Part shown: one piece after another, positions 1 through 31,910 of the stretch
How positions within the stretch are numbered: position 1 is the stretch's first letter
How the letters are laid out: each line of letters begins with the position of its first letter
Source: a virus
Length of the DNA stretch: 31,910 nucleotides
Reading direction: 5' to 3' (one strand)
Virus record (IMG/VR): IMGVR_UViG_3300042922_000937
Span: 1 to 31,910 of that record
Notes under the pieces: model-generated
Told to the model about the DNA's origin: nothing
Databases searched by the model: none
What the model saw: the letters and a program-made list of their open reading frames with translations, nothing else
Made by a program: the position numbers and the translations under genes

Positions 1-13
1 CGATTCTTGTCAT
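1..13 (-). CDS. Start of a gene running off the window edge
   Basis: An ATG at 13-11 begins the codons for Met-Thr-Arg-Ile and continues beyond base 1. It is preceded on the minus strand by AAGGATAAGGTGAT, a usable ribosome binding site. Nothing can be said about the product. Confidence 0.5.
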
Positions 14-88
14 ATCTAATCACCTTATCCTTATAATTGTATTTTTCTTAATGAATCTCTTATTTTATGGTAATTCACACAGCTATAT

Positions 89-280
89 TTATTTATCCCT
101 CTGGGATCTAATTAAACGAATTTCTTCCCATAGGCTAATCCCCTGTTGCTTAAGTTTTCTGTATATTTGTTGTTTCTCTTCATAAAGTTGATGTTCTTCA
201 TTTTCAATTGCGACTGCGCGCTGGATCAGTACTTTTTGCTCGTCTGAATGTTCCCCAAATGCTTGAAGCGAAAGATTCAT
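89..280 (-). CDS. Small charged helical phage protein, 63 aa
   Basis: I do not recognise this protein. It is rich in Glu, Gln, Lys and Arg from about residue 12 to the end, with heptad-like spacing of Leu/Ile that suggests a helix or short coiled coil. There is no signal peptide or membrane segment. The ATG follows AAGGATGGTGAACC. It is the first gene after the terminator at about 327-381, so it may need its own promoter or depend on readthrough; I did not find a convincing promoter in the 115-base gap. Confidence 0.65.
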   Translation of the reverse strand: MNLSLQAFGEHSDEQKVLIQRAVAIENEEHQLYEEKQQIYRKLKQQGISLWEEIRLIRSQRDK

Positions 281-326
281 GGTTCACCATCCTTAAGTAT
301 CATGTCTCTATTTCATAAATGTTTTA

Positions 327-381
327 TAAAAATAGCTACCACGTACAAGATCTTTATTTAGAATTGATATGTGGTAGCTAT
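327..381 (-). terminator. Intrinsic terminator with long loop
   Basis: Perfect 11-base arms (ATAGCTACCAC at 332-342 and its complement at 371-381) enclose a 28-base loop. On the minus strand the stem is followed at once by TTTTTAT. It sits just after the stop of the 396-647 gene, so it closes the radical SAM block. The loop is unusually long for an intrinsic terminator. Confidence 0.7.
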
Positions 382-395
382 CTTGGCTTTATAAA

Positions 396-647
396 TTATC
401 CGTTATATCCATATTCACAAAGGATTACAATCTTTTCTCCGCTTGGAGTAGTATAGTTACGTTCATCTGTTTCATATTCGTTGCCCCAACCATCATAAGA
501 AATCTGATCACCCCAATCATTTTCTACTGTTGTTTCTCCGCTAACCCATTTATCGTATTCTTCTTTAGTCAGAACCAACGTAGAATGATAGCTGCTTGAG
601 TTAGTGGCAAATCCCTTTTTAATATTCCGCAAAAATAGTTTAATCAT
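396..647 (-). CDS. 83-aa protein with N-terminal GFATNSSSYHS motif; candidate substrate of the adjacent radical SAM enzyme
   Basis: Residues 12-22 read GFATNSSSYHS, close to a G-F-x-T-N-S-S-S-S-x motif that I recall near the N-terminus of many small phage and bacterial proteins of unknown function. After a basic start (residues 1-11) the remainder is acidic and rich in Tyr, Trp and Gly and ends ...YGYNG. The gene starts 15 bases after the stop of the radical SAM gene and ends at a terminator, so the two are the last genes of one transcript. That adjacency suggests, without proving, that this is a peptide modified by the radical SAM enzyme. It could equally be an unrelated small phage protein. 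Sure of the gene, unsure of the role. Confidence 0.8.
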   Translation of the reverse strand: MIKLFLRNIKKGFATNSSSYHSTLVLTKEEYDKWVSGETTVENDWGDQISYDGWGNEYETDERNYTTPSGEKIVILCEYGYNG

Positions 648-662
648 ATAATCATTCTCCTT

Positions 663-1604
663 TTAGTTAAATGTTTTTAAATTTCCGTATTTTCTTACTT
701 CACCAAAAGCTTCAGTGATGTCAAAATCTTCTGTGATCTTCCCTTGAAATTCTAAATTGTAACTTGATTGAGAGTAGAACTCTTCCACACAATCAATGTT
801 CATGGAATACTCACCCTCTTTGATGTCATAGGTTAATTTGCTACTTACTTCCTTAACCACATCGATATAGTCTTTTACAAATTTTGTGTCACATTGAAGC
901 GATACTTTATTCTTAATTATGTATTCGAAAATTTCTTTCATGCTCTCAACGTGCACTGGTGTAACATTCTTACCTCTACCATTCGTCTTGTATCCTAGAA
1001 ATAGCACATCGCTTTCTGAAGACTTGTCCCCAACCTCAGCCAAAATCTTGAGTAGCATCTCTTTGTTATACAGGTCTGGAATTACGTGAAAACAAATTCG
1101 TGATGGAATGTAACATTCGATTTCTTTAAGACTCTCAACGACTTTTTTTATCTGTCCTCTGCCTGTAATTGAAATCCCAATTGCATCTAAATGCGGCATC
1201 ACCTCTTTAACCTTGTCGGAATAACGTATAACACTCTGCCAATTCATTGTAATGTTCGAAGAGTTCAATCCCTGTTCTCTTGAAAACTTCAAAATTCCTA
1301 TGATGTCTGGATGCTGTAATACATCACCTCCTCCAAAAGCAACCTCAGTAATTTCAGGGTTTAACGACTTAATTACTGTTTTGATTGTTTCTAATTTTCC
1401 ATGCACACTGTCTGAGCGAGAGTCTTGATAGCACCATGTACAACCAATATGGCAAACATCCGTAAGTTTAATATCTACTAATTCAGGATGTTCAGGATTT
1501 AATTCAACATCAGGAGATTCAGATAGTCTTAGTGCAACTCTTTTGTTGTCCTGGTAATCAAGGAGTATGTAATAATTACCGTTCTTAATGAAGTTATTAG
1601 TCAT
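663..1604 (-). CDS. Radical SAM enzyme, 313 aa
   Basis: The CxxxCxxC cluster that holds the [4Fe-4S] of radical SAM enzymes is at Cys51, Cys55 and Cys58 (CHIGCTWC). The following FGGGDVLQHPDI stretch matches the GGEP-type SAM-binding motif, with Asp in place of Glu. No SPASM-like C-terminal cysteine cluster is present (later cysteines are scattered) and I see no clear RRE/PqqD-like leader-binding domain in the first 45 residues. QueE-type deazaguanine enzymes are shorter and differ, so a link with the 7-deazaguanine genes at 8379-10158 is not supported. The ATG follows GGGGGATAT. It lies between a 54-aa basic peptide gene (1638-1802) and the 83-aa NSSSYHS gene. The substrate is unknown; peptide modification is an inference from context. 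Confidence 0.9.
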   Translation of the reverse strand: MTNNFIKNGNYYILLDYQDNKRVALRLSESPDVELNPEHPELVDIKLTDVCHIGCTWCYQDSRSDSVHGKLETIKTVIKSLNPEITEVAFGGGDVLQHPDIIGILKFSREQGLNSSNITMNWQSVIRYSDKVKEVMPHLDAIGISITGRGQIKKVVESLKEIECYIPSRICFHVIPDLYNKEMLLKILAEVGDKSSESDVLFLGYKTNGRGKNVTPVHVESMKEIFEYIIKNKVSLQCDTKFVKDYIDVVKEVSSKLTYDIKEGEYSMNIDCVEEFYSQSSYNLEFQGKITEDFDITEAFGEVRKYGNLKTFN

Positions 1605-1637
1605 ATATCCCCCACATATTTATTTTTAATTTAATAT

Positions 1638-1802
1638 TCAAAGCCTACCGCTAAGTCCTCCAACCAATCCTGCTACAGTAAGCATTGGGTTACGAGCGCT
1701 TAACTCGTTTATGATTTCTCTTTTAGTCATCTTCTTTTGCTTTTGTTTCTCATTGATTTCTGGGTAAACGTCAAGTTTCTTTCTTCGATTTGCTTCGCCC
1801 AT
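1638..1802 (-). CDS. 54-aa peptide, MGEANRRK start and Gly-rich tail
   Basis: The start chosen is the ATG of MGEANRRK, 8 bases after GGAG; an in-frame upstream ATG at 1823 has the ribosome binding site inside its own coding part. The first 35 residues are strongly basic and charged; the last 15 are hydrophobic and glycine-rich (MLTVAGLVGGLSGRL). Small phage proteins beginning MGEAKRRK are common and of unknown function. It lies 33 bases upstream of the radical SAM gene, so a leader/core peptide arrangement is conceivable but unproven. Confidence 0.75.
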   Translation of the reverse strand: MGEANRRKKLDVYPEINEKQKQKKMTKREIINELSARNPMLTVAGLVGGLSGRL

Positions 1803-1843
1803 CTTCTGATCTCCTCTCCTCATGAAATTCTAATTTCGTGGGA

Positions 1844-2203
1844 TTATTTTTGCTCAAGTTGTTTAATTTGATCTTCTTCGTATTCAATCATATTTTTAGC
1901 AATCTTCAATAGACGTTTGCGGTATTCTATATCTGTCGAATCGTTCCCCCATCCGATAATATCCATTGAATTCTGATATGAAATAAACATTCTTGGATCA
2001 TCGGCATGATTTGATTTCGCCACTATGACATTATTGCAGTGGTTACCTACACCATAAGAATTGATATTATATCTCTCAATCGATCCGAGATGTCTTCTGA
2101 TCCCATTCATGCCCTCGCTAATCTTTTCTACAAACTCCTTTGGACTTTCCTCAATTTGACTAAAGCCATCATTCAAAACAGTAATTGTTGTCATATATCC
2201 CAT
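1844..2203 (-). CDS. Hypothetical phage protein, 119 aa
   Basis: Starts at the ATG of MGYMTTITVLNDG, 7 bases after GGAGGG; the open frame extends 5 codons further upstream through the ribosome binding site. The N-terminus is beta-like, and the C-terminal 35 residues are a charged helix ending in EQK-rich sequence. I do not recognise a domain. It is in a run of co-oriented genes between the promoter at 3467-3511 and the radical SAM gene. Confidence 0.75.
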   Translation of the reverse strand: MGYMTTITVLNDGFSQIEESPKEFVEKISEGMNGIRRHLGSIERYNINSYGVGNHCNNVIVAKSNHADDPRMFISYQNSMDIIGWGNDSTDIEYRKRLLKIAKNMIEYEEDQIKQLEQK

Positions 2204-2230
2204 TTCTAATCCCTCCACAATTTTATATGT

Positions 2231-2250
2231 TGATAAAACACAAATTTCAC
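2231..2250 (-). repeat. Intergenic palindrome copy (TGATAAAA...TTTCAC)
   Basis: On the transcript strand this reads GTGAAATTTGTGTTTTATCA, between the stop of the 2255-2584 gene and the GTGGAGGG ribosome binding site of the next gene. It is one of about twenty similar elements in gene junctions of this window. Confidence 0.6.
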
Positions 2251-2254
2251 GATC

Positions 2255-2584
2255 TTACTTCCTACGTTCGATATGAAGAATATCTAGCTTGACTGCTCCC
2301 CTATGGGATATTTCGCAAACATGATTAGGATCAGTTAAATCCCGTAAGCATTCGGCAATATCCTCCTGATTCATATAGTCGTAAGGATTAAAAATCATAT
2401 TATTTCGGTTCCGTTTACCCTTTCGCCAATCAATGATTGTATACAGGCAAGTACGTTGAAGGTTAAAGGGCTTGGTGCAAATTGCAAACAGTTCGTTTGC
2501 TGCTCTTACTATGTATGGACGTTTCTCCACCCCTAACCAAACTTTGTCTCCAGTCTCCAGCACATTAAACGATGATGTGCTCAT
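2255..2584 (-). CDS. Hypothetical phage protein, 109 aa
   Basis: Starts at MSTSSFNVLETGDKVW, whose ATG is 8 bases after GGAG. The gene overlaps the end of the upstream gene by 20 bases, so the two are probably translationally coupled. The sequence has a beta-rich first half (VLETGDKVWLG, RPYIVRAANELFAIC) and a polar second half that ends LDILHIERRK. No domain is recognised. Confidence 0.75.
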   Translation of the reverse strand: MSTSSFNVLETGDKVWLGVEKRPYIVRAANELFAICTKPFNLQRTCLYTIIDWRKGKRNRNNMIFNPYDYMNQEDIAECLRDLTDPNHVCEISHRGAVKLDILHIERRK

Positions 2585-3026
2585 TCTTGGGTCTCCACTC
2601 TGGTTTTGATTGATAGAATGCCTCCACAAACTCCATAAGCAATTCTTTTAGTCCTTCTCGTTTTAGCAACTCAAGACTTTGAATTTGATCGGCAGTTCCG
2701 CAGAACATTTCCCAATTTTCATATAAATCAACTTCGTAATAAGAAGTCCTATTGGGAGTTTCAAGTTCTTTGCAGCCATAAAATTTCTCTAAAACCTTAA
2801 TTACATTTTCTTGATCCATGCCAAATGACTCTTCAATTTCAGAGCATTCATATTGAATGAAGGCCACAATAACGTCGAAGGTATCAAGTGTATACGGTGC
2901 TGACACCCAATATTTTCTCGGTTCGTTATCATATGTGTGAGTCAAGCAATAAAGGTGATTCTTGCTCGTCTCAAGTTTTTTCTTCTTTGATACCTTATCT
3001 ACTACTTGTTCTGATGTCTTTGACAA
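2565..3026 (-). CDS. Hypothetical phage protein, 153 aa, TTG start
   Basis: The best start is a TTG at 3026 after AAGGGAGATGAG. The first 22 residues are lysine-rich; the rest is acidic and mixed alpha/beta. Four cysteines are scattered and do not make an obvious metal site. I do not recognise it. It lies in the block driven by the 3467-3511 promoter. Confidence 0.7.
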   Translation of the reverse strand: MSKTSEQVVDKVSKKKKLETSKNHLYCLTHTYDNEPRKYWVSAPYTLDTFDVIVAFIQYECSEIEESFGMDQENVIKVLEKFYGCKELETPNRTSYYEVDLYENWEMFCGTADQIQSLELLKREGLKELLMEFVEAFYQSKPEWRPKNEHIIV

Positions 3027-3174
3027 TTAACTCATCTCCCTTAATTTCAGTAAAAACCATCTTTAATTAAAGTTTAGAGGCTCTGTATTTTATAAACAAA
3101 ACCTCTAATTGTGTCAGCAATACCATCTGCAGTTTGAGTCTATGTATTATAAATATATTGCTGTTTTGTTATAT

Positions 3175-3438
3175 TTATTTTGATTTATACATTTCAGTTC
3201 GGCACATATTAAATGCTCCAAAGAATTGTTTGCCAACATCATTGATCACATAAGCTTCTCCATTTAAAAAGTCTGAAGGATTATCATTGTAATACATTCT
3301 TTTCACCTTATAAACATTCCCCTCTGTAACATCCCCTCCCCGAAATAGTATTTTTATAATTTTGACGTATTCTGCTTCTTCCTCTAATTCTGTTGGTTGT
3401 AGTTCCGAGGTGTCTATTTCAATTTGAGAATCTTGCAA
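3175..3438 (-). CDS. 87-aa acidic protein with an SH3-like C-terminal part, first gene of its block
   Basis: The TTG start at 3438 follows GAGAGGGGATG and lies about 22 bases below the expected transcript start of the 3467-3511 promoter. The first 25 residues are very acidic. The rest (VKIIKILF..G....GNVYKVKRM...YVINDVGKQF) follows a pattern shared with three other small proteins here (11080-11238, 14489-14668, 18957-19148) and suggests a small beta-barrel. Function unknown. Confidence 0.75.
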   Translation of the reverse strand: MQDSQIEIDTSELQPTELEEEAEYVKIIKILFRGGDVTEGNVYKVKRMYYNDNPSDFLNGEAYVINDVGKQFFGAFNMCRTEMYKSK

Positions 3439-3466
3439 GCGTACATCCCCTCTCGTTTACATATTC

Positions 3467-3511
3467 ATATTAATATTTTTAGTTTGTTAAGTCAATAGTT
3501 ATTTTTAGTTT
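3467..3511 (-). promoter_or_regulatory. Sigma-A promoter with conserved upstream box (copy A)
   Basis: Minus strand: box AAACTAAAAATAACTA (3511-3496), then TTGACT (3495-3490), a 17-base spacer, and TAATAT (3472-3467). A second copy of AAACTAAAAATA lies inside the spacer (3485-3474), found only at this promoter. The same box occupies the same place at 13348-13392, 22063-22107 and 29801-29845. The doubled site overlapping the core promoter suggests an operator. Confidence 0.85.
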
Positions 3512-3570
3512 ATTAAACTTAATTATTTACCCGGAATTTTAAATATTCAAACACTTCACAAAGCCTATGC

Positions 3571-3594
3571 AAAAAAGAGGCTTCTGTTAGCCTC
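3571..3594 (-). terminator. Intrinsic terminator after the replication block
   Basis: Minus strand: GAGGCT, a 6-base loop (AACAGA), AGCCTC, then TTTTTT. It lies below the primase gene and just above the promoter at 3467-3511, so it separates two transcription units. Confidence 0.85.
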
Positions 3595-3788
3595 TTAATC
3601 ATTAATAATTCCATTCCATAAAGCAAAGCTCTTACCCGCGTCATTAATCTTATGGTTAAATTGCTTTGTCATTTCCATTGTTTCCTCATGTTTTCTTAGT
3701 ATGATAAGACACTATATGATTCTTCAATATCTACTCTATACTCTCCGTGTTCTGAAGTTACTGGATATTTTGTTAATATAAAAATCAC
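3595..3788 (-). pseudogene. Possible frameshifted small gene in the 388-base gap between primase and promoter A
   Basis: The gap 3439-3826 holds the promoter, the terminator and this region, and no intact gene of normal size. A GTG at 3788 opens a frame that translates to plausible protein (...LTKYPVTSEHGEYRVDIEESYSVLSY) and stops. A second frame, shifted by -1, runs on through ...MEMTKQFNHKINDAGKSFALWNGIIND to a stop at 3595, immediately before the terminator. Together they could be one ~64-residue protein broken by a frameshift. The alternative is an intact 27-aa gene at 3595-3678 with its own GAGGAAAC site. No classical slippery sequence is seen. Confidence 0.3.
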
Positions 3789-3806
3789 TTCCTCTCAATT
3801 TCGTCC

Positions 3807-3825
3807 TGATAAAACCTATATTTGA
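3807..3825 (-). repeat. Intergenic palindrome copy
   Basis: Transcript strand TCAAATATAGGTTTTATCA, directly after the primase stop codon and 12 bases before GAGAGGAAG. It is a member of the intergenic palindrome family. Confidence 0.55.
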
Positions 3826-3826
3826 C

Positions 3827-4864
3827 CTAAACTGGTATCTTATATTTATCCTCGTTCATCAATTTCATGAAAAACTCTGCCCCCAGATCAATCGGAGCGT
3901 CCTTCTCTCCCATAACCCCCCTGTTCTTGTGAGCAAGCAGACATCTTACACTATCTCTCACAACGAATTTAGCAGCCTCTTCCTTAATTTCTTGGCTGGT
4001 TATGTTGTTGTCAAACGCAAGAATAACTTCTACTCCCATTCGCTCCAATTTCAATACTTGGGTTTCACTTAATTCATGACCACCAATACTTACAGTGTTC
4101 TTAATGCCATAACTCCAAGCCTTCTGTACGCTCTTTTCAGCCTCGAACACAATTACCCTTCCTGACTCTTTGATAAAGTCATAGGTCTTGTCTAAACCGT
4201 ATAGAATTTGACTCTTGGGGGTAGGTATTGGGAACCAATACTTAGGAATTTTGAGCTTCTTATAATCTAGTGTGGTTCTCCCTTTAACTCCAACTAATGA
4301 TCCAAGCTCATCTCTAATTGGTATTGTTATACATTTGTCATTCACCGAATAACCAACTTCAAATAATCGCTGAACATCTACATTGATCCCTTCATCCAGG
4401 AACCATTGATTGGGTATTGGCAAATACATATTCAAGACTTGTTCATCTATTTTTCTCAATGGAACTTCATCATGGTGTTCTGATTTAGGTTCAATCAAAT
4501 CTAAAAATGCAAGGCACGGATCAACTTCTTCTTTTACAGGTTTGTAGTCAAAGTAATAACTGTAGCCACATACCTCACAAATATAGTACAGCGCTTTTGA
4601 AAACGACATTTCTTTATAGTATTGTACGAGCGTAATAATATCTGGATGTCCATTTGACAGCTTTGGGATTGTTTCTGTATAGCAATTCACCAACAGTGAA
4701 TCCGTAAAAACTTGAAGACTGGAGGGATTATCTCCCCCCGGTCTCGTAGAGCGAATCTCTGTATGATCTGACATTCGTTCATTAATGTGACATCCAAGAG
4801 ATGTTAAAACATCAGCAACTTTATTGTCTCTTATTATGTTTTCTTTTAAAGTTTGAGCATCAAT
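3827..4864 (-). CDS. DNA primase (DnaG-like, TOPRIM), apparent AUU start, 345 aa
   Basis: Makes RNA primers for phage replication. The TOPRIM part is at about residues 236-290: the VIVFEAEKS glutamate (Glu241) and ILAFDNN aspartate (Asp285; usually DxD, here DNN). The first ATG of the open frame is at codon 31, but the in-frame region above it encodes the expected N-terminal zinc site, starting LGCHINER (Cys25, His26), matched by CEVC at 96-99. The only start that fits is ATT at 4864-4862, 9 bases after GAGG in a strong AGAGGTGAT site. The in-frame stop TGA lies two codons above it. The gene starts 18 bases after the helicase stop and ends before the terminator at 3571. Primase identity is firm; the AUU start is inferred. 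Confidence 0.88.
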   Translation of the reverse strand: MDAQTLKENIIRDNKVADVLTSLGCHINERMSDHTEIRSTRPGGDNPSSLQVFTDSLLVNCYTETIPKLSNGHPDIITLVQYYKEMSFSKALYYICEVCGYSYYFDYKPVKEEVDPCLAFLDLIEPKSEHHDEVPLRKIDEQVLNMYLPIPNQWFLDEGINVDVQRLFEVGYSVNDKCITIPIRDELGSLVGVKGRTTLDYKKLKIPKYWFPIPTPKSQILYGLDKTYDFIKESGRVIVFEAEKSVQKAWSYGIKNTVSIGGHELSETQVLKLERMGVEVILAFDNNITSQEIKEEAAKFVVRDSVRCLLAHKNRGVMGEKDAPIDLGAEFFMKLMNEDKYKIPV

Positions 4865-4882
4865 TTTATATCACCTCTTGGA

Positions 4883-6412
4883 CTATTCTTTGTTTAGTGC
4901 CTTTCTGAGCCTTACAACTTCCTGTTCGGATTTCAATTTTTTGTTTTCTTTTTTAAGTCGTTTTAACTCTTTTTCCTCTTGGGATGGAACTAAATATCCG
5001 CGTTCGATCCACAGATTCTTACCTTTATCTACCTCGAAGCAAATTACGTCTTTGTCTTTCCCTCCACGGTTCTTATCCAAAAAGCACATATAATAATTCA
5101 CTTGCATGTCTAATTGGCTAGTGGATTCTCCTACAAAGGGATCATTGGGATTGTAGATGACAAATTTATCATATTGATCTCTTGAAATAGGCTTTGCCAT
5201 CATAAGTCCATCTGCAACGTGTTTGATGTGTTTACCGTTAGCAATAGCCTGGCTTGTAAGCATATCATTAAACAAACTGTCATCAGTCAACTGGAACGTT
5301 GACCACATTGCTATATTTAGTTCTTTTGCTACTTCCTTCAGCATATCAGCTGTTTTGACAAAAGACATCCAATCGTGATCAGGAGCCTTCATGGTATCAT
5401 AAATACAAAGTTTGCATCCGCGTAATTGATGTCTTTTAATTTGACGTTTTAGGGTTAGTTCATCATAATTTCCCAATTCCAGAAAGTAGATGTTTGTGTT
5501 CTGTGCTATGTATTCTGCTGCCTCGTCAACCAGTTTTGATTCAACTTCATTTAATGCTCCAGTAACAATTTTTGTTTCGTCTATTCCGTCAATCCCCAAT
5601 CTCTTCATTTGAATATCAAAACCGAATTCTGGATTGTTCAAGACACAACTTATCACCATTGCATCCCATTCATCTTCATCTTGCTCATTAGCCATTACCA
5701 ATACTGGAATTTTCAATTTTATTCCTAGATAACACGCTATTTTTGAAGTGGTTCGACTCTTGCCACATCCAGAGTGCATCCCGAATAAATTAAACTTCTT
5801 CCCCCTAAGCCCTCGAATAAGATTGTTGATTATTGTGAATGGAATGGGAAGGCCAACATCGGGAGACTTTTTCCAATTCTTTATTTTCTCTGGCATATTT
5901 TTCCCCAACATTACAGAATCCTCAACACCACCGATTACAGTACCAATAGTATTGATTTGATATTCCATCCCTTTAATAATTTGCTCATTAGTAAGTTTTT
6001 CAAAGCCTTTTTTCTCCATCAGTTTTTGAACGGGGAATCCTTTTCGCTCAAATTCTCGTAGCAAGGAGTATTTTTTTAGCTTTTCGTAATATGTTGGAAA
6101 ATCATCTAAATCAACCATTTTCATTAGGCGCTCTATGTATTTATACCCTTTAAGAAACTCATATTTAGCCTTTCTTTCTGGATCTGAGTACATATATATA
6201 TTTATTTTAACTTCATTAATTTCCGTTCCTGCATGCTGACTATATAAATCCATTAAAGAATCATACATAAACTTATTTGAAGGTTGGTTAAAATCATATT
6301 TCGATTTAATTAACTCACCATAATCCAAAAACAAGTCTGGATTAGTATAAAAGCTACCAACTATCATTGTTTCTGTTGCAATATGTTCTATTTTAGATAA
6401 TTCTTCTGTGAT
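4883..6412 (-). CDS. Replicative DNA helicase, DnaB family, apparent AUC start, 509 aa
   Basis: Hexameric 5'-3' helicase of the fork. Walker A is GMHSGCGKS (about residues 211-219), Walker B-like KLCIYDT follows about 125 residues later, and the C-terminal RecA-like part ends in a charged tail. The DnaB N-terminal helical domain begins with IEHIATETMIVGSFYTNPDLF, whose first part lies above the first ATG (6367). Extending in frame, ATC at 6412-6410 stands 9 bases after AAAGG in the AGAAAGGTGTGAT site, giving MTEELSKIEHIA... as N-terminus. No ATG, GTG or TTG lies between the site and codon 16. The primase gene downstream shows the same pattern. The gene follows the zinc-finger protein gene by 14 bases. 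Confidence 0.9.
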   Translation of the reverse strand: MTEELSKIEHIATETMIVGSFYTNPDLFLDYGELIKSKYDFNQPSNKFMYDSLMDLYSQHAGTEINEVKINIYMYSDPERKAKYEFLKGYKYIERLMKMVDLDDFPTYYEKLKKYSLLREFERKGFPVQKLMEKKGFEKLTNEQIIKGMEYQINTIGTVIGGVEDSVMLGKNMPEKIKNWKKSPDVGLPIPFTIINNLIRGLRGKKFNLFGMHSGCGKSRTTSKIACYLGIKLKIPVLVMANEQDEDEWDAMVISCVLNNPEFGFDIQMKRLGIDGIDETKIVTGALNEVESKLVDEAAEYIAQNTNIYFLELGNYDELTLKRQIKRHQLRGCKLCIYDTMKAPDHDWMSFVKTADMLKEVAKELNIAMWSTFQLTDDSLFNDMLTSQAIANGKHIKHVADGLMMAKPISRDQYDKFVIYNPNDPFVGESTSQLDMQVNYYMCFLDKNRGGKDKDVICFEVDKGKNLWIERGYLVPSQEEKELKRLKKENKKLKSEQEVVRLRKALNKE

Positions 6413-6426
6413 AGTATCACACCTTT

Positions 6427-7029
6427 CTAGTCGAACAACGTTGTAATATCTACTTCATCATGATCTCTACTAGCAACACGATGCTGTGCCTCAAAGATAA
6501 TGCTATTCACATCTCTCATTGATTCAACATGATTGGCCAGTATCTCTGTCTCTGCCTTTTGCATAGATAACTTTTTTCCATCTTTAAAGTAGTTTTCAAT
6601 ATTGTTTTTGACAATAGCAAAGCAATATTTCAGTTCGCTCATTATGTTTTTAAATTCTTTGTTGCCTCTCGCCCATTCAATCTTTTCTGAACAGTACAAA
6701 TATGTATCCTCAATCGTCTTATACGTTAAACCCTCTTTATATCTCCGTTCAATCTTACCGAACAAAACAGAGTCATTGCGTAGTTCCTGGATGAATGGAT
6801 AGAATGTTCGTGGAAATGTAGCTACGCTTTGAAGTTTATGCAGTTTAACAATCGTATTAACGAGGCTATCTAACTCTTCTTTTTCTTTCAACTTAAATGC
6901 TTTATCGCGTAAATATCTGTCGTGACAGTATTCATTGTGATAATACTTTTTATCTGTTTCTTTGGTCATCTTATCTTTATGACCAAATTGCTCACATACA
7001 GGACACTTTAACAAACGTTCAGCCAACAT
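6427..7029 (-). CDS. Zinc-finger protein of the replication block, 200 aa
   Basis: The first 40 residues hold CPVCEQFGHKD...KYYHNEYCHDRY, a Cys/His metal site of zinc-finger type. The rest is largely helical and polar, ending with DITTLFD. It lies between the ligase and helicase genes in the same transcript, a position that would suit a helicase loader or a DNA-binding accessory factor, but I do not recognise the family. The ATG follows AAAAGGAGGCGAT. Confidence 0.8.
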   Translation of the reverse strand: MLAERLLKCPVCEQFGHKDKMTKETDKKYYHNEYCHDRYLRDKAFKLKEKEELDSLVNTIVKLHKLQSVATFPRTFYPFIQELRNDSVLFGKIERRYKEGLTYKTIEDTYLYCSEKIEWARGNKEFKNIMSELKYCFAIVKNNIENYFKDGKKLSMQKAETEILANHVESMRDVNSIIFEAQHRVASRDHDEVDITTLFD

Positions 7030-7040
7030 ATCGCCTCCTT

Positions 7041-7868
7041 TTAGATAACGAATTTCTCAAAGATAGGCAGACGAAGCATACCACTTTTGTAATAACCTCT
7101 ATGCTTCACTAGACAACGCATTAGAGGCTGACAATATAGATAGTTCTTAGTCTCCTTAGTTTTATATCTTCTCATCATTTCATATCCAGCAATACGTTCA
7201 TTCTTACTTGGGCCAAATTCCATATTGCCGACTATTTTATTGCCATCAGACAGCAACCATCCGCTCTTGCCTTTACTGTATCCAGCCAAATAAAACTGAT
7301 CCATCTCATACGCAATTACCTTTTGCCACTTGTCACTGCGCTTATTGACCTCATATTTAGAGTCGGCTTGCTTTAAGACTACTCCTTCTAACCCCTGAGA
7401 TTGAATAGCCTGGAAGTACTCCACGCCCTTGCCCTGCCAGTATATTGACTTTGTGTAGTATTCGTTTGATTCAAATGCTCCATCAAGCAGTTTTTTACGC
7501 TCTGACAACGGTAAACCAGTGACATCCGTTCCTTTGTACTTGATAATGTCGAACGCAACAACATGAGGCTTGTGTTTGCTCTTCTTGGATTTAAATCTCT
7601 CCATGGTCGCTTCAAAGTCTGGTTTTCCATCTGCACCAAGTACAATCAACTCAGAATCAAGAATAGTTCCTTCTGGTATTGGCATAGAATCAATCAATTC
7701 TGGAAAATTGGCTGTAATCTCATTTTCATGACGAGTATATAATCTTGGCCGTTCAATATGTGAGGGAATCAACCGAATCCCATCAAGTTTTAATTCCGTG
7801 AACCATTCATCATTATTAAATGGCTTATTATCCGCAGCATATTGTAGAAGCATTGGAGATACAAACAT
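7041..7868 (-). CDS. ligB: ATP-dependent DNA ligase (LigB/YoqV-like), 275 aa
   Basis: Seals nicks with ATP. The adenylation motif I is ELKLDGIR with the nucleophile Lys27; downstream are the motif III-like VVAFDI, motif IV EGVVLK, and the motif V-like DKWQKVIAYE. Length matches the compact phage and SPbeta YoqV-type ligases. The start chosen is the ATG of MFVSPMLLQ, with GGGTG six bases upstream; a GTG three codons earlier overlaps that site. It opens the replication block (ligase, zinc-finger protein, helicase, primase). Confidence 0.92.
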   Translation of the reverse strand: MFVSPMLLQYAADNKPFNNDEWFTELKLDGIRLIPSHIERPRLYTRHENEITANFPELIDSMPIPEGTILDSELIVLGADGKPDFEATMERFKSKKSKHKPHVVAFDIIKYKGTDVTGLPLSERKKLLDGAFESNEYYTKSIYWQGKGVEYFQAIQSQGLEGVVLKQADSKYEVNKRSDKWQKVIAYEMDQFYLAGYSKGKSGWLLSDGNKIVGNMEFGPSKNERIAGYEMMRRYKTKETKNYLYCQPLMRCLVKHRGYYKSGMLRLPIFEKFVI

Positions 7869-7932
7869 ATACATCACCCACTAAATAGTATATCAGTTGC
7901 GTATATGCTTTTTTAGCGGTAAGTTATGTATA

Positions 7933-8112
7933 CTAACTCTCATAGCAGTCATAGCCAAGTCCTTCAATTAAATGAAACTGACTTGCTAGAACATTTCCTT
8001 GATCATCAACTAGATTGATTTGTGATTCATATTTAGAATCAATATGTATGCAATATTCACTAGATAATCCATCTAAAGCATTAATAAATGCTACAACTTG
8101 ATCATTTTTCAT
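7933..8112 (-). CDS. Small acidic protein, 59 aa
   Basis: ATG at 8112 after AAAAAAGGAGATAGGCTTT. The frame is clean to a TAG at 7933. The protein is acidic and soluble (MKNDQVVAFINALDG...) with no recognised domain. It fills the gap between the two-helix membrane protein and ligase genes. Confidence 0.7.
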   Translation of the reverse strand: MKNDQVVAFINALDGLSSEYCIHIDSKYESQINLVDDQGNVLASQFHLIEGLGYDCYES

Positions 8113-8137
8113 AAAGCCTATCTCCTTTTTTATGATT

Positions 8138-8160
8138 TGATAAAATACCTCTTTTATAAG
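8138..8160 (-). repeat. Intergenic palindrome copy
   Basis: Transcript strand CTTATAAAAGAGGTATTTTATCA, one of the best-conserved copies, 10 bases before the AAAAAAGGAG ribosome binding site of the 7933-8112 gene. Confidence 0.65.
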
Positions 8161-8181
8161 GAAATATGGTCTAAAAAAGCC

Positions 8182-8370
8182 TTATATATCAACGTTTTTA
8201 AGTGAGACAATTGCAACTAAACTCACAAAATATGTTGCAAACCATAAAAGAGTTAACAATATCATATAGATAATTCGTACATCCTTCTTTGAGTTAACTT
8301 TTACGAACTCAGCAGTAAAATAAAAACACAGCATTAACATAACACTTCCAACAATTCTAGTGATTGTCAT
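8182..8370 (-). CDS. Two-helix membrane protein, 62 aa
   Basis: Two hydrophobic segments (about residues 4-22 and 34-56) separated by a charged loop (NSKKDVR) indicate an inner-membrane hairpin protein. It starts 8 bases after the transporter gene stop with a weak ribosome binding site, so it is probably translated by coupling. It may be an accessory to the transporter, but no family is recognised. Confidence 0.7.
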   Translation of the reverse strand: MTITRIVGSVMLMLCFYFTAEFVKVNSKKDVRIIYMILLTLLWFATYFVSLVAIVSLKNVDI

Positions 8371-8378
8371 TGAACCGT

Positions 8379-8900
8379 CTAATTGTTTTTTAGGTATCGT
8401 TTGATAACCAAAAATCCAATGAACTGCATCAAAGTCTTAACAATCACCTGGCCCAAGATGGCATAGATCAGAGCATTCCAAGGAATAAAACCTGCTCCAA
8501 GTGGAGACAGTCCAATAATTACAAAGAGTGCTGAATCAATAGTTCCTCCTACTGTCCCACTTACGAGAACCTTTTTCTGAAATGATCCTTTAAGTCGAGT
8601 GAATACTTCTGTGTCAAATGTTTCAGAAAAGATAAAAGAGACAGCACTAGCAAATACAATCCAGAGTGTATCTCCTAGTAGCCAGGAGGAAACTGCCGAT
8701 AAGATTAGCGCCAAAATGATAACTAGATATGTATTTTTACGACCAAATTTTTGTTGAACCAAGTCTCTAAAGATAAAGGTTGCCCCTATAAAGAATGTTC
8801 CCATTGGGACGATAAATCCCCATGCAGTTAAAGGCGTAAAACTTGCGGTGACAACATTTGCGATGATAATTCCCAATACGTATAACATAATTCTAATCAT
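8379..8900 (-). CDS. VUT-family queuosine-precursor transporter (YhhQ-like), 173 aa
   Basis: Probable membrane importer of a 7-deazaguanine precursor. About five membrane segments are visible. The family signature FRDLVQQKFGRK follows the second segment; SFIFSETFDTEVFTRLKG and GGTIDSALFVIIGLSPLG match the conserved acidic and DS motifs of COG1738 proteins. It is shorter than E. coli YhhQ (about 220 aa). The gene lies 12 bases below the DpdA-like transglycosylase gene, which supports a role in feeding the base exchange reaction. The ATG follows AAGGGAGAGATTTT. Confidence 0.85.
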   Translation of the reverse strand: MIRIMLYVLGIIIANVVTASFTPLTAWGFIVPMGTFFIGATFIFRDLVQQKFGRKNTYLVIILALILSAVSSWLLGDTLWIVFASAVSFIFSETFDTEVFTRLKGSFQKKVLVSGTVGGTIDSALFVIIGLSPLGAGFIPWNALIYAILGQVIVKTLMQFIGFLVIKRYLKNN

Positions 8901-8912
8901 AAAATCTCTCCC

Positions 8913-9725
8913 TTATATTTTGTTTATTATTTTTGCAGCTTTAGTCGCATTTTCAATGGTTAAATCTGCAGGATGATATTCTTTATATTTTTGCTCCTTA
9001 GAATATACTTTCACCCATTTTTCTTGCTCTTCATCAACGACACTTCCCATAGTAGACATGATCTCAAATGAAGATGTGTCGCAACTTATATTTAGTTTAT
9101 TAACATCCATTCCAGTCATCTTTAAAATTTCTTTTATGTGTGCAACCTCTTTTAAAACACTAAATGTTCCAACTCCAAATATATGTATGTCCTTTACCTT
9201 ACTATTGTAAATAATGGGCAACCCTATTTTTATTGAATCAAGAAGTTTGAATTTTATTTCATTTACTCTGCCTGACATCGCTACTCCACCAAGACCAATG
9301 CAATCTTCTGGCGAAGCGATTTTTAATGTTTCAGTTAAACAATGGATGTAGTCTCTCAAAGTGATTCCTTGAATCATTAAAACTAGTTGTCTCGGCTTTA
9401 ACTCTTCACGTTTGGATGCAAGATATTGATTAGCTTTAATCGTGTCTTCTACATTCCCTATATGGTCATATGCTACAATTCGTTCACTAACCACTCCTAC
9501 CTTCTCTTCAAGTTTTAATTGACGTTTAAGCGCCTCTTCAACACTAATTCGGCTGTCCTTATCTGTGTCCTGGAATGCTCCGCTATCCATCAAAATTTTT
9601 GTGTTCGGGTTTTTAATTGTTACCCCCTTGTACTTAGGATTTAGGCAAACACATTCAGTAATAAACTCAGTATTCAGTTCCTTGGAATTCAATTTATCAT
9701 TGCACTTAGATAGATAAAGTCTCAA
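8913..9725 (-). CDS. DpdA/TGT-like transglycosylase, 270 aa, TTG start
   Basis: tRNA-guanine-transglycosylase fold, probably swapping guanine for a 7-deazaguanine in DNA. Visible TGT features: MDSGAFQ (Asp47 onward, the LDSGGFQ base-binding motif), GLGGVA (144-149), HIFGVG (181-186), and SCDTSS with Asp216 in the position of the nucleophile. The protein is short and lacks the C-terminal CxC...C...H zinc site of bacterial Tgt, as expected for DpdA-type DNA enzymes. The TTG start follows GGAGAGTGATTAG, a site that overlaps the stop of the DUF6884-like gene. No precursor-synthesis gene (folE, queD, queE, queC) is in this window. Confidence 0.85.
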   Translation of the reverse strand: MRLYLSKCNDKLNSKELNTEFITECVCLNPKYKGVTIKNPNTKILMDSGAFQDTDKDSRISVEEALKRQLKLEEKVGVVSERIVAYDHIGNVEDTIKANQYLASKREELKPRQLVLMIQGITLRDYIHCLTETLKIASPEDCIGLGGVAMSGRVNEIKFKLLDSIKIGLPIIYNSKVKDIHIFGVGTFSVLKEVAHIKEILKMTGMDVNKLNISCDTSSFEIMSTMGSVVDEEQEKWVKVYSKEQKYKEYHPADLTIENATKAAKIINKI

Positions 9726-9729
9726 CTAA

Positions 9730-10158
9730 TCACTCTCCGATGTTATTTTTTAGCCATTCAAGTTGCTTACCAATTCCTAACCCTTTCAATGGAATATTAA
9801 CTTTAAATCCCTGCTGCTCGAGTAAGGGAACCAGATATTTTCGATATTTATCTCCAGCATAAATCGAGATGTCCGGTTTTTCGTTTTCACCAATTGCTTC
9901 GATAAGTTGTTTATAGACGTTTTTTGACCACAAAACAATTTGTTCTTTAGATAGTTCATTCAAAGTGTAATTATACGGATCAATCATTGCTTCTGGATCA
10001 AGCAATTCATGTAAAGCACTCAGGATATAGTATTTATCATGATGTTTTTCGGAGTACTTTCTTGACTTCTTAAATAGATCCCCGACATATAAATCCTTTG
10101 CTGCCGCATTGACAGGCAATTTGTTTTTTCCGCAACTAATCAGTGCCACTGTTTTCAT
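9730..10158 (-). CDS. DUF6884-like protein, 142 aa
   Basis: Begins VALISCGKNKLPVNAAAKDLYVGDLFKK and continues with YYILSALHELLDP and PYNYTLNEL, matching the pattern I associate with DUF6884. The SCGKxK start and LSALHxLL part resemble a nucleotide-binding-like Rossmann pattern. The gene is coupled to the DpdA-like gene (its stop is 4 bases above the TTG start), so it is likely part of the base-modification module, perhaps for substrate or DNA recognition. The biochemical role is unknown to me. Confidence 0.75.
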   Translation of the reverse strand: MKTVALISCGKNKLPVNAAAKDLYVGDLFKKSRKYSEKHHDKYYILSALHELLDPEAMIDPYNYTLNELSKEQIVLWSKNVYKQLIEAIGENEKPDISIYAGDKYRKYLVPLLEQQGFKVNIPLKGLGIGKQLEWLKNNIGE

Positions 10159-10179
10159 ATTAGTTCAACCTCTCATTTA

Positions 10180-10980
10180 TTATTTGATGTAAATATTGTC
10201 TCTGTGAAATGCTAAGTATTCTTGATGCTTTATATCGAAATTGATAATGACATTTTTCTTTATTCCAATAGTTTTGATATCGCTAGAGGACAATGTTGGT
10301 GAAGTTACCATGTGCCCATCCTCTGAAAATGTAATTAATCCTTTATCAAACAAAGTATCGTAGTTTGGCATAAGCAGAATTCCATTAAAAACATCAAGTC
10401 TCTCTGCGTTACTTGAGTCTTTCCAAGGTTTTATGTGAGAAGCCTTTAATAGAGAATGCGTTTTACAATTAGTGATTGCACAGCCACCCCAATAATCTAT
10501 TAAAGACGTTCTAAATTTCCCTTGACCTATTCTTGCTAGAGAAAGACTCTCTCTGGTTGTAATTGGATTTACACTTTCTAGTTCGAGAATATCACTAATT
10601 AATTGTCCTTCTTTGCTTGATAAATCAATCATCCAAAATTTTCTTTCCTTGTTGTCTGGAATAATTTCATTATCAGAGCAAAATTTCAAGAACAATTCTT
10701 CTATACGCTCGTTTACTTCTTCCTTCCCAAGAATCTTTCTAATTGCAATGTTTGTGTATCCACCGTGCTTACCAAAATTATTAATATGTTTTTCCATATC
10801 GTTGTCAAGGTATCCAACAAACCGACTAGGCACAAATGATATCGCATTATTCTCTTTTAGAAAAACGATGCATTTACCTTTCTTAATTATATCTGCGTAG
10901 AAATGATGGTTGACCGTATTTTTATATGCTTCAAGCATCGCAATATTATGTAATATTTCACTAACGTTCTCTACAAACAC
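10180..10980 (-). CDS. HNH endonuclease with N-terminal sensor-like domain, 266 aa, GTG start
   Basis: The C-terminal half carries an HNH_2-type nuclease: CAITNC (167-172), ASHIKPW with His182, a VFNGILL Asn199, and NYDTLFDKG (Asp208, Asp212). The N-terminal 110 residues (IVFLKENNAISFVPSRFVGY, then HGGYTNIAI) look like a separate domain seen with restriction-type HNH proteins. The start is GTG after AGGGAGGAAGAATTTC. It is transcribed immediately above the deazaguanine genes, raising the possibility of a modification-dependent nuclease, a homing-like nuclease or a phage-encoded restriction function; the sequence does not decide. Confidence 0.85.
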   Translation of the reverse strand: MFVENVSEILHNIAMLEAYKNTVNHHFYADIIKKGKCIVFLKENNAISFVPSRFVGYLDNDMEKHINNFGKHGGYTNIAIRKILGKEEVNERIEELFLKFCSDNEIIPDNKERKFWMIDLSSKEGQLISDILELESVNPITTRESLSLARIGQGKFRTSLIDYWGGCAITNCKTHSLLKASHIKPWKDSSNAERLDVFNGILLMPNYDTLFDKGLITFSEDGHMVTSPTLSSSDIKTIGIKKNVIINFDIKHQEYLAFHRDNIYIK

Positions 10981-11079
10981 GAAATTCTTCCTCCCTGTGA
11001 GTCAGCTGAGATAAGCTTACCACAAGGAATTTGATCAAACTATACTGACATGTAATAATTTCCTGAAATCTGTTCTTTG

Positions 11080-11238
11080 CTATACGACTTTTTCAAACTT
11101 GGTTTTTTGAATTGTACTCGTTGATCCTAAATCGTTATTTACAATATACTGAGTGTCGTTTTCGCCAATCACTTTATATACTTCTCCCGTTGTCAATCCA
11201 TCATAGAAATCCATTCCACCATTATATTTAACTCTCAT
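11080..11238 (-). CDS. Small SH3-like protein, 52 aa
   Basis: ATG at 11238 after AAGAAAGGAGAATTGCA. The pattern MRVKYNGG...TTGEVYKVIGENDTQYIVNND...TKFEKVV matches the fold-like repeat shared with genes at 3175, 14489 and 18957. A single small beta-barrel domain is likely. Function unknown. The 99 bases downstream to the HNH start hold no supported gene. Confidence 0.7.
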   Translation of the reverse strand: MRVKYNGGMDFYDGLTTGEVYKVIGENDTQYIVNNDLGSTSTIQKTKFEKVV

Positions 11239-11280
11239 TGCAATTCTCCTTTCTTAATAAAATGAGGGTTCCATCCTGTT

Positions 11281-11457
11281 CTACTCTACAATTTCCCAAC
11301 CAGTGTCAACAAATTGAATTGCGTCTTCCCATACAGCCGTACTAATTATTTCATCGGCTTCTTCTGGTGTTTTACCTTCGATTTCTTCATCCTCAATAAT
11401 CAACGTTCCTGTTTGTTTACTTTGAAATCCAATATTCATTGTCCAATTAATTTTCAC
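11281..11457 (-). CDS. 58-aa protein (DUF7167-like), GTG start overlapping upstream gene
   Basis: A GTG at 11457 follows AAGGAG by 10 bases and begins MKINWTMNIGFQS...; it overlaps the stop of the 11447-12079 gene by 11 bases, indicating coupling. The frame (…EEADEIISTAVWEDAIQFVDTGWEIVE) resembles a small phage family with KIKWTMNIGF and AVWEDA motifs. An internal ATG at codon 7 is the alternative start. Function unknown. Confidence 0.75.
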   Translation of the reverse strand: MKINWTMNIGFQSKQTGTLIIEDEEIEGKTPEEADEIISTAVWEDAIQFVDTGWEIVE

Positions 11458-12079
11458 TTCTCATCGTCTCCTTATTTAGCTTCTCTCCCATGCTCAACAA
11501 CAAATCTCTAAAATGGTTAAAATCTCCATAATTTGAATATCCACTTGAATATGTATAAGTTCTTGGCTTAGTTAGATTGTGTCTCTGGTACTCTATGTAT
11601 CTTTTCGCTTCATCCAGGATAAAGAAAAATGCTACTGGTTCATAATTGTCTTGCAGCCAAGATGCAGCATACCAATTGATTCCATAGACTTTAAAATAAT
11701 CTTCATAGTTCGTTACAAAAATCTCATCTTCTTCTCCGTCTGAATTAGTAACAATGATGTCTTTACAATCCAACTCTTTGAATGGCACAATCTTGATTGG
11801 TGGATCTTCATTGCGATATTTATACCACTCTTCAACCGCTTCAACTTCTGAATCATGCCAAGTTTCATAACTTTCATCTGTTGTAAAAACCATATCCATC
11901 CCATCAAAGTGATCTGTTAAATCTTCATGATATGGATGATAGATGGGACGATATGTTTCCACTGCATGAATTGCGTTGCAAGTGTAAACATTATCATCAG
12001 CTCCTGGATACTGCTTCTTAGCAAACTCTTTCAGGAATTCTTCTTGCTTCTCAGTCAATTCAATCTCCAATTTCAACAA
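11447..12079 (-). CDS. Hypothetical acidic phage protein, 210 aa, TTG start
   Basis: The TTG at 12079 follows AAGGGG by 8 bases. The protein is strongly acidic and aromatic (many Tyr, Trp, Phe) with an amphipathic first helix (LEIELTEKQEEFLKEFAKK). A Tyr/Ser-rich stretch occurs near residues 175-190. No catalytic motif is apparent. It follows the nucleotidyltransferase-fold gene in the 13348 promoter block. Confidence 0.7.
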   Translation of the reverse strand: MLKLEIELTEKQEEFLKEFAKKQYPGADDNVYTCNAIHAVETYRPIYHPYHEDLTDHFDGMDMVFTTDESYETWHDSEVEAVEEWYKYRNEDPPIKIVPFKELDCKDIIVTNSDGEEDEIFVTNYEDYFKVYGINWYAASWLQDNYEPVAFFFILDEAKRYIEYQRHNLTKPRTYTYSSGYSNYGDFNHFRDLLLSMGEKLNKETMRSEN

Positions 12080-12112
12080 TTATCAATCCCCTTATATCAT
12101 TATTTTTATTCC

Positions 12113-12135
12113 TTATAAAACTGAGATTTTATCTT
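12113..12135 (-). repeat. Intergenic palindrome copy
   Basis: Transcript strand AAGATAAAATCTCAGTTTTATAA, right after the stop of the 12137-13306 gene. Arms are close to symmetric. Confidence 0.6.
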
Positions 12136-12136
12136 A

Positions 12137-13306
12137 TTAATCCTGAGTCCATGCCTCGTACTCTTCTTTTGGCACTTCTCGCATTATGTATGCTTTCTTA
12201 GTTAAGATTCCATAACTTGAATTCTTTGAATGGAATGAATCAAACGGGATATATGCTTCAAGTAGTACACCGATATTATGATACGACGATTTCATTATCT
12301 CGCCTTTTTCATTGAAATATAAATAATTGCTACCTTTTGGTTTTGCTGCATTATCTACTTTATATTCAAATTCACTATCCCAATGACTTATGTATCTTCC
12401 ATCAACCTTTTTTACAAATTTATAGAACTTTCTACCCTCAATAAAATCTCTCGCTTCAATTTCAATCGTCTCTTTAGGGTTGTAATCAATTTCTTTTAGT
12501 GTTCCGTTTCTGGTTACTCTATATGTATTTTCATTGATTTGAACAATTTTAACTGGCTGTTTTTGAATTCGTTGAATTACTTCATCAATATCTTTGAATT
12601 CGATATTCTTTGGTTCGATAAAGTAATCATCACTTTGGGTAATATTTGAAATTTTATCAAGGATCAGGTCAATGGAGAATTCTTCTCCTTCTTTAAGTTG
12701 GATCAACTTGTCGTAGTTAACTCCATACATTCCTCCAAGATGATTCTTTAACTCTTCGACAGTTCTAATTTTCATATCTATACATTTCAATGCAACCCTT
12801 AGAAACTCTGGTTTCGAAATATTATAGCCCTTTTCCTTGTATTTATTTACACGTAGTAGCGAAACAATGGGAAAATCAGTATTTTTATTGAACTTGAGAA
12901 TTCTTTGAGAGTTATGTTTCAAGAAGTCATCGTGTAAGATAAATTCCTCAGTTTGAAAATCAAATGCTCCCATACAAACCGTGTAATCAAAACTGTCAAA
13001 TATATCTTCGGCTTTCTCATAATATTTAAAATGAATAAATTGAACCTCAGTGTCAGCAACACGTACAAGTAATGCTTTTTCAGTTAGCGCATTGATCCAA
13101 TCTCCACTGTCTTCCCAAACTGCCTCAATAATCTCTGTTAGTGAATCTTCGTTCCTAAAGTACACATCAATATCATTAATATCCCTGTTGCTGAATAAAC
13201 TACTGATTGTTCCTCCGGCAATGAATACCTTCTGTTCCTTAAATACATTGACCAAATGTTGTCCCAAGTAATTGTAAAGCTTATTCTTTTCAAATTGATA
13301 ATTCAA
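12137..13306 (-). CDS. Nucleotidyltransferase-fold protein, 389 aa, TTG start
   Basis: The first 130 residues match a Pol-beta-type nucleotidyltransferase: FIAGGTISS (residues 28-36, the GG...S motif) and NDIDVYF (Asp45 and Asp47, metal ligands), then SFDYTVCMGAFD. This resembles tRNA-CCA/poly(A)-polymerase-like domains and the DUF-type phage transferases. The C-terminal 100 residues form a separate beta-rich part ending in MREVPKEEYEAW. The substrate is unknown. The TTG start follows AGGAGGATGATTAT and the gene is the first below the 13348-13392 promoter. Confidence 0.8.
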   Translation of the reverse strand: MNYQFEKNKLYNYLGQHLVNVFKEQKVFIAGGTISSLFSNRDINDIDVYFRNEDSLTEIIEAVWEDSGDWINALTEKALLVRVADTEVQFIHFKYYEKAEDIFDSFDYTVCMGAFDFQTEEFILHDDFLKHNSQRILKFNKNTDFPIVSLLRVNKYKEKGYNISKPEFLRVALKCIDMKIRTVEELKNHLGGMYGVNYDKLIQLKEGEEFSIDLILDKISNITQSDDYFIEPKNIEFKDIDEVIQRIQKQPVKIVQINENTYRVTRNGTLKEIDYNPKETIEIEARDFIEGRKFYKFVKKVDGRYISHWDSEFEYKVDNAAKPKGSNYLYFNEKGEIMKSSYHNIGVLLEAYIPFDSFHSKNSSYGILTKKAYIMREVPKEEYEAWTQD

Positions 13307-13347
13307 ATAATCATCCTCCTATGTATTGTGACTCCTCTTACCTCTAT

Positions 13348-13392
13348 AGAATAGCACTAATTATAATTATTGTATATAGTTATTTTTAGTTT
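13348..13392 (-). promoter_or_regulatory. Promoter with conserved upstream box (copy B)
   Basis: Minus strand: AAACTAAAAATAACTA (13392-13377), TATACA (13376-13371), 17-base spacer, TATTCT (13353-13348). It points into the nucleotidyltransferase, deazaguanine and replication genes, a unit that appears to run to the terminator at 3571. Confidence 0.85.
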
Positions 13393-13415
13393 ATTAATTT
13401 CACTCGTCTACCTTA

Positions 13416-13709
13416 TTAAAATAAAGCGTGGTCAACTATTACGAGTGAATTCATCGGCAATTCATTGAACATTCTTTTGGCTTCACTAAAACTTTTATCC
13501 AAACACTTCGAGAACAAGAAAAACGCTTCGTCCTCATATATTCCTCTGCCTTTTGCGGCTCGTAATTTCATCGAGTCAGTAAAGCCTTCCAATTTTACAA
13601 TATTCTCTTCGTAAACTTTCACGGCTGTTAGTTCCGCTGCTCTTTCACTATGGTAGATGGCATCGGCCTTAATTAAAGCATAATAAGGTTCATTAAATTC
13701 GTAATACAT
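13416..13709 (-). CDS. Hypothetical phage protein, 97 aa
   Basis: The ATG of MYYEFNEPYYALI is 8 bases after AAGGAG; a GTG three codons earlier overlaps that site. The N-terminal beta strand with EPYYALIKA resembles small phage proteins of unknown function; the remainder is helical. It is the last gene before promoter B. Confidence 0.75.
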   Translation of the reverse strand: MYYEFNEPYYALIKADAIYHSERAAELTAVKVYEENIVKLEGFTDSMKLRAAKGRGIYEDEAFFLFSKCLDKSFSEAKRMFNELPMNSLVIVDHALF

Positions 13710-13743
13710 TGTTTTCACTCCTTCATTAATCTCGCCACAATAT

Positions 13744-13764
13744 CGATAAAATCGGGCTTTTATG
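13744..13764 (-). repeat. Intergenic palindrome copy, tandem with a second at 13774-13798
   Basis: Transcript strand CATAAAAGCCCGATTTTATCG here, and TTATAAACACTGGACTTTTTGATCA ten bases upstream. This is the only gap with two adjacent copies; the gap (13710-13814) has no gene. Confidence 0.6.
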
Positions 13765-13814
13765 TGCTTTTAGTGATCAAAAAGTCCAGTGTTTATAAGG
13801 GTTTTTCATCTTCG

Positions 13815-14093
13815 TTATTTGTAAAAATGACTATGATTGTATTTTTGATACTCAGGATCAATTTTATCAGCCTTGATATTGTCGAATAACCATTTAATCC
13901 CTTCTTCTTTACTTGAAAATTGATATCTGTCACCATTCTCATCTCTAAAAAATCTCTTTTCATCATAATCATATTCATCAAACCATTGCATACAGGCTAA
14001 TGTCGCATAGCTATTGTAGGTAAATGGACGATAATAACATTCATTATACTTTTCAAACTCAGATAATTCATCCAATGTTTCTTTCGAAATCAA
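13815..14093 (-). CDS. Hypothetical acidic phage protein, 92-95 aa
   Basis: The frame has an ATG at 14102 that directly abuts the AAAGGAG site, too close for normal initiation; a TTG at 14093 lies 9 bases after it and is preferred. The protein is rich in Tyr, Asp and Glu with a C-terminal YQKYNHSHFYK. No domain is recognised. Confidence 0.65.
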   Translation of the reverse strand: MISKETLDELSEFEKYNECYYRPFTYNSYATLACMQWFDEYDYDEKRFFRDENGDRYQFSSKEEGIKWLFDNIKADKIDPEYQKYNHSHFYK

Positions 14094-14143
14094 ATTAGTC
14101 ATCTCCTTTATTTTTTAATCAAATCAAGCTTTCATAATAAGTT

Positions 14144-14455
14144 CTACTCATCTATGATGCAGAACTTCTTCACAGTCTCAATGATTCCGTAAGGCACTCC
14201 AATCAACTTGACAGGCCCATTGTATCCTACATAGAATCTTCGCTTTCCCCACACAGCATACTTTCCTTTTTTAGATGTATAACATCTCAATAGACCCGTT
14301 GAATAGTGTCCGTCTATACTACTGCAGGAAATCTGGATGCAGCCATCGGGTAGTTTTTTAGAAATAAAATCGATGTATTCAACTTTAAGAACCTGGATTG
14401 GGTACATTTGATCACTGTCGGCATTGCTCCAATTGGGTAGAACATACTCTTGCAT
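14144..14455 (-). CDS. Hypothetical phage protein, 103 aa
   Basis: ATG after AAGGAGCGGTAAGA. Beta-rich (VLKVEYIDFI, CIQISCSSIDG, KYAVWGKRRFYVGYNG) with four cysteines. Not recognised. Confidence 0.7.
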   Translation of the reverse strand: MQEYVLPNWSNADSDQMYPIQVLKVEYIDFISKKLPDGCIQISCSSIDGHYSTGLLRCYTSKKGKYAVWGKRRFYVGYNGPVKLIGVPYGIIETVKKFCIIDE

Positions 14456-14488
14456 TCTTACCGCTCCTTTCCCTATGAAAGTAAACTT

Positions 14489-14668
14489 TTATTCCGACTC
14501 CCATTCAGTAACTTCAAACATATATTTCTTGTAACTATCAATTCTACGTTGATTGTCCTCAATCTGATAACCACCATCAGTTTCTCCATAAACTCTGTAA
14601 GGCTGATTTAATATCAATTGATTTGGTATTGTATCAACAATACATTTGATGGTTTTGGCATATTTCAA
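14489..14668 (-). CDS. Small SH3-like protein, 59 aa, TTG start
   Basis: The TTG at 14668 overlaps the TGA stop of the upstream gene (TTGA) and has GAGGAG upstream, so it is coupled. The sequence (TIKCIVDTIPNQ...PYRVYGETDGGYQIEDNQ...YMFEVTEWE) carries the pattern of the small paralogous beta-barrel proteins of this window. Function unknown. Confidence 0.75.
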   Translation of the reverse strand: MKYAKTIKCIVDTIPNQLILNQPYRVYGETDGGYQIEDNQRRIDSYKKYMFEVTEWESE

Positions 14669-14850
14669 AATCTATTCTCCTCTCGTTCTTTAATTATTGC
14701 TTCAGATAGTGAAACAGAATCGTCTAGTTTATCGAAACTAGCTCTGAGTTGACTTATTGTCATTGTTGGCATTTTTATAGCCAAGCCCTTATATCGTTCT
14801 TTGACTTTGTTTTTATAAACTAAAAAGTAATCTTCTTGTTGATCAGTCAT
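14665..14850 (-). CDS. Hypothetical small protein, 61 aa
   Basis: Starts at an ATG that overlaps the upstream stop as TAATG. Mixed charged helix, no domain recognised. It belongs to a tight run of three overlapping genes (14489-15095). Confidence 0.7.
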   Translation of the reverse strand: MTDQQEDYFLVYKNKVKERYKGLAIKMPTMTISQLRASFDKLDDSVSLSEAIIKEREENRF

Positions 14851-15095
14851 TAACTCTCCTCCTCTGATTTTTCTACTTGCTTAAGTTCTGTTGCCATCTT
14901 CAATGATTCATTTTTTATCCAATCAAACAATATTCTTGTATCTTTAATCGTACATATCTCAAGAAACTGATCAACTTCTATTTTAGACAACTTACTTTCT
15001 AAGTAATGCTGGATTTGTTTACGCTCAACATAAAAACTAAATTCGCCAAATTGATTATATGTAGTCAGTTGAATCTTGTCTGTCTTATCACTCAT
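14850..15095 (-). CDS. Hypothetical small protein, 81 aa
   Basis: The ATG of MSDKTDKIQL lies 9 bases after GGAG. Beta strand followed by helices; an acidic tail (KSEEES). It overlaps the next gene by one base. Not recognised. Confidence 0.7.
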   Translation of the reverse strand: MSDKTDKIQLTTYNQFGEFSFYVERKQIQHYLESKLSKIEVDQFLEICTIKDTRILFDWIKNESLKMATELKQVEKSEEES

Positions 15096-15195
15096 GATGA
15101 ATCTCTCCATTCAATTTGGTTTATTTTACCTCACCATAATACTTTATTTGGGGCAAAGTATCTTGCGGTAAAATATTCCTGATGAAAGAAAGATT

Positions 15196-15498
15196 TCATA
15201 AGCTCATCAAAATATCTTGCCCTCTTTTATTTAACATTTCATGATCAAAAATCAGAAGTTTTCTTTCCAGGTCACTATTGTCAGCATCCCAATTTCTTCT
15301 TTCGTTGAAATGTATGAATTTTTCTTGTGGTAATTTAGGCAAATCGGAATCATACACCCTGCTTTTTAATACATAATGAACGTCTCTATTGGGATGTTTA
15401 ATTAGAATTACATCAGGCGACCACATTATTGTTTTACTTGGAAGCGAGTTTTTAATTTCAATCAACTTTTCTCTGTCTTCAATAAATTCAATTTTCAT
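15196..15498 (-). CDS. Hypothetical phage protein, 100 aa
   Basis: The ATG of MKIEFIEDREKL lies 8 bases after GGAGG. Two basic/aromatic strands (VHYVLKSRVY, KFIHFNERRNW) and a helical tail. It follows the Xre-type regulator gene. Not recognised. Confidence 0.7.
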   Translation of the reverse strand: MKIEFIEDREKLIEIKNSLPSKTIMWSPDVILIKHPNRDVHYVLKSRVYDSDLPKLPQEKFIHFNERRNWDADNSDLERKLLIFDHEMLNKRGQDILMSL

Positions 15499-15533
15499 TA
15501 TCGTTACCTCCATATCTTAATAAAAGGAAAATT

Positions 15534-15794
15534 TCATCTAACCATCTTTGTCTTGTCAAAAATCAAAATCCCATCAGTCAGTTTCGCTACAGATGTGTTT
15601 AGTGCAGATGCAATTTGTATTAATCTTTCAATATCTATCCTAATGACTCCGTTCTCGTAACGATGGATTGTTTTCTTTGTCAGACCCATTTTCCCAGCCA
15701 GAGACTCCAGAGTGTCATTTTGAAGTTTGCGATATTTTTCTATGTTCTTGCCCACTAATATATAGAATTGTTCTGAGTTGAATTCCTCACCCAT
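15534..15794 (-). CDS. Xre/Cro-type HTH regulator, 86 aa
   Basis: A single helix-turn-helix domain: GKNIEKYRKLQNDTLESLAGKMG then LTKKTIHRYENG, with the recognition helix at about residues 40-50 and a third helix IERLIQIASALNTSVAKL. It has no C-terminal domain. It sits below the serine-recombinase-like gene by 9 bases and in the same run as DUF2513 and an ImmA-like peptidase. The target operator is not known; the AAACTAAAAATAACTA boxes or the intergenic palindromes are candidates to test. Confidence 0.85.
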   Translation of the reverse strand: MGEEFNSEQFYILVGKNIEKYRKLQNDTLESLAGKMGLTKKTIHRYENGVIRIDIERLIQIASALNTSVAKLTDGILIFDKTKMVR

Positions 15795-15803
15795 ATTTAC
15801 ACC

Positions 15804-16139
15804 TCATTTTATACTTATATGTAAGTCCTCAAAATTTCCCTTAGCAGACTTCAGTTCAATTCCCATTTGTTCTAATCCGTTTCTAAATTCCAATATCTTA
15901 GAAGTATCACGAAACAGCCTGGAGGGTTCATATACCAAAACTTTTTCAAATTTTTCTTCGCTTGCATCTTCCATGAGCTGCAATAAGCTTGGACGATCAA
16001 AACCTATACCACTGAAGCCAATATCCTCAAATATCTCAACAAGTTCATCGCTTTGGTCTAATGCTTGTATACAGAGTTCTTTTTGAACTTCAACTGTTTG
16101 TGATTTGTTTCCGACTCTACAATAGATAACTGTTTTCAT
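15804..16139 (-). CDS. Serine-recombinase N-terminal domain lacking the catalytic serine, 111 aa
   Basis: The fold of a resolvase catalytic domain is clear: VIYCRVGNKSQ at residues 4-14, SGIGFDRPSLLQLMEDA, and LVYEPSRLFRD. The usual YxRVS has Ser at position 10; here it is Gly10, so strand cleavage by the normal mechanism is not expected. The DNA-binding C-terminal half is absent. This may be a decayed recombinase or a domain reused for protein contacts or regulation. It is immediately above the Xre-type gene. The start ATG follows GGAGGGATTGAGCGAAA. Confidence 0.8.
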   Translation of the reverse strand: MKTVIYCRVGNKSQTVEVQKELCIQALDQSDELVEIFEDIGFSGIGFDRPSLLQLMEDASEEKFEKVLVYEPSRLFRDTSKILEFRNGLEQMGIELKSAKGNFEDLHISIK

Positions 16140-16181
16140 TTTCGCTCAATCCCTCCGAGGCTAATTTTAGTATTTACGTGC

Positions 16182-16553
16182 TTAACCGAACAAAGATCTT
16201 TTCGCAACATCTACCAACAATGCCTTGGTTAACTCAAAAGGCAGACTCAAAAAATCCATTCCTTTTTTCTTTGCAATCTCTTTAGCTTCACTAACAACAA
16301 CTTCATTTCTAGCAGCATCAAGAAATTCATGCCCCTCCCATGTCATACTCCTAACGTAAAATTCAAAAGGATTTAGACCTCCTTTAGCCTCAACGTACCC
16401 AGCATCCTTAAGTAGTTTGACCTGATATTGTACAATTTCACGATCCTCAACACTGTCGTGACCCTCGATTTCTACAACTATACTATTGGTAGCCGTATTG
16501 TGTTCTTCTATGTACTTCAATATTTTGATAATTAGATCCATGTCTCTCTTCAT
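16182..16553 (-). CDS. DUF2513-family phage protein, 123 aa
   Basis: Starts at MKRDMDLIIKILKYIEE, the typical opening of DUF2513, followed by QYQVKLLKDAGYVEA and a beta part with MTWEGHEFLDAARN. This is a winged-helix-like arrangement common in temperate phages; function is not established. The ATG is preceded by GGTGGGGG. A few extra codons upstream cover that site. Confidence 0.8.
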   Translation of the reverse strand: MKRDMDLIIKILKYIEEHNTATNSIVVEIEGHDSVEDREIVQYQVKLLKDAGYVEAKGGLNPFEFYVRSMTWEGHEFLDAARNEVVVSEAKEIAKKKGMDFLSLPFELTKALLVDVAKRSLFG

Positions 16554-16595
16554 ATATACCCCCACCATTCATTATAAAATGTATGTTTGATAAGG

Positions 16596-17138
16596 TCATA
16601 AGTATTTAATCCTCAAATATACCTCTTCTCTACTTAAATAGGAGCGTTTTAGAAAGTGCTCACCGATAGGTTTGAGGTTCCCTTGATTTCTTGCATCTTC
16701 TTTTAAATCAATTTCTTTTGATAATCTAGAGGCTAGGTAGGTAAGCCAATACTCCGTTTTTTGACGTCCCATATTCTTAAGAACATTCCTATCAGCTTCA
16801 AGTTCATAAGTACTCACTACACCGAATTCCACTTTGTCTAATCTCCCCTGAGAAGTAAATGGATTATCGTTAATGATATGACCCATTTCATGAAACAGTG
16901 AACACCAGTCTAAAGTAAGCTCATTCGATGTACACAAAAACACTAATCCCTTATTTGAAAAGTCGGGTCCATCTATAGATTTCCAATTCTGGTTCTCAAA
17001 ATTTGTGCAAAATGAATGACCTCGCTTGTTATATCTTATTATTGGGGTTTCTTCAAAAAGAAAATAGTCAAATACAATCTCTTTCCCTTCTTTACCTATA
17101 ACAGAGAATTGAGTTTCAAAGATCATATCCTGCTCCAT
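16596..17138 (-). CDS. ImmA/IrrE-like zinc metallopeptidase, 180 aa
   Basis: The HExxH zinc motif is LFHEMGHI (His83, Glu84, His87), and the downstream third ligand region is TYELEADRNVL (about 111-120), as in ImmA/IrrE peptidases that cleave phage or ICE repressors. The N-terminal 70 residues are beta-rich. It lies near the Xre-type gene, but two genes intervene. Role in repressor cleavage is inferred. The ATG follows GAGGTG. Confidence 0.78.
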   Translation of the reverse strand: MEQDMIFETQFSVIGKEGKEIVFDYFLFEETPIIRYNKRGHSFCTNFENQNWKSIDGPDFSNKGLVFLCTSNELTLDWCSLFHEMGHIINDNPFTSQGRLDKVEFGVVSTYELEADRNVLKNMGRQKTEYWLTYLASRLSKEIDLKEDARNQGNLKPIGEHFLKRSYLSREEVYLRIKYL

Positions 17139-17174
17139 ACAGGCACCTCATAACCAATAAATTATTATTCCTTT

Positions 17175-17711
17175 TTAGAACGTCAATTGATCATAAATCT
17201 TGACGAAAATCTTGGCTATATTTTTCGCATCATCGATTCCTCTATGATGAATTCCCTCCAAGGGCAAATCCAGCATCTTTAAAGCTCTTTCCATACCAAT
17301 GCCTTTCTCCACACCAATTATCTTTCCATGTTGGTGTTTAATACTTATATGTTTTTTAAGCCATTCGGTATCCAACTTATGTAGCTCACAATCTTTTTTC
17401 AGTTGACTTTTATCATAGAATCCCCATGAACAAAGGTAATATTGTTCGTTCTCTCCTATCCATTCTTTGAACTTGTAAATGGCCTGTGAGAATCCTGGTG
17501 CCGTATCTACATCTTCTTGTGTGATTGAGGTGAGTTTTTTACAGAAATCAGATAGTTGCAGATTTAGTTTAGGTTTGATGAATGTTTGAAATTCACTAAC
17601 AATTTCAAGTTTATCATTTACTTTTACAGCTCCGATTTCATTAATCTCATTTTGTTTTGTATGATCATTTTCCCAACAAGTAGCTTCCAAATCAAAAATA
17701 ATGTAATCCAT
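17175..17711 (-). CDS. DEDDh 3'-5' exonuclease (KapD/epsilon-like), 178 aa
   Basis: Exo I: IIFDLEATC (Asp7, Glu9); Exo II region: SWGFYDKSQL (Asp100); Exo III: HHRGIDDAKN (His156, Asp161). Length is that of stand-alone RNase T/KapD-type nucleases. It could trim DNA or RNA ends. The ATG follows AAAAAAGGAGAATATA. Its neighbours are the UPF0489 gene and the ImmA-like peptidase. Confidence 0.88.
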   Translation of the reverse strand: MDYIIFDLEATCWENDHTKQNEINEIGAVKVNDKLEIVSEFQTFIKPKLNLQLSDFCKKLTSITQEDVDTAPGFSQAIYKFKEWIGENEQYYLCSWGFYDKSQLKKDCELHKLDTEWLKKHISIKHQHGKIIGVEKGIGMERALKMLDLPLEGIHHRGIDDAKNIAKIFVKIYDQLTF

Positions 17712-17768
17712 TATATTCTCCTTTTTTGTTTAAAATATTTGATTTATCAACTTTTATAATATATAGGC

Positions 17769-18524
17769 CTACCACTTCTCCATGTCATTTAGTGTTATCC
17801 CCAACTCGTTCAAGACTATATCTAGCAAATGTGATGCCCCTGTGACTCCACCGCAATAATCGGGCGAAATAGCGATAGTTATCAAATCCCATGGATACAA
17901 TTTATTCAAACCTTTAACATATTCTCTTATTGTTATTTCTGGAACAAAATCAGACTCTCCCATTGTATCGCTATTATTGAATGCATCAATATCAAGATCT
18001 AGAATAGCAGACCGATTACCCAGATACTCTGCAAAACTGTTCTTATTGTATGAATTCAGAAATTCTCCAGTATGACGGAATAGTTTTGAACTATACTTAC
18101 AATTACCAGGGAGACAATGTGCATACTCTTCTCGTACATCTGATATTTCGTTCAGTTCTTGATTGTCTCTTGATATAAAAACCACTTCTTCAATGGTTCC
18201 TCTTCCTATTGATGCCCAAATGAAATTGTCTATGTGCATCAAATTAGACTCAGGGACTTGCCCCAATGATCTGTCATAACTTCTACTTACCTTCATGATA
18301 TCTTCCTTGGATTTTGCCTCAAATAAACCTCTTACAATTAGTCCATCTGGCACATCATCAAAATGTGAATCGACATGAACAACTAATGAACCCTCTTGAA
18401 TTCTATCTTCTGCTTTAGATATTTCCCATGCAGCAAATGACCAGTTATGGTCTCTCATAATGTAAACTCGTTTGTCTTTGGACTGCAACTTCCATTCAAT
18501 GTCTTTGCTCCAAGGGTAGCTCAT
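17769..18524 (-). CDS. UPF0489/arginase-like metal-binding protein, 251 aa
   Basis: Two metal motifs of the arginase/deacetylase type are present: VVHVDSHFDD (His50, Asp52, His54, Asp56) and AILDLDIDAFNN, plus SPDYCGG toward the end. This pattern fits UPF0489 proteins, which are predicted ureohydrolase-fold hydrolases of unknown substrate. Cysteines CLPGNC are near residue 138. The ATG follows TAGGAGGACAGTAT. It is unusual cargo for a phage. Confidence 0.7.
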   Translation of the reverse strand: MSYPWSKDIEWKLQSKDKRVYIMRDHNWSFAAWEISKAEDRIQEGSLVVHVDSHFDDVPDGLIVRGLFEAKSKEDIMKVSRSYDRSLGQVPESNLMHIDNFIWASIGRGTIEEVVFISRDNQELNEISDVREEYAHCLPGNCKYSSKLFRHTGEFLNSYNKNSFAEYLGNRSAILDLDIDAFNNSDTMGESDFVPEITIREYVKGLNKLYPWDLITIAISPDYCGGVTGASHLLDIVLNELGITLNDMEKW

Positions 18525-18584
18525 ATACTGTCCTCCTAACCACGTTCTTAATTTGCCGTGTCACCTAATGAAATGCCACTTTTA

Positions 18585-18920
18585 TTAAGTTTGTTTTCTT
18601 AGTGCAATCTGAGCTTTGAGAATTTTCGCTGCTCTGTTTTCGCTGAAGTCGCAAAATCCCTTTTCCCAACGATCTGGATTGCCAAACTTATTTACCGCCA
18701 TGCGTTTATTTTCAACTTTAAATTGAAGCCAACTTTCTGGATTTAGCTTATTCTCAACAATATATAGACGAATGGCAGCAATCAAATTCTCGGTTGATGT
18801 TCTATAAATCATATCTTGATCTAAGTATTCTTGATGTGTATCGATAATCTCTTTCGCCTTTTCCTCAACTTCAAAATCCGTATATGATTTACCTGATTTT
18901 ATGTACTCAATCGTTAACAC
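18585..18920 (-). CDS. Hypothetical phage protein, 111 aa, GTG start
   Basis: GTG at 18920 lies about 12 bases after AAGGAG. Helical, charged sequence with KFGNPDRWEKGF near residue 77. Not recognised. Confidence 0.7.
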   Translation of the reverse strand: MLTIEYIKSGKSYTDFEVEEKAKEIIDTHQEYLDQDMIYRTSTENLIAAIRLYIVENKLNPESWLQFKVENKRMAVNKFGNPDRWEKGFCDFSENRAAKILKAQIALRKQT

Positions 18921-18956
18921 TTATTATCATCTCTCCTTCTTAATCAAAGTCATATT

Positions 18957-19148
18957 TTATTTAATTACTTCGTAAGTTGCTTCTTGTTGATTGCAGATAT
19001 GAAATTCGTCTCCTTCATCGTCTATAACAATTACGATTTCACATTTATATCCATCATCGGAAGTATCTTTTTCACCAATAACATCATACTCTTTTCCGAT
19101 TGTAAAATATTTAATATTGTCTGTATTTATGATTCCAATTTTCTTCAT
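18957..19148 (-). CDS. Small SH3-like acidic protein, 63 aa
   Basis: The ATG of MKKIGIINTDNI is preferred; a longer frame from TTG at 19199 overlaps the previous gene and adds 17 unlikely residues, though the ribosome binding site (AAGAGG) of the short form is distant. The pattern FTIGKEYDVIGEK...IVIVIDDEGDEFHI matches the small paralogous family of this window. Confidence 0.65.
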   Translation of the reverse strand: MKKIGIINTDNIKYFTIGKEYDVIGEKDTSDDGYKCEIVIVIDDEGDEFHICNQQEATYEVIK

Positions 19149-19188
19149 AAATAGATCATGCCTCTTTTCGAAATGAAAGTCATTTCCA

Positions 19189-19356
19189 TTAAAGTTCAAC
19201 CATTTCTACAGAGTACTCGCCCTCTTCTTCAAATTGTTGATGCAGCCATTCAGCATGTTTTCTGTCGGTTCGCAAAAACTCTGATTCCGTTGATGTGAAA
19301 GAATTTGTTTTTGAAAGGTGTTTTCTTGTTTCTTGATCTATAATTCCGTATTTCAT
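19189..19356 (-). CDS. Hypothetical small protein, 55 aa
   Basis: ATG at 19356 after AAGGAGATGAATT; clean frame to TAA at 19189. Sequence MKYGIIDQETRKHLSKTNSF... with an acidic Q/E-rich C-terminus. No family recognised. Confidence 0.7.
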   Translation of the reverse strand: MKYGIIDQETRKHLSKTNSFTSTESEFLRTDRKHAEWLHQQFEEEGEYSVEMVEL

Positions 19357-19386
19357 AATTCATCTCCTTACCTAAGAGGGCATAGT

Positions 19387-19557
19387 TTAATTAATTTGTC
19401 TTACTCCCTCGAACACATCGCATTCCTTTTGTGCGGCCAACTTACTCCCAAACTTCAGGGCTTCATTAATATCGATTGTATATTCTTCCGATAGCGAGCT
19501 AATAACTCTCTTCAAATACTCACCCTGCATATTTACGATAACCCATTTTTCTTCCAT
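19387..19557 (-). CDS. Hypothetical small protein, 56 aa
   Basis: The ATG of MEEKWVIVNMQGEYLK lies 7 bases after GGAG; the frame continues 6 codons upstream from a GTG. One beta strand followed by helices. Resembles small phage proteins with a KWVI...GEYLK start. Function unknown. Confidence 0.7.
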   Translation of the reverse strand: MEEKWVIVNMQGEYLKRVISSLSEEYTIDINEALKFGSKLAAQKECDVFEGVRQIN

Positions 19558-19593
19558 TTCGATGCTCCATTCCACTTGAACTTCACATTTTAT

Positions 19594-19740
19594 TTACTCT
19601 TTTATGTAATTGATAATCTCATCCATAAACTTTGTAAAGTTTTCTTTAGTTAATTGCTCATCACTCTCTAATACTTTCTCTTTTGCACCTTCGCATGAAT
19701 CGAGGATCATTTTCAATTTCCATTCTGGAGTTCTTTGCAT
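19594..19740 (-). CDS. Hypothetical small protein, 48 aa
   Basis: The ATG of MQRTPEWKLKMIL is 8 bases after AAGGAG; upstream in-frame codons to 19779 run through the binding site and the palindrome and are not favoured. All-helical and charged. Confidence 0.65.
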   Translation of the reverse strand: MQRTPEWKLKMILDSCEGAKEKVLESDEQLTKENFTKFMDEIINYIKE

Positions 19741-19792
19741 CTTTCTCTCTCCTTTCCCATGAAAGATTGTTTTTATCATCTTTCGTCTTGAA

Positions 19793-20257
19793 TTATTTCA
19801 CGTAATATTTTCCTAATGTTCTTTTCTCATATGCTTCTTTGGGATCACGTGTAAAAAATGATTTTGTTTCGTTTTTCGATCTTTCCCAATCATGTTTCAA
19901 CAGGATACCAATACTATCTCGCAGATCATCAAAGGTTTTCACGCTTTCATCACCACTCTCTATGGTCTTTAATAATTCAATGATGTGCAAATCAAGAGCA
20001 TTTTTCTCTTCTGTGAGGGGATTAAGATTTAGTATTAGCAAAGTTGTTAATTCCTTTAGAGTAAGATTATTATCCTCCTTATACTTCCCAGAATATAGAA
20101 CAGATAAGGTTTGTTTTATTTCTTTTCTCCATGCTGCTCTTTCCTCTGTTATATACTTAAGAGACATTGTTTTATTGTTATTTGATCTTGAGACAATGGC
20201 AGAAATTATTGCAGCAGCGACTACAGGTGCAATAAAGGCAGTAATAAGGATATCCAT
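19793..20257 (-). CDS. Membrane-anchored cytoplasmic protein, 154 aa
   Basis: One N-terminal membrane segment (residues 3-22) followed by ITEERAAWRKEIK and a polar helical domain to the C-terminus, so the bulk is probably cytoplasmic. Small proteins of this layout are common in Bacillota and are uncharacterised. It starts after GGGAGTGCTGATTAG. Confidence 0.78.
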   Translation of the reverse strand: MDILITAFIAPVVAAAIISAIVSRSNNNKTMSLKYITEERAAWRKEIKQTLSVLYSGKYKEDNNLTLKELTTLLILNLNPLTEEKNALDLHIIELLKTIESGDESVKTFDDLRDSIGILLKHDWERSKNETKSFFTRDPKEAYEKRTLGKYYVK

Positions 20258-20276
20258 CTAATCAGCACTCCCAATG

Positions 20277-20489
20277 TTATAATCTATTTGTAACAGCAAT
20301 GATAAAATCGTGGATCTTCATTTCTGCAACATTTTCTAAATCGTTTAATTTGATAGAGTAGCTGGTTTCGATTTCTTCAATGATTTCATAGAGTCCATCT
20401 TCATCTGCGAAGACTCCCATAGTAGCGGCCACATTAATTCTATTTACTTGAAAATGATCGGTAATAAACTGTGCAATTTCATTATACAT
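20277..20489 (-). CDS. Acyl-carrier-protein-like fold lacking the serine, 70 aa
   Basis: Helical pattern and spacing of an acyl carrier protein: an N-terminal helix with ITDHFQV, then ADEDGLYEIIEEIETSYSIKLND and a final KIHDFIIAVTNRL. The DSL motif that receives phosphopantetheine reads DGL here (Asp31-Gly32-Leu33), so it could not be charged. It may be a structural or decoy homologue. The assignment rests on pattern only. Confidence 0.55.
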   Translation of the reverse strand: MYNEIAQFITDHFQVNRINVAATMGVFADEDGLYEIIEEIETSYSIKLNDLENVAEMKIHDFIIAVTNRL

Positions 20490-20527
20490 GTTTGCTCATC
20501 TCCTTCTAAAAAGCTAAATTTATCGTC

Positions 20528-21043
20528 TTATTCTTCTCTCTTTTTATGCTTCTCAACAAATGCTTGAAGGGAGCACAGAACTTTTTCAGCCTCGTCTAAG
20601 GTTAAGTAGGCGTTATATTCATCATACCTAAGATTGTTTCTAGGCGACACCGCAAATTTCTCTAGGTTAAACAGATCATTTTTATCATGATATACTTCCA
20701 ATATTGATTTCATCGAGCTTGGTCCCTCAACCAACAATACATAATCTTCAATACCTTGACGCTTGATTGTAAGTTCATCCAAAGGCGCTTTTCTTTTTTC
20801 TCCGAATGTTTCTTCCTCTCTACGATTTATGTAGTCATTGATTTCACTACCTACAAAACCAAGTGTAGAATTATTCATCTCTACACCATTTTCATTTATA
20901 ATCATTGTTCTATCGGCTTCTGGGCTATAGACAATCTTCCACTCATGCCTTGTTAACTCATTTATTTGCTCTTTAAATAAACTTTCCTTATTGTTTTTCA
21001 CCGTTGCTTCTTCTCTCCTAATAAAAGACTCATTTCGTAGCAC
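20528..21043 (-). CDS. Hypothetical phage protein, 171 aa, GTG start
   Basis: The GTG at 21043 follows GAGGTAGAGA and overlaps the upstream gene by 14 bases; another GTG at 21001 (VKNNKESLF) is possible. Charged, with AYLTLDEAEKVLCSLQAFVEKH at the end. No domain recognised. Confidence 0.65.
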   Translation of the reverse strand: MLRNESFIRREEATVKNNKESLFKEQINELTRHEWKIVYSPEADRTMIINENGVEMNNSTLGFVGSEINDYINRREEETFGEKRKAPLDELTIKRQGIEDYVLLVEGPSSMKSILEVYHDKNDLFNLEKFAVSPRNNLRYDEYNAYLTLDEAEKVLCSLQAFVEKHKKREE

Positions 21044-21224
21044 TCTCTACCTCAACACTTAGTTTTACTTTATCGCCCTCAACCAACATATAATGTCCAC
21101 TTTTCATCAACAGCCTATCAATTTCCAGAATTAAATCTGATGATAAACCACTTCCATTTGTGTTAACAATATTCTGTTTACCATTCTGAGATACAACTTC
21201 GCCTTCAAAAGTTACCTTTACCAC
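21030..21224 (-). CDS. Hypothetical small protein, 64-67 aa
   Basis: Two GTG starts are possible (21233 and 21224); the second lies 8 bases after GAGGAG and is preferred. Beta-rich start (VVKVTFEGEVV) and end (DKVKLSVEVESATK) around one helix. Not recognised. Confidence 0.65.
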   Translation of the reverse strand: MVKVTFEGEVVSQNGKQNIVNTNGSGLSSDLILEIDRLLMKSGHYMLVEGDKVKLSVEVESATK

Positions 21225-21266
21225 TTTCTCCACTCCTCTATTTTCAGTAAAAGAATTGTTTGATCA

Positions 21267-21677
21267 TTATTTAACATAGCTGTTGAAAAGCAAATCTATT
21301 AGCACCATGTAAAAGGAAAATATTAATGACAACAAAGAAAGTCCAATGCCCCATGCTAAAATAATTCCTAGAAAATAAGAAAAAGACAGTTTAGTTTTGA
21401 AATTTTTTGGGTTCGATGCATAAATCATTCCACCAATTATTAGCAGGGAAGCCACAATTAAAAGTGTAGTTAGTAAGAAAAGGAGTGATAATTGAAATAA
21501 ATCTAATTTTAAAATTTTCCCTAGAGAAATATTTGCATAAAAGTATACTCCTGACACCCCAAATATCGTAAACAAACTACTCACAATTCCCAACTTGTCT
21601 GAAGCAGTTCCATTAGCAAAATCTAACCACAGATTATATAAAAATCCTTTTCCCTTATTTGGTTCCTCATTCATCAT
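21267..21677 (-). CDS. Membrane protein with about three transmembrane helices, 136 aa
   Basis: A polar N-terminal 28 residues is followed by hydrophobic segments at about 32-52, 60-85 and 100-130. No transporter motif is visible. It could be a superinfection-exclusion or envelope-modifying protein, as with other phage orphans, but that is a guess. The next gene upstream is the first of the 22063 promoter block. Confidence 0.75.
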   Translation of the reverse strand: MMNEEPNKGKGFLYNLWLDFANGTASDKLGIVSSLFTIFGVSGVYFYANISLGKILKLDLFQLSLLFLLTTLLIVASLLIIGGMIYASNPKNFKTKLSFSYFLGIILAWGIGLSLLSLIFSFYMVLIDLLFNSYVK

Positions 21678-21702
21678 TTAATCTCTTTTCTTAATAAAAG
21701 TA

Positions 21703-21981
21703 TTATTTGATCAGGTTATCAATTTTCTTATGTACCCTTACTTCATATTCTCCGGCATCATTTTTTTTGGCAACGACTGATAGAACATAGTCCTTGTATT
21801 CATCTGTGATATATGACTTATAAATTGCCCAATGAACGTCTTCGGGGTAATGGGAATATCCAACATCAAAGAACCATCTCGCATCGGTGTCTTTGATGTC
21901 ATTAACAAATAACCATATGCGTCCTGCACAAGGACAATTGTCATTAAACTCTTCTTCCGTTTTATGTATCTCTCTTCTCAT
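21703..21981 (-). CDS. Hypothetical phage protein, 92 aa
   Basis: ATG after TTTAGGAGGCCAAC; first gene below promoter C. A CPCAG motif is near residue 16. Beta-rich, acidic in the middle, with basic C-terminus. Not recognised. Confidence 0.72.
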   Translation of the reverse strand: MRREIHKTEEEFNDNCPCAGRIWLFVNDIKDTDARWFFDVGYSHYPEDVHWAIYKSYITDEYKDYVLSVVAKKNDAGEYEVRVHKKIDNLIK

Positions 21982-22062
21982 GTTGGCCTCCTAAATGAAC
22001 TTGTGATTTGACCACTTATTATGTATTCGTTGAGCAGTTAAATTTATCCTCTTCTATATACA

Positions 22063-22107
22063 ATAATACACTCAATCTTAACAAATGTATATACTTATTT
22101 TTAGTTT
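22063..22107 (-). promoter_or_regulatory. Promoter with conserved upstream box (copy C)
   Basis: Minus strand: AAACTAAAAATAAGTA (22107-22092, one change), TATACA (22091-22086), 17-base spacer, TATTAT (22068-22063). It drives the 21981-13416 block. Confidence 0.85.
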
Positions 22108-22118
22108 GTAAATTTTAT

Positions 22119-22490
22119 TCACCTCTTCAATTTCAATATATCTATATTCAAAAGCTCCGCAACTTTCATCTCTATTTCAGCCTTGATTCGATTCATAAAA
22201 ATCACCTTCCTTCCCTTGTATCCACGGCATATAAAATCGGCTCTAAGCTCTTCTCTATCATGTTCCTGGTCAATTATCTTAATCCCCCTCTTACGCAGCT
22301 CCTGACGGATTACAGAGTGTTCCTGACTCACCTTATCCATTAATGATTCCATATGCAAAACAAATAACTCGCCAAATCTTAGCTGCGAGTTATTTGTGGT
22401 CTTAATGTTGTCTTGGAGCACATCTAGCATAAATGGCATAATTAGATGTATTTTAATTAATTCATGTTCTTCTTCGCTTGGTATTTGCAT
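22119..22490 (-). CDS. Third gene of the uvrX block, 123 aa
   Basis: Follows the yolD-like gene by 12 bases with an AAGGAGGAATTAAG site, so it is probably co-transcribed from the SOS promoter. Acidic first helix, a central helical region, and a basic C-terminus (FICRGYKGRKVIFMNRIKAE). I do not recognise it. The stop is 11 bases above promoter C. Confidence 0.72.
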   Translation of the reverse strand: MQIPSEEEHELIKIHLIMPFMLDVLQDNIKTTNNSQLRFGELFVLHMESLMDKVSQEHSVIRQELRKRGIKIIDQEHDREELRADFICRGYKGRKVIFMNRIKAEIEMKVAELLNIDILKLKR

Positions 22491-22502
22491 CTTAATTCCT
22501 CC

Positions 22503-22859
22503 TTACATCGAATCCAATCCATATTCAATCAATTCTACTGACAAGACTTCATCAAAGTCTATCCATTCATAACCCTCTTCGATTTCAAGTCTGAATTTGC
22601 TCGAAATCTCACTCACTGATTTCACAACCCCCAATATTGTCCTGTCCTCATAATCTCCATATATCTTCACCTTTATTAGTTCACGATTCGCAAACGAGGA
22701 TGAGATGTTCTGGTTAATGATTTCAATTTCATCACTATGTAATACTGGTTTCATTTTCTTCTGCAAAGCCGTTCTGTGTTCATTAATTCGCTCTTTGTGT
22801 TGGGGCAACATCATCCTACTAGCCTCCCACATTCCATTCCCCTGGAGTTTCTTGCTCAT
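22503..22859 (-). CDS. yolD: YolD-like protein, 118 aa
   Basis: The family signature MLPQHKERI is at residues 17-25 (MLPEHKE in YolD), followed by the beta-rich C-terminal domain. YolD-like genes pair with Y-family polymerases in SOS operons of Bacillus phages and plasmids; the function is not settled. Its ATG overlaps the uvrX stop (ATGA), so the two are coupled. Confidence 0.85.
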   Translation of the reverse strand: MSKKLQGNGMWEASRMMLPQHKERINEHRTALQKKMKPVLHSDEIEIINQNISSSFANRELIKVKIYGDYEDRTILGVVKSVSEISSKFRLEIEEGYEWIDFDEVLSVELIEYGLDSM

Positions 22860-24097
22860 TTAGCATGACCTCCTATCTTAGATGCTCTCTCAATGGCCTG
22901 CCCTGCATCAGTTAATGAACTGGCTCGAAGGATGGCTATATCTCCAAACCGATCCTTAATATCATCCATAACCTTGTCTACGGCTCTTAAATGCTCCTTG
23001 TCATCAAATAGTGTCAACTGATATGTGCTGTCCTCAACTAAATCAGAGAGCGACACTCCAACTCTTCTAACAGGCTCTCTATCCCAGTAATCATAAAACA
23101 ATTTCTTAACCACTTTATATACGTCTAAAGTAATGTTTGTTGGGTCAGGAACCTTAACTTGGCGATGGAAGCCTGTTTTATGGTCAAAATCAGTCCCACT
23201 AATGCCCACCGATATAACCGAACCCATAAGCCCTTTTTTTCTGGCTCTACGGCACACCTCGGTGCAGATATCCAATAGCACAACTTCGATTTCACTTGCA
23301 AGGTAATAATCCCTAGGAAGCGTCATCCCATTTCCTATGTCCTTCTGAAGATTATGAGTGTTAACCGATACTGGTGAACTGTCCATGCCATTTGCTGTTC
23401 TCCAAATGACTTCTCCGTTGACTCCCCACTTCTTGCGAAGCACAGATAGAGCTGTCTTAGCTATATCCCCAATTGTGAAAATCCCCATCTTCCAAAGATG
23501 CTTCTCCATGCGAGAACCGACTCCCCACATTTCCCGAACAGGATTCTGCCAGATTTTTTGATTCAGTTCACCTTTTTTCAATTCAAATACTCCACCTGGA
23601 ATCTTCTTGGCAATCATATCGCAACATAGTTTTGCTAAGATTTTGTTCTCTCCAATTCCAGCACGAGCATAGATGCCAGTTTCACTATAGATTTTTGCTT
23701 GAATTTGCTTAGCTAAGTCATATGGATTATCTGAAAACAGATGCATTGAACCTGTAAATTCACAAAACATCTCATCTATACTGTATGGCTCGACTAAATC
23801 AGTAAACGACTCGATTATCTCTACGATTTGCATCGATACATTGATGTATTCCTGCATATGAGGCTTTACCACAATCAGTTCTGGACACTTTTTTAGTGAT
23901 TCCCACAAGCCTTCAGCAGTCTTTACGCCTTTAGCCTTGGCTAGTGGGCAAGCAGCTAATATAATTCCCGATCTTTTGGCTGGATCACCAGCTACAACTA
24001 AAGGTTTATCTTTGTATTCTGGATGTTTAGCCTTTTCAACACTTGCATAAAAACTTTGCATGTCAATCAACATGACCGTTCTTTGCTTCTTTGCCAT
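22856..24097 (-). CDS. uvrX: UvrX-type Y-family DNA polymerase, 413 aa
   Basis: Translesion polymerase. Catalytic motifs are MLIDMQSFYASVEK (Asp12) and EPYSIDEMFCEF (Asp108, Glu109). The thumb and little-finger part follows, with a clamp-binding-like QLTLF near residue 352. Length matches UvrX/YqjW. It is preceded by an SOS promoter and followed by the yolD-like gene. The ATG follows AAGGGG by 8 bases. Confidence 0.93.
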   Translation of the reverse strand: MAKKQRTVMLIDMQSFYASVEKAKHPEYKDKPLVVAGDPAKRSGIILAACPLAKAKGVKTAEGLWESLKKCPELIVVKPHMQEYINVSMQIVEIIESFTDLVEPYSIDEMFCEFTGSMHLFSDNPYDLAKQIQAKIYSETGIYARAGIGENKILAKLCCDMIAKKIPGGVFELKKGELNQKIWQNPVREMWGVGSRMEKHLWKMGIFTIGDIAKTALSVLRKKWGVNGEVIWRTANGMDSSPVSVNTHNLQKDIGNGMTLPRDYYLASEIEVVLLDICTEVCRRARKKGLMGSVISVGISGTDFDHKTGFHRQVKVPDPTNITLDVYKVVKKLFYDYWDREPVRRVGVSLSDLVEDSTYQLTLFDDKEHLRAVDKVMDDIKDRFGDIAILRASSLTDAGQAIERASKIGGHAK

Positions 24098-24116
24098 GCA
24101 AAAAACCCCTTTTATA

Positions 24117-24130
24117 AGAACGTGCGTTTG
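24117..24130 (-). promoter_or_regulatory. Downstream LexA/DinR box of uvrX
   Basis: Plus strand AGAACGTGCGTTTG, 13 of 14 match to CGAACRNRYGTTYG. It lies between the -10 and the uvrX start. Confidence 0.75.
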
Positions 24131-24146
24131 TGTTTCGTATATGTAT

Positions 24147-24175
24147 TATATACCGAACACACGTTCCTTATGCAA
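24147..24175 (-). promoter_or_regulatory. SOS promoter of uvrX with LexA/DinR box in the spacer
   Basis: Minus strand TTGCAT (24175-24170), 17 bases, TATATA (24152-24147; an alternative TATAAT gives 19). The spacer contains CGAACACACGTTCC (24154-24167), 13 of 14 match to the Bacillus LexA consensus. LexA bound there would cover the promoter, so the uvrX block should be DNA-damage inducible independent of the phage boxes. Confidence 0.85.
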
Positions 24176-24223
24176 GAGGTAATTTTTCACTTACGTATTT
24201 TGTTTGATGAATCGATACTTTTA

Positions 24224-24433
24224 TCAAGAACAGTGCTTCTCTACAAGATTATAAATCATGCTTGTGTCGTTAAGCGAACCTACTTCAGTCCATCCTTTTT
24301 CATCGTTGTCAACACTCCAACCATGCTCATCACACATGACCTCTAATCCACATGTATGTTCGAATGTTTGCCAAGGAGCAGATTCTACAAAGCCATTATC
24401 AAGCAGGTATTTTCTTAATCCATAATTCATCAT
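24224..24433 (-). CDS. Hypothetical small protein, 69 aa
   Basis: Overlaps the stop of the HD-domain gene (TAATG). Aromatic and acidic with four cysteines and a CGLEVMCDEHGWSV stretch. Not recognised. It ends 49 bases above the SOS promoter. Confidence 0.68.
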   Translation of the reverse strand: MMNYGLRKYLLDNGFVESAPWQTFEHTCGLEVMCDEHGWSVDNDEKGWTEVGSLNDTSMIYNLVEKHCS

Positions 24434-24846
24434 TAATTAAGCTCTTTCAACGCTTTTTCATATTTCTGCACTCTTTTAAAGTCTTCTTCAGATGGATTCT
24501 GAATTCTGCTTAAATCCATGTTATCTTCGATATCTGCCATTTTAACTCTTCTAGCCAGCTCGTTTTCTTTACATCGTCTAATAAAATCCATATAGGATTC
24601 GTTAAGATTTCTTGTTAGTGCAAGAATAGCATTTACTATTTCCTCAGAAAAAACTGTTCTCAATTCACTTATTAGAACATTAGTGTCTTCAATTACATCA
24701 TGAAGAACAGCAACTATTCTTTCTTCATTGGAATCCATTTTCAACATAATTCTTAATGGATGAAGAATATACGGATTACCGCCTTTATCAAATTGACCAA
24801 CATGAGCAGTTGTAGCTATACAAATGGCCTGACTTAAACTATTCAC
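24433..24846 (-). CDS. HD-domain hydrolase, small-alarmone-hydrolase/MESH1-like, 137 aa, GTG start
   Basis: SpoT/MESH1-type HD pattern: THV... AHVGQFDKGGNPYILHPLR (His15, His29), then VAVLHDVIEDT (His49-Asp50), then the RVKMADIEDNMDL motif with Asp near 105. These enzymes remove the 3'-pyrophosphate from (p)ppGpp or act on related nucleotides. The start is GTG 7 bases after GGAGG. No synthetase domain is present. It is a candidate modulator of host stringent response or antitoxin against toxic synthetases. Confidence 0.8.
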   Translation of the reverse strand: MNSLSQAICIATTAHVGQFDKGGNPYILHPLRIMLKMDSNEERIVAVLHDVIEDTNVLISELRTVFSEEIVNAILALTRNLNESYMDFIRRCKENELARRVKMADIEDNMDLSRIQNPSEEDFKRVQKYEKALKELN

Positions 24847-24991
24847 AATTGCACCTCCCAATATCTCTTAAATGCTCTTAATTACTCTGTTTTTCTAATT
24901 CATATTTTTGATAAAAGCCCAATTTCATCTGGTTAACGTTTTTTATCATTTTCCTCTGATCTTAAGACATACTTTATTTTGCTTCCTTATG

Positions 24992-25093
24992 TCAAATGGC
25001 ACAAAAACCCCTTTTATCAACAATACAATAACAACATCTCATACATATTCTTGGGTACTTCGCTTCCAACCTAAGAATTTGTCTCTCTCCCAA
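24992..25093 (-). CDS. Candidate Cys-rich micro-protein, 33 aa, TTG start
   Basis: In the 267-base gap 24847-25113, a TTG stands 9 bases after AGGAGG and opens a 33-codon frame ending RICMRCCYCIVDKRGFCAI (five cysteines). It might fold around a metal. The rest of the gap has palindrome-like sequence (24909-24929) and no supported gene. Low confidence. Confidence 0.35.
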   Translation of the reverse strand: MGERQILRLEAKYPRICMRCCYCIVDKRGFCAI

Positions 25094-25113
25094 TTTCAAT
25101 CGCCTCCTACCAA

Positions 25114-25413
25114 TCAATAACTTTCATCGACCACAACTTCACTCACAGGCTTCCACAAAGATGCTTCATGAGTCCACTTCATAAATAAGTCCTTATCCCT
25201 CCAGGCTAATGAAGCTTCAATCAGTGTTGGAATATCATCCGGAGAAATCATGACTTCCTCATCTGTCCATACATCATCTTCCGGAACGTTTATAATGCCG
25301 AAGTATGCCGGGATAGTAGAATGAATCAGCTTATGGTCTCCGTTGTCCGCCAGCAGAAAGCCTTTGTACTTCTGTCCCTTGTAAACTCCGCAAACCCATT
25401 CTCCAGGCTTCAT
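25114..25413 (-). CDS. Hypothetical phage protein, 99 aa
   Basis: Starts at an ATG that overlaps the upstream stop (TAATG) and has GGGGGAAAG upstream. Beta-rich N-terminal half (VCGVYKGQKYKGFLLADNGDH) and a helix near residues 60-83 (DIPTLIEASLAWRDKDLFMKW) that resembles an IDEAL-type helix only loosely. Function unknown. Confidence 0.68.
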   Translation of the reverse strand: MKPGEWVCGVYKGQKYKGFLLADNGDHKLIHSTIPAYFGIINVPEDDVWTDEEVMISPDDIPTLIEASLAWRDKDLFMKWTHEASLWKPVSEVVVDESY

Positions 25414-26270
25414 TATCTTTCCCCCTGGTTATCATCAACTCTTTTCAAACTCGATTGAGGCCACCACCCAGGAATCTTTTCCAGCTTGTATAACAACATG
25501 TTTCCTAGACCTGTACTGTGAGATGTCACTTTCGCTCTCTCTCCAATGCGCGCATACCCATCAGTAATTTCCACCAGTGATTCTAGTTCGAAATCAAATG
25601 GTGACTTTTCTCCCCTCAAGCGCCGAATGATCTCATTTTTGTACTCTTCAGCAAACTCATAATCTCCAGCACGGCAAGCAATCTCAAACTCAGACACCAA
25701 TTCGACACTATCACATACTTCTGGTTCTCTTCCTGGTCCCATATAGACCTCCTTCTCTTTTGTGTGAGCATGAAACTTTTCACGTACGCGCTCCATACCG
25801 ACACTCTCTGCTCTTTCTGGATTAGATGCAATATCTTCAAAAGCTCTAGCCTCTTCTTCGTTTAATACAGTAGTTGTGGGCCTGATTGATTTAATCTGCG
25901 TCACCGTCTCAAGCGATGGGAATAAGTGTTGTAGTTGCTCATCGTCATACAACAGCGTTCCTTCACCATTGCAGATTTCGCAAGGCTCTAAGGTAGGGGC
26001 TTCGTCATTATGTGGTGTCCAAAGGTTATTTTCACCATCGCAATTGAAGCAAACGTGACGTGTCAATGTAACCGAGGTATTTCTGTAAAGGATGGCTAAC
26101 ACGTTCTTCATATAATCTATCATCAAACTTCCACCCACCTCTTTTGAATCGTAGAGTGGATATTCTTTGATGCAATGCTTTAATGCTTCCTTTAATTTTT
26201 GTTTTCGTCTCTCTGCCTCCGCCAATGTTGCTCGTAATTCTAATATCTCCTGATCTTTGCTGTTGGTCAT
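25413..26270 (-). CDS. Three-part protein with DnaJ-type zinc finger, 285 aa
   Basis: Residues 1-30: coiled coil. About 93-126: two CxxCxG repeats of DnaJ type (CFNCDGE and CEICNGEG). About 200-216: a UvrB/UvrC-motif-like stretch (CRAGDYEFAEEYKNEIIRRL). C-terminal 60 residues: a beta-rich part with TDGYARIGERAKV and GWWPQSSLKRV. The start follows AAGGAGAAGCTTAAGAA. It may scaffold or bind a nucleoprotein complex; the role is not known. Confidence 0.75.
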   Translation of the reverse strand: MTNSKDQEILELRATLAEAERRKQKLKEALKHCIKEYPLYDSKEVGGSLMIDYMKNVLAILYRNTSVTLTRHVCFNCDGENNLWTPHNDEAPTLEPCEICNGEGTLLYDDEQLQHLFPSLETVTQIKSIRPTTTVLNEEEARAFEDIASNPERAESVGMERVREKFHAHTKEKEVYMGPGREPEVCDSVELVSEFEIACRAGDYEFAEEYKNEIIRRLRGEKSPFDFELESLVEITDGYARIGERAKVTSHSTGLGNMLLYKLEKIPGWWPQSSLKRVDDNQGER

Positions 26271-26363
26271 TTCTTAAGCTTCTCCTTTGTTTTCAAATAA
26301 TATTATTCAGTCTATCTTTCTGCGACTACCTCGGAGTTATCGGAATGGTTTGACTTTTCATCT

Positions 26364-26534
26364 TTATTTCTTTTGATCCGAAACGTATAGAATGTATTCG
26401 CTCGCTGGCATCCATATCCATGTTTTTGAGTACTTTTCAAAAAACAAAAATTGTGTTGATCCATTTTTTAGTTGCTGTACTCCATAAACATTCCAAGTTA
26501 ATGTTGAATTATAAATCGAGGCTACTTTAAACAT
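26364..26534 (-). CDS. Hypothetical small protein, 56 aa
   Basis: ATG at 26534 after AGGTGAGAGTAAATA; clean frame to TAA at 26364. Aromatic-rich, alternating strands (MFKVASIYNSTLTWNVYGV...) suggest a small beta domain. The 93 bases to the next gene hold nothing supported. Confidence 0.65.
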   Translation of the reverse strand: MFKVASIYNSTLTWNVYGVQQLKNGSTQFLFFEKYSKTWIWMPASEYILYVSDQKK

Positions 26535-26577
26535 TATTTACTCTCACCTTCCAGTCATCTTGCAATAAATATTGTCT

Positions 26578-26763
26578 TTAGTTCAGCCTATCTATTGCCC
26601 ATTTAAGAAAAGTATTAATTGTGCAGTTCTTTATTTTATGCTCGCAGTGTGAATGGTGTGGTCGTTCTATGTATGATATTCTTTTAGTCTCTTGATTTAT
26701 TTTTGTTATTTTTCTGATAACATTATAATCTCCATACAGTCCGCCAATTACAAGATCGATCAT
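26578..26763 (-). CDS. Hypothetical small protein, 61 aa
   Basis: ATG after AGGAGGTTTTAT. Begins MIDLVIGGLYGDYNVIRKI, basic, with HSHCEHKIKNC near residue 37-47 that could bind metal. Not recognised. Confidence 0.68.
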   Translation of the reverse strand: MIDLVIGGLYGDYNVIRKITKINQETKRISYIERPHHSHCEHKIKNCTINTFLKWAIDRLN

Positions 26764-26810
26764 ATAAAACCTCCTTCTCTCTTATTGGATATCAATAAAA
26801 TGTTGAATTA

Positions 26811-27119
26811 TCAGCAATTTTCAATTGATTCTCTGTCCCATAAGTATAATAGTTCGGCAGGTTTTCTGAGATTAATAAGACAAGTAAAAATGCATGGCCC
26901 AGAACTCCAAGGTTCTGCTTGCATTACTTCGGCATATGTTTCAAAATCCTCCATTTCAATACCATCATAATCGTATGTATTTTTAACTTTAAATATCATG
27001 AATTCTACGGGTTCTCCGGCGATACCTTCCGTACCTTTGTATGTTGCAATAATTTCAGCATCTTCCACTCTCTCTTTTGCTTCTTTTGACAATCCAAAAA
27101 ACTGTGTAAATCGAGCCAT
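26811..27119 (-). CDS. Hypothetical phage protein, 102 aa
   Basis: ATG after TAGGAGATGCTAAG. Helical start, then a beta-rich acidic middle (EFMIFKVKNTYDYDGIEMEDF). Four scattered Cys and Trp-rich end. Not recognised. Confidence 0.7.
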   Translation of the reverse strand: MARFTQFFGLSKEAKERVEDAEIIATYKGTEGIAGEPVEFMIFKVKNTYDYDGIEMEDFETYAEVMQAEPWSSGPCIFTCLINLRKPAELLYLWDRESIENC

Positions 27120-27173
27120 CTTAGCATCTCCTAATTTTAATTTTATTTTGATAAACTATGTATTTGATCAAAA

Positions 27174-27590
27174 CTATAACTTTCTACCGCACACTGGACA
27201 AAAATTTATTTTCACCCCATATAATGAGTGCGAAACACTTCCACCCACAACATTATCTTCTAGGTGGTTAGCTCCATTTATAAACACATTATAATCACTT
27301 AGTTGTGCCTTCATTAAAGGTTCTCTGTCAACGAATGGTCTTCCAGTGCAATATTTACAAATTTCTTTCGTCTGTTCTCCATTCTGCTTATCCATTTCAA
27401 TAATTACGTTTTCCATTTCCGCAATGATCTCTCTCAACTTATCAGAAGCCCAAGTTGTTCCTCCGCGACCACCAAAATTCAACCCACTATGTAGTATGTA
27501 TGGATGATGAGATGAATCTTTATTGCCATCATTCTTCTTGATTGTTCCAGATACATAATTTCCTTTTACGATAATTTCATTACTGAACAT
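27174..27590 (-). CDS. Phage protein with C-terminal zinc site, 138 aa
   Basis: N-terminal Gly/Asn-rich part, a helix at about 50-70, and two CxxC pairs (ICKYCTGRPF near 77 and FCPVCGRKL at the end) that make a split zinc site, the common phage CPxCGRKL arrangement. Function unknown. Start overlaps the upstream gene by 11 bases. Confidence 0.78.
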   Translation of the reverse strand: MFSNEIIVKGNYVSGTIKKNDGNKDSSHHPYILHSGLNFGGRGGTTWASDKLREIIAEMENVIIEMDKQNGEQTKEICKYCTGRPFVDREPLMKAQLSDYNVFINGANHLEDNVVGGSVSHSLYGVKINFCPVCGRKL

Positions 27591-27816
27591 TTTTCAATTC
27601 CTCCTCTAAATCATTAAGTTCACATGCTGAATCGACACAGATATCAAAGCTCTGTAGAAATACTGCTTCTGCATCGGATAGTTCGCCGCCATCATCTAAT
27701 TTGTCATGTAATTCGTCTGCTAAATCAAATAGTGAATCCATCATTACATCAAAACACTGAAAACTGCACTCCTCTTTCTCCTTAAAAATTAGTTCATTTT
27801 GATTTTTATTCATCAT
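27580..27816 (-). CDS. Hypothetical acidic protein, 78 aa
   Basis: Starts MMNKNQ (either ATG) after GGGAGATCA. Very acidic and helical, with Cys at 17, 21, 59 and 64. It overlaps and is coupled to the zinc-site gene. Not recognised. Confidence 0.7.
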   Translation of the reverse strand: MMNKNQNELIFKEKEECSFQCFDVMMDSLFDLADELHDKLDDGGELSDAEAVFLQSFDICVDSACELNDLEEELKNVQ

Positions 27817-27852
27817 TGATCTCCCTTTATGTTTATTTATAAAACACGCATT

Positions 27853-28023
27853 TCATCGTTTCTTATATATTTCTATTTTGGTTTTGTTGTGATACTCCTC
27901 AAATGCTTTCTCTTCTTGTTCCGTAAGACTTAACTCATGATCAAAGCCATAGCCAGTAACACATCCAGCCAAATAGTAATACTTCAGATATAGTTCGAGA
28001 TCCTTATTCTTAAGGTATGGCAT
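27853..28023 (-). CDS. Hypothetical small protein, 56 aa
   Basis: ATG at 28023 after AGGGAGAAAG, clean frame to TGA at 27853. Tyrosine-rich N-terminal helix (ELYLKYYYLAGCVTG) and charged tail. It is 9 bases below the macro-domain gene. Confidence 0.68.
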   Translation of the reverse strand: MPYLKNKDLELYLKYYYLAGCVTGYGFDHELSLTEQEEKAFEEYHNKTKIEIYKKR

Positions 28024-28032
28024 CTTTCTCCC

Positions 28033-28482
28033 TCATTTCATTTTATACAAACTAACTTCGTAATCCTCAAACACTTCATCGATAATCTTATAAACAACAT
28101 CCCAATCTCCATTAGCCAAGCCACAGCCAATCATCCAGGGAAGTGCAACGCTTAAATTATGCTTAACTGCTCTAACTTTTAGGGATATTAAGCCTTCCCT
28201 CAATGCATCATAATCAGTATATCTAACTTTCTGTTTGCCGTAATTCAACTGCCCAAAAATGTTAGCAGTATATTTGCCCCCTGTTTTAACGATATGACAC
28301 TTACCAAGCAAATCATGCGGATTGTGGTTTTTGCAGAACTGCTTATATGAAGGATATAGGTTTGAGTATTTATCCCTCAAAGATTTAGCGATGCCTGATC
28401 TCATCACGGATTGACAATTTACTTGGTGGCCTAATATGTCTTCAGATGCTTCAAGCAGATTTCCCTCAACAATTTTAATCAT
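28033..28482 (-). CDS. Macro-domain protein, 149 aa
   Basis: Binds ADP-ribose or related ligands; the Poa1p-type family removes ADP-ribose 1''-phosphate or ADP-ribose from targets. Visible: VEGNLLEA (6-12), HQVNCQSVMRSGIAK with Asn22 and the Gly30 loop, and WMIGCGLANGDWDVV near the end. Single domain, cytoplasmic. It may clear ADP-ribosylation or ADP-ribose signals of host defence; that is inference. The ATG follows AAAGGAGAAAAAATAG. Confidence 0.9.
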   Translation of the reverse strand: MIKIVEGNLLEASEDILGHQVNCQSVMRSGIAKSLRDKYSNLYPSYKQFCKNHNPHDLLGKCHIVKTGGKYTANIFGQLNYGKQKVRYTDYDALREGLISLKVRAVKHNLSVALPWMIGCGLANGDWDVVYKIIDEVFEDYEVSLYKMK

Positions 28483-28496
28483 CTATTTTTTCTCCT

Positions 28497-28871
28497 TTAA
28501 ACCCACTTAGGATTCAATCCACACTTCCCATAGATATCTTTTATTTTTTCACCAACTTCAATATATTTAACATTTATCTCTTGAACCAAGGCTTCATTCT
28601 CAACTGCCTGATTGATAACTCCTTGCAATGTCAACACGTTCTGCCATGCTTTTCGTTCTTTAAATTCCTCATATGTATAAGCATAACGATGACCATATTT
28701 GTCCATAGGATGCACAATATCTTTGATCTGTGTATATAGTTTAGATTGATTGCCCATTAGTGCGTTTAACTCATGCCATAGAGATTCATATTCTGTCTTT
28801 AGTTCAATATATGAATCAGTCATATTTCCCTTGATAATTTCACAAGGAACGCTAAAATCACTATTTTTCAT
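28497..28871 (-). CDS. Helical phage protein, 124 aa
   Basis: The ATG of MKNSDFSVPCE is 7 bases after GGAGGG. Coiled-coil-like helices at about 22-48 and 78-112. Not recognised; it shares its transcript with the macro-domain gene, 14 bases below it. Confidence 0.7.
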   Translation of the reverse strand: MKNSDFSVPCEIIKGNMTDSYIELKTEYESLWHELNALMGNQSKLYTQIKDIVHPMDKYGHRYAYTYEEFKERKAWQNVLTLQGVINQAVENEALVQEINVKYIEVGEKIKDIYGKCGLNPKWV

Positions 28872-28889
28872 TCTTAATCCCTCCATGAA

Positions 28890-29087
28890 TCAAATTAGGT
28901 CTCCCTTTGGATCATTGATTTCTGAATAATATTTAATATGTTTGAGTGGATAAACGTCATCCATCCATTCAAGTTGATCTTTATATTTTCTCAACTCAGC
29001 AAAATAGGTATGCATACCATCATGAACAATGTACTCTTTGTTTAAGATTATTTCACTCTTATTTGTATAGACCTTCCAATCAATCAT
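28890..29087 (-). CDS. Hypothetical small protein, 65 aa
   Basis: ATG after TGAGGAGGATTTGAA. Begins MIDWKVYTNKSEIILNKEYIVHDG; beta-rich, mixed charge. Not recognised. Confidence 0.7.
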   Translation of the reverse strand: MIDWKVYTNKSEIILNKEYIVHDGMHTYFAELRKYKDQLEWMDDVYPLKHIKYYSEINDPKGDLI

Positions 29088-29108
29088 TTCAAATCCTCCT
29101 CAAAGTTT

Positions 29109-29129
29109 TGATAAAACGTGCCTTTTATG
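29109..29129 (-). repeat. Intergenic palindrome copy (best example)
   Basis: Transcript strand CATAAAAGGCACGTTTTATCA, whose TAA is the stop of the gene at 29125-29367, followed by the GAGGAGG site of the next gene. The arms can pair AUAAAA with UUUUAU. Confidence 0.65.
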
Positions 29130-29367
29130 CCAACTCCGTTACCTTTATTTTAAATACTAAATCACAACCGTCTAACTTATTCTCATACATCGTTTTCCCC
29201 GAAATGGAGTCATAGTGTATCAATGTTCCTAATTCAGTTTTATTCATTCTTTCGAACTCTGACAAAGCGTCATTGATGGATGCACAATCAACCGCTAGAC
29301 AAGTCGGCTTATTCCACTTGTATGCATCGCTTCTATTGGCGATTAAATCAAAAAAATATCTCTTCAT
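29125..29367 (-). CDS. Hypothetical small protein, 80 aa
   Basis: ATG after GGGGAGCAATGAAAA. Begins MKRYFFDLIANRSDAYKW; beta strands alternating with a helix (SINDALSEFERMNKTELG). Not recognised. Confidence 0.68.
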   Translation of the reverse strand: MKRYFFDLIANRSDAYKWNKPTCLAVDCASINDALSEFERMNKTELGTLIHYDSISGKTMYENKLDGCDLVFKIKVTELA

Positions 29368-29410
29368 TTTTCATTGCTCCCCTTTCTAGGTAAAAGAACT
29401 ATTCTATCAC

Positions 29411-29749
29411 CTAATGTTCAAAACAATATTTATTACCACTTCTTAAGAAGCCCATGTTGATTAGTTTCCATAGATATTCAAACTGATTCACCATATGAGT
29501 GTACTTGCCCATAAACGCAGCCTTTTCTTCATCGTATTCAATTTCTACATTTACATATCCATTAGACATCGTATCGCCTTCCCAAATCTCGGAGCCGCCA
29601 TTATCACACTTGTTACTACAAACCATTGATATTTCATCTTGTTGAAAATCCGTAAAGTCATGAATGTTCTGTTCCTCAAAAAAATAGAAATCTTCAATGT
29701 AATACATTTCATTGTGCTTTTTGTCATACACTCTTACTTTCATATCCAT
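29411..29749 (-). CDS. YopX-like protein, 112 aa
   Basis: Begins MDMKVRVYDKKHNEMYYIEDF and has GGSEIWEGDTMSNG, the pattern of YopX proteins of SPbeta and Gram-positive phages (…IYEGDIV). The C-terminus is beta-rich and aromatic. The start at 29749 has GGAG 8 bases upstream; the frame extends to 29794, which lies at the transcript start of promoter D and is not likely. Function of the family is unknown. Confidence 0.75.
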   Translation of the reverse strand: MDMKVRVYDKKHNEMYYIEDFYFFEEQNIHDFTDFQQDEISMVCSNKCDNGGSEIWEGDTMSNGYVNVEIEYDEEKAAFMGKYTHMVNQFEYLWKLINMGFLRSGNKYCFEH

Positions 29750-29800
29750 TATGTATTCTCCTTCAAACAAAAAATGATATAACTGACCTTGCATGAGTCA

Positions 29801-29845
29801 ATTATATCATCCTGTTTTTATAATGTATATAGTTATTTTTAGTTT
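29801..29845 (-). promoter_or_regulatory. Promoter with conserved upstream box (copy D)
   Basis: Minus strand: AAACTAAAAATAACTA (29845-29830), TATACA (29829-29824), 17-base spacer, TATAAT (29806-29801). The box overlaps the stop codon of the Gam-like gene. It drives the YopX-like and following genes. Confidence 0.87.
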
Positions 29846-30524
29846 AATATTCTGTTTCCTTATTCACCTTCCAGTCATACTTGTCTCCACGCACTTGAAG
29901 ATTAATAAAGTCAATTGGACTACCGTCTTCATCAACATATGTTAATTTACCATCAACTGTTGAAGTTTTCAACGTATCCTTAAACTCAGCCCACTTAACT
30001 TCTTCAATAGTTTTAATCATTGATGGGTTACTCTCTTTAACATATTTGACGAATACTTCATCGTCTTTAGCTTTGGCAATTTCTTTGCCATTCACAGTAA
30101 TAACTGGCTGCTGAGTGCGACAAGTCAGGTTGCGATAAGGAAGTTTAATCGTTAGACTGAGCTTCTTCTCCTTCTTACCCTTGAGTTTAAGATCCTCATT
30201 CTCCGCTTTCTCTTTACCAATTTTCTTCTCATGCCATAAATGTAGATGCTCTTTAAAGAACGTAATTTCACTTTTACTGTTTTTCGTTGATTCTTCTTTC
30301 CATATCTTCAGCTTCTCGATTTTTTCTTCAAGTGCCTTGATATTGGAATCGGCCACATTTTCAATTTCAAATATCTTAATTTCCTTCTCATGAATTTTCT
30401 CATCAGCCCATACAGCGGTTTCTAGGTCGTTGATTCTCCATGATTGATCTTGTTGGATAATGTAGGTATCGTCTTGATCATCAATTAATTCACTTACTTC
30501 ATGTTGATAATTAACTGCTTCCAT
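29844..30524 (-). CDS. Gam-like DNA-end-binding / host-nuclease inhibitor protein, 226 aa
   Basis: Matches the Mu Gam family pattern: INDLETAVWADEKI (about 31-44), a long helical part (residues 45-110) including KALEEKIEKLKIWKEE, then KLSLTIKLPYRNLTCRTQQPVITV as in Gam beta elements. The C-terminal 60 residues are polar. Mu Gam binds double-strand ends like Ku and protects phage DNA from host RecBCD/AddAB nucleases. The ATG follows AAGGATGATTAAGTAAT. Confidence 0.85.
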   Translation of the reverse strand: MEAVNYQHEVSELIDDQDDTYIIQQDQSWRINDLETAVWADEKIHEKEIKIFEIENVADSNIKALEEKIEKLKIWKEESTKNSKSEITFFKEHLHLWHEKKIGKEKAENEDLKLKGKKEKKLSLTIKLPYRNLTCRTQQPVITVNGKEIAKAKDDEVFVKYVKESNPSMIKTIEEVKWAEFKDTLKTSTVDGKLTYVDEDGSPIDFINLQVRGDKYDWKVNKETEY

Positions 30525-30560
30525 ATTACTTAATCATCCTTTATATGTATATTTATCTTC

Positions 30561-30580
30561 GTAAAACTTCTGTTTTATCA
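30561..30580 (-). repeat. Intergenic palindrome copy
   Basis: Transcript strand TGATAAAACAGAAGTTTTAC between the 30578-30934 gene and the Gam-like gene, overlapping the former's stop. Confidence 0.6.
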
Positions 30581-30934
30581 GATCTCAGTCACTGCTTCCA
30601 ACTCTTCGATAATTTCTATGATTCGTGATTCAATTCGTTTCTTCTCTTCAGTCAAGTAATCAATCTTGTCTTGCCTCTCCCATACCTTGAGGTATTCCAT
30701 AACTGCAATAGCTTTAGGTAGTTGTGGTGCTATGAAGAAATCTTCCCACAAATCTACTAATTCAGTTACAAATTCTAAGGGAGAACCACTCCAACCCCTA
30801 TCATAATCAAGGGTGACAATAAAACTTCTCTCAAGTGAAGTTGGAGCGTCATCTCTAAAGGTAAAGGTGTAACATGCTTGTTCGTTTGGGTCTCCCAGAT
30901 AATATCTGCCTTGTCTTCGCACTACTCTATTCAA
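30578..30934 (-). CDS. Hypothetical phage protein, 118 aa, TTG start
   Basis: TTG at 30934 after GAGAGAGTGATAGT. Basic start (NRVVRRQGRYYLGD), a beta-rich middle, and a coiled-coil C-terminus (DKIDYLTEEKKRIESRIIEIIEEL). Not recognised; it is the gene just upstream of the Gam-like one. Confidence 0.68.
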   Translation of the reverse strand: MNRVVRRQGRYYLGDPNEQACYTFTFRDDAPTSLERSFIVTLDYDRGWSGSPLEFVTELVDLWEDFFIAPQLPKAIAVMEYLKVWERQDKIDYLTEEKKRIESRIIEIIEELEAVTEI

Positions 30935-30973
30935 ACTATCACTCTCTCGTTTCTTGATAAACTTTAGATTTTA

Positions 30974-31450
30974 TTAACTCTGATAAGCTGCGCAATAGCC
31001 AAGAACAAATATTTTAAAATTAATATACAACTCTTCAATGCTTTCTGCCGAAGTCAAAATTGTTGGACACCCACAAAACAGTGGAAATCTAAACTCTTTA
31101 GAGTAGCCCTTTGCATCCATAAAAATTGTAAATGCATCAAGAAGCTCCATCAGATACTCACACTCTTCATTCTGCTTCTTGAACATATAGTGCGTTTCAA
31201 TTCCAAGTAAGTAGCGTTTAATTTTTCTATCATATGTAATGTCTATATCATTCATAGAATATAAATTAGAATCCTTGCCACTCAAGTCATTCCACGATTG
31301 GATTCCCCAGATATGTTTCAATGAACCAATGTTGTATTCATTGTCTTCATAATCTGGATAGAGTCTTTTACATCTATTTACTTCGATATAGTGCTGAATA
31401 TCCCATAGTTTATCTCTAAAAAACCATTTTATTTGATTTATAATTTTCAC
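30974..31450 (-). CDS. Hypothetical phage protein, 158 aa, GTG start
   Basis: GTG at 31450 after CAAAGGAGATAAAGA. Basic N-terminus with Trp-rich helices (IKWFFRDKLWDIQHYIE). Hydrophobic patches near the C-terminus are not long enough for a clear membrane helix. Not recognised. Confidence 0.7.
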   Translation of the reverse strand: MKIINQIKWFFRDKLWDIQHYIEVNRCKRLYPDYEDNEYNIGSLKHIWGIQSWNDLSGKDSNLYSMNDIDITYDRKIKRYLLGIETHYMFKKQNEECEYLMELLDAFTIFMDAKGYSKEFRFPLFCGCPTILTSAESIEELYINFKIFVLGYCAAYQS

Positions 31451-31453
31451 TCT

Positions 31454-31687
31454 TTATCTCCTTTGGCCTCTCACAAACTTATGTATTTGAATCATTTCTT
31501 TTAAGCTCCTCTTCATCATCAACTCGTCAACTTCATCCATAATCTGATACATGGCCTCTTGATGGTCTTCTCTCATTGATGAAGGACAATCTAGTTGATC
31601 TGGTGTTGCTGCACTATATAACTCTTCACTTTCAGGACAGCATGATTCAAAAGCATTCCATAAACAATGTGTGTTATTACACTTCAC
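31454..31687 (-). CDS. Cys-rich small protein, 77 aa, GTG start
   Basis: GTG at 31687 after AAAGGTGGAAAGCT. The N-terminal part has Cys at 3, 8, 16, 17 and 34 (CNNTHCLWNAFESCC, LDCPSS), a likely metal site; the C-terminal half is helical and basic at the end. The gene ends 3 bases before the next. Confidence 0.7.
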   Translation of the reverse strand: MKCNNTHCLWNAFESCCPESEELYSAATPDQLDCPSSMREDHQEAMYQIMDEVDELMMKRSLKEMIQIHKFVRGQRR

Positions 31688-31742
31688 AGCTTTCCACCTT
31701 TCTATGCCCGTGTCTTCCTGCTACCAAATCATCAATTGTCGT

Positions 31743-31910
31743 TTAAAATAAATATCCATTTGCAGTTCTCCAAAAAATTATATCAGCGGTTGGGTAAACA
31801 CCATTACCACAATCAGGGCAGCATCTCTTTGGATTAGTTTTTTTAAATTTTACAATTTTTGGTTTATTCCCTTTCCACCCACAATTACACATCAGTCTGA
31901 TTGGCTCTGG
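31743..31910 (-). CDS. Zinc-ribbon protein, partial at the window edge
   Basis: The frame is open to base 31910 and ends at TAA (31743). CNCGW and CCPDCG form a typical zinc ribbon; between them is a basic stretch (KPKIVKFKKTNPKR). An internal ATG at 31892 could be the start, or the gene begins outside the window. Confidence 0.65.
   Translation of the reverse strand, partial: PEPIRLMCNCGWKGNKPKIVKFKKTNPKRCCPDCGNGVYPTADIIFWRTANGYLF

Follow-up and report, generated by a model that had tools for sequence, protein, structure and literature searches.

An N-terminal NSSS tag paired with a radical SAM enzyme in phages: a candidate protein modification system

The gene pair and its phage

Two adjacent genes in a 31.9-kb virus record raise the question of what a radical SAM enzyme does beside a small protein with an N-terminal NSSS motif. 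The whole record of 31,910 nucleotides is hereafter called the window, and both genes lie on its minus strand. The enzyme (313 aa, positions 663 to 1604) belongs to the radical SAM superfamily: its score of 34.8 bits passes the 29.5-bit cut-off of Pfam Radical_SAM (PF04055), and its CxxxCxxC cluster at Cys51/55/58 reads CHIGCTWC. It is also a member of PHROG_16999 (E 1.2e-32), a phage radical SAM family described as 'Fe-S oxidoreductase', in which pairing with a tagged protein is not annotated. The downstream gene (396 to 647) encodes an 83-aa protein, follows after 15 bases (648–662) and has a good ribosome-binding site, an AGGAG about 9 bases 5′ of its ATG that overlaps the end of the enzyme gene. 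Residues 12 to 22 of this protein, encoded at 582–614 on the minus strand, are G12-F-A-T-N-S-S-S-Y-H-S22 (GFATNSSSYHS). An inverted repeat at 329–384 lies beyond the pair (17-nt arms at 329–345 and 368–384, 88% complementary, loop of 22 nt) and is followed by a U-run on the minus strand, so that it is probably the terminator of both genes; it is absent from the list of the consensus terminator scanner because its loop exceeds the limit of that scanner. The two reading frames 15 bases apart, the cysteine cluster and the motif are thus present as the first-pass annotation had described them, and the shared terminator that it had proposed is probable.

The phage itself looks SPbeta-like, judging from one protein that matches SPbeta-type phages and from the relatives of its Y-family polymerase, which are 68–83% identical and occur in seven viral contigs. 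The protein in question (389 aa, 12137–13306, minus strand) is 46.6% identical to the annotated Gad2 of the Bacillus phages SPbetaL6 and SPbetaL7. Gad2 is known as an anti-Gabija protein, and by this similarity the gene is a possible counter-defence gene. Another gene on the minus strand (8379–8900) encodes a member of the Vut_1 family (PF02592, 49 bits), a phage-encoded transporter of the vitamin/queuosine-precursor type.

Linkage of the enzyme to tagged proteins

The first-pass annotation had asked whether NSSS proteins and the enzyme co-occur otherwise than at random. Scans with the single window proteins gave almost no matches, and an alignment-based scan was productive: an alignment of four enzymes, carrying no information on the small protein, recovered 71 loci from IMG/VR. 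An ORF with the motif [TS]NSSSxH was found in 63 of these 71 loci, mostly on the same strand and no more than a few hundred bases away. Viral contigs are often fragments, and since the loci are not independent, counts are given by cluster (80% identity, genome contigs included) where possible. A TNSSSxH protein was encoded within 3 kb on the same strand for 57 of 63 enzyme clusters, as against 1 of 63 in the opposite-strand control; if small changes of the motif were allowed, the values were 60/63 and 2/63. The three remaining clusters comprise two cut at contig edges (L058 and L075) and one (L078) with an ETNSSSSHS gene on the opposite strand. Over all loci, 289 motif ORFs were on the strand of the enzyme and one on the other, and shuffled ORFs of the same loci gave no match to the motif in 1.34 million residues. 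The reverse search, starting from tagged proteins, found the enzyme within 8 kb in 68 of 80 loci and elsewhere on the contig in 5 of the other 12 (73/80 in total). The pairing is therefore not random. For some tagged loci the contig, such as the 136-kb one of L147, was without the enzyme; these contigs may be fragments, but they count against the modification reading set out below.

The pair, defined by a protein whose N-terminus carries a [TSC]NSSSxH tag and which is encoded next to the enzyme, as in the window, or fused with it, also occurs in phage isolates or complete genomes (Lak, Ma-LMM01, RM378, phiYS40 and Arash). A tblastn search with the 83-aa protein returned only Lak phages and Salmonella phage Arash, both with the enzyme within about 3 kb. 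Among bacterial genomes, 17 of 20 combined a tagged protein with the enzyme and two more carried ETNSSIxH. In the Microcystis phage MaMV-DC, a transposase gene (L184, 2211–2885) stands between the genes for the tagged protein and the enzyme.

In one branch of the enzymes the two parts form a single polypeptide of about 450–500 aa, with the tag and a class A-like domain (see below) N-terminal to the enzyme. A dedicated scan found this fusion in 74 of 79 loci of the branch, a fraction biased by the use of the tag as one of the two scan patterns; the fusions themselves are real. They include gp146 of Salmonella phage Arash and plasmid proteins of Methylobacterium and Deferribacter, and two other loci (L245 and L260) have separate adjoining genes, as in the window. 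One phage contig (L029; 7058–8882 and 13411–15240) holds two enzymes, the first free-standing with ETNSSSTHS partners and the other fused to a CNSSSTHS tag; the fused enzyme has a C-terminal extension.

A second arm of the system was found with proteins of the form FV[ST]NSSSxSF, encoded by chromosomes, plasmids and pseudotevenviruses, which pair with SPASM-type relatives of the enzyme. This bears out the connection to the widespread GFxTNSSSS proteins that the first-pass annotation had drawn. Pairing was seen for 7/7 plasmids with the Agrobacterium-type protein, for 8/8 Bacillota chromosomal loci with flanking sequence (a ninth lies at a contig edge), and for 27/36 viral loci, 23 of them in the fetched stretch and 4 elsewhere on the contig. 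The strict pattern GF[VA][ST]NSSSSSF had no match in 146 genomes of one bacterial order; a looser one had two true matches in 299 genomes, both adjoining a radical SAM gene. Pseudotevenviruses had served as a negative contrast, with no NSSS partner within 4 kb on either side of the enzyme; this was overturned by phage phi5, which encodes the enzyme and, about 20 kb away in trans, two MKIRSGFVSNSSSSSF proteins; the pseudotevenviruses thus belong to the second arm. On Agrobacterium and Rhizobium plasmids (L191, L192), a SMEK-domain protein, with a weak NACHT match in L191, precedes the FVSNSSSTSF protein and the SPASM radical SAM gene, an arrangement that suggests a defence-like operon.

The tag might have a role of its own, for example in translation or turnover, the enzyme being linked to it merely through common phage gene neighbourhoods. 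The pseudotevenviruses would fit this explanation, since their partners are encoded some 20 kb away from the enzyme gene and the related phages that have one gene are nearly the same as those that have the other; their near-equal counts (174 and 173 records) result from close kinship and are not independent events. However, the linkage is reciprocal across very distant phages and bacteria, the genes are often immediate neighbours, and they are fused. Furthermore, the seven contigs with polymerases related to that of the window showed no match to the window enzyme and no motif in the stretches sampled around the polymerase, which indicates that the cassette is probably accessory in this phage group; the control is a small one, as the polymerase scan, aimed at viral loci generally, gave only seven relatives. 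An independent role of the tag is thus scarcely credible. The proposal of the first-pass annotation that enzyme and NSSS protein form one system is strongly supported by their fusions, by linkage in both search directions and by repeated adjacency in phages that are unrelated, and a functional link between them is close to certain. The pairing is apparently widespread and undescribed: a literature search, whose coverage mostly excluded subscription papers and preprints, returned no description of the motif together with radical SAM enzymes, phages or RiPPs. Phages abound in proteins with an N-terminal NSSS motif. Comparison with Pfam, PHROGs and NCBIfam gave no assigned function for those included in it, and the tie of these proteins to one clade of enzymes makes their function directly testable.

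The tag and the proteins that carry it

The tag was analysed in 209 tagged ORFs with less than 70% identity (among them two short spurious ORFs and one fused enzyme). The search pattern fixed the Asn, the first two Ser and the His of the tag. At positions left free, Arg at −6 was found in 98%, Phe at −2 in 90%, Glu at −1 in 97% and the third Ser in 96%; the loci had partly been collected with the pattern [GS]V[FW]ETNSS, which favours such letters, and the loci found through the enzyme carry the same tag. The commonest form in phages is Arg-x-Gly-Val-Phe-Glu-Thr-Asn-Ser-Ser-Ser-x-His-Ser, and in 191 of the 209 ORFs the tag is found 10–11 residues from the initiator Met. Both serine codon boxes are common at every Ser position of the tag, showing that selection acts on the protein. 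The residue corresponding to the Tyr of NSSSYHS is Thr in 54%, Val in 16% and Ser in 11% of the partners; Tyr, which had been included in the Ser/Tyr/His segment proposed for modification, is therefore unlikely to be the target. The His at +6 is missing from the partner of phiYS40 and from the second arm, and this speaks against the modification reading as well. The residues common to all tag classes are N-S-S(-S), and the likely target is placed in this core because both arms have N-S-S-S in common.

The partners, mostly about 80–260 aa long, fall behind the tag into class A (125), class B (70) and others (12) that fit neither. Class A bodies contain conserved DH and GNDN motifs, and the class A tagged proteins match PHROG_28997, to which no function is assigned. 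Compared without the tag, class A and class B bodies had nothing detectable in common (hhalign probability 0.85%). To judge from these alignments, unrelated protein bodies have only an N-terminal tag of about 15 residues in common. The window partner belongs to class B: its body matched a class B profile built without the tag and without the window protein itself (E 2.3e-13). An AlphaFold2 model of this partner had a mean pLDDT of 82.9, and the beta-alpha-beta-beta body reached about 93; residues 1–18 were mostly of low confidence, residues 11–15 falling below 50. A comparison of the class B body with the PDB gave no convincing structural match (best Z 3.6), a result which speaks to neither novelty nor function.

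Such a tag, conserved at the N-terminus while the bodies vary, is also compatible with a function in docking or as a leader, and this counts against the modification reading. The enzyme would then alter the body of the partner, for example at the DH and GNDN motifs conserved in class A; the tag stands, leader-like, at a fixed distance from the Met. However, the bodies of classes A and B are unrelated and offer no common candidate target, and 12 more bodies belong to neither. We regard this main rival as unlikely and infer that the tag itself serves as substrate and not for docking, with Ser or Asn as the modified residue.

Two loci show further variants of the tag. In phiYS40 (L181, 4015–6032), YS40_162 starts with MRRLKEVRLTSMTNSSSASML, a tag without His, and its gene has 4 bases in common with the enzyme gene YS40_161. 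In L080 (7061–8729), tandem small proteins with HSVVEIITNSSTVIY, a third variant of the motif, stand directly before a distant relative of the enzyme.

Fold of the enzyme and candidate chemistry

For the pair, the general Radical_SAM model was the only one of Pfam, NCBIfam and PADLOC to score above cut-off. Membership in the His-Xaa-Ser maturases HxsC was rejected (NCBIfam TIGR03977, 22 bits against a cut-off of 267.9), and so was MoaA, the profile score being far under its cut-off. In a tree of the relatives the window enzyme sits on a long branch between the fused and the ETNSSS branches, its exact placement being unsure.

The first-pass annotation had seen no SPASM domain in the window enzyme, and alignments bore this out as far as the SPASM cysteines are concerned: Ser occupies the auxiliary-cluster positions. 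The window enzyme reads QSSY there, and sequences of the phage branch have Ser in place of the first auxiliary Cys; the relatives from pseudotevenviruses and Agrobacterium keep PCSF and later Cys in the same alignment. The window enzyme therefore appears to derive from SPASM enzymes that act on peptides, with a presumed loss of the auxiliary clusters. Many peptide-modifying SPASM enzymes need these clusters, and an arm that appears to be without them is a further point against the modification reading.

The fold was approached through a fused relative in place of the window enzyme itself, for which an AlphaFold2 model was compared with solved structures (pLDDT 79.9, pTM 0.82; the AlphaFold2 runs used shallow alignments of 13 and 56 rows). 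The best match of this model was SuiB with bound precursor (Z 20.8, rmsd 3.4, 285 aligned residues), followed by SkfB (Z 19.2), viperin (Z 17.5), PqqE, MoaA (Z 16.2), EpeE and anSME (Z 14.4). The likeness to SuiB and SkfB extends over the core and the strands before it, which align with the N-terminal part of SuiB; the window enzyme differs from both in its Ser at the auxiliary-cluster positions and in giving no Pfam RRE match. This likeness could point to a RiPP natural product pathway with a processed and exported peptide. However, the tagged partners are proteins of at least 80 aa, most of the length range given above, and the body of the window partner is confidently predicted to be folded. 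Moreover, no protease, exporter or RRE model was matched among the genes beside the pair, scanned in the window up to 6.4 kb on one side; the other side holds one ORF before the window ends. A pathway to an exported peptide is thus very improbable.

The proximity of viperin and MoaA folds raises another explanation, in which a small molecule is the product of the enzyme and the tagged proteins serve it as regulatory or carrier subunits. Prokaryotic viperins have a related fold and a weak, partial profile match, also with the PADLOC viperin models, but the window enzyme scored 33.6 bits with NCBIfam NF038283 against a cut-off of 180, and its membership in that family was rejected. Viperins act on a nucleotide, whereas here the partner is a protein; a protein substrate better fits several different partners per enzyme and the fusions, and the nearest folds are peptide maturases. 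We consider a small-molecule product improbable. Among the other neighbours by fold, anSME are radical SAM enzymes whose reaction is the oxidation of a Ser or Cys residue in another protein. The window pair differs from them in that the partner has no [CS]-x-[PA]-x-R sulfatase motif and the enzyme no auxiliary-cluster Cys.

Adjacency, reciprocal linkage, fusions, a tag on unrelated bodies and the predicted RiPP-maturase-like fold of the fused relative support the reading that the partners are modified, and proteins with the NSSS motif are very probably the substrates of an enzyme dedicated to protein modification. We think it fairly probable that the pair is a two-part phage post-translational modification system in which the enzyme radically modifies the Asn-Ser-Ser-Ser core of the tag in folded intracellular proteins. 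The enzyme would recognise the short flexible N-terminal tag of its partner, and the 5′-deoxyadenosyl radical would change a residue of the core, most likely a Ser; epimerisation, dehydrogenation and cross-linking are candidate chemistries. The products would be whole folded intracellular proteins and not a secreted peptide. One enzyme would typically serve one to six tagged proteins, the tagged domain of the fused branch would be modified in cis, and the modification may activate the partners during infection. The system would be a variant within radical SAM protein and peptide maturation. We give slightly less than even odds to a wider reading, in which a radical SAM clade spread over jumbo phages, pseudotevenviruses, plasmids and bacterial chromosomes generally recognises its substrates by an [ST]NSSS tag at their N-terminus. 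These enzymes would equip folded proteins inside the cell with a new modification or a protein-derived cofactor, acting in trans or, where tag and enzyme are fused, on their own chain. If modification proves true, phages possess a radical chemistry dedicated to proteins of their own, in which an enzyme has several substrates and fusions occur naturally in cis; its carriers include the Lak phages, which are among the largest known, and isolates amenable to culture.

Some relatives of the enzyme depart from the arrangement in the window. Those of pseudotevenviruses have a CX7CX2C cluster motif (L007, 3908–5059), and another relative (L196, 397–1482) has a wider cluster spacing (GHCVHGKSGLCLKAGVQCYQ). 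In the L118 contig (G154:C1, 75016–75744 and 77116–77292), an interruption of about 1.4 kb, which may be an intron, divides this otherwise conserved radical SAM gene.
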